NCBI GenBank assembly: GCA_039980135.1
Contig: JBDXCV010000003.1
Span: 248,001 to 312,000 of the forward strand
From: Alphaproteobacteria bacterium
GTDB lineage: Bacteria > Pseudomonadota > Alphaproteobacteria > UBA6615
Direction of reading: 5' to 3'
DNA: 64,000 nt
The translations under genes were made by a program, and so were the position numbers. Positions 1 through 64,000 of this stretch are shown here, in pieces (the first letter of the stretch is position 1; each line of letters begins with the position of its first letter). A model generated the notes under the pieces. The model ran no database searches and was not told the origin of the DNA. It saw only the letters and a list, made by a program, of their open reading frames with translations.

Positions 1-103
1 CCAGCGCGAGCCGCTGCCGGGTCGGGCGCAGGCCCGCCGCCTTCAACCGCCGCAGCGCATCGGCATAGGGCCGCTCTTGGGTATCATCATGTGCGTCACT
101 CAT
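1..103 (-). CDS. irr: Irr/Fur-family transcriptional regulator, N-terminal fragment
   Basis: Only the first 34 codons lie in the window; the rest runs off the left edge. Translation from the ATG at 103 gives an acidic, polar leader followed by the stretch LRRLKAAGLRPTRQRLAL. The AGLRPTRQR part is the characteristic beginning of the Fur-family winged helix and matches the Irr subgroup particularly well. Irr is a haem-responsive regulator of iron genes in alphaproteobacteria. Its usual neighbour is a divergent fabA-fabB-fabI operon, which here begins 6.2 kb away on the other strand. The gene could instead be another Fur-type regulator, because the metal- and haem-binding parts are not visible. 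Confidence 0.75.
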   Translation of the reverse strand, partial: MSDAHDDTQERPYADALRRLKAAGLRPTRQRLAL

Positions 104-105
104 GG

Positions 106-118
106 ACCCAATATGGGT
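106..118. promoter_or_regulatory. 13-bp perfect palindrome at the irr start
   Basis: ACCCA-ATA-TGGGT is a perfect inverted repeat ending 3 bases upstream of the irr start codon. Its position would suit an autoregulatory operator or an mRNA structure over the ribosome binding site. No known binding consensus was recognised, and a short palindrome can arise by chance. Confidence 0.35.
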
Positions 119-223
119 TTTTCACGTGATATGTAAAGAGGAATGTTTCGAAGAAAACGTATAACGCACTATAAATCATGGATGTTTCACTAAACCGATT
201 TGTCTGCCGAAAGATAGTCCGGC

Positions 224-1564
224 CTAGTACGCCAGTAGGTTTTCCCGGAGAGTGGAGCCCGTGTACTGGGTTCGATAGCGGCCCCGCCGCTGAAGTTCCG
301 GAACGACATAGTCGGCAAATTCTTCGAAACAGCCCGGCGTATAGGTTGCAGCCAGCATGAAGCCGTCCGCGCCTCCTTCATCGAGATAGTACTCCATCTG
401 ATCGGCAATATCCTTTGCCGTCCCGACCGCCACAGGCATCCCCATCCCCTGCGCATATATCAACGCGGCCTCTTTTACCGTCACGGGCACCTTCCCGGCA
501 GGATCCTTCGCATAAAGGATCGATTCAAAAAGGCCCTGAATACCCGGCACTTCGATATTCTGAACATGGTCGTCCAAATCAAAGGAGGAGAAATCGAGTC
601 CAAAGTGACCCGAAATCCATGCCAGGGCACCTTCGAGGGGAACGCAGGACTTGATCCTGTCGTACTTTTCTTCCGCTTCGGATTTCGTATCGGCAACGAC
701 CGTCTGCATGCCGTAGATGAGCTTCACGCTGCCTTCGGGGCGCTCGAATTTTGATTCCAGTCGATTGTTGATATCGTCAGCATAGGCACGCATCCGTTCC
801 ACACCAGGGTGAACTGCAAAAATGGCCTCCGCGTGCTTCGCGGCGAAGTCCCGTCCGCGGTCCGAAGAACCCGCCTGCCAGACCACCGGACGTTTTTGCG
901 GCGACGGCGCACAGAAGTGTCGGCCGCGACATTTGAAGTACTGCCCATCGTGATCGACGATCCGCACCTTGTCGGGATCCGCATAGATACCGGATTCCTT
1001 GTCGGCGAGAATTGCGTCATCGTCCCACGAATCCCAGAGTTCGTAGCAAACCTCCATATACTCTTCCATGCGCTCATAACGTTCCGCGCGCGGCACCATA
1101 TCTTCATATCCGTAGGCTTCCCACTCGCTCTTGGAATAGGAACTGACCACGTTCCAGGCGACCCTGCCATCGGAGAGATGATCGAGACTGGAAAGCAGAC
1201 GACACATTGAATAGGGATGTACGAACATCGTCGAAAGCGTCACGCCAACCCCGAGATGCTTCGTTGCACCGGTGATAATCGGAACGATTGTCGACGGCTC
1301 GTGCGTCGGACACTGAACAGCGTACCGGACGATGGCATCCGAAGTGTTCTTATGGGTCGTGTAGGGCGCGAGTTCATCCGCGATGAACATCGCGTCGAAC
1401 AATCCGCGCTCCATGGTCCGCGCCATATGTTGCCAGTATTCCGGCCGTGAAAAGTGATAGCCGATCTTGTCGCGCGTATTGCGCCACATGCCGGTGGCAT
1501 GACTATTGACTCCGTGCTGGATGAATCCGAGCAAATGCGCTTTCTTCTTCTGGGACGAGGGCAT
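224..1564 (-). CDS. NtaA/SnaA/DszA-type FMN-dependent monooxygenase
   Basis: This 446-residue luciferase-like (LLM) TIM-barrel flavoprotein uses reduced FMN supplied by a separate reductase. The family hallmark PVVWQAGSSDRGRDFAA lies near residues 226-242, and VAWNVVSS near 135-142 also fits. Length is typical for the nitrilotriacetate/dibenzothiophene-sulfone monooxygenase group. Its start codon directly abuts the stop of the next upstream gene, another LLM enzyme, so the two are surely co-transcribed. With the symporter and LysR gene they look like an uptake-and-oxidation unit for a small organic compound. The substrate cannot be read from sequence, and no flavin reductase gene is seen in the window. 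Confidence 0.88.
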   Translation of the reverse strand: MPSSQKKKAHLLGFIQHGVNSHATGMWRNTRDKIGYHFSRPEYWQHMARTMERGLFDAMFIADELAPYTTHKNTSDAIVRYAVQCPTHEPSTIVPIITGATKHLGVGVTLSTMFVHPYSMCRLLSSLDHLSDGRVAWNVVSSYSKSEWEAYGYEDMVPRAERYERMEEYMEVCYELWDSWDDDAILADKESGIYADPDKVRIVDHDGQYFKCRGRHFCAPSPQKRPVVWQAGSSDRGRDFAAKHAEAIFAVHPGVERMRAYADDINNRLESKFERPEGSVKLIYGMQTVVADTKSEAEEKYDRIKSCVPLEGALAWISGHFGLDFSSFDLDDHVQNIEVPGIQGLFESILYAKDPAGKVPVTVKEAALIYAQGMGMPVAVGTAKDIADQMEYYLDEGGADGFMLAATYTPGCFEEFADYVVPELQRRGRYRTQYTGSTLRENLLAY

Positions 1565-2710
1565 TCATGTCTCCTTAGTGGGACGGGACTTTGTGTCAGG
1601 GGATAAATTCGACCTTCCGGGCATGGGATCGCGGCCCGCAACATGCCGGAAGGCGTCCACGCGTTCCGCGAGTTCAACGCGAAGCGGACGTATGACCTGT
1701 TTCATGAATGGCCCGGCATCGCGCATCGGGTCGTCAAACTGGCAAACGATGGTGTCCACACCGAGTTCGGCAAGCTCGACCAGGCGTTCACGTACATCTT
1801 CAAAACTGCCGATCAGGCCGGCATCGAAACCCGAGTTGGAATCGACCATCTGGAGATCGTTCAAGCCCGCCCAGGCCGAAGAATCCGATTCCTCCATGAC
1901 GTCCCGAAAAAAGGCGATTTTCTCTATATCTCTGTTTTCAATCACCATTTCGCGGCGCCGAAGCGCCTGGTCACGTGTCTCGGCGGCAATCACGTAGGCG
2001 TTGAGGGCGATCGAGACCGTGCGGTTCCATTGCCGGGTGACTTGCTGCACCGATCCGATATGCCGGACGAGCGCATCGTCCGACATGCCATTGAGGAAAA
2101 GGTGCCCGCACCATTCCGCAGCCAACCGGGTCGCTTCGGCAGAATGTCCGCTGGCCCAAATTTCCGGGAATGCATCCACGTCCAGCCCGTAGGATGGCCG
2201 CGAATAGGCACCCCTGTCTCCCGCCAGCTCGTCACTTTCAGCCGGGCGCGCGGCGGGCGGGTTGAAAAAACCGCCAAACGCCTGAAGAAATGATTCAGCC
2301 CGGCGATAACGCTTTGCATGATCCAGCCATTCGACGCCGGACAGGTCAAACTCCTGTCGCCACCACCCGCAGACCACATTCATCCCGAGGCGCCGCCCGG
2401 CAATCCGGGTCAGCGTGTCGATCATGCGCGCAACCAGCAAGGGGGAGCGGAAACCCGGTTTCACGGCGCCGACAAGATTGATATGCGAAGTGCCGGCAGC
2501 GATCGCAGCCAGCAACGTCCAGGCGTCCGCGACGGATTCCTGTGGACCATGAATGCAGTTCAGAAGGTTTTCGGACGCATACAGAAAATCGAAGTCCATG
2601 GCCTCTGCCTGCTGCGCGATTGCGAGGCAGGCAGAAACATCAGGTTCGGCGGGCTGATCGATTGTTCTCAGCCAACCACCATAGACCGGCAACCAAATAC
2701 CTATTCGCAC
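1565..2710 (-). CDS. LLM-class flavin-dependent monooxygenase, SsuD/SfnG-like
   Basis: The 381-residue protein begins with a first barrel strand typical of luciferase-like monooxygenases (MRIGIWLPVYGG). It carries the SsuD-type segment GRRLGMNVVCGWW at about 105-117, followed by LDHAKRYRRAESF, which matches the conserved HA-RY motif of alkanesulfonate and dimethylsulfone monooxygenases. Such enzymes oxidise small substrates, often cleaving C-S bonds, with FMNH2 and O2. It is translated just before, and abuts, the NtaA-type gene. Oxidation of an organosulfur compound is a reasonable guess but remains inference; related LLM enzymes act on amines, pyrimidines and other compounds. Confidence 0.85.
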   Translation of the reverse strand: MRIGIWLPVYGGWLRTIDQPAEPDVSACLAIAQQAEAMDFDFLYASENLLNCIHGPQESVADAWTLLAAIAAGTSHINLVGAVKPGFRSPLLVARMIDTLTRIAGRRLGMNVVCGWWRQEFDLSGVEWLDHAKRYRRAESFLQAFGGFFNPPAARPAESDELAGDRGAYSRPSYGLDVDAFPEIWASGHSAEATRLAAEWCGHLFLNGMSDDALVRHIGSVQQVTRQWNRTVSIALNAYVIAAETRDQALRRREMVIENRDIEKIAFFRDVMEESDSSAWAGLNDLQMVDSNSGFDAGLIGSFEDVRERLVELAELGVDTIVCQFDDPMRDAGPFMKQVIRPLRVELAERVDAFRHVAGRDPMPGRSNLSPDTKSRPTKET

Positions 2711-2738
2711 GCCAGCGACTCCCGGTATCCGTCACCGT

Positions 2739-3053
2739 CTAGTCGAGGGCCTTCACCGAGGTCCGTTCCATGAAGAACGCAATGCCGTTTACGGCGGCGG
2801 TCACAATAGCGAGGGCGGGGCCGACATAGATGAAGGCCGGAAACACGCCGACCAAACCAATTATGGCCGAGGCGGCCACCACGGCCGCAGCAATCTGCCA
2901 GCCGAATGACTGGACATCACCGTGTTCGTCTATCTCCATGCCGGCAGTGTCGTAGGTGGCCATGGCCGTCTTCGCCCCACGCGCATATCCGACAACAAAC
3001 AGCGCGGTCGCGGCGACCGCGGAAAACAGGAAAACAAGTTCAATGGTGCTCAT
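2739..3053 (-). CDS. small membrane protein next to the symporter
   Basis: This 104-residue protein has a hydrophobic helix at about 4-24, a short polar loop rich in Asp/Glu (about 37-49), and a long hydrophobic stretch at about 54-94 that can form two helices. I do not recognise the family. It lies between the SSS symporter and the monooxygenases on the same strand, with about 95 bases to the symporter and 28 to the next gene. Some SSS carriers have small companion membrane proteins (for example DUF4212 and DUF997), and position suggests a similar accessory role. No motif of those families was recognised, so the role is unproven. Confidence 0.65.
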   Translation of the reverse strand: MSTIELVFLFSAVAATALFVVGYARGAKTAMATYDTAGMEIDEHGDVQSFGWQIAAAVVAASAIIGLVGVFPAFIYVGPALAIVTAAVNGIAFFMERTSVKALD

Positions 3054-3147
3054 AATCAGGCTCTCTTTCTAATCGTCAGGAGTTGATCCGCCCTGGCCTC
3101 TGCTGGACGGTCGGGGGAACCTCCCGCCCGGCAGGACCAGGGTTTTC

Positions 3148-4662
3148 TCAGGCCGTGGCACTTTCCGTTGTCACGATTGGGTCTTCTTCTTCCAGCGCTA
3201 CATCACCCGTGAGAGTGTCCATGTTGAAAGTCTCGTTCTTGAGAAGGCCCGTAACGATGACAGCCGCGCCACTGATGCCCAGGATCGACAATGTGCCCAC
3301 GAGTTCTCCGTACATGGACCGCAGGGGCATCCCGATCAGAATGGCGAGACAAATACCGCCGACGAATCCCACCGTGGTCGTCCGTGACCAGAGAATCGCG
3401 AGGACCAACGGCAAAAGAATCGACGTTTTCAGCGCATAGGTCGTCAGGACCAGCGACGTGAAGTCGACCCCGGAGAGAACTATGATTGCCGAGACCACAC
3501 CGCCGGCAAACATCGACAGCTTGGTGATGTAGAACAGCTTTGATTCGGCCACGTTCGGCGTGAACCGCTTGACGATATCGACCGCCACAATGGACGACAA
3601 AGCCGAACTCGCACCGTCGATCGTGGAATAGCAGGCCGCCAGAATCGCCAGCACATAGGCGATGACCAGGACCGTCGGCAAACCGATATGGCTCACGACA
3701 TAAGGACCGACGGCAACGATATCGCCGCCCACATCCGCTGCACTGAGGCCGAAACCCAGCGCAACCAGGCCCAGCATGCCGAGACAGATCGGGATCGGAT
3801 AAAACAACGCGCCGGCCCATAAGAATGTCCGGCCCACCTGGTTGGGGCGAATCGCCCAGACCTTCTGCCAGAAGGTTTGATCCGCCACAGTCGCGGCCAG
3901 AAGACCGAACGCGAGCGTGATGCCGAACCCGGCCGCGGCGTCTGCCTCGAAGATCGACAGGTTGCTCGAATCCGACGCCTTCACCGCGTTGAATACCGTG
4001 GTGGCACCGCCATCGATCATGCCGAATACAAACACCACAACCAGTGCAGCCGGTACGGTAATCATCCATGTGTTGATCGTCCCCGTCATCACGCTGGTCC
4101 ACAGACCCCCGAAATACGAGTAGGCGAGCACAACCACGACGGTCAGGATCGTCGCCACCTTCCAGTCGATCGGGAAGACCGTCGACATGACGACGGAGGT
4201 GCCCTTCAGGTTGATAAGAATTTCCAGCAGGATTCCAAAGATCATCGTGACCGTCACGACGCCCGCCGCAACGTTGGAATGATTGAACCGATTGAAGGCA
4301 AATTCGCTGATCGTGTAGCCATTCGGCATCTTCTTGCGAAGAATTTTGGCGAGCGGCACCACGGCCATTACAGCCAATCCGTTCGGTACGACAAACCAGA
4401 ACAAGCCCGAAAGACCCCACTGAAAGGTCATCGCGGTACTCATCATCACCGCCATCGCCCAGGTCCAGACCGAGATCACGGAACCCACGCCAAAGCCAAG
4501 GCCGACGCGACGATTCGAGATGATGAAATCGTGAGTGTTCCGCACGAGTTTATTCCGGATGACATACGCAATCACCAGGAAGACGATGCCCGTTCCCACC
4601 ATGAGAACGAGACCCAGCCCCAACGTCATATCCGCCGAAGGAATCAATGCCGACTTGTCCAT
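3148..4662 (-). CDS. sodium:solute symporter (SSS family)
   Basis: This is an integral membrane carrier of 504 residues with about 13 hydrophobic segments, the usual size and profile for the SSS family (PutP/PanF/urea transporter-like). It imports a small solute with Na+. The ATG at 4662 is preferred because GGAG lies 8 bases upstream; a GTG three codons earlier overlaps that ribosome binding site. It is probably the first gene of the operon leading to the small membrane protein and both monooxygenases, and it diverges from the LysR gene. The transported compound is presumably the monooxygenase substrate, which is inference from position. Confidence 0.88.
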   Translation of the reverse strand: MDKSALIPSADMTLGLGLVLMVGTGIVFLVIAYVIRNKLVRNTHDFIISNRRVGLGFGVGSVISVWTWAMAVMMSTAMTFQWGLSGLFWFVVPNGLAVMAVVPLAKILRKKMPNGYTISEFAFNRFNHSNVAAGVVTVTMIFGILLEILINLKGTSVVMSTVFPIDWKVATILTVVVVLAYSYFGGLWTSVMTGTINTWMITVPAALVVVFVFGMIDGGATTVFNAVKASDSSNLSIFEADAAAGFGITLAFGLLAATVADQTFWQKVWAIRPNQVGRTFLWAGALFYPIPICLGMLGLVALGFGLSAADVGGDIVAVGPYVVSHIGLPTVLVIAYVLAILAACYSTIDGASSALSSIVAVDIVKRFTPNVAESKLFYITKLSMFAGGVVSAIIVLSGVDFTSLVLTTYALKTSILLPLVLAILWSRTTTVGFVGGICLAILIGMPLRSMYGELVGTLSILGISGAAVIVTGLLKNETFNMDTLTGDVALEEEDPIVTTESATA

Positions 4663-5235
4663 GAACAGCACTCCTTGTTCTTGCGCAAACAGCGCAATTG
4701 AAACGGCGCCACCCCGAAACGGGATTTCTGCGCCCTACAAGGAAGATTGCGAATTACATGCCATGTGAAGTGAGTCGACTGTCATCGCCCGATATTTAGC
4801 CACAACGACCGGTCGATGCTCTTTCATGCAGCAACGCGCCGGTTCTGGAACATCCAACCGGCCGTCATTCATCAGTTTGATTAATGCATCGAGCGGGGTG
4901 TTTATGAATGAGCCGACCTCCACCACCCTTCCATCTCGACTCATAAGTTTGATTAATTCGAGATAAGAATTATGCACAACTGTTTTGCAGTGCAGCATTC
5001 GAGAAGTGCACTTCATGATTCGGGCCGGCATTCAACACCCACGCGAAGCTGCGCGTGATAGACGGAAACGGCCGGATTTTCGGTCGCTTTCACGGCATAC
5101 GACCGCTTCCGGGAACGCTGGCATGGAACTTGCTGATTTTATACTAACCGCTGCGGCAGGCCGTTCATTTGCCCCGGCAATGGAAATGTAGACAGGGTCT
5201 TCATTGATCCGCGCGAACTGCGGCACGACGACGAC
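4663..5235. promoter_or_regulatory. divergent intergenic region between symporter and lysR, with repeats
   Basis: This 573-bp stretch separates two divergent genes and holds no convincing gene. It contains an inverted repeat ATCTCGA-N18-TCGAGAT (4933-4939 and 4958-4964). A 12-base direct repeat AGTTTGATTAAT occurs at 4874-4885 and 4946-4957, exactly 72 bp apart; the second copy lies inside the inverted repeat. The area is more AT-rich than the flanking genes. LysR regulators normally bind dyads in such divergent promoters, so these are candidate operator sites. Confidence 0.5.
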
Positions 5236-6132
5236 ATGACGCTCGAACAGCTGAAGATATTTCTTGAAGCAGCCAGATACGGCAGCTTCACGCTTGCTGC
5301 GCAGCGCCTGGGCATAACCCAATCTGCCGTGAGCAGTTGCATCCGAAAACTGGAAACCGAACTTGAGTTGCCGCTGTTCGAGCGGCAAGGACGCCGGGTC
5401 GTCGGCACGGAGGCCGGACAGATCCTCCTGGGCGAGGCCGAGCGGATCATTGGTGATGTGGACCTCATGATCCGACGCGTCGAAAGTTTCCGCGATTCGG
5501 GGCGGACGCGGATGATCATTGCCTGCACCCGCAATGCCTATGACCACTGGATGCCCCGCATTCTGTCTCAGATGGACGATACGACCGAGTTCGACAACAT
5601 CGACATCATATCCGGAACGCGGCACGAGGTTTCCGCTTGGGTGATGCGCGGCACCGCCGATGCAGGGGTGAGCGAGAGCACGCCGGGACACGCAGAGTTT
5701 AGCTACTTCAGTGTGTTCGAAGACGCGATGTTGCTTTGTGCGACCCAAGATTGTGCGAGCACACTTGATCTGCCTCCGGACGGCACGGCTTCGAATTATG
5801 ATGTTCCGGCGGTTTGGGAGTCAGGCACGGATCTGGAATCGTTTGCCAACAATGTACTGAACCCGCTTTCGGATGAGCGGCAATCGGCCGTGCCGTCCGG
5901 ACTGACGCTCCACTCAACCGCTGCGGTACTCTCCGTGATCGAAAGTGGCCGGTTTCCCGGCGTTGTGCCCCAACGCGCAGCGCAGCGGCTGATCGAAAAC
6001 GGAAAGCTGATCCGCCTTACCCGCACCGCGGTTCCCATCTCCTACTGGATGTTTTCCCTGAAGCATAAGGGGATCGAGAAATTCGCAGCCCAAGTGGCAC
6101 ATACGGCACAAGAAATCGACGCCGGCGCCTAA
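5236..6132 (+). CDS. LysR-family transcriptional regulator
   Basis: This 298-residue protein has the standard LysR arrangement. A winged-helix domain occupies about residues 1-60 (MTLEQLKIFLEAARYGSFTL, then the recognition region ITQSAVSSCIRKLE), followed by a two-lobed effector-binding domain. Length is typical. It is divergent from the symporter/monooxygenase operon, the usual position of a LysR activator relative to its target. Binding a substrate or intermediate of that pathway would control the operon. A short terminator hairpin follows the gene, separating it from fabA. Confidence 0.93.
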   Translation: MTLEQLKIFLEAARYGSFTLAAQRLGITQSAVSSCIRKLETELELPLFERQGRRVVGTEAGQILLGEAERIIGDVDLMIRRVESFRDSGRTRMIIACTRNAYDHWMPRILSQMDDTTEFDNIDIISGTRHEVSAWVMRGTADAGVSESTPGHAEFSYFSVFEDAMLLCATQDCASTLDLPPDGTASNYDVPAVWESGTDLESFANNVLNPLSDERQSAVPSGLTLHSTAAVLSVIESGRFPGVVPQRAAQRLIENGKLIRLTRTAVPISYWMFSLKHKGIEKFAAQVAHTAQEIDAGA

Positions 6133-6163
6133 CTGTCTCAACCACATCTCAGTCCCGATAAGT

Positions 6164-6184
6164 GGCGGAATGACCGCCCTTTTC
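6164..6184 (+). terminator. terminator hairpin after the lysR gene
   Basis: GGCGG-AATGA-CCGCC followed by CTTTTCCC gives a five-pair GC stem with a short T-rich tail, 31 bases after the lysR stop codon. The stem is short, so efficiency is uncertain. It would insulate fabA from the regulator transcript. Confidence 0.45.
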
Positions 6185-6311
6185 CCTGCTGGACAAGGCA
6201 GGAGGGGCAGAAATATGGTTCCGAATACGGCGCGTAAATTGCGGACAGTTCGGGGAACAACTGTTAGAACGGGCCAAGTTCCACATTCAGAGCGTTAGAA
6301 GCGAAACCGGC

Positions 6312-6833
6312 ATGAATGATTTCACCCAGAAATCCAGTTTCTCCTACGAAGACCTCATCCAGTGCGGACATGGCGAGTTGTTCGGGCCGGGCAATGCGCA
6401 ATTACCCCTGCCACCGATGCTCATGTTCGACCGCATCACCGAGATTTCCGATGATGGCGGCGCCCACGGCAAGGGCCTGATCACCGCCGAGCTCGATATA
6501 AAGCCGGCGCTGTGGTTCTACGAATGCCATTTCGAGGGCGACCCCATTATGCCGGGCTGCCTGGGTCTCGACGCGCTCTGGCAGCTGCTCGGCTTCTTCC
6601 TCGGCTGGCAGGGCCTGCCGGGCCCGGGCCGCGCGCTGGGCGTCGGCGAGGTCAAATTCGCCGGCGAGGTAAAACCGGAAGGCAAGCTTCTGCGCTATCA
6701 GATCGACGTCAAGAAGGTCATCAAGCGCGGTGTGGCGCTGGCCATCGCCGACGGACTGGCCGAACTCGACGGCGAAACGGTGTACACCACGGCCGGTCTC
6801 AAGGTCGGGCTGTTCCCGCCGAGCAAGGAGTAG
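6312..6833 (+). CDS. fabA: 3-hydroxydecanoyl-ACP dehydratase/isomerase FabA
   Basis: FabA dehydrates 3-hydroxydecanoyl-ACP and isomerises the trans-2 product to cis-3-decenoyl-ACP, the branch point to unsaturated fatty acids in anaerobic-type synthesis. The 173-residue protein has the hot-dog-fold signature with the catalytic His in [15 protein letters not shown] and the Asp in [13 protein letters not shown]. Length agrees with the family (about 170). fabB starts 4 bases after its stop, and fabI follows, forming the classic alphaproteobacterial operon. About 180 bases upstream hold the promoter; no confident -35/-10 pair was recognised. Confidence 0.97.
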
Positions 6834-6837
6834 GCGC

Positions 6838-8073
6838 ATGAGCAACAACGGATTACGACGCGTCGCCGTCACCGGGCTGGGCATCGTCTCGCCGATCGGC
6901 GCCAACGCCGCCGAGGTGACCGACAGCCTGAAGGCCGGCCGCTCCGGCATCGTCCACTCGGACGTCTATGCCGAGATGGGCTTCCGCTCCCATGTACATG
7001 GCGCGCCGGACGTGGACTTCGACAACCATATCGACCGCAAGCTGCGCCGCTTCATGGGCGACGGCGCGGCCTATAACTATATCGCCATGGCCGAGGCCAT
7101 CGCCGATTCCGGCCTGACCGACGCCGACATCCACGACGAGCGTACGGGCCTGGTCATGGGTTCGGGCGGACCGTCCACATCGGCCATGGTCGAAGCGGCC
7201 GATACCGCGCGCGAGAAAAGCCCGAAACGCGTCGGCCCCTATGCCGTGCCCAAGGCCATGTGTTCGACCCTGTCGGCCAACATGTCCACCGCGTTCAAGA
7301 CGCGCGGCCTCAGCTACTCGATCAGCTCCGCCTGCTCGACCAGCGCCCACTGCATCGGCAACGGTGGCGAGCTCATCCAGATGGGCAAGCAGGACATCGT
7401 CTTTGCCGGCGGCGCGGAAGAGCTCCACTGGTCGCTCACCGTTCTGTTCGACGCGATGGGCGCGTTGTCGTCCAGATATAACGACACGCCCGGGCGCGCC
7501 TCGCGGCCCTACGACGTCAACCGCGACGGGTTCGTGATCGCCGGCGGCGCCGGCGTGGTGGTGCTCGAGGAGATGGAACGCGCGAAGGCACGCGGCGCGA
7601 AGATCTATGGCGAGCTCGTCGGCTACGGCGCGACGTCGGATGGCGTCGACATGGTCGCCCCGTCCGGCGAGGGCGCGGTGCGCTGCATGCGCATGGCGAC
7701 CGCCGGGCTGGGCAACCAGACCGTCGACTATATCAACGCCCACGGCACCTCGACCCCGGTCGGCGACATGATCGAGCTGGGGGCCATCAACGAGGTTTTC
7801 GGCGCGCAACGCCCGCATGTCGCCTCGACCAAGTCCCTGACCGGCCATTCCCAGGGGGCCACCGGCGCCCATGAGGCGATCTACTCGCTGTTGATGATGG
7901 AGCACGACTTCATCGCGGCTTCGGCGAATATCGAGGAACTCGATCCCGACGCCGGCGACGCCTTGATCGTCACCGAGCGGATCGACAATGCCGGGCTCAA
8001 CTGCGTGATGTCGAACAGCTTCGGCTTCGGCGGGACGAACGCCACGCTGGCCTTCCAGCGGCACGAGGGCTAG
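6838..8073 (+). CDS. fabB: 3-oxoacyl-ACP synthase I FabB
   Basis: FabB elongates the cis-3-decenoyl-ACP made by FabA, committing it to unsaturated fatty acids. The 411-residue thiolase-fold condensing enzyme has the nucleophile Cys166 in [12 protein letters not shown], His302 in [11 protein letters not shown], Lys332 in [11 protein letters not shown] and the second catalytic His337 in the same motif. The ATG at 6838, four bases after the fabA stop, begins the conserved [13 protein letters not shown] strand. An in-frame upstream extension would overlap fabA and looks spurious. Confidence 0.97.
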
Positions 8074-8076
8074 CCC

Positions 8077-8955
8077 ATGGCCGACGCACACGCGCCCACG
8101 CCTGAACCCAGCCCCGCAACCCTGAAACAGGCCGACGCCATGGACGGACAACCCGCCACCGGAAGCCTGATGGCCGGCAAACGCGGCCTCATCATGGGGG
8201 TCGCCAACGACCATTCCATCGCCTGGGGGATCGCGCGCGCGGTCGCCGCACAGGGGGCGGACCTGGCCTTCACCTATCAGTCGGACTCGTTCGCGCGCCG
8301 GGTCGGCCCGCTGGCGGAATCCGTCGACGCCGCCGCCATGGTCCAGTGCGACGCGTCGGACACGAAGAGCCTCGATGCCGCCTTCAACGCCATCTCCGAC
8401 ACCTGGGACGGGATCGACTTCGTGGTCCACGCCATCGCCTACTCCGACAAGGAGGAACTCAAGGGCCGGTATGTGAACACGTCCCAGGAGAACTTCCTGC
8501 AGACCATGAACATCTCCTGTTACTCGTTCACGGCCGTGGCCCAGCGCGCCGCGGCACTGATGACCGACAGCGGATCGCTGCTGACGCTCACCTACCACGG
8601 CGCCCAGGCGGTCATGCCCAATTACAATGTCATGGGGGTCGCGAAAGCCGCGCTGGAAGCCAGCGTGCGTTATCTCGCCTCGGACCTCGGCCCGGACGGG
8701 CTGCGGGTCAACGCCATCTCGGCCGGCCCCATGCGCACCCTTGCCGGCTCCGCGGTCGGCTCCGCGCGGCAGGTCTACAACTACAACCGCGAGACCGCAC
8801 CGCTGCGGCGCAACGTCGTGCTCGACGATGTCGGCGGCGCGGGGCTTTATCTGCTGTCGGACCTGTCCAAGGCGGTCACGGGCGAGATCCACTATGTGGA
8901 TTGCGGCTTCAATACGGTCGGCATGCCCGACCCGGCGGCGCGAAACGGCGACTGA
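8077..8955 (+). CDS. fabI: enoyl-ACP reductase FabI
   Basis: FabI is the NADH-dependent enoyl-ACP reductase that completes each elongation cycle and is the target of triclosan-type inhibitors. The 292-residue protein is a short-chain dehydrogenase with the FabI-type spacing Tyr173, Tyr183 and Lys190 (Y-N-V-M-G-V-A-K), rather than the common YxxxK. The nucleotide-binding segment is GLIMGVANDHSIAWGIA at about 37-53. The first 31 residues are Pro/Ala-rich and unlike the family. The ATG at 8170 would give a standard-length enzyme, but the upstream ATG follows the fabB stop by 3 bases. A terminator hairpin follows. Confidence 0.95.
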   Translation: MADAHAPTPEPSPATLKQADAMDGQPATGSLMAGKRGLIMGVANDHSIAWGIARAVAAQGADLAFTYQSDSFARRVGPLAESVDAAAMVQCDASDTKSLDAAFNAISDTWDGIDFVVHAIAYSDKEELKGRYVNTSQENFLQTMNISCYSFTAVAQRAAALMTDSGSLLTLTYHGAQAVMPNYNVMGVAKAALEASVRYLASDLGPDGLRVNAISAGPMRTLAGSAVGSARQVYNYNRETAPLRRNVVLDDVGGAGLYLLSDLSKAVTGEIHYVDCGFNTVGMPDPAARNGD

Positions 8956-8977
8956 CGCACATCTGCAATAAACGCAT

Positions 8978-9012
8978 GAGAAACGGCCCCTCCGGGGGCC
9001 GTTCTCGTTTCG
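8978..9012 (+). terminator. intrinsic terminator after fabI
   Basis: A GC-rich stem (GAG-A-AACGGCCCC / GGGGCCGTT-CTC, loop TCCG, one bulged A) lies 23 bases after the fabI stop and is followed by a short tract GTTT. It sits between convergent genes and could also slow transcription arriving from the PiT gene. Confidence 0.7.
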
Positions 9013-9028
9013 GCGTCGGCGTTTCGCC

Positions 9029-10516
9029 CTAAACCACCAGCGACAGCCCGAAGAAGACCAGCGCCGACATGATCGCCGTGGCCGGCACCGTGATCACCCA
9101 TGCTGCGATGATTGTCAGGAAGTGGGAACGGCGGACCAGCCGGCGATGCCGCAACACCTCGGGCGGCAGCGGCGCTTCCTCCGCGTCCACGTCCGACTTG
9201 CCCGCGCGCGTGACCATCTCGCGCCGCCGTTTGGAACGCCTGGTGTAATGCTCGCGAAAAAAGCCGACGCCGAACACAGCGCCGACCGCGATATGGGTCG
9301 AGCTGACCGGCAGGCCGAGCCAGGATGCGATGATCACCGTGATCGCCGCGGAAAGCGCCACGCAATAGGCGCGCATCGGGTTCATCTTGGTGATCTGATC
9401 GCCGACCATGCGGATGAGTTTCGGCCCGTAAAGGAACAGGCCGAGGCTGATGCCAAATGCGCCGATGGTCATGATCCAGATCGGCACCTCCACCTTGCTG
9501 GCGATGTCGCCTGACTGAACCGTCGAGATGATCGCCGCCAGCGGGCCGATGGCGTTGGCCACGTCGTTTGCACCATGGGCAAACGACAGCAGGGCGGCCG
9601 AACAGATCAGCGGTATCCGGAACAGCACCCGGAGCGACTGGTTTCGGTTCTCCATGCCCTTGGATTGGCGGCGGATCAGCGGGCGCATGATCACCCACAC
9701 GGCCGCGAATGTGACCAGAGAGACGATGATGACGGTCTGTATGTCCGGCCGCCAGATACGCTTGAAACCCTTGACCGCCAGGTACCAGGCAAACGCGCCG
9801 GCCATGATCGCCACCAGCATGGGCACCCATCGCCGGGCTGCGGCGATCTTGTCGTCCCGGTAGATCAGGTTGATCTTGATGAAGGCGAGAAACCCGGCGG
9901 CGATCACCCCGCCGAGTACCGGTGAGATGACCCAGCTCGCCGCGATTGCGCCCATCGTGCCCCAGTTGACGAGCTGGAAACCGACGGCGGCGATACCCGC
10001 GCCCATGACCCCGCCGACGACGGAATGGGTCGTGGACACGGGCGCGCCGACAAAGGTGGCGAGATTGACCCATAGCGCCGCCGAGATCAGCGCCGCCATC
10101 ATCGCCAGCACGAAGATGCTCGAATCCTCCACCAGCGACGGGTCGATGATCCCCTTGGAGATCGTGTTGACCACGTCACCGCCCGCCAGCAGCGCGCCCG
10201 CGCTTTCGAAGACGGCGGCGATGACCAGCGCGCCGAACATGGTCAGCGCGCGCGATCCCACCGCCGGGCCGACATTGTTGGCCACGTCGTTGGCGCCGAT
10301 ATTCAGCGCCATGTAACCACCGAGGATGGCCGCAACGACGACCATCGCCGTGTCCGACGACAACCCCACCAGGGCCGCGGCCAGCAACGCGGACAGGCCC
10401 AGGAAAATCACCGCAATCCCATGCGAGCGAAGGCCGCCGGCCATCGAACGGGTCGCCGCCTCGACATGAACGAGCTTCTCCAGGTCCTTGTCGAGGGTTT
10501 GCTTGGTCAAGCTCAT
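9029..10516 (-). CDS. pit: PiT-family low-affinity phosphate transporter
   Basis: This 495-residue membrane protein carries the two duplicated PiT signatures, GANDVANNVGPAVGSRA and GANDVANAIGPLAA, plus PVSTTHSVVGGVMGAG and PVSSTHIAVGAVFGVG. It imports inorganic phosphate as a metal-phosphate complex driven by H+ or Na+. The ATG at 10516 is chosen because AAGGAAG lies 6 bases upstream; the longer reading adds about 30 Arg-rich residues overlapping the previous gene. It follows the Nudix gene by 34 bases and is probably co-transcribed with it. The DUF47/PhoU-like partner that often accompanies Pit is absent here. Confidence 0.93.
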   Translation of the reverse strand: MSLTKQTLDKDLEKLVHVEAATRSMAGGLRSHGIAVIFLGLSALLAAALVGLSSDTAMVVVAAILGGYMALNIGANDVANNVGPAVGSRALTMFGALVIAAVFESAGALLAGGDVVNTISKGIIDPSLVEDSSIFVLAMMAALISAALWVNLATFVGAPVSTTHSVVGGVMGAGIAAVGFQLVNWGTMGAIAASWVISPVLGGVIAAGFLAFIKINLIYRDDKIAAARRWVPMLVAIMAGAFAWYLAVKGFKRIWRPDIQTVIIVSLVTFAAVWVIMRPLIRRQSKGMENRNQSLRVLFRIPLICSAALLSFAHGANDVANAIGPLAAIISTVQSGDIASKVEVPIWIMTIGAFGISLGLFLYGPKLIRMVGDQITKMNPMRAYCVALSAAITVIIASWLGLPVSSTHIAVGAVFGVGFFREHYTRRSKRRREMVTRAGKSDVDAEEAPLPPEVLRHRRLVRRSHFLTIIAAWVITVPATAIMSALVFFGLSLVV

Positions 10517-10550
10517 CGGTCTTCCTTTCGGGTCACCCTGATACCGGCCA

Positions 10551-11072
10551 TCAGACGGCCGGGCCCGGTGCCGGCGTATCGCCGCACCCGGTCTCCATTT
10601 CGGCAAGAATGGTGTGCAGCGTCTCCCCGCCGCGCGCGGACAGGCGCGTCAGGAGGCGCGCTGCATCCCCGTCACCGACGGTTTCAGCCGCCTCATCGAG
10701 GGTGAGCCAGCGGCGATCACGTTTCTTGCGCTCGCGCCACTTGTCTCGCACCTCATGGACGTGCAGCGCGAAAACAAACACATGGGCATCCACCGAATAG
10801 CCGGCTCGCATGGCCTTGCTGTATCTGTATTCGCCGACAGGCATGGGATGGATGGCGCCGGTGACCCCGGCCTCCTCCTGCGCCTCGCGCATCGCGGAAT
10901 CGGCCAGCGTCTCGCGGCCCTTCGGCCACCCCTTGGGCAGAATCCAGCGCGACCCGTCTTCGTGGCTTTCCCGTTTCCGGCGCGAGGTCACAAGCAACAC
11001 CTCGAAACTCCCGTCACGCAGGGCGAACGGCAGGGCAGCAACCTGTTGAACGGGTTTCAGTGACTTGAACAC
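10551..11072 (-). CDS. Nudix hydrolase
   Basis: The full Nudix box is present: GWPKGRETLADSAMREAQEEAGV fits Gx5Ex7REUxEExGU exactly, although only its two halves are informative (GWPKGRE and REAQEEAGV). The segment RWILPKGWPKG just before resembles diphosphoinositol/dinucleotide polyphosphate hydrolases. The GTG at 11072 gives a standard 173 residues; longer readings starting at 11198 or 11306 add unconserved sequence overlapping the region upstream of the divergent hydroxylase genes. The start is therefore uncertain. It lies directly upstream of the PiT gene, so a phosphate-related role is plausible but inferred. Confidence 0.82.
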   Translation of the reverse strand: MFKSLKPVQQVAALPFALRDGSFEVLLVTSRRKRESHEDGSRWILPKGWPKGRETLADSAMREAQEEAGVTGAIHPMPVGEYRYSKAMRAGYSVDAHVFVFALHVHEVRDKWRERKKRDRRWLTLDEAAETVGDGDAARLLTRLSARGGETLHTILAEMETGCGDTPAPGPAV

Positions 11073-11320
11073 GGATGGGCCGATGCGCTTCCTGTTTATT
11101 GCACTTTCGTGGCAACCCACATTAGTCCGACCCGGCCGATTCAGACGAGAATACAAGCTTCCGGGTTGGGGACAGAATCCGGCGGCTATTTTCCCCATCG
11201 TCGGGCTGTTCCTGACCGCCCGAGCCGTGTAGCCTTTGGATATCTGCGGTCCATCGAAATTCTGCCCTCCAGAGCAGGACGGCCGCGGGTGGGGAAAGAG
11301 AAACAATTGCGGAATTCAAC

Positions 11321-12190
11321 ATGACAGATATCCAGTATCTGGCGCCGACGTCGCTCGACGACGCGATCGGTGCCTACGCGGGCGCCGGTGGCGCAGGGCG
11401 CATCCTGGCCGGCGGCACCGACCTCCTGGTCCAGATGCAGGCGGGCATGGTCGCGCCCGGCCTGATCGTCGACATCAAGAACATCGCCGAGGTGACGGGC
11501 ATCGAGGAGACCGCCGAGGGCGGCTTCATCGTCGGCGCCGCCGTCTCCGGTGCCGCGCTCGAAAAGCATGCCGGCTTCGCCGCGGCCTGGCCCGGTGTCC
11601 TGGAGGGGTTGAACCTGATCGGCTCGACCCAGATTCAGGGCCGCGCGTCGCTGGGCGGCAATCTGTGCAACGGCTCACCGGCCGCCGACAGCGTGCCGGC
11701 CATGGTCGCCGCCGGCGCCATCCTGACGGTGCAGGGCCCCGACGGGCGCCGCGAGATCGCGGTCGAGGATGTGCCCACGGGTCCGGGCAAGACCAGCCTG
11801 AAGCCCGGCGAGATCGCGGTCAGCTTCGCCTTCCCGCCCCGCGCGGTCGGCCAGGGCGACGCCTATCTGCGGATGATCCCGCGCACCGAGATGGATATCG
11901 CCGTCGTCGGTGTCGGCGTGAACCTCACCCTCGAAGGCGGGGTCTGCACCTCAGCCCGGGTCGGGCTCGGTGCCGTCGCACCGACGGTGCTGCTCGTCGA
12001 GGACGCCGCCAAGGCGCTGATCGGCACCAAACTCGAGGACAGCGCGCTGGAGGCCGCCGCTGCGGCATGCAGTGCGGCCTGCAACCCGATCGACGACAAG
12101 CGTGGCACGATCGCCTACCGCACCCGGGTCGCCGGGGTCCTGCTGAAGCGCACGGCCGCCATCGCCGCCGAACGCTCGCTGCGAACATAA
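11321..12190 (+). CDS. molybdenum hydroxylase, FAD-binding medium subunit
   Basis: This is the FAD-binding subunit (289 residues) of a xanthine-dehydrogenase/CO-dehydrogenase-family enzyme. Visible FAD motifs are AGGTDLLVQMQAG near residue 28 and TQIQGRASLGGNLCNGSPAAD near 100-120 (the TIGG-type and GGN pyrophosphate-binding loops). It passes electrons from the 2Fe-2S clusters of the small subunit to an acceptor. The gene order medium-small-large is the Cox-type order. The small subunit follows after 27 bases. Confidence 0.93.
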   Translation: MTDIQYLAPTSLDDAIGAYAGAGGAGRILAGGTDLLVQMQAGMVAPGLIVDIKNIAEVTGIEETAEGGFIVGAAVSGAALEKHAGFAAAWPGVLEGLNLIGSTQIQGRASLGGNLCNGSPAADSVPAMVAAGAILTVQGPDGRREIAVEDVPTGPGKTSLKPGEIAVSFAFPPRAVGQGDAYLRMIPRTEMDIAVVGVGVNLTLEGGVCTSARVGLGAVAPTVLLVEDAAKALIGTKLEDSALEAAAAACSAACNPIDDKRGTIAYRTRVAGVLLKRTAAIAAERSLRT

Positions 12191-12217
12191 GTCCGGATAA
12201 AAGAGAGAGCCTGAACC

Positions 12218-12697
12218 ATGGCAAAACTTCACATTTCCACCACCATCAACGGCGAGCCCGAGGAATTCCTGTGCACGCCCGACGAGACGATGCTCGACGT
12301 GCTGCGCAACCAGCTCGACCTGACCGGCGCCAAGGAAGGCTGCGGCTCGGGCGACTGCGGGGCCTGCTCGATCACGCTCGACGGCACGCTCGTCTGTTCC
12401 TGCCTGATGCTGGCCGCCGAGGCCGAAGGCAAGGCGATCACCACCATCGAGGGGATGGCCGAGGGCGAGACCCTGCACCCGCTGCAGCAGAAATTCCTGG
12501 AAGAGGCCGCCCTGCAATGCGGCATCTGCACCCCGGGCATGCTGATCGCGGCCAAGGCGCTGCTCGACGAGAACCCGGACCCGACGGAAACCGAAGTCCG
12601 GTTCTGGCTGGCCGGCAATCTGTGCCGCTGCACGGGCTATGACAAAATCATCCGCGCGGTGCTCGACACCGCCGCCGACATGCGGGGGGCAAGCTAA
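12218..12697 (+). CDS. molybdenum hydroxylase, 2Fe-2S small subunit
   Basis: The 159-residue small subunit holds two [2Fe-2S] clusters. The plant-ferredoxin-type site is GCGSGDCGACSITLDG near 42-57 with a fourth Cys in LVCSC, and the second, helical-domain site comprises CGICTPGM and CRCTGYDKI. Length and both motifs are standard for CoxS/HcrC/XdhC-type subunits. Electrons flow from the molybdenum site through these clusters to FAD. Its stop codon overlaps the start of the large subunit gene (TAATG), indicating translational coupling. Confidence 0.96.
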   Translation: MAKLHISTTINGEPEEFLCTPDETMLDVLRNQLDLTGAKEGCGSGDCGACSITLDGTLVCSCLMLAAEAEGKAITTIEGMAEGETLHPLQQKFLEEAALQCGICTPGMLIAAKALLDENPDPTETEVRFWLAGNLCRCTGYDKIIRAVLDTAADMRGAS

Positions 12698-14946
12698 TGA
12701 GCGATTCCAACAACAAGTGGATCGGCGAAAACACGATCCGTCCCGACGGCGCCGACAAGGTGACCGGACGCGCAGCCTTCGCGGCCGACACATCCATGCC
12801 CGGCATGATCTGGGGCAAGGTGCTGCGCAGCCCGCACGCCCATGCCGTAATCAAAAGCATCGACACGTCGAAGGCCGAGGCCCTGCCCGGCGTGAAGGCA
12901 GTGATGACCGCCGCCGACATCGTCGACTTCCCCGTCGACACGCCGGTGGCACTCGGCATTCAGGACATGCGCTGGATGTGCCGCAACGTGATGGCCCGCG
13001 AGAAGGCGCTGTTCCACGGCCACCCGGTCGCCGCCGTCGCGGCCATGACCGAGGCCATCGCGGCCGAGGCCTGCAAGCTCATCGAGGTGGACTACGACGT
13101 CCTGCCCCACGCGATTGAAATCGACGACGCGCTCGCCGACGATGCCCCCATCCTGCACGACTGGATGGAGTTCGACGGCAAGCCCTCGAACATCGCGGGC
13201 ACCATCGAGCACAGCAAGGGCGATGTCGAGGCCGGCTTCGCCGAGGCCGATGTGGTCATCGAGCGGGACTTCACGACCCGGCCGGTGCATCAGGGCTATA
13301 TCGAGCCCCATGCCTGCCTGGTGAGCGTCGCGTCCGACAACAAGACCACCATCTGGTCGTCGAGCCAGGGCCAGTTCATGGTCCGCGCCATGGTGGGGCT
13401 GCTCACGGGTCTCACCCAGAGCGACATCCGTGCGATCCCCGCCGAAATCGGCGGCGGCTTCGGCGGCAAGACCATCGTCTATCTCGAGCCGCTGGCGACC
13501 ATCCTGTCGAAGAAGTCCGGCCGGCCGGTGAAGATGACCATGACCCGCGAAGAGGTGATGCGCGCATCGGGACCCACGTCGGGCTCCAAGTCCACGATCA
13601 AGATCGGCGTCAAGAAGGACGGCACGATCACTGCGGCGGAAGGCCTCTACTGGCTGCAGGCCGGCGGACTGCCGGGCGCGCCCGTGCGCGGCGCGGTCGG
13701 CTGTGCGCTGGCGCCCTACGACATCCCCAACGGCCACACGCTGGGTTACGACGTGGTCTGCAACCGCTCCAAAGTCGCGGCCTATCGCGCCCCGGGTGCG
13801 CCCATCGGCGCCTTCGGCGTCGAATGCGTGCTCGACGAGCTGGCCGAGGAAATCGGCATGGATCCGCTGGATCTGCGGCTCAAGAACGCCGCGAAGGAAG
13901 GCACCGAAGCCGTCCACGGCCCGGTCTATCCGGTCATGGGTTATGTCGAATCCCTCACGTCGGCCAAGGCCCATGAGCATTACAACGCGCCGCTCGGCCC
14001 CAACCAGGGTCGCGGCGTGGCGAGTGGTTTCTGGTTCAACGCGGGCGGTGAATCCTCAGCGCAAGTGAACATCACCGAGGACGGCAATGTCGTCGTCACC
14101 ACCGGCCATCCGGATATCGGCGGCTCGCGCGCCGGCATCGCCAACATCTGCGCCGAGCTGCTCGGCATCGATTACAAGCGGATCTCGGTCCTGATCGGCG
14201 ACACGGCGACCATCGGCTTCTCGAACCTGACCGGCGGCAGCCGCGTCCTGTTCGCCTCGTCCATGGTGGTCACGGAATCGACCCGGACGGTCATCCGCAC
14301 CCTGTGCGAGCTGGCCGCCAAGATCTGGGATATCGACCCGGATGCGGTGACATGGGAAGACGGAGAGGCCCGCCCGGCCGGTGCCAACGCCGGCAAGTTC
14401 GACCCGCTCACCCTGGCCGAGCTGGCGGCCCGCGCCAACGAGACCGGCGGGCCCATCGGCGCCGGCGCCCAGGTCAACACGACGGGCGCGGAAGGCGGCT
14501 TCGGCACGCATATCTGTGATGTCGAGGTGGACCCCGAGCTGGGGATCGCCCGGGTGATCCGCTACACCGTGCTCATGGATGTGGGCCGGGCGGTCCATCC
14601 GGCCTATGTCGAGGGCCAGATGCAGGGCGGTGCTGCCCAGGCCATTGGTTGGGCCCTGAACGAGGAATACCTCTACGACAAGGACGGCAAGGTCGATAAT
14701 CCCGGCTTCCTGGATTACCGCATGCCCGTCGCGTCCGACCTGCCGATGATCGACACCCACATCATCGAGGTCCCGAACCCCAAGCACCCGCAAGGCGTGC
14801 GCGGGGTCGGCGAGGTGCCGCTGGTGCCCGGCCTGGCGGCCGTGCGCAACGCGGTCCACAACGCCACCGGCATCCGCTTCAACGACCTGCCGCTATCGCC
14901 GCCGCGCATCCTCGCGGCGCTGGATGTGCGCGAGGCTGCGGAGTAA
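12697..14946 (+). CDS. molybdenum hydroxylase, molybdopterin-binding large subunit
   Basis: This 749-residue catalytic subunit binds molybdopterin and hydroxylates its substrate with water-derived oxygen. Seen are EIGGGFGGKT near 250, the active-site loop AYRAPGAPIGAFG near 365, and the C-terminal GVRGVGEVPLVPG with the likely catalytic Glu. The loop is not the AYxCSFR of form I CO dehydrogenase nor the AYRGAGR of form II, so CO oxidation is unlikely. 4-hydroxybenzoyl-CoA reductase-like, nicotinate/isoquinoline-type or unknown N-heterocycle/aldehyde hydroxylases are alternatives. No maturation gene (CoxD/XdhC type) is seen nearby. Confidence 0.93.
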   Translation: MSDSNNKWIGENTIRPDGADKVTGRAAFAADTSMPGMIWGKVLRSPHAHAVIKSIDTSKAEALPGVKAVMTAADIVDFPVDTPVALGIQDMRWMCRNVMAREKALFHGHPVAAVAAMTEAIAAEACKLIEVDYDVLPHAIEIDDALADDAPILHDWMEFDGKPSNIAGTIEHSKGDVEAGFAEADVVIERDFTTRPVHQGYIEPHACLVSVASDNKTTIWSSSQGQFMVRAMVGLLTGLTQSDIRAIPAEIGGGFGGKTIVYLEPLATILSKKSGRPVKMTMTREEVMRASGPTSGSKSTIKIGVKKDGTITAAEGLYWLQAGGLPGAPVRGAVGCALAPYDIPNGHTLGYDVVCNRSKVAAYRAPGAPIGAFGVECVLDELAEEIGMDPLDLRLKNAAKEGTEAVHGPVYPVMGYVESLTSAKAHEHYNAPLGPNQGRGVASGFWFNAGGESSAQVNITEDGNVVVTTGHPDIGGSRAGIANICAELLGIDYKRISVLIGDTATIGFSNLTGGSRVLFASSMVVTESTRTVIRTLCELAAKIWDIDPDAVTWEDGEARPAGANAGKFDPLTLAELAARANETGGPIGAGAQVNTTGAEGGFGTHICDVEVDPELGIARVIRYTVLMDVGRAVHPAYVEGQMQGGAAQAIGWALNEEYLYDKDGKVDNPGFLDYRMPVASDLPMIDTHIIEVPNPKHPQGVRGVGEVPLVPGLAAVRNAVHNATGIRFNDLPLSPPRILAALDVREAAE

Positions 14947-14954
14947 AAAGAGGA

Positions 14955-15572
14955 ATGGTCAAGGTGTCTTTTGATTGGAGATGGCACAAAACCAGCCGAT
15001 TTTTTCGGAGCTATATTGTCAAGTTAACAATATTGGCTCCTGCGATTGGTTACCTGATCATACTCAACCAAGAGTTTTCTTCTTTTTTCACCCTTGTATT
15101 TGATTCAGGAGCTCCCGAAGATTCTTTGAATCGCGTTTATTATATTTTCTTTGGGCTGACCTTTATCGGTGTGTCTGCTGGAATTTTTGAAATGTTCTGC
15201 CCCGCAGAAGTAAAATTGAATCATACAGATAAAGGTTTTGTCGAGTCGGAAAGGCCAATAATTACACCAGCCAGACTTCGCAAGTATGCTGCAGATATTG
15301 GGATGGTTTTATCTAAGGAGGCCGGGCGAGACGGAGCAGAAAGATCTTCAACGACCGGAATATCTTTCTCTAGCTGGAGAAACCGAAACGAAGAAGAGAT
15401 AATCGATGTGCTCACAAAGCACTTCTACACACTGTCCGAATCTAACCGGAAAACCAGGATTGCCATGAGCCTGTTGTATGGACTCGGCTGGTTCTTCTTA
15501 CTTCTACCTTCGACGCTCACGTTTATCGACGTCGCGAATATTACTTACGTGAACCAATTTTCCGGGCAATAG
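14955..15572 (+). CDS. unrecognised membrane protein in AT-rich island
   Basis: This protein of up to 205 residues has hydrophobic helices at about 19-37, 62-83 and 172-195. A polar region of about 85 residues lies between the second and third, containing SSWRNRNEEEI. I do not recognise the family. Base composition changes abruptly from GC-rich in the hydroxylase gene to clearly AT-rich here. The ATG at 14955 touches its AGAGGA; the GTG at 14964 has a better 9-base spacing and may be the real start. It converges with the XRE operon, with only 6 bases between the stop codons, and may work with it. Confidence 0.7.
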   Translation: MVKVSFDWRWHKTSRFFRSYIVKLTILAPAIGYLIILNQEFSSFFTLVFDSGAPEDSLNRVYYIFFGLTFIGVSAGIFEMFCPAEVKLNHTDKGFVESERPIITPARLRKYAADIGMVLSKEAGRDGAERSSTTGISFSSWRNRNEEEIIDVLTKHFYTLSESNRKTRIAMSLLYGLGWFFLLLPSTLTFIDVANITYVNQFSGQ

Positions 15573-15578
15573 AAGACA

Positions 15579-16103
15579 CTATGCAATGTTTATCGGGTAT
15601 TCATTTTCCGCGATTTCTACGAACATTTGGAAAATAGATATTAATGCGTCTGACGGCAAATCCCGATACTTAAAATCATAGACGAAATCCCAAATCTTTT
15701 CTTCTGTTAGATCCAAATCTCTGCCGCAGTAGACGGTCAGGTTTGAAAGCGCCACTCGTATGGCCAATGCTTCGTTGGCAAGAACCGGGGGGCCAAACGG
15801 ATTTCCATCTTCGCCGGAATATAGAGGTTTCTCACGAATAATCCATTTTACGAGGAACGCAGACCGCTTAATTGCATCTGAAAGGTCGGCGCGTGGGTCT
15901 TCAAGATGATAAGCTTTGAACCTTGCGACGTCGTCATAGGCACTTACCACAACGACGTACAACCGCGACCAATCAACAGTTAAAGGTGCCTCGGTTTCAC
16001 TCTCATATTCGTCGACGAAGTTCTGAACAATTTCTCCCAAGTCTTGAAACCGGGACGCCATCTGCTCTTCGGAGAATAAGTACTCCGTTTCATCGTCATG
16101 CAT
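15579..16103 (-). CDS. unrecognised acidic protein, last gene of the XRE operon
   Basis: The 174-residue protein has a strongly acidic N-terminus (many Asp/Glu in the first 45 residues) followed by mixed helical segments such as SAFLVKWIIREKPL, NEALAIRVALSNL and ALISIFQMFVEIAENE. No signal peptide, membrane helix or catalytic motif was recognised. It starts 16 bases after the small basic protein gene and is in the same orientation as the XRE gene, so a three-gene transcript is likely. The acidic/basic pairing with the upstream protein recalls toxin-antitoxin or effector-immunity pairs, but nothing in the sequence proves it. Confidence 0.72.
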   Translation of the reverse strand: MHDDETEYLFSEEQMASRFQDLGEIVQNFVDEYESETEAPLTVDWSRLYVVVVSAYDDVARFKAYHLEDPRADLSDAIKRSAFLVKWIIREKPLYSGEDGNPFGPPVLANEALAIRVALSNLTVYCGRDLDLTEEKIWDFVYDFKYRDLPSDALISIFQMFVEIAENEYPINIA

Positions 16104-16119
16104 GGAATGTGCTTAGCCG

Positions 16120-16341
16120 CTAAGGTCGCTCAAACGAAGATTTTCTAAACCGTGCAACAGCCGATAGATACTTCTTCGTAAAGTTCGGACCAATTCGCTT
16201 ATCTGCGGCTATGAGTTTCCCGCTATCGTAAGGCTCGTCACTATTACGCTTTCGCGCATGCGCGATGTGATAGAGATCACCCTCTCGATCAGAGAGACTC
16301 CCGTACAATTCCGCTAGTTGCTCTCTACTTTTTCTCGACAT
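16120..16341 (-). CDS. unrecognised small basic protein, overlaps the XRE gene
   Basis: The 73-residue protein is rich in Lys/Arg, particularly in the last 35 residues (ADKRIGPNFTKKYLSAV, then RFRKSSFERP). The ATG at 16341 lies inside the end of the XRE gene, with GAGGAA about 10 bases upstream; a TTG six codons earlier is an alternative. The 17-base overlap with the XRE reading frame suggests coupled translation. No family was recognised. The composition would suit nucleic-acid binding or a small ribonuclease-like protein, but no catalytic residues can be assigned. Confidence 0.62.
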   Translation of the reverse strand: MSRKSREQLAELYGSLSDREGDLYHIAHARKRNSDEPYDSGKLIAADKRIGPNFTKKYLSAVARFRKSSFERP

Positions 16342-16555
16342 CTTCTGAGACTTCCTCAATCGAAACTTTTCGTTTCAGCTCCCCTGAGAGCGCAGCCACT
16401 AAACGGACAACAGAGAGTTCCTGAACTCTCTTCCCAGTTTCAGCTTTGCTAACAGTTGCACGATCAACTTCAGCCTTTCTCGCCATCTGATTAACGGAAA
16501 GTTTTGCTTCCAATCTCAACTCTTTCAGGAGTTTGTTGCACGTCTTGAGCGCCAT
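16325..16555 (-). CDS. XRE-family helix-turn-helix regulator
   Basis: The 76-residue protein is essentially a single XRE/Cro-type HTH domain: LLKELRLEAKLSVNQMARKA, then VDRATVSKAETGK as the recognition helix region, then a final helix and a short charged tail. Length is typical of stand-alone antitoxin-like or phage-type repressors. It is the first gene of a three-gene operon. The 10-bp repeat array and TTGACA promoter upstream are the obvious candidates for its own binding sites. Low GC matches the rest of the island. Confidence 0.85.
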   Translation of the reverse strand: MALKTCNKLLKELRLEAKLSVNQMARKAEVDRATVSKAETGKRVQELSVVRLVAALSGELKRKVSIEEVSEDVEKK

Positions 16556-16604
16556 TTCGGAAAAACCAGTGCGTACTTATCCACGACATTCTCATTCCAA
16601 TAAC

Positions 16605-16633
16605 AATTGTGACCAACTTTCTACTGATGTCAA
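16605..16633 (-). promoter_or_regulatory. candidate sigma-70 promoter of the XRE operon
   Basis: On the minus strand a perfect TTGACA (16633-16628) is followed after 17 bases by ACAATT (16610-16605). Transcription would begin near 16598, about 43 bases before the XRE start codon. The -35 box shares its first three bases with the last unit of the 10-bp repeat array. Confidence 0.5.
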
Positions 16634-16680
16634 CCACTATCAGCAACTATCAGCAACCATCAGCAACCATCAGCAAGACT
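16631..16680. repeat. five tandem 10-bp direct repeats upstream of the XRE operon
   Basis: Five consecutive 10-base units read CAACCACTAT, CAGCAACTAT, CAGCAACCAT, CAGCAACCAT and CAGCAAGACT. The middle three differ by at most one base, and the outer two are degenerate. The period is one turn of DNA, so identical sites would face the same side of the helix. The array directly adjoins the -35 box of the XRE promoter and ends 48 bases before the pnp terminator stem. An operator array is the likeliest reading; a simple slippage repeat is the alternative. Confidence 0.8.
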
Positions 16681-16727
16681 CGGCTGCTATGAGATAAGCT
16701 TGGCGCTAGTCTGTTTAGAAATGGAGA

Positions 16728-16765
16728 AATCAGCCGACCACCATCTATTGTGGGGCCGGCTGATT
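16728..16765 (-). terminator. terminator hairpin after pnp
   Basis: AATCAGCCG (16728-16736) and CGGCTGATT (16757-16765) form a perfect nine-pair stem 7 bases after the pnp stop codon. On the minus strand it is followed by a T-rich stretch (TCTCCATTTC) rather than a pure T run. It would end the nusA-infB-pnp transcript ahead of the XRE promoter. Confidence 0.6.
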
Positions 16766-16771
16766 AGCCTG

Positions 16772-18955
16772 TTACTCGGCGGCGTCGCGGCGCGGGCGGC
16801 GGCGGCGCGGACGATCGTCCCCGTCTCCGTCTCCACGGGGCTCACGCGGCGGGCGCGTGTCCTCGAGTTCCTCGCCGGTCTCCTGATCGACGACCCGCAT
16901 CGACAGCTTGACCTTGCCGCGGTCATCCATGCCGATGACCTTGACCTTCACCTCGTCGCCCTCGTTGATCACGTCGGTCACCTGACCCACGCGCTCGTTC
17001 TTGAGCTCGGAGATGTGGACGAGGCCGTCGCGCGACCCGAAGAAGTTCACGAAGGCGCCGAAATCGACGACCTTCACGACCTTGCCCGTGTAGATCACGC
17101 CGACTTCCGGCTCGGCCACGATGGAGGTGATCCAGTCGATCGCCTTCTGGGCGGCTTCACCGTCGGACGAGGCGACCTTGATCAGGCCCTCATCGTCGAT
17201 GTCGACCTTACAGCCGGTCACTTCGCAGATTTCACGGATGACCTTGCCGCCCGTGCCAATCACTTCCCGGATCTTGTCGGTCGGGATGTTCATGGTGGTG
17301 ATGCGCGGCGCATGCTCGGACAGTTCGACCCGGCCCGAATCGATGGCCTTGGCCATCTCACCCAGGATGTGGATCCGGCCGTCGCGGGCCTGGTCCAGCG
17401 CGATCTCCATGATCTCCTTGGTGATGGACGTGATCTTGATGTCCATCTGGAGCGAGGTGATGCCTTCGTCCGTGCCGGCGACCTTGAAGTCCATGTCGCC
17501 GAGATGATCCTCGTCACCGAGAATATCCGACAGGACCGCATAGCCGTCGTCTTCCTTGATCAGGCCCATCGCGATGCCCGCGACCGGCGCCTTCAGGGGC
17601 ACGCCCGCATCCATCATGGCGAGCGACGAACCGCAGACCGTGGCCATCGAGGACGACCCGTTCGATTCGGTGATCTCGGAGACCACGCGGACCGTGTAGG
17701 GGAAGTCTTCCTTGGCCGGCAGCAGCGGACGCAGGGCCCGCCAGGCAAGCTTGCCGTGGCCGACTTCGCGACGCCCGGTGAAGCCGATACGGCCGGTCTC
17801 ACCAACCGAATAGGGCGGGAAGTTGTAGTGGAGCAGGAAATGCTCGCGATACTCGCCCTCGAGCGCGTCGATGATCTGCTCGTCCTGGCCGGTGCCCAAC
17901 GTGGCCACGACCATCGCCTGGGTCTCGCCCCGGGTGAACAATGCCGAACCATGGGAGCGCGGCAGGATCGAGATCTGGCTCTCGATGGCACGCACCGTCT
18001 TGGTGTCGCGGCCGTCGATGCGCTCACCCGTGTCGAGAATGGCGCGGCGAACCACGTCCTTCTCCAGCGTCTTGAGCGGACCGCTGGCAATCGCGGCTTC
18101 CTCTTCGGAGAGCTGCGCGATCACGGCCTTCTTGGCGGCCGAGACCTTGTCCTGACGGGCGAGCTTCTCTTTCTCGGTGTAGGCCTCGCGGATGCCGGCT
18201 TCGCCGAGCTCGCGAACCTTCGCTTCGAGATCGATGATCTCCTGCGGGGTCTCGCTGACCGGGCGCGGCTCTTTCGCCGCACGCTCGGCCATGTCGATGA
18301 TCGCATCGATCACCGGCTGATAGCCCTCATGACCGAACATCACCGCACCAAGCATGACCTCTTCGGTCAGCTCATTGGCCTGTGATTCGACCATCAGCAC
18401 GCCTTCGCTGGTGCCCGCAACGATCAGGTCGAGTGCGGATTCTTCCAGCTGGTCGGCCGTCGGGTTCAGCACATACTCGCCGTCGATATAACCGACGCGC
18501 GCGGCGCCGATCGGGCCCATGAAAGGCATGCCCGAAATCGTCAGGGCCGCCGACGCACCGACGAGTGCCGCGATGTCCGGATCATTCTCCAGATCGTGGC
18601 TGACGGTGGTGCAGATCACCTGGGTTTCGTTGCGATAGCTCTTGTGGAAGAGCGGCCGGATGGGCCGGTCGATCAGGCGCGAGGTGAGAACCTCTTTCTC
18701 CGTGGGGCGCCCTTCACGCTTGAAGAAGCCGCCCGGGATCTTGCCCGCCGCATATGTCTTTTCCTGGTAGTGAACGGTGAGCGGGAAGAAATCCAGCCCT
18801 TCGCGCGGCTGGTGTTCGCCAACCGTGGTGCAGAGCACCGAGGATTCACCGTATGTGACGAGGACGGCCCCGTCGGCCTGACGGGCGATATGCCCGGTCT
18901 CCAGGATGAGCGGACGCCCACCCCATTCAATTTCCTTACGTACAATGTCAAACAT
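16772..18955 (-). CDS. pnp: polynucleotide phosphorylase (PNPase)
   Basis: PNPase degrades RNA 3' to 5' by phosphorolysis and is a degradosome component. The 727-residue protein shows two RNase PH-like domains (about 1-230 and 310-550) separated by an all-helical segment. A KH domain with [15 protein letters not shown] lies near 560, and an S1 domain with [16 protein letters not shown] near 625-690. The C-terminal tail is Arg/Asp-rich ([10 protein letters not shown]), common in GC-rich alphaproteobacteria. It lies downstream of rpsO as in most proteobacteria; the 209-base gap between them is full of stem-loops that may mediate autoregulation. Confidence 0.98.
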
Positions 18956-19027
18956 CGCTTATCTCTCAACCTGCGTCATCCGTTCGGGCCAACCCCAAAC
19001 GAATGCCCCGTGCCATCGGGGTCTTCG

Positions 19028-19144
19028 CGCCGTCACGCAATAGAGTTTTGACGGCGTGTGCACGGATGGTCCGTGCGGGCCAGGCCGGGGACACCGGATT
19101 GTGTCCGTGGGCCTGTCTTGTTGGCGCCGGGCCATGCCCGCGCC
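19028..19144 (-). promoter_or_regulatory. rpsO-pnp intercistronic region with four stem-loops
   Basis: Four successive inverted repeats are visible: CGCCGTCA/TGACGGCG (19028-19035, 19049-19056), GCACGGA/TCCGTGC (19060-19066, 19070-19076), GGACAC/GTGTCC (19089-19094, 19101-19106), and GGCG-C-CGGGC/GCCCG-CGCC (19123-19144). They lie between the rpsO stop and the pnp start. In Escherichia coli the pnp leader hairpin is cut by RNase III and controls pnp expression; a comparable role here is inference. The stem nearest rpsO may also protect or partly terminate that transcript. Confidence 0.55.
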
Positions 19145-19164
19145 GGTAACAAAGGCAATCGCGA

Positions 19165-19434
19165 CTAGCGGCGAATGCCCAAACGCTCGATCAGGGTGCG
19201 GTAACGCGCTTCTTCCTTGCGCCGCGTGTAATCGAGCAAACGACGCCGCTGGCCGACCATCAAAAGCAGGCCGCGGCGCGAATGATGATCCTTGGCGTGG
19301 GTCTGCAGGTGCTCGGTCAGGTTTTTGATGCGCTCCGTCAGGATCGCGACCTGAACCTCGGGCGAGCCCGTGTCCCCAGCCTTGGTCTGGTATTCATTGA
19401 TGAGTTCGTTCTTACGCTCAGGCGTAATCGACAT
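19165..19434 (-). CDS. rpsO: 30S ribosomal protein S15
   Basis: S15 binds 16S rRNA early in assembly of the 30S platform. The 89-residue protein is standard in length and carries the conserved [15 protein letters not shown] region, followed by [19 protein letters not shown], the rRNA-contact helices. It is translated just after truB (6 bases between them) and before pnp, the conserved order. Confidence 0.98.
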
Positions 19435-19440
19435 GCTTTT

Positions 19441-20379
19441 CTAGCTCCCGGTATCGAGATTTAAAACACGGACCGGACGAATCTGGATGCCGTCGACACG
19501 AACGAGCGCCACCGGCGTCGTCGCCTCGAGGGCCAGGACGATACCATCGTCCCCTGCCGTCGCGATCCGTTCCCTGTCTTGCGGTCGCAAGACCGGAACC
19601 GCCTGCCCATTGCGAAGCATTTCCGCTTCCCTGTCAGACAAGGCCAGTGCCGGGATACCGTCCAGCACGGTCTCAATCGGTAACAATATGGGTGAGGCGG
19701 CGGCACTATGGCCAAGTTCCTCCAGCTTTTCCAGCGAAATCGAAGCCGATTCTTCGAACGGCCCGACGGCCACCCGGCGCAGATCGGACAGGTGCCCGCA
19801 GGTGCCGACCACCACGGCCAGGTCGCGGGCGAGCGCGCGCATGTACGCGCCCTTGCCCGACGTCACGGCGAACCGCGCGCGGTCCGCGTCGAGAATCTCG
19901 ACCAGATCGAACGCATTGATTTCGATGGTCCGCGCCTGCAAGACCACATCCTCGCCGGCGCGCGCCTTGGCATAGGCCCGCTGGCCGTCGATCTTGATCG
20001 CCGAATAGGCCGGCGGGACCTGCTCGATCATGCCGACAAAGGCCGGCAGCGCGGCTTCGATGGCCGCGCTGTCCGGGCGTATGTCGGAGGTCTCGACCAC
20101 TTCGCCGTCGGCATCGTCGGTCTCGGTCCGCGCGCCCCAGTTGACCGTGAAGGTGTAGCTTTTCGAACTGTCGGTCACATAGGGCATGGTCTTGGTCGCC
20201 TCGCCCAGCGCGATCGGCAGAATGCCCGTCGCCGACGGGTCCAGTGTCCCGGCGTGGCCCAGCTTGGCCGCCCCCGTGGCGCGACGCACCGCGTTGACAC
20301 AGCCCGCGGACGTCATGCCGGCCGGCTTGTCGAGATTGATCCAGCCGTTGATCGCCAGGCCCTTGCGCCGACGCCCCAT
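19441..20379 (-). CDS. truB: tRNA pseudouridine-55 synthase TruB
   Basis: TruB converts U55 of the T-loop of tRNAs to pseudouridine. The 312-residue protein has the catalytic Asp in GHAGTLDPSATGILPIALG near residue 46, and the start motif GWINLDKPAGMTS. A C-terminal PUA-like domain completes the typical length. Its start codon overlaps the rbfA stop by one base, and rpsO follows. Confidence 0.97.
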   Translation of the reverse strand: MGRRRKGLAINGWINLDKPAGMTSAGCVNAVRRATGAAKLGHAGTLDPSATGILPIALGEATKTMPYVTDSSKSYTFTVNWGARTETDDADGEVVETSDIRPDSAAIEAALPAFVGMIEQVPPAYSAIKIDGQRAYAKARAGEDVVLQARTIEINAFDLVEILDADRARFAVTSGKGAYMRALARDLAVVVGTCGHLSDLRRVAVGPFEESASISLEKLEELGHSAAASPILLPIETVLDGIPALALSDREAEMLRNGQAVPVLRPQDRERIATAGDDGIVLALEATTPVALVRVDGIQIRPVRVLNLDTGS

Positions 20380-20843
20380 CAGCCGCCCTCTTCGTCCGTC
20401 TGCACGTCTGTTGCGTCTTCGTCCGCAACGCCGTCGCCCGCCAGATCACGCGCAACCTCGGGCCGGTGCATGATGGACTCGATCCGCGAGGCCTCCTCGA
20501 AGCTCTTGTCGAACACGAAGCTCAGGGCGGGCAGATATTTCAGGTGCACGGCCTTGCCAAGCTGGCCGCGCAGATAGCCACTGGCCCGGTTCAGGCCCGC
20601 GACCATGGGTTCGGCGGCGCCCTCAAGCGGCAAAACGAACACGGTCGCGTTGCGCATGTCGGGGCTCACACGCACTTCCGTGACGGTGATCGTCAGGTTG
20701 GCCAGTTCGGTATCGCGGAACGCCGCCCGGCGCAGGATCTCCGACAGGGCATGACGGATTTCCTCGCCCACGCGCAACTGGCGTTGGGACGGCGCCTTGC
20801 TCCTGCCGGCGTTCCCGCGGGCATTTTGCGCATTCCGGTTCAT
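20379..20843 (-). CDS. rbfA: ribosome-binding factor A
   Basis: RbfA is a KH-like assembly factor for the 30S subunit that helps 16S 5'-end maturation and cold adaptation. The 154-residue protein has the family core RQLRVGEEIRHALSEIL, ITVTEVRVSPDMRNATVFV and KYLPALSFVFDKSFEEASRI. A charged tail of about 25 residues follows the conserved part, as in other alphaproteobacteria. It lies between infB and truB, the usual order. Confidence 0.96.
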   Translation of the reverse strand: MNRNAQNARGNAGRSKAPSQRQLRVGEEIRHALSEILRRAAFRDTELANLTITVTEVRVSPDMRNATVFVLPLEGAAEPMVAGLNRASGYLRGQLGKAVHLKYLPALSFVFDKSFEEASRIESIMHRPEVARDLAGDGVADEDATDVQTDEEGG

Positions 20844-20911
20844 GGGCGGGCTGTCTTCAATTCCGTTCCGGCCGCGCGCAACCGCGCAACGGCCCTGTTA
20901 CGCGGCGACGT

Positions 20912-23614
20912 TCAACTCGCCTCGAGTTGACGCGCGATCTCCTGCACCTCGAAGCACTCGATCACGTCACCCGGCTGGATGTCGTTGTAATTCTCGAGCG
21001 CGATGCCGCATTCGTAGCCGTTCTGGACTTCGCGGACATCATCCTTGAAGCGCCGGAGCGTGCCCAAATTGCCCTCATGCACGACCACAGAATCGCGCAT
21101 CAGGCGGACTTTCGAGTCCCGCCGGATCAAGCCGTCGGTCACCATGCAACCCGCCACCTTGCCGACCTTCGAAACACTGAAGACCTCGCGGATTTCGGCA
21201 GAGCCGAGCAGATTTTCCTGCAGGGTCGGCGTCAACTCGCCTTCCAGCATGCCGCGCACATCGTCCACCACATTGTAGATGATGTTGTAGTAGCGGATCT
21301 CGACCCCGTCGCGCTTGGCCTGGTCACGCGCCTGCGGGATGGCCCGTACGTTGAAGCCGATGACCAGCCCGTTGTTGACGGTCGCGAGCGAGATATCGGA
21401 TTCCGTAATACCGCCGACCCCGGCATGCAACACCTGGGCGTTGACCTCATCGGTCGACAGATTGTTCAGCGCACCGACGATGGCCTCGACCGAGCCCTGC
21501 ACGTCGCCCTTGATCACCACGGGGATCTGGGCGGCCTCACCGGCCTTGATCTGCTCGAACATGTCGTCGAGGCTGCCGCGTGCCCCGGCCGCCGCGCGCG
21601 CATCGCGCATGACGCTCTGGCGATATTCGACGACCTCGCGTGCCCGCGCATCGGAATCCACGACCGCGAACTCGTCACCCGCCTGGGGCGCGCCGTTCAG
21701 GCCCAGAACCTCGACCGGCGCGGACGGGCCGGCCTCGTCGACATTCTCGCCCCGGTCATTGACCAGCGCACGGACCCGGCCCCATTCGGCGCCGGCAACG
21801 AAGATATCGCCCACCTTGATCGTGCCGCCCTGAACAAGAACGGTTGCAACCGCGCCGCGGCCGCGTTCGAGTTGCGCCTCGATCACCGCACCGAAAGCGG
21901 CGCGGTCGGGGTTGGCGGTCAGTTCGAGAACTTCCGCCTGCAACACGATCGCCTCGGTCAGCGTGTCGAGCCCCGCACGGGTCTCGGCCGAGACCTCGAT
22001 AACCTGCGTGTCGCCACCCATTTCCTCGGGCACGATCTCATGCGACAGGAGTTCGTTTTTCACCCGCGACGCATCGGCCGCCGGCAAATCCATCTTGTTG
22101 ACCGCCACGATGATCGGCACCTCGGCGGCACGCGCGTGATTGATCGCCTCGACCGTCTGCGGCTGGACGCCGTCATCCGCCGCGACCACCAGGATCACGA
22201 TGTCGGTTACGTGGGCGCCACGCTGGCGCATCGCGGTGAAGGCCGCATGGCCCGGCGTGTCGATGAAGCTGATCTTGTCGCCGGATTCGAGCACCACCTG
22301 ATAGGCGCCGATATGCTGGGTAATCCCGCCCGCCTCGCGGCTGACCACATCGGTGGCGCGCAGCGCGTCGAGCAGGGACGTCTTGCCGTGATCAACATGG
22401 CCCATGACGGTGACGACCGGCGGTCGCGACACTTGCGTGCCTTCATCGTCATCGACCGTGGCGCCGAGATTGAGCTCCACATCGCTGGCCGAGGTGAGCT
22501 TCGCCGCATGGCCGAATTCCTCGACCACGAGCTGCGCCGTTTCCTGATCGATCGTCTGATTGATCGTCGCCATGACGCCCATTTTCATCAGGGCCTTGAT
22601 GACTTCGGCGCCGCGCTCGGCCATTCGGTTGCCGAGCTCGCCAACTGTGATGACGTCGGGAATGGAGACCTCGCGCACCACTTTCGATGCCTGGCCGCCG
22701 CCCTTGTTGTCCCCGGTCGCCCGCTGACGCTCGCGCTCCTGGCGGCGCCGGAATGCCGCGACGGAACGCTGGCGCGCGCCGCCCTCCTCGTCGAGCGCCT
22801 CGGAAATGGTGAGCTTGCCGCTGCGGCGCTTGCGTTCGTTCGCACGCGGCCGGGCATTCGGCTTCGCCGCCGTCCCTTCGGCGCGGGCGGCCTTGCCTTT
22901 GGCCGCAGCCGGGGTGCCGGGATCACCCGGGTCACCGAGGTCGATATCGTCGTCTTTTGACTTTTCCTCGAGAGCGGCGAATTTCCGCTCGGCCGCCGCG
23001 GCGCGTTTTGCCGCCTCATCGGCCATCTTCTGCGCCTGGGCCTCCGCCTCACGACGCGCCTCTTCCTCGATCTCTCGCCGGGTCCGGGTCTCGACCGGGG
23101 CCGGTTCGGGCTCGGCGGATGTCTCGGGCACGTCCGCATCCGCAGCCGGGGTCTCGACAACCGGCGCCTCGGCATCCGGTGCCGCCTTCGCTTCTTCCTC
23201 CGAAGCCTGGCGCGCCTCTTCCAGCGCTGCCTTGGCTTTCTCGCTTTCGATCGCAGCCTCTTCGGCAGCCTTTCGGGCCGCCTCAAGCGCGCGCAGCCGG
23301 GATGCCTGCTCGGCATCGGTCAGGGTGCGTTGCGGGGGCGTTTCGGCCTCGGGCGCGACCTCGGGTGCCGCAGCCGGCGCCTCGGCGGCCTGTTCTTCCG
23401 GGGCCTCCTTGATCTCGGTCATTTCGCCGGTGGCGCCCTGCTGGAACGTCCGCTTCTTCTTGACCTCGACCGTCACCGTCTTGGTCCGGCCATGGCTGAA
23501 GCTCTGGCGCACCTGGCCACCCTCGACGGTCTTCTTCAGCTCGAGCTTGCCCGGCTTGGAAAGCGTCAGCGGCTTTTTCTTCTTCTTGTCGTCGTTTTCG
23601 GTCGTATTCGCCAT
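20912..23614 (-). CDS. infB: translation initiation factor IF-2
   Basis: IF-2 is the GTPase that brings initiator tRNA to the 30S subunit. The 900-residue protein starts with a variable N-terminal half dominated by Ala/Glu/Arg coiled-coil sequence (about 60-290). The G domain follows, with GHVDHGKTS near 405, DTPGHAAFT and NKMDLP, then domains II-IV. The long low-complexity N-terminus is normal for the group. The ylxR gene ends 4 bases upstream, and rbfA follows after about 70 bases. Confidence 0.98.
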
Positions 23615-23618
23615 GATC

Positions 23619-24341
23619 TCAATCCATCAAATCAATATCGGTCGCCAGGGCCGTATCACCGCGATAGGCGGTGTAGGCCCGGACCGTTTCCAACACATGC
23701 TGCGCGGCGCCACCCGGCAACACGACTGCGTGAACCGTACGCTCACGCCCGGATGCGGCACCCAGTACGGACGCCTCAAAAATATCCACGCGCGTGACAC
23801 CGCCCACCCGATCAGCGAGCCGCGCAATCTTGTCGCGGCCATCCTCGCCGGCATCGGACGCACATAACAAAACGGTGTCACCCGCGTCTGCGCCCTCATT
23901 TTCATCGCGCCCCGACAGGGCGGCACGAACCTTCTCGAAACCCGACACATACGCGCCGGCCTTGCGGGCCATCGTCAAGGCGTCCACCGCCCGGCGGAAC
24001 AACGCGCCCTCGACAAACAGCTCAAGGCTTTCGCCCTCGGGCCCGGTCATCGGCACCACATTCCGCTTCGCACCGCGCGCAAACGCGCGCTTGGCGCAGG
24101 CTTGCGCGACTATATCCCTGCGGCCGGTCAACCACAATCCGCGCCCGGGAAGGCGCGCATCGAGATCGGGAACCACCAGATCATCGGGGCCGACGACAAA
24201 CCGCATCAACTCCGACCGCGGCCGCACATCGCCCGTCACCAGGCAGCGCCGGGTTTGGCGCCGCGCGGCATCCGCGCGCCGACCCGGTCTGGCCGTTTCG
24301 ACCTGGGTCGTTTCGATATGGGCCTGTTCCACCGCGATCAT
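23619..24341 (-). CDS. ylxR: YlxR (DUF448) RNA-binding protein fused to an L7Ae-like domain
   Basis: Residues about 25-100 are a YlxR/DUF448 domain ([19 protein letters not shown], then [14 protein letters not shown] and [10 protein letters not shown]), a small nucleoid- or RNA-binding fold found between nusA and infB. Residues about 105-220 resemble the L7Ae/Gadd45 type of RNA-binding domain ([20 protein letters not shown]). The two are separate genes in Bacillus but fused in many alphaproteobacteria. Function is not firmly established; the position within the nusA-infB operon suggests a translation or ribosome role. Confidence 0.88.
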
Positions 24342-24359
24342 CGTGAGGCGCCTCGGGTC

Positions 24360-26072
24360 CTATTCCCCGGCCGGCTGGTCGGGCGCCGGCGCAAAAACGG
24401 CTTCCGCTGCCGCCAGATCCGACGGCGCCTCCGGCGCCGCCTCGGCCTCGGCCGCTTCGTCCGCTTCGGGGTCCGGCTCGGGTTCCGGCGGGATCACGTC
24501 CTCACCATAGATCGCGACACGCGCGGCCATGATGATGGCGTTCGCCTCTTCGCTGTTTACCGGGCTCGGACGTACCAGTCGGCTGATCTCATGGTCGGCC
24601 ATGTTGAACAGATCGTCGAGCTTCACCTCGGTCTCTGTGTCCATGAAAATGAACCGGTACTCGTCCGGCATCAAACCCGCCAGATCCTCGACCGTCCGCA
24701 CACCATGGGTGCCCAGGCGGACCGACTTTTCGAGCGTGACGCCGGCGACATTGAGCACGGCGTCCTCGACCCCGAGCTTCTTGCGCTCGATATCGAGATT
24801 TGCATCGCGCTCCTCGAGCCAGTTCCGCGCGCGGGCCTGCAGCTCCTCGCCGATCTCCTCGTCGAACCCTTCGATTGTCGTCAGGTCCTCCATGGGCACG
24901 AAGGCCACTTCCTCGATGGTCGCGAAACCTTCGGTGACCAGCAGATGCGCAATCACATCCTCCACGTCGAACGCCTCGATAAACAGGGTGCTGCGCGTGT
25001 TGAACTCGTCCTGACGACGCTGGGATTCCTCTTCCTCGGTCAGAATGTCGATGTCCCAGCCCGACAGCATGGAGGCCAGGCGTACATTCTGGCCGCGGCG
25101 GCCGATCGCAAGCGACAGCTGCTCGTCGGGGACGACCACTTCGATCTTGTTGGCGTCCTCGTCCAGCACGACCTTGGTGACTTCGGCCGGGGCCAGCGCA
25201 TTGACCACAAAGGTCGCCGGGTCATCGGACCAGGGAATGATGTCGATCTTCTCGCCCTGCAGCTCGCCGACCACGGCCTGAACCCGGCTGCCCCGCATGC
25301 CGACGCAGGCGCCGACGGGGTCGATCGAGGCATCCCGCGAGATGACGGCGATTTTCGCCCGGCTCCCCGGATCGCGCGCGGCGGCGCGGATTTCGATGAT
25401 GCCGTCGTAAATCTCGGGAACCTCCTGCGCGAACAGCGCCTTCATCAGTTCCGGGCGCGTGCGCGTCACGAAAATCTGCGGGCCACGAGGTTCGCGGCGC
25501 ACATCGTAGATAAAGGCCCTGATCCGGTCGCCGGGGCGGTGATTCTCGCGTGGCAGCGCTTCGTCGCGGCGCATCACACCTTCGGCGCGGCCGAGATCGA
25601 CGGTCACATTGCCATACTCGACACGCTTGACCAGGCCGTTGACGACCTCGCCCACGCGGTCCTTGTATTCCTCGAACTGGCGCTCGCGCTCCGCGTCACG
25701 GACCCGCTGGACGATGACCTGCTTGGCCGTCTGCGCCGCGATCCGGCCGAAATCAATCGGCGGCAGTTCGTCGACCAGGAAATCACCCACCTTCGCATCG
25801 GCTTTCTCGGCCTGCGCCTGTGCGACCGTCAGCTGGGTGTTTTCGTCCTCGACCTCTTCCACAACCTCGCGGTGCCGCGCCAAGGAAATATGCCCGCCAT
25901 CGCGATCGATGATCGCGCGGATATCGTGCTCGGGACCATATTTATTGCGGCCGGCCTTCTGAATGGCCTGCTCCATCGCGGTGATGACTTCCTCGCGCTC
26001 AATGCCCTTTTCCCGTGCGACGGCGTCGGCAACGGCGAGCATCTCAATGCGGCTGGGACCTCCAGACTCCAT
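24360..26072 (-). CDS. nusA: transcription termination/antitermination factor NusA
   Basis: NusA binds RNA polymerase and nascent RNA, affecting pausing, termination and antitermination. The 570-residue protein shows an N-terminal polymerase-binding domain and an S1 domain with [20 protein letters not shown] near 135-155. Paired KH domains follow ([20 protein letters not shown] and [14 protein letters not shown]), then a C-terminal region with acidic repeats, as in proteobacterial NusA. It follows rimP by 5 bases. An Ala/Glu/Pro-rich tail of about 60 residues is normal variation. Confidence 0.98.
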
Positions 26073-26077
26073 ATTCT

Positions 26078-26632
26078 CTATCCTTCGTTTGTCCGGCCCT
26101 TTTGGGCCGCGGCAATTAGTTCATCGTTCAATACGAGCTTCGCCTTGGCGATCTCCGCGAACGGCAGGATGAATTCGTCATCCTCGCCATCCAAATCCGC
26201 CAGGCGCACCCGGTCATCTTCCAGACCCAGCAACCGCCCGCGAAACCGCCGGCGGCCGTCAACGGCCTGTTTCAATTCGACCTTCGCCTCGTAACCGGCA
26301 AAGCTCTCGAAATCCTTGGGCCGCGTCAGCGGCCTGTCGATACCCGGCGAACTCACCTCGAGCTCATAGGCGTCCCGTATCGGGTCGGCCACATCGAGCA
26401 ACGCGGATGACGTGCGGCTTGCCAGGGTACAGTCTTCGATTGTCACGTCCTTGCCGTCCGCCCGGTCGATCATGATCTGCAGTGTCGGTCGGCCGCCGCC
26501 GCCATAATTGACGCGCACCAACTCGAAGCCGAGATCGGCCAGCGAGGGTTCAATGACGGAAATGATCTTGTCCGTCTGGATATTTTCGCTGATCAGGTTC
26601 AATCCTTGACCAAGCTCCTGCGCGGCGCCCAC
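26078..26632 (-). CDS. rimP: ribosome maturation factor RimP
   Basis: RimP is needed for 30S maturation. The protein of up to 184 residues contains IEPSLADLGFELVRVNYGGG, TLQIMIDRADGKDVTIEDC and YELEVSSPGIDRPLTRPKDF, all typical RimP segments, followed by the C-terminal SH3-like domain. The reading from the GTG at 26632 has no clear ribosome binding site. A TTG at 26602 preceded by AGGAG is an alternative that gives the more usual N-terminus. It is the first gene of the rimP-nusA-infB operon; an intrinsic terminator lies only 15 bases upstream of the GTG. Confidence 0.95.
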   Translation of the reverse strand: MGAAQELGQGLNLISENIQTDKIISVIEPSLADLGFELVRVNYGGGGRPTLQIMIDRADGKDVTIEDCTLASRTSSALLDVADPIRDAYELEVSSPGIDRPLTRPKDFESFAGYEAKVELKQAVDGRRRFRGRLLGLEDDRVRLADLDGEDDEFILPFAEIAKAKLVLNDELIAAAQKGRTNEG

Positions 26633-26647
26633 CGAAAATCAGGTAAC

Positions 26648-26676
26648 AAAAAAGGCGGCGCCGGGTTGTCCGGGCC
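26648..26676 (-). terminator. intrinsic terminator/attenuator ahead of rimP
   Basis: On the minus strand GGCCCGG-ACAAC-CCGG-C-GCC forms a stem with a single bulged C and is followed by GCCTTTTTTG, a true six-T tract. It lies between trmB and rimP and downstream of a candidate promoter at 26748-26721. It can therefore act both as the end of the metK-trmB transcript and as an attenuator in the rimP-nusA leader. Confidence 0.75.
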
Positions 26677-26720
26677 ACCCTTAACTGTCTGTCACCAGAC
26701 GTTGGGCCTTGTTGAGCGGG

Positions 26721-26748
26721 AATATAGGGAAAACAGCGGAAAAGGCAA
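26721..26748 (-). promoter_or_regulatory. candidate promoter of the rimP-nusA-infB operon
   Basis: TTGCCT (26748-26743) and TATATT (26726-26721) are separated by 16 bases on the minus strand, starting 9 bases past the trmB stop. Both hexamers are close to the sigma-70 consensus, and the AT-rich -10 stands out from the GC-rich surroundings. The start point would be near 26714, giving an untranslated leader of about 80 bases that contains the terminator. Confidence 0.5.
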
Positions 26749-26756
26749 CCCGCGCG

Positions 26757-27479
26757 TTAGCCGGTGCGCGGAATGCGTATATAGCGCAAGAATGTCGGCC
26801 CGGGTCCGCCGCTGCGGTTCTTGTCCTCGTAACGCGTATCCGGCCAGTCGTCGGGTCGGTGGCGCCAATCCACCGCACGCCGTGCCGCCCAGGAAAAATC
26901 CGGATGGGCCTGCAAATGCCGCAGGATCCAGACCAGATAATCCTGATCGTCCGTCGCCACCCGCAGTTCGGCCCCGTCGCGCATCAGCCGCGCCAGCGTA
27001 TCGAGCAGCTGCGTATTGATCAGGCGGCGCCGGTTGTGGCGCAGCTTGGGCCAGGGGTCGGGAAACAGAATGAACACCCGCGCCAGGCACGCATCGGCAA
27101 AGCGCGGCAGCAGGGGGCGCACATCGTCGGGATGGATGCGGATGTTGCCGGGCCGCTCGTCGATGATCTCGGACAACAGCCGCGCCACCCCGTTCAGATA
27201 GGGCTCCGCACCGAGAATGCCGACATCCGGGTTGCGCGCCGCCTGCCATGCCAGATGCTCGCCCGCGCCGAACCCGATTTCGAGCCAGACCTCGCGCATA
27301 CCCGCGCGGAACAAGCCGGCCGGATCGATGGCGTCGCCAGCGGCGGGCACATCCACCCTGATTTCGGGCAGATAGCCTTCGAGAAGACGTTCCTGACCGG
27401 GCCGCAACTTGCGCCCGCGGCGCCGGCCGTGAAACCGCGGGTCTTCGCCCGCCATGTTCGTGTTGTCGTTCCCGGTCAA
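26757..27479 (-). CDS. trmB: tRNA (guanine-N7-)-methyltransferase TrmB
   Basis: TrmB makes m7G46 in the variable loop of tRNAs with SAM. The 240-residue Rossmann-fold enzyme has the SAM-binding LEIGFGAGEHLAWQA near residue 70 and the family hallmark ILFPDPWPKLRHNRRRL near 135. Length is normal. It follows metK, the maker of its methyl donor, by 24 bases and is probably co-transcribed with it. Confidence 0.96.
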   Translation of the reverse strand: MTGNDNTNMAGEDPRFHGRRRGRKLRPGQERLLEGYLPEIRVDVPAAGDAIDPAGLFRAGMREVWLEIGFGAGEHLAWQAARNPDVGILGAEPYLNGVARLLSEIIDERPGNIRIHPDDVRPLLPRFADACLARVFILFPDPWPKLRHNRRRLINTQLLDTLARLMRDGAELRVATDDQDYLVWILRHLQAHPDFSWAARRAVDWRHRPDDWPDTRYEDKNRSGGPGPTFLRYIRIPRTG

Positions 27480-27503
27480 GGCGCGCGGGTCAATGCGCCC
27501 CGA

Positions 27504-28670
27504 TCAGAGGGCGTTGTGAAGCGCGTCGACGAGGTCGGTCTTTTCCCACGAAAACCCACCATCGGCATCCGGCTGGCGGCCGAAATGCCCGTAGGCCGCG
27601 GTGCGCGCGTAGATCGGCTTGTTCAGGCCCAGATGCTCGCGAATGCCGCGCGGGGTGAGGTCCATCGCCTTCTGGACGCCCTCGGCCAACGCGGACTCAT
27701 CGACCTTCCCTGTGCCGTAGGTATCGACATAGACCGACAGGGGGTGCGACACGCCGATCGCATAGGCAACCTGGATCGTGCAGCGGTCCGCCAGCTTGGC
27801 CTCAACCACATTCTTGGCCACATAGCGCGCGGCATAGGCGGCCGAGCGATCGACTTTCGTCGGGTCCTTGCCCGAAAACGCGCCGCCGCCATGGGGCGCT
27901 GCACCGCCATACGTATCGACGATGATCTTCCGGCCGGTCAGGCCGGCATCGCCATCAGGTCCGCCAATGACAAACCGGCCCGTCGGGTTCACATAGAACT
28001 GCTCTTCCGGGCACATCCAGCCCTCGGGCAGGATATTGACCACATGGGGGCGCACAATCTCGCGCACATCATCTTGGCTCAGCCCCTCGGCATGCTGGGT
28101 CGAGACGACCACCGACGTCGCACCGACCGGCTTTCCGTCTTCGTAGCGCAGCGTCACCTGGCTCTTGGAATCGGGCCCAAGGCCGGGCTCCGCACCCGAA
28201 TGCCGCGCCTCGGCAAGCGACCGCAGAATGGCGTGTGAATAGTGGATCGGCGCCGGCATGAGCACATCGGTCTCGCGGCACGCATAGCCGAACATGAGGC
28301 CCTGGTCACCCGCGCCCTCGTCCTTGTTGCCGGCGGCGTCGACGCCCTGCGCGATATCGACCGACTGGGCGTGCACATGGCAGTCGACCGCGGCATTCTT
28401 CCAGTGGAAGCCGTCCTGCTCATAGCCGATGTCCCGGACTGCGGCGCGGGCAATTTCTTCCATCCGCGCGCCATCGATATCCGCCGGCCCGCGAACTTCG
28501 CCGGCCATGACGATGCGGTTTGTCGTGGTCAGGGTCTCGACCGCCACGCGGCTCTGCGGGTCGCCGGTCAGGAAGGCGTCGACAATGGCGTCGGAAATGC
28601 GATCGCATACCTTGTCGGGATGTCCCTCGGAAACGGATTCGCTGGTAAAGAGATAACTGCTTTTGGACAC
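27504..28670 (-). CDS. metK: S-adenosylmethionine synthetase MetK
   Basis: MetK makes SAM from methionine and ATP. The 388-residue protein has the family motifs [30 protein letters not shown] near 118-129 and [19 protein letters not shown] near 255-275, at usual spacing and length. It stands between lnt and trmB on the minus strand with a 135-base leader; the leader shows one GC-rich hairpin but no SAM riboswitch that I can recognise. Confidence 0.98.
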
Positions 28671-28701
28671 GGGGTCGGTCTCCCTGCAATCGGATTGTTA
28701 T

Positions 28702-28723
28702 GCTGCAGCGGGCAGCCCGCAGC
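28702..28723 (-). promoter_or_regulatory. hairpin in the metK leader
   Basis: GCTG-CAG-CGGG (28702-28712) pairs with CCCG-CAGC (28716-28723) around a CAG loop, with a three-base bulge. It lies about 30-50 bases upstream of the metK start codon. It does not match the SAM-II or SAM/SAH riboswitch core by eye, so its role is unknown. Confidence 0.25.
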
Positions 28724-28805
28724 CTTATGAGTTGAATATACATCTTGAACGCCCGGCGCCGGTCCGGCCAGGCGCCCCGGTTGTGCAGGAAGGCCCCCCG
28801 GCCCG

Positions 28806-30398
28806 TCAAGGGGATTTGCGGTCGCGCGAAAGGACCAGTGCGAAGCCCAAAAACAACACCGCCAAAATCATGGGAATCATCGCGCCCCACCGCGCAAAGA
28901 GTGTCGCCGGCAATGCTGCCGGGAGCCCGCTATCGAGGACGCCTTGCGCACCGATACCGAGCCGGGCAATCACCCGGCCATAGGGGTCGACGACAGCCGA
29001 TATGCCGGTGTTCGCCGCGCGCACCAGCGGCAGTCCTTCCTCGATCGCCCGCGTCGAGGCGATCGCAAAATGTTGCTGCGGGCCGGCGAATGTCCCGAAC
29101 CACGCGTCGTTGGTCAGGTTCAGAAGTACGCCCGGCCTTTCGCCACGCGGGGTCACACGGCCGGAGAAAATGGCCTCATAACAGATCAGCGGGCTCACCG
29201 CCGGCAACCCCGGTATTTCGAGCAGCCGCCGTCCCGGCCCGGCAACAAAATCACCCTGGCCCGGCACGATCCTGTCGATCGGCAGCACCCCGCGCAGCGG
29301 CACATACTCGCCGAAAGGCACGAGATGGGACTTGTCGTAGACCCGGCGCACATCCGCCTTGTCATCGATCACCAGCAGCGCGTTGCGCAGTTGTTGCGTG
29401 TCGTTGTGAAAGACGCGGCGCACCGAACCCGTAATCAGGGCACCACCGGGCGGCGCGGCGGCCGCGCTTTGGACCCGCGCCAGCACATCGTTCGCCAACA
29501 AGAACGGCACGGCGGTTTCCGGCCAGATCACATGGGTTGGTTCGACGCCGGCGGGGCTGCGGCTCAACGCGAGGTGACGCGCCATATGGGAGGCGCGTAA
29601 ATCCTGATCCCATTTGTCCCGCTGGGCGATGTTCGCCTGAACAATCCGCAGGCGCACGTCCGGTACCAGCGCCTCATCGACATCACCGGCGCCGGCGAGC
29701 CGGGCCTGCCCACCGGCCCAAAGCGCCAGCGGCAACCCGATCGTCACCGCCACGGCCAAGGCCCGGCGGCGAGGCGGCGGCAGGGTGTCATCCGCGAGTA
29801 TCACGGGCATCCCCGCAGCAAGAATCGTCAGCGCGCTCAGCCCCAGGACCCCCACCAACGCCGTGATTTGCATCATCGACGGCGCCCCGGCCCAGACATA
29901 GCCCATCAAGTTCCACGGAAATCCCGTGAAGACGATGCTGCGGGCGAATTCGGCCAGCGTCCAGAGCGCGGCCAGCGCAAAAACCTGCGCCAGCGGCGCG
30001 GCCCGCAGCGGCAAGGCCATCAGCGCCGCGCAAGCCAGCGCGGGGAACACCGCCAGCGCCGCCGCAAGTCCCGGCAGCGCAAAGGGGATCAGCCAGGCCG
30101 TGCGGACCGGGTCCACCAGCAACGGCTCCGCGATCCAGTGCACGCCCACGATGAAATGCCCGAAGCCGAACCAGAACCCGACCCACAGGCCGCGCCGGCG
30201 CCGCCAGGGTGCGTCCGCCACACCCTCGAGAATCCAGAGCAAGCCGACAAACGCCGGGACCAGGATCGGCACGATGTGAAAGGGCGGCAACGCCAGCGCC
30301 GAGACCGCGCCAAGAAACAGACAAACCGCGACGCGGCGCCAGCCGCCTGTCGCGCGCAGACGTTCAGCGACAGTCGGCAACATGGGCGCGCGGCACAC
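28806..30398 (-). CDS. lnt: apolipoprotein N-acyltransferase Lnt
   Basis: Lnt adds the third acyl chain to the N-terminal Cys of lipoproteins in the inner membrane. The 530-residue protein has about 6-7 N-terminal membrane helices (to about 220) followed by a periplasmic nitrilase domain with the E-K-C triad: Glu in WPETAVPFLL, Lys in YDKSHLVPFGEYVPLRG and Cys in LICYEAIFSG. A final helix sits at the C-terminus. It directly abuts the CorC gene (no gap), the usual neighbour in proteobacteria. Confidence 0.97.
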   Translation of the reverse strand: MCRAPMLPTVAERLRATGGWRRVAVCLFLGAVSALALPPFHIVPILVPAFVGLLWILEGVADAPWRRRRGLWVGFWFGFGHFIVGVHWIAEPLLVDPVRTAWLIPFALPGLAAALAVFPALACAALMALPLRAAPLAQVFALAALWTLAEFARSIVFTGFPWNLMGYVWAGAPSMMQITALVGVLGLSALTILAAGMPVILADDTLPPPRRRALAVAVTIGLPLALWAGGQARLAGAGDVDEALVPDVRLRIVQANIAQRDKWDQDLRASHMARHLALSRSPAGVEPTHVIWPETAVPFLLANDVLARVQSAAAAPPGGALITGSVRRVFHNDTQQLRNALLVIDDKADVRRVYDKSHLVPFGEYVPLRGVLPIDRIVPGQGDFVAGPGRRLLEIPGLPAVSPLICYEAIFSGRVTPRGERPGVLLNLTNDAWFGTFAGPQQHFAIASTRAIEEGLPLVRAANTGISAVVDPYGRVIARLGIGAQGVLDSGLPAALPATLFARWGAMIPMILAVLFLGFALVLSRDRKSP

Positions 30399-31328
30399 TC
30401 ATGACGACGTGGGTTCGACCGGATCGTCCGGTCGCTGGTCGCGGACCCGCAACCGCTTGATCCGGCGCGCGTCGGCGTCGACGACCACGAACTCGATGCC
30501 CGTCGAATGGGTCACGACCTCGCTGCGCCGCGGCACCCGGTCCACCAGCGAGAACACGACGCCCCCCAGCGTGTCGATTTCCTCGCGCTCGTCGTCGGTC
30601 ACGAAGGTGCCGATCATGGCCTCCAGCTCCCCGATCTCGGCGCGCGCATCAGCGAGGATCGAGCCGTCCGGATCTCGCGTGATCAGCGGGCCGTCCTCGT
30701 CATGCTCATCCTCGATCTCGCCGACAATTTCCTCGACCAAATCCTCGATCGTCACGAGTCCGTCGACCCCACCGAACTCGTCCACGACAATCGCCATATG
30801 GGTGCGCTGCGCCCGCATCTCCAACAGCAAATCGAGCACCCGAATTGACGGTGCGGCGAACAGGATTTCACGAGTCAGCTCGCGCACGGCCAGTTGCGGG
30901 CTTTTGCGCAGGGTCGAGAGGACATCCTTGATGTGGACGAACCCGACCACCTTGTCGAGATGCGATTGGTAGAGCGGGATTCTCGAATGGGCCTCCTGCG
31001 ATATCAGGTCCGCGAGGGCCTCGAGTTCACACTCCTGGTCCGCGGCAACAATATCGGCGCGCGGGATCATCACATCCTCGGCCGTCAGATCGTGCAGCTT
31101 CAGGATGTTGGCGATCAGCGCGCCCTCATCGGGATTGATCGGCGTCACCGCCGCGCCGGTATCCTCGATCAACTCGCCGATCGTCTCGCGCACGGAGTTT
31201 TCGCCGTTCCGGCTGCCGAACAGCGCCCGCAGCCAGTTGGCGAACTGCCCCAAGCCGGATGTCTCGGCGCCCGGTGCCGGTTTGTCGTTTCGTGAAAGCT
31301 CGGTCATGGGGTCAATCCATCCCGTCAC
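30399..31328 (-). CDS. corC: CorC/HlyC-family CBS-domain protein
   Basis: The protein of about 309 residues has two CBS domains (about 80-205; MIPRADIVAADQECELEA and FVHIKDVLSTLRKSP) and a C-terminal CorC_HlyC transporter-associated domain. The N-terminal DUF21 membrane domain of the larger family members is absent. CorC is linked to magnesium/cobalt handling in enterics; in alphaproteobacteria the gene is conserved in the ybeY-lnt cluster. The GTG at 31328 overlaps the ybeY stop (GTGA); the ATG at 31307 is an alternative seven codons later. Confidence 0.93.
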   Translation of the reverse strand: MTGWIDPMTELSRNDKPAPGAETSGLGQFANWLRALFGSRNGENSVRETIGELIEDTGAAVTPINPDEGALIANILKLHDLTAEDVMIPRADIVAADQECELEALADLISQEAHSRIPLYQSHLDKVVGFVHIKDVLSTLRKSPQLAVRELTREILFAAPSIRVLDLLLEMRAQRTHMAIVVDEFGGVDGLVTIEDLVEEIVGEIEDEHDEDGPLITRDPDGSILADARAEIGELEAMIGTFVTDDEREEIDTLGGVVFSLVDRVPRRSEVVTHSTGIEFVVVDADARRIKRLRVRDQRPDDPVEPTSS

Positions 31329-31855
31329 GCGGCTTCGCTGCCGTGATACGGATCGGGCACCCCGATCCGGGCCAGCACGGCGCGCTCAAGCGCTTCCATG
31401 GTCTCGGCCTCGTCGTCGCTCGCATGATCAAAGCCGAGCAGGTGCAAGGTACCGTGAACGACGAGATGGCTGAGATGGTGGGCCAGGGTTTTACCCTGAT
31501 CCTTCGCCTCGGCCGCGCAGGTTTCGTAGGCGACGACGACGTCGCCCGGCATTGCCGCGCCTTTCTCCCCGCCGCGTGCCGGCGTGGAATCCCCTAGAGG
31601 CTCATCCAGTGCGAACGACAACACGTTGGTCGCCGCGTCGCGGTCGCGCCAATCCCGGTTGAGGGTTCTGATTTCCGCGTCATCGGTCAACCGCACACCC
31701 AGTTCAACCCCCGCGGCGAACGGCATGTCGGCGCCCGCCAGGGCCGCGCGCGCCGCAGCGTCGACCGTCGCGTCAGGGTCAAAACCGGCCTCGCGCCACG
31801 CCGGGCTCACAACATCCACAATCACGACAATCTCGCCGCCACTGCTGTCGGTCAT
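31325..31855 (-). CDS. ybeY: endoribonuclease YbeY
   Basis: YbeY is a zinc-dependent RNase involved in 16S rRNA maturation and ribosome quality control. The 176-residue protein has the zinc motif VHGTLHLLGFDHASD near residues 135-149 (HGxLHLxGxDH). It overlaps both neighbours by 4 bases, phoH upstream and corC downstream, pointing to translational coupling. Length is normal for the family. Confidence 0.96.
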   Translation of the reverse strand: MTDSSGGEIVVIVDVVSPAWREAGFDPDATVDAAARAALAGADMPFAAGVELGVRLTDDAEIRTLNRDWRDRDAATNVLSFALDEPLGDSTPARGGEKGAAMPGDVVVAYETCAAEAKDQGKTLAHHLSHLVVHGTLHLLGFDHASDDEAETMEALERAVLARIGVPDPYHGSEAA

Positions 31856-32859
31856 CGGTTCCGATCCGTGCCGCCGGCGTCCTCGCCATTTCCAGCACCC
31901 TTCAGTTTATCGCGGGCGTTATAGGCGGTCACAATCCGGGTCACCATCGTGTGGCGCACCACGTCGGATTCGCCGAAGCGCACGGTGCGCACACCGTCCA
32001 CCCCGTCGAGCACATCCAGCGCATCGGCCAGTCCCGACCGGGTCCCGCTCGGCAAATCGATCTGGCTCATATCCCCGGTCACCGCCATGCGCGACCCCTC
32101 GCCAAGACGGGTCAGGAACATCTTCATCTGCATGGCCGAGGTGTTCTGCGCTTCGTCCAGAATAATGAAGGCGCGCGACAACGTGCGTCCCCGCATGAAG
32201 GCCAGCGGTGCCACTTCGATTTCACCGCCGCTCAGGCGCTTGGCGACCTGGTCGCCGGGCAGCATGTCGTACAGCGCGTCGTAGAGCGGGCGCAGATAGG
32301 GATCGATCTTCTCCTGCAAATCACCCGGCAGAAACCCGAGCCGCTCCCCGGCCTCGACGGCCGGACGCGAAAGAATCAGCCGGTCGACCTTGCCCTGGAT
32401 CAGCTCCGAAACGGCCATCGCCACGGCCAGATAGGTCTTGCCGGTGCCCGCGGGGCCGAGGCCGAATGTCAGATCCGCCTGGCTCAGCGCCTCGAGGTAG
32501 CGCGCCTGCATCGGCGAGCGCGGGGTGATTGTGCGCTTGCGCGTCCGGATCGCGATGCGGCTGTCGTCCCGATTTCCGGCCGACGCCATGCGAACGGCGG
32601 CCTGCACATCGCCCGGCGCGACCTCCTGCCCGCCCTTGAGGCGCCCATAGAGGTCCCCGATCACCTGGTCGGCGATTCCGCGCGATGTTTCCGGGCCCTG
32701 GATTTCCAGCTGGTTGCCGCGATAGCGCAGGGTCACATCGAGCAACTTCTCGATCTGCAGCAGGTGCTCGTCGTGATGCCCGAACAAAGCCGGGAGAAGC
32801 GTGTTGTCGTCGAACTGGATTTGCACCGGTCGTCCGGCGGCCGTGTCAGTCGATGTCAA
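31852..32859 (-). CDS. phoH: PhoH-like ATPase
   Basis: The 335-residue cytosolic ATPase has a Walker [16 protein letters not shown] near 138-150 and Walker [21 protein letters not shown] near 228-247. The N-terminal KH-like region is also typical of the PhoL/PhoH group. It associates genetically with YbeY in RNA metabolism; the E. coli name reflects phosphate-starvation induction, for which I see no Pho box here. It overlaps miaB and ybeY by 4 bases each. Confidence 0.95.
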
Positions 32860-34268
32860 GCGCTCAACCTCTCCTCGGATTCGTCGCGCGTTCGCGCGGA
32901 ACTCGGGCCAACAATATGTCCCTCAAGACTGTGCGGCTTGCACGAGTCGATGGCAACCTTCGCAATGTTCCCAACTCGAAATTCATCGGTGGTGACATGC
33001 ACCGCCTGATTATAGGGCGACCGCCCGACCAGCTGGCCCGGGTGACGGCCCGGGCGTTCGAACAACACGTCCAGCGTGCGCCCGACCGTGGCGGCATTGA
33101 AGGCCTGCTGTTGTTCCTCGAGCAGGGCCTGGAGGCGCGCGAGGCGCTCATCCTTGACGTCTTCCGGGACCTGGCGCGGCATCCCCGCCGCCGGTGTGCC
33201 CGGACGCGAACTGTATTTGAAGGAATAGGCCATGGTGAAGCCGACGGTGCGCACGAGATCGAGCGTGGCCTCGAAATCCGCATCGCTCTCGCCGGGAAAC
33301 CCGACGATGAAATCACAGCTCAGGGCCAGATCCGGCCGGGCCGCACGCAAACGCGCGACGATATCCAGATATTGCGCCACATCGTGACCACGATTCATCG
33401 CCTCGAGTATCCGGTCGCTGCCGGATTGTACGGGCAGATGCAGGAACGGCATCAGCGCATCGATATTGCCATGCGCGGCGATCAACGCATCATCGACGTC
33501 ACGCGGATGGCTGGTCGTATACCGGATGCGCGCCAGACCATCGAGCGCCGCAAGCCGCTCCACCAACGCGCCCAGTCCGGTCTCGCCGCCGGCCTCGTCC
33601 CTGCCGTGATAGGCATTGACGTTCTGCCCCAGCAGGGTGAGTTCACGAACCCCTCCGCCGACGAGCTGCCGTGCCTCGTCGACGATCTGGGCGACCGGGC
33701 GGGAGAATTCCGCACCGCGGGTATAGGGCACCACGCAGAAGGTACAGAACTTGTCGCAGCCTTCCTGGATCGACAGGAAAGCGGATACCCCATTCGCCTG
33801 CTGGCGGTCGGGCAGGTGATCGAATTTGCTCTCCGCCGGGAACTCGGTGTCGAGCACGCCGCGTCGACCGGCCATATCCGCGCCGGTTTCCATTCCCGCA
33901 CGGTGGGCGCGGGCCACCATTTCCGGCAGCCTGTGGTAGGTCTGCGGGCCCAGCACAATGTCGACATAGGGCGCACGCCGCAGCATTTCCTCGCCCTCAG
34001 CCTGCGCAACGCAGCCGGCGACCGCAATGACCATGGGCGCGCCTTCTTCGGCCCGGCGGTCCTTGGCTTTGCGCAGACGCCCGAGTTCCGAATAGACCTT
34101 CTCACTGGCCTTCTCGCGGATGTGACAGGTGTTGAGAATCACCATATCCGCGTCTTCGGGATCGTCCCCCGGGGCATAGCCAAGCGGCGCCAGGATTTCC
34201 GCCATGCGTGCGGAATCGTAGACGTTCATCTGGCAACCATAGGTTTTGATGAAGAGTTTCTTGGCCAA
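32856..34268 (-). CDS. miaB: tRNA-2-methylthio-N6-dimethylallyladenosine synthase MiaB
   Basis: MiaB is a radical-SAM enzyme that methylthiolates i6A37 of tRNAs. The 470-residue protein has an N-terminal UPF0004 domain with [18 protein letters not shown], the radical-SAM triad in [15 protein letters not shown] near 172-186, and a C-terminal TRAM domain. Two [4Fe-4S] clusters are bound, the first by Cys in the UPF0004 domain. It lies just upstream of phoH with a 4-base overlap, as in most alphaproteobacteria. Confidence 0.97.
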
Positions 34269-34367
34269 GGGCCCTTACGCCGTTTGCGGTGCGGACGCGG
34301 CTCCGGAAGGCCCCGATGCCTCCCTCACTGCCGCCAACGCGTTGTTGTTTATCAATAATCTCACGGC

Positions 34368-35324
34368 CTAAGCCTTCGCTGACTTCGAGTCAACCCGCGC
34401 CGAATCTCGCTTCGCGCGGGGGCTGGCAAAGCCCTTGTTGGCGCGCCGCAGTCCCTTGAGGTCGTTCAGGCGCGGGCGCAGGCGCCACCGGATCCAGTCC
34501 CACTTTCCCGACGTTCCCACTTTCGGCTGTATCCGGCCCGACAGGGCATCCGAATGGCTGCGCACGATCTGGTCGTAACAATGCTGCGCCAGCGCCTTGC
34601 GCGAACCGAATTGATCGATCGTGACGGGCTGGTGGAAGGAGACCGTCACGGTCAGCCGCCCAAGGCCCACGAGTTCGGCGGCATGCCCCAGCAGATCCAT
34701 ATCGCCGTACCAGGCATAGAAGGGGCGCAAGTGCCGGCCGATGGGCACACCGTCGACCCGCGAATAGGTCAACGACACCGGCTGCACCGTAAGCGGCTCA
34801 CCCTTCGCGCGATACTCGGCCACGGACAGAAGCGCGCTCTTGAAGGGCAGAATGTGATTGCCGTCGTCGCTGGTGCCCTCGGGAAACAGGATCATGCTGT
34901 CCCCCGCCTCGAGCCGTCGACCGAGTGCGGTTGCCTGCAAGTGCGATGTGCGGACCCGGCGATCGACGAAGACCGAGCGCTGCAACTTCGCCAGCATCCC
35001 GAACAACGGCCATTCGGCAACCTCGGCCTTGGCCACGAATGAGCCCGGGATCAGCGCGCCGTAGATCGGGATGTCAAGATAGGAGGTGTGGTTGGCGACA
35101 AACAGGGTCGGCCGGGTGCGCGATCGACGCCCGAAAACCTCGAGCCGTATCCCCAGAAGCCGGCAGCAAATCCGGTGGTACCAGAGCGGGATTCGCCGCG
35201 ACAGGGGCAGGCGCAACAGCAGCGCAACCGCCTGAACCGGAATGAGCGCGACGGTGAAAATAACATAGAGGCCCGCCCGTGCGACGGCCGTTTCCCTGGC
35301 GTTGTAGATGGTCGGCCCGCTCAC
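34368..35324 (-). CDS. olsA: lyso-ornithine lipid acyltransferase OlsA (PlsC family)
   Basis: This 318-residue membrane-bound acyltransferase has the PlsC motifs NHTSYLDIPIYG (HX4D) and FPEGTS, with an N-terminal hydrophobic segment (about 10-35). OlsA adds the second acyl chain to lyso-ornithine lipid; many OlsA proteins also act as 1-acylglycerol-3-phosphate acyltransferases. The GTG at 35324 overlaps the olsB stop (GTGA) and is chosen over a longer Arg-rich reading. Adjacency to OlsB is the main reason for preferring OlsA over PlsC. The tail is rich in Lys/Arg. Confidence 0.82.
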   Translation of the reverse strand: MSGPTIYNARETAVARAGLYVIFTVALIPVQAVALLLRLPLSRRIPLWYHRICCRLLGIRLEVFGRRSRTRPTLFVANHTSYLDIPIYGALIPGSFVAKAEVAEWPLFGMLAKLQRSVFVDRRVRTSHLQATALGRRLEAGDSMILFPEGTSDDGNHILPFKSALLSVAEYRAKGEPLTVQPVSLTYSRVDGVPIGRHLRPFYAWYGDMDLLGHAAELVGLGRLTVTVSFHQPVTIDQFGSRKALAQHCYDQIVRSHSDALSGRIQPKVGTSGKWDWIRWRLRPRLNDLKGLRRANKGFASPRAKRDSARVDSKSAKA

Positions 35325-36208
35325 GCGACGCCCTCTGCACCGTTCCCGGGACCGGTCACGTCCGGTTTCTGGTCGCGCCCATAATGGCGATAGTAACGGC
35401 CTGTCACGAGATCGGTTTTGACGACGATGCAAACATCGGTGGTGTTGAACTGGTGATCCACGACAGCGCCGTCGCCGACAAACCCGCCCAGCCTGAGATA
35501 GCCCTTCACCAACGGCGGCAACGCGGTCAGCGCCGCCTTCTTGTTGATCTCGTTGGCCGGCAGGAAGTCCATGTTCACATACAGGTCCGGCAGGGCCACG
35601 GGCCGCATGTCCTCGGGTGCCAGGTGAAAATGGTGCAGGTAGCTGAGCGGCAGCGCGAGGCTTTCGGGCTCAACGCCATGCAGGCTGGCGCAGCCGAACA
35701 TCACGGAAATATCGTGATGGAAAACAAACTGGGCAATCGCCGCCCAGAGCAGCTGCATGGTGGGGCGGCCGCGATATTCGGCATCGACGCACGATCGACC
35801 GAGCTCCAGCGCTTCACCGGAATAATTCATCAGCGGGGCGATGTCGTATTCGCCTGCGGAATAGAACCGCCCGAGCTTGCGCGCGTTCTCGCCACGCAGC
35901 AATCGGTAGGTCGCAATGATCGATTCCGCGCCCTGTCCGCGTGTGGTGTCGCACACAAGCAAATGCTCACACACACCGTCAAAGGGGTCGATGTCGCGCC
36001 GAACACGCGCCATCTCCGCGTCCGGCTTCGCCTTCATTTCATCATAGAACACGCGGTACCGCAGCGCCTGCGCAGCGACGATGTCGTCCTCATCACGGGC
36101 CAGGCGCACCACGAGTGAACCGGATCCGAGCGCCGCCAGCGCCGCACCGAGACTCTCTGCGCCGCCGGGAGTCGGTTCGCCGCCGTCACCGTCAGGGAAG
36201 TCGTTCAT
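35321..36208 (-). CDS. olsB: L-ornithine N(alpha)-acyltransferase OlsB
   Basis: OlsB transfers a 3-hydroxyacyl group from ACP to ornithine, giving lyso-ornithine lipid, a phosphorus-free membrane lipid precursor. The 295-residue GNAT-like protein shows the OlsB/hemolysin-like segments ALRYRVFYDEM, IATYRLLRG, ALELGRSCVDAEYRG and MFGCASLHGV, followed by LPLSYLHHFHLAPEDMRP. The first 30 residues are Gly/Pro-rich and variable. The gene starts 34 bases after the fur-family gene and is translationally coupled to olsA, so ornithine-lipid synthesis is the best reading. Confidence 0.85.
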   Translation of the reverse strand: MNDFPDGDGGEPTPGGAESLGAALAALGSGSLVVRLARDEDDIVAAQALRYRVFYDEMKAKPDAEMARVRRDIDPFDGVCEHLLVCDTTRGQGAESIIATYRLLRGENARKLGRFYSAGEYDIAPLMNYSGEALELGRSCVDAEYRGRPTMQLLWAAIAQFVFHHDISVMFGCASLHGVEPESLALPLSYLHHFHLAPEDMRPVALPDLYVNMDFLPANEINKKAALTALPPLVKGYLRLGGFVGDGAVVDHQFNTTDVCIVVKTDLVTGRYYRHYGRDQKPDVTGPGNGAEGVA

Positions 36209-36242
36209 TCGGATTTCGCCCGCATGGGTTCACGACGGTCGG

Positions 36243-36698
36243 TCAATCGGTGCTGTCTTTGTCTTCGTCTGCGGATTGAATCGGTGTCGCGAACAATTCA
36301 AGCCGATGATCGATAAGCTCATAGCCGTGATCGCGCGCGATCTTCGTTTTCAGCGCCTCGATCTCTTCATTGAAAAACTCGATCACCTTGCCTGTCTTCA
36401 CATCGATCAGATGATCGTGATGATCGTCTTGCGCCTCTTCGTAACGCGCCCGGCCGTCGCCGAAGTCATGCTTCTCGAGAATGTTCGCTTCTTCGAACAG
36501 GCGCACCGTCCGGTAGACCGTGGCAATCGAGATGCGCGAATCGAGATGGGTGGCCCGGCGATAGACCTGGTCCACATCGGGATGGTCATCGGCCTCCGAC
36601 AAAACGCGCGCAATCGTGCGGCGCTGGTCGGTCAGCTTCAGCCCACGATCCGTGCACAGCTGTTCGATCCTCGACGACTTGTTCGCGCTCACGCCCAC
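36243..36698 (-). CDS. fur: Fur-family metal-dependent regulator (Fur/Mur)
   Basis: The 151-residue protein has the Fur DNA-binding part (DRGLKLTDQRRTIARVLSEA, then SIATVYRTVRLFEEANI) and a His-rich dimerisation/metal site DDHHDHLIDVKTGKVIEF. The CxxC structural zinc motif found in E. coli Fur is missing, which is common in alphaproteobacterial Fur/Mur proteins responding to manganese or iron. It probably heads the transcript that continues into olsB, olsA and beyond; the MucR gene upstream ends about 100 bases before. Confidence 0.93.
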   Translation of the reverse strand: MGVSANKSSRIEQLCTDRGLKLTDQRRTIARVLSEADDHPDVDQVYRRATHLDSRISIATVYRTVRLFEEANILEKHDFGDGRARYEEAQDDHHDHLIDVKTGKVIEFFNEEIEALKTKIARDHGYELIDHRLELFATPIQSADEDKDSTD

Positions 36699-36796
36699 CC
36701 CCGACCGGTCGACCAGCTCTCTGGTTCAGATACTCTCACCTGCGCAATATAGGCCAATTATCGACTCACGGCGAACATAGCCCTGCACCGTCCGGG

Positions 36797-37201
36797 CTAT
36801 TTCTTGCCGCGTTTTCCCAGGCCGATCTTTTTCGCCAGCTGGCTGCGCTTCTTTGCGTAGTTCGGCGCGACCATGGGATAGTCCGCGGCCAGGCCCCAGC
36901 GCTCGCGATATTGATCCGGGGTCATGTCATAGGACGTCTTGAGATGCCGCTTCAGCATCTTGAGTTTCTTCCCGTCCTCGAGACACACGATATGATCCGC
37001 CGTCACCGACTTCTTGATCGGCACCGCGGGGGACGGTCGCTGCTGGGTGCTCGCCGGGCCGCCGGTGTCGGCAAGGCTGGCATGCACCTGAGCGATCAAC
37101 TGGGGCAGATCATTCGCCGGCAACTTGTTGTTTGACACATGCGCCGCGACAATATCGGCCGTCAACTTCAACAATTCTGCGGAACTAACCTGTTCACTCA
37201 T
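36797..37201 (-). CDS. mucR: MucR/Ros-family transcriptional regulator with altered zinc ligands
   Basis: The 134-residue protein belongs to the Ros/MucR family, which represses exopolysaccharide, motility and virulence-related genes by binding AT-rich DNA. The C-terminal core is CLEDGKKLKMLKRHLKTSYD followed by MTPDQYRERWGLAADYPMVAP. In canonical Ros the zinc ligands are Cys-x2-Cys and two His. Here the second Cys is Asp and the second His is Ser, so only Cys and one His remain. Zinc-free members are known from Mesorhizobium, so the protein is likely functional. A Lys/Arg-rich tail follows. Confidence 0.93.
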   Translation of the reverse strand: MSEQVSSAELLKLTADIVAAHVSNNKLPANDLPQLIAQVHASLADTGGPASTQQRPSPAVPIKKSVTADHIVCLEDGKKLKMLKRHLKTSYDMTPDQYRERWGLAADYPMVAPNYAKKRSQLAKKIGLGKRGKK

Positions 37202-37306
37202 TTGGTTTGCCTCATAAATGCCAGCAACTGCGACTATACAGTCGAGTATTTAGTCTTTGCTCGGCGTTTGTCCAAGTTTTTTCGGTCCACAGCATTGATC
37301 AAATGC

Positions 37307-37789
37307 TTACGCCGTGTCCGCACCACGCGCATATACCAGCGCATCGACCCTTCTGCTCCCGCCAGAATAATAGTCGGGGCGAAGGCCGGCCGGCCGGAAT
37401 CCGGCCGATTCATATAGTGCGATCGCCGGCGCGTTGTTCACCGCCACTTCGAGTACGATCCGCGTCTGCGGGCCGACATGTCGGATACAGACATCGAGCA
37501 ATCCGCGCGCCAGGCCGGACCGGCGCGCCTCCGGCGCCACGCACAGGGTGAGAATCTCGGCTTCCTCCCCCGACAGCCGGCACACGAGAAGTGCGGATGC
37601 GTCGTCCCCATCCTGATGCGCGAAGCGCGCAAAAGTCGTCGACAGCCCAAGGATTGTCCGAAACGCGCTCTCTGGCCAGGGCGTCTCAGGCAGGGGGGCG
37701 AAGCAAAGCCCGTGCAGCCGCGCGAGATGCGCTGCGATGGCCACCGGCGGCGCCTCGATCTTCCAGCCCGCTGCCCCTGCCTGCTTCAT
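37307..37789 (-). CDS. rimI: ribosomal-protein-alanine N-acetyltransferase RimI
   Basis: The 160-residue GNAT enzyme has the acetyl-CoA-binding segment VAPEARRSGLARGLLDVCI (Q/RxxGxG/A) near 83-101 and the RimI-like LEVAVNNAPAIALYESAGF near 112-130. RimI acetylates the N-terminus of S18. It is encoded 9 bases after tsaB, a conserved pairing. Substrate could be broader than S18. Confidence 0.93.
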   Translation of the reverse strand: MKQAGAAGWKIEAPPVAIAAHLARLHGLCFAPLPETPWPESAFRTILGLSTTFARFAHQDGDDASALLVCRLSGEEAEILTLCVAPEARRSGLARGLLDVCIRHVGPQTRIVLEVAVNNAPAIALYESAGFRPAGLRPDYYSGGSRRVDALVYARGADTA

Positions 37790-37798
37790 GGCCAGGAA

Positions 37799-38521
37799 CT
37801 AACTGCGAAGCCGCTGCCGGTCGGACGCCGGCGGGCTGGTGTCCGGCGCGCGCAGATACATGGGACGCGGTGGCAGTATGTCCATGGTCCCGGGTCCGGC
37901 AAACGCGATCGCCGACAGCGCCGCGACAATCGCCGCATCCGCAGCCTGGGTCCGCGCTGCCAACCCGGCGAAAAGGGGATCGGCCACCTGTGCAACAAAG
38001 CGTTCAACGGCGTCCCCCGCAAGCGTCACGGCGCCCGGCGTCGCGGCGCCATGGGCCACGAGTTGCCGCTTGGCCTCCGCCGCGTCGACCACCCACGGTT
38101 CGGTCAGCGGGGCATCATCGGCACCGAACATCTGGAGATAGAAGTCTGCGCGCTTGGTCTCCAGGAGAACGGCCACCGGGCCCGTCACACCGTCACGCCG
38201 TGCGTGGTGACGGTGCACGTCGAGACTGCCCACGCCCATGACCGGTATTCCCAGCGCGAGGCCGAGCCCGCGCGCGGCAGCGATGGCGATGCGCAATCCG
38301 GTGTAGCCGCCCGGCCCAATGGAGACGGCGATGAGGTCCAGGCCCTGAAAACCCGTGTCGGCCACAACGTCGCGTGCCATCGGCATCAGCGCCTCGGCAT
38401 GGCCGCGCGCCATCGCCTCCCAACGGTGCCGCCCGACCGCGCCGTCGGTCCAGAGTGCCGCGGAACAGGCGTTCCCCGCGGCGTCCAGGGCCAGGATGGT
38501 CGAAGTGGAAGTCGGGTACAT
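37799..38521 (-). CDS. tsaB: tRNA threonylcarbamoyladenosine biosynthesis protein TsaB
   Basis: TsaB partners TsaD and TsaE in making t6A37 of ANN-decoding tRNAs. The 240-residue ASKHA-fold protein begins with TILALDAAGNACSAALW and contains the typical VSIGPGGYTGLRIAIAAARG near 87-106. It lacks the metal-binding His residues of TsaD, consistent with its scaffold role. It is divergent from the dipeptidase gene and is followed by rimI. Confidence 0.95.
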   Translation of the reverse strand: MYPTSTSTILALDAAGNACSAALWTDGAVGRHRWEAMARGHAEALMPMARDVVADTGFQGLDLIAVSIGPGGYTGLRIAIAAARGLGLALGIPVMGVGSLDVHRHHARRDGVTGPVAVLLETKRADFYLQMFGADDAPLTEPWVVDAAEAKRQLVAHGAATPGAVTLAGDAVERFVAQVADPLFAGLAARTQAADAAIVAALSAIAFAGPGTMDILPPRPMYLRAPDTSPPASDRQRLRS

Positions 38522-38604
38522 TGTCCTGCTTTACGGCGAATCCGTACAACGATCTACCATCGCGCGGCGGTCGCGGCAAAGGCGGCCTGCCGGAGGACAT
38601 GCCC

Positions 38605-39186
38605 ATGACTGACACCCCGACCTTGCCCGCGGCATATGTTGAGATCGACCCGCAGACCTATGATGTCGATATTCAACTGGCCTATGCGACGGTCGACAAT
38701 TTCACCGGGCGCCCCGTCTACGCAAATGCCCATTGCTTCCTGCATGCGGACGCGGCGGCGCATCTGGCGCGCGCGACCGAACTCGCCGGCCGCCTCGGTT
38801 ATCGGATGCTGATATTCGATGCCCTGCGGCCGAGCGAGGCCCAGTGGGTCTTGTGGAACCACACGCCCGACCCCGACTTCCTGGCCGATCCGCGGCGCGG
38901 GTCCCCGCACAGCCGGGGGGTCGCGGTGGACCTGACACTGATCGACAACAGCGGCGTGCCTCTCGACATGGGCACCCCGTTTGATGCGTTCACGCCCCTC
39001 TCCCATCACGGCGCCGAGGTGGCGCCCGAGGCCCAGCGCAACCGGCATCTGCTGCTCGGCATCATGTCGACCGCCGGTTGGGATTTTTATTCCAAGGAAT
39101 GGTGGCACTTCCAGTTGTTCGACCCGCGGCGCTATCCGCTGGCGAAGGATCGCGACCTCGACAAGCCGATGATGGGGTCACAATGA
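38605..39186 (+). CDS. VanX/DdpX-type D-Ala-D-Ala dipeptidase
   Basis: This zinc dipeptidase of the peptidase M15D group hydrolyses D-Ala-D-Ala. The 193-residue protein has the zinc motif SPHSRGVAVDL (SxHxxGxAxD), the second site EWWHFQLF (ExxH) and the Arg-containing FDALRPSEAQ. The ATG at 38605 is preferred because GGAGG lies 8 bases upstream; an ATG two codons earlier is too close. No signal peptide is seen, so a cytosolic role in cell-wall dipeptide recycling is likely, as in DdpX. There is no VanA/VanH partner, so glycopeptide resistance is not implied. Its stop overlaps the deacetylase start. Confidence 0.9.
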   Translation: MTDTPTLPAAYVEIDPQTYDVDIQLAYATVDNFTGRPVYANAHCFLHADAAAHLARATELAGRLGYRMLIFDALRPSEAQWVLWNHTPDPDFLADPRRGSPHSRGVAVDLTLIDNSGVPLDMGTPFDAFTPLSHHGAEVAPEAQRNRHLLLGIMSTAGWDFYSKEWWHFQLFDPRRYPLAKDRDLDKPMMGSQ

Positions 39187-40355
39187 TACCGCGACGGCGG
39201 AAGACACGGTTTTTCACGGACCTTGCGGCGCAATTCCGCGGGACGGTAACGTTTCGGAAAGACGACATCCGGTCTCATGGTGCAGTGATTGTGGGGACAC
39301 GCGTGACCAGACGGGCGATCGATTTGTACAAGCAACGCGCGAAAGCTGCGATTTCCTCGATCGTGGTCGCCGCAGCCCTTTGGCTGAGCCTGTCCGTGCC
39401 GGCGAGCGCGGCCGATTCGGCCGTCATCCTGATGTATCACCGGTTTGGCGAGAACGCCTTTCCGTCGACCAACATTCGCATCGCCCAGCTCGAGGCGCAT
39501 ATCGCGGAACTGACGTCCGGTCCCTACACCGTCATGTCCGTACCCGACATCGTGGCCGCGATCCGCGAAGGCCGGGAACTTCCCGACCGAACCGTCGGGA
39601 TTACCATCGACGACGGGTATCGCTCGATCTACACCGAGGCGTGGCCCCGGTTCCGGCGCGCCGGTTTTCCGTTCACCGTCTTCCTCTCGACCGATCCCAT
39701 CGATCGCGGGTTCCCCGACTTCATGACCTGGGATCAGGTGCGCGAGCTGCAGGCAGCGGGCGTGACGATCAGCGGGCACACCTCGACACATCTGCATATG
39801 GCCGCCAACTCGGTCGAACGCAACGAGACAGATATCGCCCATTCGAATACGCGATTCGTCGATGAACTCGGCGCCGTGCCCAAGCTGTTCGCCTATCCGT
39901 TCGGAGAAGCCAGTAGCCGGGTCGAACAAATCGTGCGCGCGGCGGGTTACACCGATGCCTTCGGCCAGCACTCCGGCCCGCTCGACGCCTCGTCCGGGCG
40001 CTATTACATGCCCCGCTTCGCATTGAACGAAGCTTTCGGCGACATGGACCGTTTTCGTCTCGTGGCGAATGCCTTGCCGATACCCCATAGCGACATGACG
40101 CCGGCCAACCCCACACTCACCCAGAATCCACCCATCTTCGGATTCACGCGCACTGCGGACGCACCGCAGATCAACGGCCTCGCCTGTTACGCCGCAGACC
40201 AGGGACAGGTCAGTGTCGAGGAAATCGGGCCGCGGGTCGAAGTCCGGATGAACGGTCTGTTTCCGACCGGCCGCGCCCGGATCAACTGCACCGGACTGGG
40301 CCGCGACGGGCGCTGGCATTGGCTTGGAATGCTGTACTACGTGCCCCGGTCCTAG
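39183..40355 (+). CDS. polysaccharide deacetylase (NodB-type), secreted
   Basis: The 390-residue protein carries the NodB-homology motifs: metal Asp in GITIDDGYRSIY near 140-151 and the His pair in SGHTSTHLHM near 197-206, plus FAYPFGEASS. It probably removes acetyl groups from an N-acetylated glycan outside the cytoplasm. A hydrophobic segment (SSIVVAAALWLSLSVPASAA near 58-77) is a signal peptide or anchor. The ATG at 39183 overlaps the dipeptidase stop (ATGA). A GTG at 39303 preceded by GGGGA would place the signal peptide right at the N-terminus and may be the real start. Confidence 0.85.
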   Translation: MIPRRRKTRFFTDLAAQFRGTVTFRKDDIRSHGAVIVGTRVTRRAIDLYKQRAKAAISSIVVAAALWLSLSVPASAADSAVILMYHRFGENAFPSTNIRIAQLEAHIAELTSGPYTVMSVPDIVAAIREGRELPDRTVGITIDDGYRSIYTEAWPRFRRAGFPFTVFLSTDPIDRGFPDFMTWDQVRELQAAGVTISGHTSTHLHMAANSVERNETDIAHSNTRFVDELGAVPKLFAYPFGEASSRVEQIVRAAGYTDAFGQHSGPLDASSGRYYMPRFALNEAFGDMDRFRLVANALPIPHSDMTPANPTLTQNPPIFGFTRTADAPQINGLACYAADQGQVSVEEIGPRVEVRMNGLFPTGRARINCTGLGRDGRWHWLGMLYYVPRS

Positions 40356-40404
40356 GCCCCCGGGACGGCAGGATTCCTGGCGGCAGGCACCTCACAACCG
40401 GTAC

Positions 40405-41409
40405 CTATCGCGATTCGATCCCCTCGAGATCGAACGGCTCGGTCGATAATTGTGCGACCTCGAAATCATCCAGCCGGTTTGTCCGGATCAACCCGAGCAG
40501 GGCATCGACATAGGCTTCGCGGCGCTCGGAATAGCTGACAAGTGTCTGCGCAAGTTCATGGGCATCGAGCTGCGTGTCACGTGCGCGCATCTGCGCGCGG
40601 ACGACCCGATAGTCTTCGTAGGCATAGTGACGGTTGAGATTGAGCACATAGCTCCGCACGCTATCGAGCAGGCTCTCGAACGCACGAACCTCAAAACGTT
40701 CGCCATCCGCGCGTTCCTCGGGCACGAAGCCGGCGCCCTCGCTCCAGGCCCGCTGACCGTAGAGCGCATTGCCGTCCCGCGCGAAGCGCGACCGACCCCA
40801 GCCGCTTTCCTCGATCGCCTGGGCCAGTGCCAGCGTTGGCGAAACCGTATCCACCCGGCGCAACAGCGCGGCGAAGTCACCCGGCGCGGCGTCATACTTC
40901 TCCGCGAGCCGGTCGAGCCAGTTCTGGTCTTCGTCCGACAGCTCATGGCCCGACAGGATTTGCTCTTCCAGGTCGATAAGGCGCCGGCGCTCCTGCCGGA
41001 CTTCTTCATTGGCTTTCAGAATCAGCGGGAGGACCGTGCGAATAAAGGTCTTCTTGCGCGCCTCCACGACCATCTGTTGGTCAAAATCCGCCGGCAGGGA
41101 TTCAACCAGCAGGCGCGGCACACGTGAATCGCCACGCCGAACCTGCCGCAACGCAAACCCGGTCTCATCGAGCACGTTGTGCAGGGTCGCGGCGGATGCG
41201 ACCTCAACCATATCGTCGTCGATGTCGGCGAATTGCGGACGCGTGAATGCGAAATCGACCTGCGGCAGGGCGACCCAGTCCAGGGACGCGCGCGCGGGTT
41301 GGTCGACCGAAAATCCGGCCACGGCACCATACAGCAAGGCGGCGGCGACAGCCGAGACCGTGAACGCGGTGCGCTTATGTTTACGGAAGTTTCGAATAAT
41401 GCCCCTCAT
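40405..41409 (-). CDS. Bax-type glucosaminidase
   Basis: This 334-residue cell-wall hydrolase has an N-terminal membrane helix (about 13-33) and a coiled, charged region (about 110-165). A glucosaminidase domain of the FlgJ/Bax (GH73-like) type follows, with the catalytic Glu near 201 in AQAIEESGWGRSRFA and the later segment FVPEERADGERFEVRAFES. It cleaves N-acetylglucosaminyl bonds in peptidoglycan. It converges with the deacetylase, making three wall-related genes in a row. The LysR-like or SOS sites common elsewhere are not visible upstream. Confidence 0.88.
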   Translation of the reverse strand: MRGIIRNFRKHKRTAFTVSAVAAALLYGAVAGFSVDQPARASLDWVALPQVDFAFTRPQFADIDDDMVEVASAATLHNVLDETGFALRQVRRGDSRVPRLLVESLPADFDQQMVVEARKKTFIRTVLPLILKANEEVRQERRRLIDLEEQILSGHELSDEDQNWLDRLAEKYDAAPGDFAALLRRVDTVSPTLALAQAIEESGWGRSRFARDGNALYGQRAWSEGAGFVPEERADGERFEVRAFESLLDSVRSYVLNLNRHYAYEDYRVVRAQMRARDTQLDAHELAQTLVSYSERREAYVDALLGLIRTNRLDDFEVAQLSTEPFDLEGIESR

Positions 41410-41536
41410 CTCACACGTCCCCCCACGGTGCCGCGGGCCAGAGGCGTGTTAACTTTTATGTGTATTAAATCTGTTCGGCAAGCCGCGTTTTCACGCCGGC
41501 CCGCACAACCAGTTCTCAATTTTCCCGTGATCGCCG

Positions 41537-42091
41537 CTAGGCGACGGCCTGTACCTCGTCCACTTCCGGCACGTAATGCCGCAGGAGGTTTTCGATACCC
41601 ATTTTCAATGTCGCCGTTGAACTCGGGCACCCGGCGCATGCGCCCTGCATGGTCAGGAAAACCACGCCATCCTCGAAGCCGTGAAACACGATATCGCCGC
41701 CATCCATGGCCACCGCGGGTCGCACACGCGTGTCGAGCAATTCGACGATCTGTGCGACCACTTCCTTATTCTCGCCGTCGTCGACCGCATGCGCCGGGCC
41801 CGCAGCCTCGCGCATCACCGGGTCACCGGACGTGTAATGCTCCATGATCGCGCCCAGCACGGCCGGTTTCAGGACCTGCCAATCGGCTTCCGGCGCCTTC
41901 GTCACGGTGACGAAATCGCTGCCGAGAAAGACCGCTGTCACCTCGGAAACCGCGAACAGCCGCACGGCCAGCGGCGACGTTTCCGCGCTTTCCCGGTTGG
42001 GGAAGTCGGCGGTGCCCGACGCGAGCACGTCGCTACCCGGAAGGAATTTCAGGGTGGCGGGATTGGGCGTTTCTTCGGTCTGGATAAACAT
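41537..42091 (-). CDS. NifU-family Fe-S cluster scaffold protein
   Basis: The 184-residue protein has an N-terminal Scaffold/NfuN domain (MFIQTEETPNPATLKFLPG) and a C-terminal NifU domain with the cluster-binding Cys152/Cys155 in GACAGCPSSTATLKMGIEN. It carries and delivers [4Fe-4S] clusters. The ATG at 42091 begins the conserved N-terminus; an upstream in-frame extension of 24 codons is not conserved in kind. It is divergent from the adenylate cyclase gene. Length matches other alphaproteobacterial NfuA-like proteins. Confidence 0.94.
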   Translation of the reverse strand: MFIQTEETPNPATLKFLPGSDVLASGTADFPNRESAETSPLAVRLFAVSEVTAVFLGSDFVTVTKAPEADWQVLKPAVLGAIMEHYTSGDPVMREAAGPAHAVDDGENKEVVAQIVELLDTRVRPAVAMDGGDIVFHGFEDGVVFLTMQGACAGCPSSTATLKMGIENLLRHYVPEVDEVQAVA

Positions 42092-42149
42092 CCGGCACCT
42101 TGCCTCGTAGCCTGTTGAAACCACATTCATCGCGCGGCCCGGAGCCTGT

Positions 42150-42280
42150 GTTAACGAATCCAATCGGGTTTGTTAACGAATTACACGGTCCGGGCCTTGT
42201 TGGAGAGGGAATTTGGGCCGTTTTTCGGAATAATCAAGCCCTGATTTTCGACCCGAATGGTTAACGCGAGCGCCGGTTAA
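42150..42280. promoter_or_regulatory. GTTAAC-rich divergent promoter region (nifU-like / cyclase)
   Basis: Within a GC-rich genome this stretch holds GTTAACGAAT twice, 22 bases apart (42150-42159 and 42172-42181). A GTTAAC also occurs at 42260-42265, embedded in AATGGTTAAC, and TTAA at 42277-42280. TTAACCAT is the half-site known for CtrA-type regulators, but the standard TTAA-N7-TTAA arrangement is not present. Candidate regulatory sites only. Confidence 0.4.
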
Positions 42281-42383
42281 GGCTAGTATCCCAGCCCTGA
42301 AAGTGGCGAACACAGCAAGAACATCCTATGTTTGCTGCACTGCGGCGAACGCCTCGTCGAACCGGAACGTTGGAAGTCCCCCT

Positions 42384-43625
42384 GTGGATAGCGAAACACT
42401 TGTGTCTGAAAATCGCATAGCCGAGAGCCCGACATCGCGGTTGCCGGGTCCGAATTACGACTGTCCCGTGTTCGAATGGATCGAGAATTTCGGGCGCTAC
42501 GCGGATTCGCTGCCCATCCTGATCGGCGAGGTCGGGCGGCGTTTCCAGGATTGCGGCCTGCCGCTGGCCCGCCTCAGCATCGTAATCCGTACCCTGCACC
42601 CCCAGATCGCAGCGGCCGGATTCGCGTGGAACGGCGAGACGGGCGAGATGGCCGAGTTCAGCGCGGACCATCAATCCCAATCGAGCGAATCCTATCAGCG
42701 CAGCCCCGTGCGCGTCGTCTTCGAGGGCTCCCCGGGCCTGCGCCGCCGGCTCCTTGATCCCGACTGCCCACGTGATTTCCCGATCCTCGAAGATCTCGAA
42801 AGGGTCGGGGTCACCGACTATGTGATCCTGCCGATCCCTTTCTCCACCGGTCAGACCTACGCCTGCTCATGGGCGACCAAGGCGCCGGACGGTTTCTCGG
42901 ATGCGGCGATCGCGCGCATCTCCCAACTCATGCCCGCCTTCTCACTGGTGATGGAAATTCTTGCTGTCCGCATGATCTCGCGCAACCTGATGGACACCTA
43001 TCTGGGCCACAGCGCGGGCGAGCGCGTACTCCAGGGCGAGATATATCGTGGCGTGAACGAAACCATTGAATCCGTCGTCTGGATCTCCGATCTGCGAAAC
43101 TTCACCCGGATGTCCGACGAATTCGCACCGCCGGTGATGCTCGGAATTCTCAACGATCATTTCGAACGCGTGGTCGGCGCCATCGACGATCACGGCGGCG
43201 AGGTGCTGAAATTCATGGGCGATTCGGTGCTCGCCATCTTTCCCGTCAGCGCCGATCAGGGGCCCGGGCCGGCGGTCGACGCCGCCCTCGCCGCCGCCCG
43301 CGAAGCCACCGATCGAATCGCTGCGGGGAACGCCGCGCGACGTGAAAAGGGGCTGCCCGAGATCGGCTTCGGCATCGCGCTCCATCACGGCAACGTCGTC
43401 TACGGAAATATCGGCGCGCCCGACCGGCTCGACTTCACGGTCGTCGGACCGGCGGTCAACCAGACCGCCCGGATCGAGGCCATGTGTCGCAAACTCGGAC
43501 GGCCGGTCCTCGCCTCCCAGCGGATCGCCGACGCATCCGGTGAGAATCTCGTCTCGCTGGGCTTCCATGCGTTGCGCGGCGTGCGCGAGCCCCAGGAAAT
43601 ATTCACCCTGCCCGAACACGCCTGA
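42384..43625 (+). CDS. class III adenylate cyclase with N-terminal GAF-like region
   Basis: The 413-residue protein has an N-terminal region of about 190 residues that looks like a GAF-type sensor fold, then a class III cyclase domain. Metal-binding Asp residues lie in VVWISDLRNFTRMSDEF and KFMGDSVLAIFPV. The Lys of KFMGDS and the Asp/Thr of RLDFTVVGPAVNQTARIE fit ATP specificity, and the Asn-x3-Arg pair is present, so the catalytic centre appears intact. No membrane helix is seen. The GTG at 42384 is chosen because GGAAG lies 7 bases upstream; an ATG at 42303 would add 27 unconvincing residues. The sensed signal is unknown. Confidence 0.88.
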   Translation: MDSETLVSENRIAESPTSRLPGPNYDCPVFEWIENFGRYADSLPILIGEVGRRFQDCGLPLARLSIVIRTLHPQIAAAGFAWNGETGEMAEFSADHQSQSSESYQRSPVRVVFEGSPGLRRRLLDPDCPRDFPILEDLERVGVTDYVILPIPFSTGQTYACSWATKAPDGFSDAAIARISQLMPAFSLVMEILAVRMISRNLMDTYLGHSAGERVLQGEIYRGVNETIESVVWISDLRNFTRMSDEFAPPVMLGILNDHFERVVGAIDDHGGEVLKFMGDSVLAIFPVSADQGPGPAVDAALAAAREATDRIAAGNAARREKGLPEIGFGIALHHGNVVYGNIGAPDRLDFTVVGPAVNQTARIEAMCRKLGRPVLASQRIADASGENLVSLGFHALRGVREPQEIFTLPEHA

Positions 43626-43663
43626 CGCGCGCCGCCGATGTCGCCGTGCGGCGTCGCGTCGGC

Positions 43664-44695
43664 CTATGCGCCGAGGAAGCCGACGATCTCGTGGACGTCC
43701 TTGATGACCGGCGCGGCGATGGCCGCGGCGCGCTCTGCACCGTTCCGCAGAACCTCGTCGACATGATCAGGCGCGGCCATCAGGCGCTGCATCTCTTCGC
43801 CGATCGGGCCCAGCTTGGCGACCGACAGATCAACGAGCTCGCCCTTGAAGGCGCTGAACTGCGCGCCGGCGAACTTATCGAGGGTGACCGCCATCGACTG
43901 ACCGGAAAGCGCGGCATAAATCGACAGCAGGTTGAACGCCTCGGGCCGGGCGCGCTCGGCCTCGCCCTCGACATGCAGCCCATCCTCGGCGAGTGAATCC
44001 GGCCCCGGGAGTTCCCTCGGGTCGGTCTTGGCCTTGCGGATCTTGCCGGCGATATCGTCGGCACCGTCGGTGAGATTGATGCGCGAATATTCCGACGGGT
44101 CGGACTTGGACATCTTCTTGGTGCCGTCACGCAGGCTCATCACCCGGGTCGCCTCGCCGAAGATCAGCGGCTCGACCACGGGGAAACAATCGGTCTCGAA
44201 ATCGTTGTTGAACTTGATGGCGATATCACGGGTCAGCTCAAGATGCTGCTTCTGGTCCTCGCCGACAGGCACATGGGTCGCCTTGTAGGCGAGGATATCG
44301 GCCGCCATCAGGTTCGGATAGACATACAGGCCGACACTGGCATTCTCGCGCTGCTTTCCCGCCTTCTCCTTGAACTGGGTCATCCGGTTGAGCCAGCCCA
44401 TCCGGGCCACGCAGTTGAACACCCAGGCAAGCTCCGCATGGGCGGCGACCTGGCTCTGGTTGAAGATGATCGATTTTGCGGGATCGATCCCCGACGCAAT
44501 GAAGGCCGCCGCCACCTCGCGGGTATGGGGCGCGAGCTGTTTGGGGTCCTGCCAGATCGTGATCGCGTGCATATCGACCACGCAATAGATGCATTCGAAA
44601 TCGGCCTGCAGGCCGACGAAATTCCGAATGGCACCGAGATAGTTTCCGAGGTGAAGATCACCGGTGGGCTGTACGCCCGAGAATATGCGGCTCAT
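43664..44695 (-). CDS. trpS: tryptophanyl-tRNA synthetase
   Basis: TrpRS charges tRNA(Trp). The 343-residue class I synthetase has the HIGH-like [19 protein letters not shown] near 7-25 and the KMSKS loop [17 protein letters not shown] near 190-206. Length is standard for bacterial TrpRS. It is the last gene of the minus-strand mutS-glnD-murJ-trpS run, about 95 bases downstream of murJ, and converges with the cyclase gene. Confidence 0.98.
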
Positions 44696-44790
44696 CGCAA
44701 GTTCGCTCCAGGGGGTGTGGACGCCCGAGGGTGTCAGGGAAGGCGCGGGTTATGGACCGCCGGTGCGCGACAGGTCAAGCGGTGCGGCAT

Positions 44791-46338
44791 CTATCCGCGT
44801 CGAAACATCGCCCGCAGTTCGGACAGCGACGACGCGCGAACCACCTGCGCCAGCACGCCGTAGATCACCATGCCCGAAACCACCAGCAACACCAGCGCCG
44901 CGACACCCGCTGGATCGCTTCGTTCGAGCGGCGAGGCGAGCGCGCCGGCGAGCAGCCAAAGCGCGACGGCCATCAACATGGCCGCGAATGAAATGCGCCC
45001 GAGCCGCATGACCAGCCTGCGGTCGGGCTCGAGCAATTTCCGCCGGTACAACAGGGCAGCCAGCAACCCGGCGTTCAGCCAGGCCGATGCGGCCGTCGCC
45101 AGGGCGATTCCGACATGGGCGAAACTCGGCATCAACGACAGCGCCAGCGCCACATTCACTACCAGCGCCAGCGCGGCGATCTTCACCGGTGTCACCGTGT
45201 CCTCACGAGCGAAAAAGCCGGGGACCAACGCCTTGATCAACACATATGCCGGCAGTCCCAAGGCGAACGCCGCCAGCGCAGCCCCCGTGGCCGCCGCGTC
45301 CGTCGCGTCGAATGCGCCGCGCTGAAACAAGACGGTGACGATCGGGTCGGCGGCGACCAGCAGTGCGGCGGCAGCGGGCAGGGTCAGCAGCATCGCAAAC
45401 TCGATGGCCCGGTTCTGGCTGTCACGCGCCGCATCCGTCTCGCCGGCCCGGAGCTGGCGCGACAACAATGGCAGCAGCGCCACGCCCACCGCCGCACCGA
45501 CGACACCCAGCGGCAGCTGGTTCACGCGGTCGGCGAAATACAGGAACGACACCGAACCTTCGGGCAGTTCCGAGGCGAGGCGCACCCCGACCAAGACATT
45601 GATCTGATAAACGCCGGCGCCGAGGATGCCTGGCCCCATCAGCATGAACAGTCGCTTCACGCGGGGGCCGAATACCAGGCGCGGCACGACCGGCATCAGG
45701 CCGGTGCGCGCGCACACGACGGCCAGCCAGACGAACTGTCCGATGCCGGCGATGAGCACGCCCCAGCTCAAGGCCAAACCCGGGTCGGGCAGCCAGCCCA
45801 GAGCCACACCGGTCAGGGCGGCGATCAGAACAATGTTGAGCAGGATCGGCGCAGCGGCGGCGGCGGCGAATTTCTCGAGCGTATTGAGAATGCCGCCGAG
45901 CATCGCGGACAACGAGACAAACAGGAGATAGGGAAAGGTCAGGCGGGCGAAATCTACCGCCATTTGAAACTTCGCCGGCTCGTCCGCAAACCCGCCGGCG
46001 ACCACGCCCATCACCGCGGGCATGAAGATTTCGACCAGCACGCTGAGCACGATCAGGATCGCCAGCATGACCCCGAAGACACGCTCGGCAAATTCCCGTG
46101 CCGCCGCGCGGCCCTGCTCGGTCAGCTCGCCCGCGAACAACGGCACGAAAGCGGCGTTGAAGGCACCTTCGGCGAACAGGCGGCGGAATATGTTGGGAAA
46201 CTGCAGCGCCACGAAGAACGCGTCGCTGACCTGTCCGGCCCCGAGGAACGCGGCGATGAACATGTCGCGTATGAAGCCAAGAACACGGCTGCCCATGGTC
46301 CAGCCGCCGACCGTCGCTATGGCTCGAATGAGTGGCAT
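44791..46338 (-). CDS. murJ: lipid II flippase MurJ (MviN)
   Basis: MurJ flips lipid II across the inner membrane for peptidoglycan synthesis. The 515-residue protein has about 14 hydrophobic helices and the MviN N-terminus VGGWTMGSRVLGFIRDMFIAAFLGAG near 10-35 (key residues Gly-Ser-Arg and Arg-Asp), followed by the conserved FRRLFAEGAFNAAFVPLF region. Length is typical. It sits between an MFS gene and trpS; glnD-murJ-trpS synteny is conserved in alphaproteobacteria. Confidence 0.97.
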   Translation of the reverse strand: MPLIRAIATVGGWTMGSRVLGFIRDMFIAAFLGAGQVSDAFFVALQFPNIFRRLFAEGAFNAAFVPLFAGELTEQGRAAAREFAERVFGVMLAILIVLSVLVEIFMPAVMGVVAGGFADEPAKFQMAVDFARLTFPYLLFVSLSAMLGGILNTLEKFAAAAAAPILLNIVLIAALTGVALGWLPDPGLALSWGVLIAGIGQFVWLAVVCARTGLMPVVPRLVFGPRVKRLFMLMGPGILGAGVYQINVLVGVRLASELPEGSVSFLYFADRVNQLPLGVVGAAVGVALLPLLSRQLRAGETDAARDSQNRAIEFAMLLTLPAAAALLVAADPIVTVLFQRGAFDATDAAATGAALAAFALGLPAYVLIKALVPGFFAREDTVTPVKIAALALVVNVALALSLMPSFAHVGIALATAASAWLNAGLLAALLYRRKLLEPDRRLVMRLGRISFAAMLMAVALWLLAGALASPLERSDPAGVAALVLLVVSGMVIYGVLAQVVRASSLSELRAMFRRG

Positions 46339-46460
46339 GTAGCGCTCTTAACGGGAAACCGGGGCGAAGGAAAGGCGGGCACGTCCGAATTGGGGCGGCG
46401 GGCCTACAGGGCACAGCCTGGTGATCAATCGAGAGGTCGACCGGAACACCGCCGGACAGA

Positions 46461-47699
46461 TCAGCGCGGCGGTTCGACGCGGGGATCGAGCAGGGTCGAT
46501 GCGGGGGCGGGGACGATCGGCTCGAAACGGGACTGCTCCGCGCTCGGCACCGGCGGGTTGTCGCGCATCCGGAGCAACACGAACAAGAACAGAAGAACGC
46601 CCACCCCGGCCATGAAGGCGAACAGGCCGTGGTCTCCCAGATAACGCATCGCCAGCGCCCCCAGGACCGGCCCGATGGTCGCGCCGACACCCAGTACGAG
46701 CAACAGGGCGGCGCTCGCACTGACGCGGTCATTGTCGGAAATCCGATCGTTCAGATGCGCCGAACACAGCGGATAGACGACAAAGCTCATCCCGCCGAAA
46801 ACGAAGCTGACGATCATGAACAAACGCAGGTCGCTAGCGGATATCAGGGCCAACGCCACACAACTCGCCGCCAACAGGAAACACGCCACCGCAATCACGG
46901 CGCGGCGATCCAGACGGTCCGAGGCCCAGCCGGTCGGCCACTGAAACGCCACACCCCCGACAACGATCACGCTCATCAGGAAAGCGACGGTGGAGGTCGA
47001 GAATCCGAGATTTATCGCGGCCAGGGGCGTCAAGCCCCACATCGCGCCGTTGACGAGCCCCATCCCGAACGCCCCGAAGACGCCGAGTGGCGACAGGGCA
47101 AACAATGCGCGCAGGCCCATACGCTCGGTGGAAATGGCGCCGGGGGCGGTCGAAGTTGTCAACGAAACAGGCACGACGGCCAGCGAGATCAGCACCGACG
47201 ACAGGACGAACAACTCGAACCCGCGCGGGTCCGAAAGGAGGAGAAGTTGTTGCGCGGCGGCAATTCCGCCGAGATTCACGATCATGTAGAGCGCCATCAC
47301 GGTGCCGCGCCGTTCGTTCGTAACCTGGCCGTTCAGCCAGCTCTCGATCACCATGTAGAGACCGGCGAAACACGCCCCGGTCAACGCCCGCAGAACAAAC
47401 CAGGAGTAGGGGTCAACAATCGCCGCGTGAACGACGGCAGCCGCTGACGCCGTCGATGCAAACGCGGCGAAGCTGCGGATATGACCGACCCGCTCGATGA
47501 CCTGCCCCCCGAAAAGGCAGGCGATGGCGAAGCCGCCATAATAGGCCGACATCATCAGCCCGATCTCGACGCGCGAGAAAGATTCGATCGCGCCGCGGAT
47601 GCCGATCAACGTGCCCTGCAAGCCGCTCCCGAGCATCAGAAGCAGAACTCCGAGCAGGAGCGCGGCGACGGCAAACAGAACAGATTTCATCGTGGGCAA
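46461..47699 (-). CDS. MFS transporter (YcaD-like)
   Basis: The 412-residue major facilitator has 12 hydrophobic segments and the motif-A-like loop GGQVIERVGHIRSFAAFA between helices 2 and 3. The arrangement, with an early SRVEIGLMMSAYYGGFAIAC stretch and ALTGACFAGLYMVIESWLNG, resembles the YcaD/YfkF group. Substrate is unknown. It lies between glnD (20 bases upstream) and murJ, within an otherwise conserved block. Confidence 0.87.
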   Translation of the reverse strand: MPTMKSVLFAVAALLLGVLLLMLGSGLQGTLIGIRGAIESFSRVEIGLMMSAYYGGFAIACLFGGQVIERVGHIRSFAAFASTASAAAVVHAAIVDPYSWFVLRALTGACFAGLYMVIESWLNGQVTNERRGTVMALYMIVNLGGIAAAQQLLLLSDPRGFELFVLSSVLISLAVVPVSLTTSTAPGAISTERMGLRALFALSPLGVFGAFGMGLVNGAMWGLTPLAAINLGFSTSTVAFLMSVIVVGGVAFQWPTGWASDRLDRRAVIAVACFLLAASCVALALISASDLRLFMIVSFVFGGMSFVVYPLCSAHLNDRISDNDRVSASAALLLVLGVGATIGPVLGALAMRYLGDHGLFAFMAGVGVLLFLFVLLRMRDNPPVPSAEQSRFEPIVPAPASTLLDPRVEPPR

Positions 47700-47719
47700 G
47701 GCCGGCTGTGTGTCGTGTT

Positions 47720-50476
47720 CTACTCGGCCGCCGTCTTCGCGACGGCCTTGTCTTCTTCGCGGATCGCATCGAGCAACCGCTTTCGGATTGCGGCGATCCG
47801 CGACTCATGGCTCACCTTCATGCCGAACCCGTCCTTGACATAGAAGACGTCGATCGCCCGCTCGCCGAAAGTCGAAATCTTTGCCGACGATATCTGCAGC
47901 GACAGGTCATACAGTGCGCGCGTAACCAGATAGAGGAAGCCCGGGCGGTCCCGGCCGTTGATCTCGATCACGGTGTGAGTCGCGCTCGCCTGATTGTCGA
48001 CGATCACCCGCGGCGCCACGGTGAAAACCTTCGTACGCGCCGGGATGAACGTCCGCTCTGCCTCGGGCTCCGACCGATCCATCTCGCCGGCAAAGGCGCG
48101 TTCGATCTGGACCGTAAGCTTGGCCAGCGTACCCGACGCCGACAAGGCCGTGTCGTCCCGGTCCTGTAGCCAGAAGGTGTCGAGCGCCATGCCTTGCGGT
48201 GTGGTCAAAACCTTGGCGTCAACGATATTCGCATCAACCGCCGATATGGCCCCTGTGATCCGTGAAAAAAGCCCGGGATGATCTTGCGTGTAGACCGTCA
48301 GTTCGGTCACATCGATGTCGGCCCGCACCCGGGTGCGGATCGAAAGCGGCAGCTTCTCCTGCTCCGCGGTGCGCATCAGGCGGGCCTGGTGGGCCAGTGT
48401 ATCCGTGTCGAAGGTCAGCCAGTAGCCGGAGTAGCCCCGGTCGAACTGGGCCTCGATATCCGCGTCCGTCCAATCTGCCAGCGCTTCGCGCAAATCATGT
48501 TTGGCGGCCTCGACCCGCGCCCCGCGGGCGTGCGTGCGCTGCCCGCCCGACATCACGTCTTCGGCCGCGTGATACAGCTCGCGCAGAAGCTCGGCCTTCC
48601 AGTTGTTCCAGACATTCGGCCCCGTCGCGCGCATGTCGACAACCGTCAGGCACAACAGCAGACGCAGGCGTTCGGGTGACTGAACCTGATCCACGAAATC
48701 CAGAATGGTCTTGCTGTCGTTGAGATCGCGCTTTTGCGCGACGTCGCTCATCACGAGATGCTCCCGCACCAGCCATTCGACCGTCTCGCTCTCCTCGGCA
48801 TCGAGGCCGAGGCGCGGACAGACCCGCTTGGCCACACGCGCGCCGAGCACGGAATGGTCGCCGCCGCGGCCCTTCGCGATGTCGTGGAACAGGACCCCCA
48901 AATAAAGGGCACGCCGCGAGCCGATCTTGTGGATCACCTCGCTGGCCACCGGGTGCTCGTCTTCAAGTTCGCCGCGCTCGATCTTGGCGAGCAGGCCGAT
49001 CGCCTGGATCGTGTGCTCGTCGACAGTATAGACGTGATACATGTCGTGCTGGGTCTGGCCCACGACGCGGCCGAAGTCCCGAAGGAACCGGCCGAACACA
49101 CCCGCCTCGTTCATCCGCGTCAGCGCCTGTTCCGGTGAGTCGATCGACGATGCCATCTCGACGAACATGCGGTTCGCCTCCGGGTCTGCCCGGACGTTCT
49201 TGTCGATCCGCTTCAGGTTCTGGGTCACCAGGCGCAGCGCATGGGGGTGGATATCCAGCCCTTCATTATGCGCGACATGGAAAAGCCGGATCATCGACAC
49301 CGGGTCGCGTTCGAACTGATCGTCGTCGGCGACGGTCAGGCGATCACGGTCGATCGTGAAACCCATCAAATCACGCGGGCGGCGCAGACGCGGCAGCCGG
49401 ATGATCGGCCGGCTCATATTCTCCGCCTCGATCGCGGCGCAGAAGATGCGGGTCAGGTCGCCGACATCCTTCGCCACGATGTAATAATGCTTCATGAAGC
49501 GCTCGACACCCGACGCGCCGGCGCGGTCGGCATACCCCATGCGTTCCGCAATCGGCGTCTGCACGTCGAAGGTGAGCCGTTCTTCGGGCCGCCCCGACAA
49601 ATAATGCAGGTGGAAACGGACGCTCCAGAGGAAATTCTGGTCCTTCGAGAAATTGCGTGCTTCGGCTTTCGTCAAGACGTCGCGTTCGACAAGGTCGCTT
49701 ACGCTGTCGACCTCATAGGCGAATTTAGCGATCCAATAGAGGGTCTGGAGATCCCGGAGTCCGCCCTTGCCGTCCTTGATGTTCGGCTCGACGTAATACC
49801 GGCTGTCCCCCATCTTCTCGTGGCGGCTGTCGCGCTCGTCGAGCTTGCCCTTCACGAACTCCATCGCCGCGCCGGAAATCACCTGATCGCTGAAGGTCTT
49901 GCGGAACTCCAGATACAGCGCCTGATCGCCCCAGAGGTAACGCGCCTCCAGGAGCGCGGTGCGGATGGTCAGATCGCTCTTGGCGAGACGCACGCAATCA
50001 TCGATCGACCGGGTCGAATGCCCGACCTTCAGTCCCAGGTCCCAGAGGAAGTAGAGAACATACTCGACGATCTGCTCGCCATGGGCCGTCTGCTTCCAGG
50101 GAAACAGGAACAGCAGATCAATGTCCGAGAAGGGTGCCAGTTCGCCGCGGCCATAACCGCCCACCGCCACGATCGCCATCCGGTCGGTCGCGGTCGGATT
50201 GGCCGAGGGATATTCGCGCAACGCAGCGTCGTGCACGATCCGGATCACCTGATCGAACAGAAAAGCGAGCTCGCCTTTCGCCGCATTACCATCAATCTCA
50301 ACAGCCTCGAAGCGGGTTTGCACCTGCGTCCGGCCCTCTTCGATTCCCGCCTTGAGCAGTTCAAGAGTGACCCGCCGGCGTTCCGCAGCCGTGGCGATAT
50401 CGGCGCAGGCCTCGAGGATCCGAGCCTCGAGCGCCGCGCGGTCAATTACGTCGCGTTGTCGTTTTCGTTTGGCCAT
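47720..50476 (-). CDS. glnD: PII uridylyltransferase/uridylyl-removing enzyme GlnD
   Basis: GlnD senses glutamine and modifies or demodifies PII proteins to control nitrogen metabolism. The 918-residue protein has the nucleotidyltransferase motif GGYGRGELAPFSDIDLLF near 106-123, a central helical domain, an HD domain with VLFHDIAKGRGGDHSVLG near 525, and two C-terminal ACT domains (TVYTQDHPGLFSRITG; EINGRDRPGFLYLVTRAL). All parts are present, so both activities are expected. It is flanked by two MFS genes on the same strand. Confidence 0.97.
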   Translation of the reverse strand: MAKRKRQRDVIDRAALEARILEACADIATAAERRRVTLELLKAGIEEGRTQVQTRFEAVEIDGNAAKGELAFLFDQVIRIVHDAALREYPSANPTATDRMAIVAVGGYGRGELAPFSDIDLLFLFPWKQTAHGEQIVEYVLYFLWDLGLKVGHSTRSIDDCVRLAKSDLTIRTALLEARYLWGDQALYLEFRKTFSDQVISGAAMEFVKGKLDERDSRHEKMGDSRYYVEPNIKDGKGGLRDLQTLYWIAKFAYEVDSVSDLVERDVLTKAEARNFSKDQNFLWSVRFHLHYLSGRPEERLTFDVQTPIAERMGYADRAGASGVERFMKHYYIVAKDVGDLTRIFCAAIEAENMSRPIIRLPRLRRPRDLMGFTIDRDRLTVADDDQFERDPVSMIRLFHVAHNEGLDIHPHALRLVTQNLKRIDKNVRADPEANRMFVEMASSIDSPEQALTRMNEAGVFGRFLRDFGRVVGQTQHDMYHVYTVDEHTIQAIGLLAKIERGELEDEHPVASEVIHKIGSRRALYLGVLFHDIAKGRGGDHSVLGARVAKRVCPRLGLDAEESETVEWLVREHLVMSDVAQKRDLNDSKTILDFVDQVQSPERLRLLLCLTVVDMRATGPNVWNNWKAELLRELYHAAEDVMSGGQRTHARGARVEAAKHDLREALADWTDADIEAQFDRGYSGYWLTFDTDTLAHQARLMRTAEQEKLPLSIRTRVRADIDVTELTVYTQDHPGLFSRITGAISAVDANIVDAKVLTTPQGMALDTFWLQDRDDTALSASGTLAKLTVQIERAFAGEMDRSEPEAERTFIPARTKVFTVAPRVIVDNQASATHTVIEINGRDRPGFLYLVTRALYDLSLQISSAKISTFGERAIDVFYVKDGFGMKVSHESRIAAIRKRLLDAIREEDKAVAKTAAE

Positions 50477-50533
50477 ACCCGTGCCGTTTTACACGGTCCG
50501 GCGCTGATTGAATATGGCGGGTATCGGATTGCG

Positions 50534-51805
50534 TTACGCCACGCGGGGTTTCCCCTCCAGCGCCGCCCGCAAACGCGCGCGTCTCGAGTAAGCGTAGGTG
50601 TAAACCGCCAGGCCGATCAGGGACCCGACAGTCACCGGCCAGCCCAGCCCGACCGCGTCACCGATGCGCCCCATGGCCAGCGCCCCGAGCGCGGGTCCGG
50701 ATCGGAAGATCATGCCGAACAGGCTCAGCACACGCCCGCGCATCTCGTCGGGAACGGCAAACTGGACGACCTGCTGGATGGCGATGCCGCCGCTGGTCAT
50801 CGTGAACCCCAACACGGCGAGGCAGACCAGCGCGAAGGGCAACCAGGTCACGTTGACGATCAGGAACACCGCGGTCCCGCCGACGAGGCCCGTCAAAAGT
50901 GCGATCTCGGTAATCCCGTCCTTGTTGCCGCGCCGCAGCATCCATATCGCGCCGACCATGGCGCCGATCCCCAGCGACGACGCCATGATCGAGAAACCGG
51001 TGACGTCGAGCAGGAACACGGATCCGGCCAGCGCGGACAATAATTCCGTCAACGGCCGAATCATGGTGCCGAGCGCCAGCAAGAGCAGCAGCATGGGCCC
51101 GATCCCGGGATGGGACGCGCCATATCGGACGCCGGCCAGCGCATCCCCGAGGAACGTGCCGCGCGGCGCCTTGCTGGCGGCCTGGAAGGGTACATCTATG
51201 CTCGCCAGCGCCCAGACCATGGCACCACCCGCGAAAATATTGAAGAAAAAGGCGAGGCCCGGTCCGCCCAGCGGAAGGAGAATCGCCGCCAGCGCAGGGC
51301 CGACAAACTGGGCTGCATTGAAAGTCGAGGAGTTCAGCGCGATCGCTGTCGAAATTTCAGACCGCGGCACGAGGTTCGGCATCAGGGCCAATCGAACCGG
51401 TTGCCAGAACGAGAAGGTGGCGCCCCGCGCAAGCGCCATGGCCAGCAGGAGCCAGATCGTCATCAGGCCGCCAAAGGTAAACAACGTCAGAAGAATCGAA
51501 ATCACAACCAGGGAGGCCTGGGTGACGATGGCGATTCTCCGCCGGTCCATTCGGTCGGCCAGGACGCCGCCGATCGGACCGAAAACGAGCACCGGCAACG
51601 CGTCGGCGGCCGCCACGGCCCCGACCCAAAAGCTCGACCCGGTCAATTCCCAGGCCAGCCAGCCGATCGAGATCCGCACGACCCAGGTGCCGACGACATT
51701 GGGAATATGCCCGATCAGGTAGACCCGGAAGTTGCGATGGCGCATCACGTCGCCGACGGCGCCGAACCCCGCAAACGCCAGGGCGCGAAGAAGCAAGCTA
51801 ATCAT
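50534..51805 (-). CDS. MFS transporter (EntS/MFS_3-like)
   Basis: The 423-residue protein has about 12 helices, with [20 protein letters not shown] near the N-terminus and the motif-A loop [18 protein letters not shown] near 78-95, typical of the MFS_3/enterobactin-exporter-like branch. Start overlaps the end of mutS by 8 bases. Substrate is unknown; efflux of a small molecule is the usual role of the branch. It interrupts the mutS-glnD order together with nothing else. Confidence 0.87.
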
Positions 51806-54527
51806 CCATCGCCGCTTTCAGCCGGTAGAGCAGTTCCAGCGCGGTCCTGGGTGTCAACTCATCGGGGCTGACCGACGCCAGGAGTTCCCGAACCGGATCG
51901 GTGACCGGTGCCACGGCGCCGGTATCGCCGGCAACCGCCGCCTGGAACAGCGGCAAATCGTCTGCCAGACGGGTCAGGGCGCCGGCCTGGTCGCCGGCCT
52001 CGAGCAGGCGCAACACCGCTTCAGCCCGCCCCACCACGGCGGGCGGCAGCCCGGCAAGCTTCCCGACATGGATACCGTAGGACCGGTCGGCGGCACCCGG
52101 TCCGACCTCGTGGAGAAAAACGATATCGTCGTTCCATTCCTTCACCCGCATCGTGTGGCAGGACATATCGGGCAGCCGCGCGGCGAGCCGGGTGAGTTCA
52201 TGGAAATGCGTCGCAAACAATGTCCGGCAGCGATTCTGCTCGTGCAGATGTTCCACCGTGGCCCAGGCAATCGACAGCCCGTCAAAGGTCGCCGTGCCGC
52301 GCCCGATCTCATCGAGGATGACCAGCGCGCGCGGGCCCGCCTGATTCAGGATCGCCGCCGTCTCGACCATCTCGACCATGAAGGTCGAGCGGCCCCGCGC
52401 CAGATCGTCGGCCGCGCCAACCCGGCTGAACAACCGGTCCACAACCCCGATCTGGGCCGCGGCGGCCGGCACGAAGGAGCCGATCTGGGCCAGAATGGCG
52501 ATCAGGGCATTCTGGCGCAGAAACGTCGATTTGCCCGCCATGTTCGGGCCGGTCACGAGCCACAGGCGGCCGGCGGCCGCGTCTTCGCCCGACAGATCGC
52601 AATCATTGGCAACAAAGGCGCCGGGTCCGTCATCGAGCATCGCCTCGACCACCGGGTGCCGGCCACCGGTGACCAGAAAACTCTGGTCTTCCGACAACAC
52701 CGGCCGGGTGAATCGCGCGCCCACAGAAAGTTCGGCCAGCCCCGCCGCCACGTCGAGCTCGGCAAGCGCGCGGGCCGCGCCGGCAATATCCTCGGCCTCG
52801 GCGAGCGCGGCATCGGTCAGGGATTGAAAAAGTTCGAGCTCGATCGCGAGCGCGCGCTCGCCGGCGCGCGAAATCCTGTCATCGAGTTCGGACAGCTCGA
52901 CCGTCGTGAATCGCACGGCATTGGCCATCGTCTGGCGATGGATCAGGCCGTATGTCTCCGCGGCGGCTTCCTTGCCGCCGTCCATGATGCGGTCGGCATG
53001 GGCTGACCCCAACTCAACGAAATAGCCGAGGACGTTGTTGTGCTTGACCTTGAGGTTGGCGACGCCGGTCTTCTCGGCATAGTCGGCCTGAAGGCCCGCG
53101 ATCAGTTTCCGGCTCTCGTCGCGCAGTACCGTCTGCTCGTCGAGCGCGGCGGAATATCCCCCGGCGATGAAGCCGCCATCGCGTGCGGCGAGCGGCAGTT
53201 CGGGCGCGAGCGCCGATCTCAAAAGATCGATGAACGCGCCGTGATCGCCCAGCGCCTCGCCGACGAGATCAAAAGTCTCCGGCGCCCCCGTCATCGCGTC
53301 GAGACGCGTGCGCAACGCCACGGCGGCCTCGAGCCCGGCGCGCAGCGCTGCCAGGTCGCGCGGGCCACCCCGGCCAAGCGCGAGCCGCGAAAGGGCACGT
53401 TCCATGTCCGGGGCCGTGCGCAATGTAGCGCGAATATCCTCGCGCGCAGCCCCGTCATCACCCAGATACCCGACCGCATCGAGACGGGCCTCGATCGCGG
53501 GGACATCGGTCAATGGCGCGGCCAGCCGTTCGGCCAGGAGCCGCGCGCCAGGGCCGGTAATCGTGCGGTCGATCACCGAGAGCAGCGAGCCCTTGCGTTC
53601 ACCCGACAAGGTCTGGGCCAGCTCGAGGTTGCGCCGGGTCGCGGCGTCGATTTCCATAACCGCGCCCGCGCTGCCCGGCGACGGCAGGCGTCGCGGTCGG
53701 GACAGACGCGGCATCCGGTCGACCTGGGTCAGGGCGAGATAGTCGAACAGCGCCCCCGCCGCCGCGATCTCGGCCCGGCCCGGCTCGCCGAATGCATCCA
53801 GTGTCCCCACGCCATAGGTCTCGGTCAGCCGGGTCTCGGCGTTCCCCGAATCAAACCGGCTGGCGGGTAGCGGCGTCAGCGTGTCGCGCAATTCGTCCCA
53901 CAGGCCGGCACATTCCGGCGCGTCGAGAAGCCTGTCCGGCAGCAGGATCTCGCCCGGCGCAATCCGCGCCAGCGCCGCCGCCAGCAGATTGGTACCTCCG
54001 GCGGCCGGTATCGGCTGCATCCACACCTCACCGGTCGACATGTCGAGCCAAGCCAGGCCGTACGCGCCCCGTACGTCGGCACAGGCCGCCAGATAATTGT
54101 GGCGGCGCGAATCCAGCAGCGTGTCCTCGCTCAGGGTGCCCGGCGTGATCACCCGCACGACATCGCGGCGCACAATCGATTTCGACCCGCGCTTCCTGGC
54201 CTCGGACGGGTCCTCCATCTGTTCGCACACAGCGACCCGATGGCCCGCGCGAATCAGGCGCGGCAGATACTGTTCGGCGGCATGGACGGGAACGCCGGCC
54301 ATCGGCACAGGCTCGCCATTCTGCTGTCCACGCGTGGTCAGCGCGATATCCAGTGACGCGGCGGCGGCAACAGCATCATCGAAAAACAATTCGTAGAAAT
54401 CGCCCATGCGAAAGAACAGGAGGCAATCGGGATAGGATTCCTTGGCCGCATGCCACTGCACCAGCATCGGCGACGCGGGCGCGGCGGCTTTGGGGCGGTC
54501 TTCAGAAGCGGGGGCAGAACCTGGCAT
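51798..54527 (-). CDS. mutS: DNA mismatch repair protein MutS
   Basis: MutS recognises base mismatches and small loops. The 909-residue protein begins with the mismatch-binding domain ([13 protein letters not shown], with the Phe-x-Glu class of residues within this region) and ends with the ABC-type ATPase: Walker [19 protein letters not shown] and Walker B/signature [17 protein letters not shown]. Length is standard. It is divergent from the malic enzyme gene, separated by about 180 bases. Confidence 0.98.
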
Positions 54528-54708
54528 GACGATCCCCCATCATATACGCCGCCCGTGGCCGGTCCAAAAGCCCCCCGACCATCTGCGCGGTGGGCAATTT
54601 CTCCGGTCGTGGGGCGCATCCGATCCGGTGTCGCTTGACGCGCTGCGGGCGCACGGTTCAGGCTCAATTCGCGGGCTTATGTTTGCACACCAACCTCAGG
54701 CGAGAATC

Positions 54709-57057
54709 ATGACCGACAAATCCAATGGCGAAGAAAAGAAGCTGTCGCAACTCGATATCGATTCCCTGCACATGCACAAGACCGGCAAGCCCGGCAAGAT
54801 CGAGATTATCGCGACCAAGCCGCTGACCACTCAGCGCGATCTGTCCCTCGCCTATTCGCCCGGCGTCGCAGCACCCTGCATGGAAATTTACGCCGACCCG
54901 GACGATGCCTATGACTACACCTCGCGCGGCAACCTCGTCGCCGTGGTGTCGAACGGGACCGCGGTTCTGGGGCTGGGAAACATCGGCGCGCTCGCCTCGA
55001 AGCCCGTGATGGAAGGCAAGTCGGTTCTGTTCAAACGCTTCGCCGACATTGATTCCATGGACCTCGAAGTCGACAGCGAAGATGTCGACGAGGTGGTCAA
55101 TTGCGTGCGCCTCCTGCGGCCGACATTCGGCGGCATCAATCTCGAAGACATCAAGGCGCCGGAATGTTTCATCATCGAGCAGCGCCTGCGCGAGACCATG
55201 GACATTCCGGTCTTCCACGACGATCAGCACGGCACCGCCATCGTCTCGCTGGCCGGACTGATCAACGCACTCGATCTGACAAACCGTGACCTCAAGGACA
55301 TCACGATCGTGGTCAACGGCGCCGGCGCCGCCTCGATCGCGTGCATCGAACTGATCAAGGCCATGGGCCTGCCCCATGATCAGGCCATCCTTTGCGACAG
55401 CCGGGGCGTGATCTACCAGGGCCGCGAAGACGGCATGAACCAGTGGAAGTCGGCCCATGCGGTGAACACCAAGGCACGCACCCTGGAAGAGGCCATGGTG
55501 GGCGCGGATGTGTTCTTCGGCCTGTCGGTCGCGGGTTCGGTCACCAAGAAGATGGTCAAATCGATGGCCGACAAGCCGATCATCTTCGCGATGGCCAATC
55601 CGGATCCGGAGATCACGCCCGAGGATGTACGCGCCGTGCGTGACGACGCCATCGTCGCCACCGGCCGGTCGGACTATCCCAACCAGGTCAATAACGTGCT
55701 CGGCTTTCCGTATATTTTCCGTGGCGCGCTGGACGTGCGCGCACGCACGATCAACGACGAGATGAAGATCGCCTGTGCCGAAGCGCTGGCGGAACTCGCG
55801 CGCGAAGACGTCCCCGACGAAGTCGATGCGGCATACCCCGGCGACCATCTGATCTACGGGCCCGACTACATCATCCCGGTCCCGTTCGACCCCCGGCTGA
55901 TCGAGCATATCCCGCCGCGAATCGCCCAGGCGGCGATGGATTCCGGCGTCGCGCGCAAACCGATCGAGGATATGGACCAGTACCGCCTGGAACTCGCCGG
56001 CCGGCTCGACCCGACCTCGTCTGTGATCCAGGCGACCTTCGAGGCGGTGCGCTCCAGCCCGCGCAGGATCGTCTTCGCCGAGGGCGAGTCCGAACGGGTC
56101 ATCCGTGCGGCGATCGCCTATCGCAATGCCGGGCTGGGCGAGCCCATCCTCATCGGCCGCGAGAATGTCGTGCGCCAGCGTATCGAGGAGCTCGGGCTGA
56201 CCGGGGTCGATGAGCTGCGTGTGCACAACGCCGCCCTCGAGGAAGACCGGGAGGCGTATATCGAGTTCCTCTACAGCCGTCTGCAGCGCAAGGGGATGAT
56301 GCATCGCGACTGCGCGCGGATCGTCAACCAGAACCGCAACGTGTTCGCGTCCTGCATGGTCGCGCTGGGCGCCGCCGACGTGATGGTGACCGGCCTGTCG
56401 CGGCGCTTCTACACTTGTTTCAACGATGTCCGCCGGGTCTTCGATTCCGTGCCGGGCGAACAGATTTTCGGCCTGTCGATGCATGTCTTGCGCCACCGCA
56501 CATTGTTCATCGCCGACACCTCCGTCCACGAGCGGCCCGACCCGGAAGTCATGGCGGACATCGCGACCCAGGCGGCGGCCAAGGCCCGGCAGATGGGCAG
56601 CGAGCCGCGAGTCGCGTTCCTGAGTTATTCGAACTTCGGCAACCCGCCGGTCGATCTGACCGAGCGTTCGCGCGAAGCCGTCCGGGTGCTCGACGAACGC
56701 GGCGATGCGGATTTCGAATATGAGGGCGAGATGACCCCCGACATCGCGCTCGATTCCACATTGCGCGAGCGCTACTACCCGTTCAGCCGCCTGACCGGCC
56801 CCGCCAATGTGCTGATCATGCCCGGGCTTCACTCCGCGCATATCGCCTCGCGCCTGATGCAATCGGCGGACGATGGGACCGTGCTTGGTCCGATGCTGAT
56901 GGGCCTCGAGAAACAGGTCGAGATCGTACACATGAATGCGACCGTGAACGAACTTGTGACCGCCTCGGCGTTCGGCGCTTACGAATCCATCCGCCGCGAA
57001 ACAAATGCGAAATCAAAACCCGCGCGCAAATCTTCCCCGAAAAAGGCGGCGGAATAA
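54709..57057 (+). CDS. maeB: NADP-dependent malic enzyme with phosphotransacetylase domain
   Basis: Residues about 1-430 form a malic enzyme ([50 protein letters not shown]), which decarboxylates malate to pyruvate with NADP. Residues about 435-760 are a PTA_PTB-type domain that is usually regulatory, binding acetyl-CoA, rather than catalytic. The 782-residue two-domain form is common in alphaproteobacteria. The ATG at 54709 begins at [11 protein letters not shown]; an ATG ten codons upstream is an alternative. A Lys/Ala tail closes the protein. Confidence 0.96.
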
Positions 57058-57145
57058 CGTCATAGGGAATTGCCGGGCCGCCTCGCGTCAATTGCGTGCT
57101 CGGTAGGCGCGAACACGTTCACAGACTTTTCGGCAAGACCAATCC

Positions 57146-58543
57146 ATGACACCCAAGGCCAAATATCTGATTGCCGCGGCACTCATATTCGGTGCCCCGG
57201 GCTGCATCGTGCTGGTGGCTCTGGCACAGCTGGACCTCCTGTCGCGCGGCGTCGCGATTATCGGCGCGGGCCTGATTGTCATTGGTGTGGCCGTGGTCGC
57301 CTTCCGGCCTTTGGGTCGTCTGCGACGAATCACAAGGCGCATGGATTTGTTGGTCAACCAGCCCGCCGAAACGGAGACCCCGGCCAGGTTGCCGGACGGT
57401 TTCGGGCCGGCGGGAGATATGGCCGCCACGTTGTTCCGTCTCGAGCGCAGCTGGGCGCGCGACCGCAAACAACTGAGCGATGGCCTCCGGGCCGCCCAGG
57501 ATCTTTTCGATGCATTGCCCAACCCCCTCGTCACGCTCGACGCCCAGGCACGGCTGGTCTATGCGAACGCCGCCGCGCGAGCGCTCCTCGAAGGCCGGCA
57601 TGGCGTCATCGACCTCGCGGGGCGGGATCTTTCCGCCGTCATCCGGCAACCCGGCATTCTCGAGGCCGTCGCCGAGGTCCTGGATGGCATGTCCACACGC
57701 ACCGTGGAATTCACCTTCACAGACCGGGGTGACCAATCCTTCGAGGCGCGCGTCGAGCCGATCCGCAGCGAATCCACCAGCAATAACGATGCGCGCGCGC
57801 TGATTCTGATGCGCGACGTCACGGCGTTGCGCCGCGGCGAACAGATGCGCGCGGACTTCGTGGCCAATGTCAGCCACGAATTGCGTACCCCGCTCACCTC
57901 GCTCGTCGGTTTCATAGAAACCCTGCGCGGGCCGGCGAAGGACGACCCCGAGGCTCAGGCGCGCTTTCTCGATCTGATGGAAACCCAATCGACCCGCATG
58001 ACCCGGATCGTCAACGACCTGCTTTCCCTTTCGCGCATCGAGATGAACGAGCACACGCCGCCGAACGACACCGTGAACCTCAGGCAAACGATCGCGACCG
58101 TCACCGATCTTCTGGCCCCGCAATCGCGTGCGCGCGATGTAAAAATCGAACTGGTGCTCGGCGCGCTCACCGAGCCCGTGGTGGGCCAGGCGGACGAACT
58201 TACCCAGCTCTTCCAGAACCTGATCGAGAACGCCATCAAATACGGGCGCGCCGGCAGCACGGTGCGGGTGGAAGCGACAGTCCGTAACGACGTCGTCAGC
58301 GTGTCGATCGTCGATCAGGGCGACGGCATTTCGCGTGAGCACATCTCGCGCCTCACCGAGCGGTTTTACCGGGTCGATACGGCGCGCTCGCGCGAACTCG
58401 GCGGCACTGGACTCGGTCTCGCCATCGTCAAGCACATCGCCAACCGGCATCGCGGCGAACTGACCATTCAGAGCGAACCCGGCGTGGGCAGCACCTTTAC
58501 CGTGACCCTGCAGATTAGACACGATACCGACGCAACGGTCTGA
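57146..58543 (+). CDS. phoR: phosphate-regulon sensor histidine kinase PhoR
   Basis: The 465-residue protein has two N-terminal membrane helices (about 6-27 and 33-55), a PAS domain (about 115-225), and a HisKA domain with the phosphorylated His244 in FVANVSHELRTPLTSL. The ATPase domain contains FQNLIENAIKYG and GGTGLGLAIVKHIANRH. PhoR phosphorylates PhoB when phosphate is scarce, under control of the Pst transporter and PhoU. Position directly upstream of pstSCAB-phoU identifies it; phoB itself is not in the window and may lie beyond phoU. Confidence 0.94.
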   Translation: MTPKAKYLIAAALIFGAPGCIVLVALAQLDLLSRGVAIIGAGLIVIGVAVVAFRPLGRLRRITRRMDLLVNQPAETETPARLPDGFGPAGDMAATLFRLERSWARDRKQLSDGLRAAQDLFDALPNPLVTLDAQARLVYANAAARALLEGRHGVIDLAGRDLSAVIRQPGILEAVAEVLDGMSTRTVEFTFTDRGDQSFEARVEPIRSESTSNNDARALILMRDVTALRRGEQMRADFVANVSHELRTPLTSLVGFIETLRGPAKDDPEAQARFLDLMETQSTRMTRIVNDLLSLSRIEMNEHTPPNDTVNLRQTIATVTDLLAPQSRARDVKIELVLGALTEPVVGQADELTQLFQNLIENAIKYGRAGSTVRVEATVRNDVVSVSIVDQGDGISREHISRLTERFYRVDTARSRELGGTGLGLAIVKHIANRHRGELTIQSEPGVGSTFTVTLQIRHDTDATV

Positions 58544-58609
58544 CGCCGCCACCCACGACGCGCCGCGCCTTCAGGACCTCGACGGGCCGGTTATCCGCTG
58601 CCGCCGACC

Positions 58610-58649
58610 GTGTCATGAAACTGAAACACAACTGTCATACACCCATCTT
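58610..58649 (+). promoter_or_regulatory. Pho box upstream of pstS
   Basis: Seven-base direct repeats occur at an exact 11-base period: GTGTCAT (58610-58616), CTGAAAC (58621-58627), CTGTCAT (58632-58638) and a degenerate CCATCTT (58643-58649). CTGTCAT-N4-CTGTCAT is the known PhoB site. The array ends 98 bases before pstS, and a CATAAG sequence around 58659-58664 may serve as the -10 region, as PhoB replaces the -35. Strong evidence for phosphate-starvation induction of pst. Confidence 0.85.
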
Positions 58650-58747
58650 GCAGCGGCCATAAGTTCACGCCTGCGAACGAGATCGGGATGACCCCGCCGG
58701 GCGCATGAAACAACTCCAACCACGCACCACCCTCAGGAGAGGCATCC

Positions 58748-59758
58748 GTGAAAATCAAAACTTTGACCCTCGCAGCCGCGATCACCGTGGGCATGGTCGG
58801 CGCCGCCGAAGCCCGCGACCAAATTCGCATCGTCGGCTCATCCACCGTCTTCCCGTTCTCCACGGCGGTCGCCGAGCAGTTCGGTAAATCCTCCAGCTTC
58901 AAGACTCCGGTCGTTGAAAGCACGGGTACCGGCGGCGGCATGAAGCTGTTCTGCTCCGGCGTCGGCGAAGGTCACCCCGACATGACCAACGCGTCACGCC
59001 GCATGAAGAAGTCCGAGTTCGCGGCCTGCACGACAAACGGCATCGACATCACGGAAGTCAAAGTCGGCTTCGACGGCATCGTGATTGCCAACGCCAAGAG
59101 CGGCCCGGACATGAGCCTCTCCCTGGAGCAGGTTTTCCTGGCCCTCGCCGCGGAAATCCCTCAGGACGGCAAGCTGGTCGCAAATCCCCACAAGATGTGG
59201 TCCGACATCGACCCGTCGCTTCCGGCCCAGAAAATCGAAGTGCTTGGCCCGCCGCCGACGAGCGGCACGCGCGATGCCTTCGTCGAAATTGCCATGGAAG
59301 GCGGTTGCAAGACGCTGGCTGGTGCCGCCGATCTCGGCCTCAAGAAAAAGGCCTGCCACGCCGTGCGTGAAGACGGCGTCTTCATCGAAGCGGGCGAGAA
59401 CGACAACTTGATCGTCCAGAAGCTCGAAGCCAACCCGGCGGCGTTCGGCATCTTCGGGTTCAGTTTCCTCGACCAGAATGCCGACAAGCTCAAGGGCGCC
59501 TCGGTCAACGGCACCGTGCCGGAATTCGAGGAAATTGCCGCCGGCAACTACCCCGTCTCGCGCTCGCTCTTCTTCTATGTGAAGCAGCAGCATGTGGGCG
59601 TCATCCCCGGCATCAAGGAGTTCGTCACGGAATTCACCAGTGAGAATGCCTGGGGTCCTGACGGTTACCTGATCGACAAGGGCCTGATTCCGCTTCCCGA
59701 CACCGACCGGGCCGCGATGGCAAAGCAGGCGCAGGGCCTCCAGCCCCTGTCCATGTAA
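58748..59758 (+). CDS. pstS: periplasmic phosphate-binding protein PstS
   Basis: PstS captures phosphate for the Pst ABC transporter. The 336-residue protein has a clean signal peptide (residues 1-22, ending AAEA) and the phosphate-contact motifs IVGSSTVFPFSTAVAE near 28-43 and ESTGTGGGMKLFCSG near 57-71. The mature form is of the PstS type seen in alphaproteobacteria and cyanobacteria (TIGR-like SphX/PstS group). An upstream AGGAGAGG precedes the start. A strong hairpin separates it from pstC. Confidence 0.96.
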   Translation: MKIKTLTLAAAITVGMVGAAEARDQIRIVGSSTVFPFSTAVAEQFGKSSSFKTPVVESTGTGGGMKLFCSGVGEGHPDMTNASRRMKKSEFAACTTNGIDITEVKVGFDGIVIANAKSGPDMSLSLEQVFLALAAEIPQDGKLVANPHKMWSDIDPSLPAQKIEVLGPPPTSGTRDAFVEIAMEGGCKTLAGAADLGLKKKACHAVREDGVFIEAGENDNLIVQKLEANPAAFGIFGFSFLDQNADKLKGASVNGTVPEFEEIAAGNYPVSRSLFFYVKQQHVGVIPGIKEFVTEFTSENAWGPDGYLIDKGLIPLPDTDRAAMAKQAQGLQPLSM

Positions 59759-59774
59759 GCTTCCCAAGCCAGCC

Positions 59775-59809
59775 CCACCGGCGGCCTTCGGGCGCCGGTG
59801 GCCTTTCTT
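59775..59809 (+). terminator. pstS-pstC intercistronic terminator/attenuator
   Basis: CCACCGGCG (59775-59783) and CGCCGGTGG (59793-59801) make a perfect nine-pair GC stem followed by CCTTTCTTC, 16 bases after the pstS stop. Partial termination or 3' protection here would explain how the binding protein is made in excess over the membrane subunits, a known feature of pst operons. Confidence 0.7.
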
Positions 59810-59851
59810 CAAACAGCCCGACAGCCCAGCCACACAGCAGTACGCCGGACC

Positions 59852-61234
59852 ATGAACGCCCTTATTCTCATCGTTGTGCTGCTCGGCCTTAGTGCATTTG
59901 CCTATCAATATGGTCGCCGCAAGGCGCTTTCGAGCGTCCGCGGCAGCGCCGAAAACCTCCACTCGCTGCCGTCCTATCACGGTGCTTATGTCGCACTCTG
60001 GTGCGGGCTGCCGGCGTTAATTGTCGTCGCACTGTGGCTGATGCTGCAGACCGATTTCGTCGAGCGCATGGTCCTGTCCAGCCTGGCCGACAGCATTTCA
60101 GGCATGTCCGAGGGCCAGATAAGCCTTCTCCTCAGCGATATTCGGAACCTCGCGACCGGCGACATCACGAGCCGGACGCCGAGTCCGATGGTCCAGGCGG
60201 CCGCCGCGCGCTATGGCGAATTCCAACAACTCGGTTTTACGCTCATGACCGGGGCGGCGATCCTGCTGGCCAGCGGCGGTCTCTTCTTCGGACTCAAGGC
60301 CATCCAGCCCGCCCTGCACGCCCGCCCACAGGTCGAGCGGATCGTCCGGGCGCTTCTGCTCATCGCCTCGGTCATCGCCATCCTGACGACCATCGGGATC
60401 ATTCTTTCCCTGATTTTCGAATCTATCCGCTTCTTCGGGCAGGTCAATCCGCTGGAATTCCTGTTCGGCTTGAGCTGGAGCCCGCAGACGGCCCTGCGCG
60501 CCGATCAGGTCGGCGGATCCGGCGCGTTCGGCGCAGTCCCCGTCTTCGCCGGCACATTGTTGATTACCGTCATTGCCATGATCGTGGCCGTACCCATCGG
60601 GCTGATGGCGGCCATCTACATGGCCGAATATGCGAGCCCGACCACCCGGTCCCTGGTCAAGCCGGCGCTCGAAATTCTCGCCGGCATCCCCACGGTGGTC
60701 TACGGCTTCTTCGCCGCCCTGACCGTCGGGCCGCTGTTTCGCGGCGCGGGCGAATCCATCGGCCTTTCGGTGGCCTCGGAGAGCGCACTTGCCGCAGGTC
60801 TGGTGATGGGCGTGATGATCATCCCGTTCGTGTCGTCCCTGTCGGACGACGTGATCAACGCCGTGCCCCAATCCCTGCGCGACGGCTCCTATGCCCTGGG
60901 CGCGACACAATCGGAGACCATCCGCCAGGTCATCCTGCCGGCGTCGCTGCATGGCATTGTCGGCGCGGTCCTGCTCGCCGTCAGCCGCGCCATCGGCGAG
61001 ACGATGATCGTGGTCATGGCCGCCGGCCTGTCCGCCAATCTCACAGCCAACCCGCTCGAAGCCGTCACGACGGTCACGGTCCAGATCGTGACCCTGCTGG
61101 TCGGCGACCAGGAGTTCGACAGCGCCAAGACCCTGGCCGCATTCGCCCTGGGACTGGTGCTGTTCCTGGTCACCCTGGCGCTCAATATCGTCGCCCTGCG
61201 CGTGGTGCGAAAGTATCGGGAAGAATATGACTGA
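59852..61234 (+). CDS. pstC: phosphate ABC transporter permease PstC
   Basis: The 460-residue permease is longer than E. coli PstC (about 320). It has an extra N-terminal helix (about 2-20), a second pair of helices around 45-68 and 125-150 with a periplasmic loop, and then the usual six-helix core carrying the ABC permease loop EILAGIPTVVYGFFAALTV near 270-290. This long form is common in alphaproteobacteria. The ATG at 59852 is chosen; the longer reading begins inside the hairpin. Its end overlaps the pstA start by 8 bases. Confidence 0.94.
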   Translation: MNALILIVVLLGLSAFAYQYGRRKALSSVRGSAENLHSLPSYHGAYVALWCGLPALIVVALWLMLQTDFVERMVLSSLADSISGMSEGQISLLLSDIRNLATGDITSRTPSPMVQAAAARYGEFQQLGFTLMTGAAILLASGGLFFGLKAIQPALHARPQVERIVRALLLIASVIAILTTIGIILSLIFESIRFFGQVNPLEFLFGLSWSPQTALRADQVGGSGAFGAVPVFAGTLLITVIAMIVAVPIGLMAAIYMAEYASPTTRSLVKPALEILAGIPTVVYGFFAALTVGPLFRGAGESIGLSVASESALAAGLVMGVMIIPFVSSLSDDVINAVPQSLRDGSYALGATQSETIRQVILPASLHGIVGAVLLAVSRAIGETMIVVMAAGLSANLTANPLEAVTTVTVQIVTLLVGDQEFDSAKTLAAFALGLVLFLVTLALNIVALRVVRKYREEYD

Positions 61235-62531
61235 TTTCACCGCCGAACGGCCGATCACCCGGAAGCCCGATTTCTCGGACGCCCATTTGCGCAAACGCTA
61301 TCGGGCCGAAGCGCGATTCAGGCTGTATGGCATTGCCGCCATCTTTGCCGCGCTGGCCATGCTCACCATCCTTTTGGGTTCGATCGTCTCGGCCGGATCG
61401 AGCGCATTCACCCAGACAGAGATCGCGCTGGACGTGAGCCTGGACCCGTCGCTGATCGACCCTGACGGCACTCGTGAGCCCGCCGCACTCGCCAAGGGCA
61501 ACTACCGCAAGATCGTGCGCGACGCAATGCGCAGCCAGTTCCCCGACGTCTCGGGCCGGCGGAACCTGCGCGCGCTCTACAAGCTTGTCTCCACCGGCTC
61601 CGATTTCACACTCCGGAAAATCGTGGAGGCCGACCCCACGTTGATCGGCACGACGCAGACCATCTGGTTCAAATCCTCGGCGGACATCGACCAGCTGAAC
61701 AAGGGGTCCATTTCACGCGACGTGCCCGAAGGCGACCGCCGGGTAAATGACGCGCAGATCGGCTGGTTCGACACACTCGGCGAAGACAACCGTACCCGGC
61801 GATCCTTCAACACCACTTTCTTTACCGCCGGCGACAGCCGCGAGCCCGAACAGGCCGGTGTCTGGGGTGCGGTTGTCGGCACCATGCTCACGCTTTTCGT
61901 GACCCTCATTCTTTCCTTCCCGATCGGCGTGATGTCTGCGGTCTATCTCGAAGAGTTCGCGCCGAAAAACCGCTGGACCGACCTGATCGAGGTGAACATC
62001 AACAACCTGGCTGCGGTGCCGTCGATCGTCTTCGGTCTGCTCGGTTTGGCCGTGTTCCTGAATTTCTTCGGGCTGCCCCGCTCCGCACCGCTTGTCGGCG
62101 GCCTCGTGCTGGCCCTGATGACCCTGCCGACCGTGATCATCGCCGGGCGCGCGGCGTTGCAATCCGTGCCGCCCTCCATCCGCGAAGCCGCGTTGGGTGT
62201 CGGCGCATCGCCCCTGCAGACGGTCTCGCACCATGTCCTACCCCTGGCGATGCCGGGCATCCTGACCGGCACGATCATCGGTATGGCCCGTGCGCTGGGT
62301 GAGACCGCGCCGTTGCTCATGATCGGCATGGTCGCATTCATCGTCGATATCCCGCGCGGCTTCACCGATGCGGCGACGGTGTTGCCCGTCCAGGTTTTTC
62401 TCTGGGCCGATGCCCCCGAGCGCGCCTTTGTCGAACGCACATCGGCCGCGATCATGGTGCTGCTGGCCTTCCTGATTCTGATGAACCTCGCCGCCGTACT
62501 TCTGCGGCGGAAATTCGAAAGGCGGTGGTAG
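61227..62531 (+). CDS. pstA: phosphate ABC transporter permease PstA
   Basis: The 434-residue permease has one N-terminal helix (about 32-55) and a large periplasmic domain of about 150 residues of the DUF3333 type (about 60-205). The transport core follows, with the EAA-like loop [19 protein letters not shown] near 255-273. The periplasmic insertion is an alphaproteobacterial-type feature absent from E. coli PstA. It overlaps pstC at its start, and pstB begins one base after its stop. Confidence 0.95.
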
Positions 62532-62532
62532 T

Positions 62533-63399
62533 ATGACCGAGGCGTTTCATGTTGAAGGCAAACCACAGTCGGGCGAAGAAGGCGTAATTGGAATGAGCGA
62601 AGTAATCGAAGCGGGGGCGCCCGAAATCGAACCGACGCCCGCCCCCACAAAGGTGAAGGCGGACAAAGTCGACGTTTTCTATGCGGAGAAACAGGCGCTG
62701 TTCGGTGTCTCGCTCGACGTTCTGGAGAACCAGGTCACCGCGCTGATCGGGCCTTCGGGCTGCGGCAAATCCACCTTCCTGCGCTGCATCAACCGTATGA
62801 ACGACACCATCCCGATCTGCCGCGTGACCGGCGACATCGCGATCGACGATCAGGACATTTACGACCCGGCCATCGATGTCGTGCAGCTGCGCGCCCGGGT
62901 GGGCATGGTCTTTCAGAAACCCAATCCGTTTCCGAAATCGATCTACGAGAATGTCGCCTATGGCCCGCGGATCCACGGCATGGCCCAGGGCAAGGCCGAC
63001 CTCGATGATCTCGTCGAGTCGAGCCTGCAGCGCGCCGGCCTGTGGAACGAGGTCAAGGACCGCCTGGGCGAGCCCGGGACGGGCCTGTCGGGCGGCCAGC
63101 AACAGCGCCTGTGTATCGCCCGTGCGATCGCCGTGAACCCCGATGTCATCCTGATGGACGAGCCCTGCTCGGCGCTCGATCCGATCGCCACCGCGCGTAT
63201 CGAGGAACTGATGGACGAGCTGCGCCAGAACTACACGATCGTGATCGTGACCCATTCAATGCAACAGGCAGCCCGGGTCAGCCAACGCACCGCTTTCTTC
63301 CATCTCGGCTATCTCGTCGAGTCTGGTGCCACCGAAATGATCTTCACCAATCCGGCAGACGAACGCACCCAGGACTACATCACGGGGCGGTTCGGCTAG
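62533..63399 (+). CDS. pstB: phosphate ABC transporter ATPase PstB
   Basis: PstB powers Pst import. The 288-residue ATPase has Walker [10 protein letters not shown] near 73-81, signature [17 protein letters not shown] near 187-203, and Walker [14 protein letters not shown], with the His in VTHSMQQA. The first 40 residues are polar and not conserved; an ATG at 62593 is an alternative start nearer the family's usual N-terminus. Positioned between pstA and phoU as in other pst operons. Confidence 0.96.
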
Positions 63400-63431
63400 T
63401 CCGGCCCCGGCCTTCAAACGGAGCGCATCTG

Positions 63432-64000
63432 ATGAGCACCGACCATATCGTGACGTCCTTCGACGAGGAGCTCAGCCGGCTGAGCGACCTTCTCAGCCGC
63501 ATGGGCGGTCTCGCCGAATCCCAGCTCGAGAATTCCATCGAGGCCCTGCAAAAACGCGATTCCTCGCTAGCAGAATCGGCCATCGAGAATGATCGCCGGA
63601 TCGATCAACTCCATGTGGAAGTCGATGAGCTGGCCATTCGGCTCCTGGCCCTGCGCCAGCCCATGGCGACCGATCTGCGCCACATCGTGACCGCGCTGAA
63701 GGTCGCGCCCATTGTCGAGCGGATCGGCGACTATTCGAAGAATGTGGCCAAGCGCACCATCGCGCTCAATCAGATGCCGCCGGTCAAACCGCTTTTCACC
63801 ATCCCGCGCATGGGTCGCCTGGTGCGCGAGATGATCAAGGACGTGCTTGACGCCTTCTCGAACAATGACGTCGCGATGGCGCGCGAGGTCTGGGTCCGGG
63901 ACAAGGAAGTCGACGATATGTACGACAGCCTGTTCCGCGAACTTCTCACCTACATGATGGAGGATGCGCGCAACATCACGGCATGCACCCACCTGCTGTT
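63432..64000 (+). CDS. phoU: phosphate-specific transport accessory protein PhoU (partial)
   Basis: The first 189 codons are present; the 3' end lies beyond the window. The protein starts MSTDHIVTSFDEELSRLSDL and shows the PhoU three-helix repeats with LRQPMATDLRHIVTALKV and VERIGDYSKNVAKR, containing the conserved E/DxxxD metal-cluster residues, plus part of the second repeat. PhoU inhibits PhoR signalling when Pst is active and phosphate is ample. It begins 32 bases after pstB. Confidence 0.94.
   Translation, partial: MSTDHIVTSFDEELSRLSDLLSRMGGLAESQLENSIEALQKRDSSLAESAIENDRRIDQLHVEVDELAIRLLALRQPMATDLRHIVTALKVAPIVERIGDYSKNVAKRTIALNQMPPVKPLFTIPRMGRLVREMIKDVLDAFSNNDVAMAREVWVRDKEVDDMYDSLFRELLTYMMEDARNITACTHLL

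Follow-up and report, generated by a model that had tools for sequence, protein, structure and literature searches.

We identified an AT-rich block of four genes flanked by a molybdenum hydroxylase gene and by pnp in the window (the whole stretch of DNA analysed, 64 kb), which was acquired horizontally into a variable cargo slot that holds phage-defence candidates elsewhere in the family. Sequence comparisons indicate that one of its products belongs to a real, unnamed family of three-helix membrane proteins recurring in and beside defence systems. Because this family recurs in or beside anti-virus systems, the island probably forms a compact cassette of the defence or toxin-antitoxin type with hitherto undescribed parts, and we tentatively favour reading it as an exchangeable defence-type cassette that combines an XRE-controlled gene pair with a membrane effector.

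The island (14947..16771, no strand assigned) is bounded by the stop codons of the hydroxylase gene and pnp, encloses four ORFs and is present once in the genome. Its GC content is 0.452, whereas the window averages 0.634 (sd 0.035, 1825-bp windows), and it forms the lowest-GC 1825-bp window in the 64 kb (starting at 14942). GC3 is 0.45–0.49 in all four island genes versus 0.84–0.89 in the flanking genes, which are 64–67% GC. A forward-strand gene for a membrane protein converges on three reverse-strand genes (encoding an XRE regulator, a small basic protein and an acidic protein), with the stop codons of the membrane and acidic-protein genes 6 bp apart and the XRE and small-protein genes overlapping by 17 bp; all four reading frames are unbroken, with little space between them. 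The ORF list showed no mobility genes in the island, none of the island proteins contains a known catalytic motif, and Pfam, NCBIfam, PHROGs and PADLOC offered no credible match for the three non-XRE proteins. Searches of the island proteins against PADLOC-DB 2.0.0 gave nothing beyond generic HTH hits for the XRE protein, and no relatives turned up when viral contigs were scanned with island-related protein queries. These results agree with an earlier sequence-only reading, which had placed four ORFs at these coordinates and strands, within a low-GC block of about 1.8 kb between the hydroxylase gene and pnp that is foreign in composition (here by both GC and GC3) and free of mobility genes; it had grouped the XRE, overlapping small basic and acidic proteins into one operon converging within 6 bases on the membrane gene, and had found the three non-XRE proteins unrecognisable. 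Rfam and tRNA scans of the 64-kb window gave no match, which leaves no tRNA or catalogued RNA gene as a local attachment site. A probable pnp terminator (16728..16765, reverse strand), a 12-bp inverted repeat following pnp, is unlike the terminator of the relatives.

The same junction in related genomes indicates how this block arrived. We searched the flanking DNA in 24 genomes of the family, of which seven, including this genome (G000), had both flanking genes adjacent on one contig; the remaining relatives were uninformative because these genes were not side by side or a contig ended there. The junction is empty in three of the seven (G018, G019 and G021), consisting of ~100 bp with one bidirectional terminator, and filled in the other four (G000, G022, G003 and G006) by 1.5–1.8 kb of cargo that is different in each. 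The G006 cargo includes DUF5343 and HEPN_Swt1 genes (PADLOC PDC-M34A, E 7e-75, with PDC-M34B, 2e-69), that of G022 includes a PDC-M36A-like protein (2e-35, PADLOC) and that of G003 contains a NUDIX gene and a 193-aa orphan; all three are unrelated to the window island. Since relatives have empty or differently filled junctions, the island is not ancestral: the sequence-only reading had looked to relatives for an empty junction, and had allowed that the region might be present in all of them, and three genomes decide for the former. Though PDC-M34AB and PDC-M36A fill the identical slot in G006 and G022, neither is related in sequence to the four proteins of the island. The arrangement resembles the core defence hotspots of Pseudomonas aeruginosa, in which varied defence cargoes lie between the same conserved genes (PMC10250203), in that different cargoes occupy one conserved gene pair in related genomes; the slot described here differs in its much smaller size (1.5–1.8 kb), in its flanking genes (pnp and the hydroxylase) and in belonging to an alphaproteobacterial-type family.

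The membrane protein (P0001, 205 aa; 14955..15572, forward strand) is a candidate effector without a library match, and its family was confirmed by shuffle z-scores. A hydropathy scan and a structural model place hydrophobic helices at ~19–39, 60–86 and 169–199, in support of the 205-residue three-helix protein proposed from sequence. GTG 14964 is better spaced from GAGGA (14950–14954) than ATG 14955, so the protein may start three codons later. Relatives occur on Rhizobium, Sinorhizobium, Bradyrhizobium and Vibrio plasmids, in a B. erythrophlei genome and in four more genomes from the class. Seven of the eight relatives tested scored z 20–31 against P0001 (400 shuffles) and the most distant (L060) z 5.7, while two unrelated membrane proteins used as controls scored about 0; residues invariant across six members include W10, S19, T25, P29, G32, Y33, G67, P83, K87 and R107. 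Phage records held no relative of the membrane protein. Its weak model (pLDDT 61) fits no known effector fold, with nothing above Z 6.9 in a fold search. A promoter scan found no promoter of its own for the gene, which may be transcribed on the hydroxylase transcript.

Defence genes adjoin the membrane family at four of its nine other loci (raw count). At L061 (genome G176), an operon encodes a CTD9 protein, MC5 and an SMC-type ATPase (LmuB, 1.5e-43), and the membrane-protein gene follows 6 bp behind as the last gene. Set against the ABC-3C system architecture (PMC10586767), the CTD9 protein (160 aa, CTD at 46–159) has ~45 residues ahead of its CTD and thus lacks the usual effector domain, for which role the membrane protein is the natural candidate. 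While the G176 operon thereby links the family to ABC-3C/Lamassu systems through its terminal gene and an effector-slot protein devoid of an effector domain, the window island has no SMC/Rad50-type ATPase (LmuB), middle component or CTD protein in Pfam and PADLOC searches. We also note this stretch (L061 3363–7004) as a candidate split-effector ABC-3C variant in which the three-helix protein is the fourth gene.

Other members of the family have quite different neighbours. The relative on pRL11 (L044) lies 153 bp downstream of a GmrSD/type IV restriction enzyme, a type of enzyme that the island lacks. That at L052 is divergent from genes for DUF5343 and DUF4145-like proteins (a DUF5343-HEPN pair), and a PDC-M34A-like gene adjoins it. 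At L046 the relative, an HTH gene and two orphans make up a tightly spaced operon beside a plasmid BsuBI/PstI R-M system. At L047 a 607-aa orphan takes the upstream position of the L044 GmrSD enzyme, but is unrelated to it. No recognisable defence neighbour was present at L045, L058, L059 or L060. If these proteins are effectors, the family is one used in turn by unrelated sensing systems, and its lack from current profile libraries means that it would be overlooked by defence finders. As a separate observation, orphans of 339, 441 and 607 aa upstream of membrane relatives (L046 888–3225; L047 2952–4775) have no Pfam match and are possible partners in unrecognised systems.

The remaining three genes show the anatomy of a self-regulated operon. 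The XRE (Cro/C1-type helix-turn-helix) regulator (76 aa; 16325..16555, reverse strand) matched Pfam HTH_31 (3.5e-9) and HTH_3 (6.9e-8) above cut-off. Its operon is preceded by a sigma-70-like promoter, TTGACA-16-CACAAT (16606..16633, reverse strand), assigned by consensus only (10/12 match). Directly upstream of the −35 box is a tandem TTGCTGATRG array (10 bp x 3.8; 16637..16676, reverse strand; TRF score 69), presumed to be the XRE operator; it is unique in the genome, with 0 expected in window shuffles, and a CTGAT-N10-ATCAG inverted repeat spans its junction with the −35 box. Such a control region is typical of XRE operons that regulate themselves, as this one may do, and in anatomy alone (an XRE gene, its 17-bp overlap with the next gene, a promoter with a unique array) the operon resembles those of type II toxin-antitoxin systems. 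The small basic protein (73 aa, pI 9.9; 16120..16341, reverse strand) has a GAGGAAG ribosome site and is an orphan with no credible relative. It matched no solved structure by sequence, and phage records gave chance-level rows at most for it and the acidic protein. A PIN hint (E 0.15, far short of cut-off) was discounted, as were nine putative relatives (L069–L077) with chance-level values of E 0.01–0.09 in 372 genomes; the two of these that were read (L069 and L070) had no matching neighbourhood.

The acidic protein (P0002, 174 aa, pI 4.2, charge −20; 15579..16103, reverse strand) has two distant family members, L049 (171 aa) and L063 (202 aa). L049 was a weak match to P0002 (E 0.0035, 385 genomes) and led to L063, on an Azospirillum plasmid. 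Since L063 was not picked by similarity to P0002, and P0002 scored 88 against it versus 30 ± 5 for shuffles (z 12, 0/2000), we regard this family as real; a profile of L049 and L063 likewise gave P0002 25.2 bits versus 9.0 for the best of 5000 shuffles. Residues D58, R61, K63, H66, K79, K86, W87, P93 and N110 are kept, the conserved polar positions forming DxxRxKxxH, KxxxxxxKW and LxN motifs. Beyond R61-X4-H66 itself, a form of the RX4-6H motif that is invariant in the three members, nothing pointed to a HEPN RNase: no HEPN profile matched, and the comparison with one HEPN toxin gave a Z of only 4.0 at rmsd 11. A gene for a 73–78-aa protein precedes the larger gene at all three known loci; at L049 and L063 it is acidic and overlaps its neighbour by 4 nt, and the small proteins of these two loci are mutually related (z 8.3) and unrelated to the basic 73-aa protein (z 0.03 and 2.0). 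The pairs at L049 1354–2087 and L063 2639–3477 (73–78 aa with 171–202 aa) have no Pfam family and are candidate toxin-antitoxin pairs, which makes this family and its changing small partner a second lead to an undescribed toxin-antitoxin pair.

How these genes work together can be read in several ways. In the cassette that we tentatively favour, the XRE protein would most likely act on the 10-bp repeat array at the promoter to repress the operon that encodes it, the small basic and 174-aa proteins would form a toxin-antitoxin-like or sensing pair, and the 205-aa protein, given the systems to which its relatives belong, would most likely act as a membrane effector that damages or depolarises the inner membrane on activation, with the two halves acting together. 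The variable slot with its defence candidates, the neighbours of the membrane family, the 73–78-aa partners and the unique promoter repeat lend this defence or toxin-antitoxin reading partial support. The sequence-only reading had likewise recognised a toxin-antitoxin, effector-immunity or phage-defence pattern, which the slot and the membrane family's neighbours strengthen; its tentative placing of the membrane protein in the same system from composition and adjacency, which would make a unit of the four genes, gained no support. At none of the nine other membrane-family loci does a relative of the 174-aa or 73-aa protein lie alongside, and neither of the two other loci of the 174-aa family adjoins the membrane family, so the co-occurrence of the four genes that the sequence-only reading had proposed to check in relatives has no example at these loci. 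For this reason a pair of independent cargo pieces, an XRE-regulated toxin-antitoxin-like operon and a solo membrane effector or accessory protein sharing a slot and not a mechanism, is nearly as likely as a single system; we put it at roughly one chance in three. The convergent halves are separately transcribed and the membrane family is found with many different partners, as two pieces would suggest, but uniform GC3 and the exact filling of one junction point to arrival as a single block, and with so few homologues the missing co-occurrence carries little weight. A bolder form of the single system seems to us unlikely: all four genes would serve abortive infection, with a new XRE/small basic/174-aa sensing pair triggering a plug-in membrane effector whose family is shared with ABC-3C and also lies beside restriction-type systems.

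Two further readings leave the membrane gene aside or give the island no present function. A phd/doc-type system, in which the 174-aa protein would be a toxin with the Doc fold, its antitoxin either the XRE or the basic protein, and the membrane gene a bystander, would account for the fold matches of the P0002 single-sequence model, among which P1 Doc entries are the top three by VIA-align (Z 9.0, 8.8 and 7.4, covering ~120 of 124 residues; next match Z 6.1), and for the phd/doc-like order in relatives, where the small gene overlaps the larger; the island also has its own regulator and an operator-like array. These matches are a weak hint of a Doc-like fold in a model of pLDDT 64.5, for which Foldseek found nothing significant, and helical models often reach a Z of 9. 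By sequence, P0002 matched no solved structure and was rejected as a Doc relative (hhalign probability 0.4%, pairwise z −1.6 to 2.0), and the Fic/Doc motif HxFx[DAE][GA]N[KG]R is absent from P0002, L049 and L063 while present in four control Doc proteins. The island has no Phd-like antitoxin and has three genes instead of two. We consider this reading improbable. Prophage remnants often contain XRE genes together with small orphan genes, and the lack of any phage structural gene or integrase in the island could fit a non-defence mobile-element remnant, such as a prophage regulator with accessory genes. That such a remnant would retain four intact, tightly packed frames in a slot carrying defence candidates in relatives makes this the more improbable still, as does the lack of relatives of the small or acidic protein on phage, plasmid and viral contigs, L063 excepted.

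In this family the junction of pnp and the hydroxylase gene offers a very small and clean defence slot, whose unknown cargo can be tested gene by gene. Two bidirectional terminator hairpins bracket the cargo in G022 (L031 339–362 and 1943–1968) and in G006 (L033 308–335 and 1684–1707), versus one copy at the empty sites; the hairpin core is ACGGCCCC..GGGGCCGT, and both copies are identical in G022. Two such hairpins in G003 (L032 945–966 and 1728–1757) bracket the 193-aa gene. In G000 the exact pattern has just two occurrences, and it is missing from the window island. Cassettes may enter by recombination at these terminators. Elsewhere in the window, the second-lowest GC stretch spans 118–1942, at 0.548 over 1825 bp.
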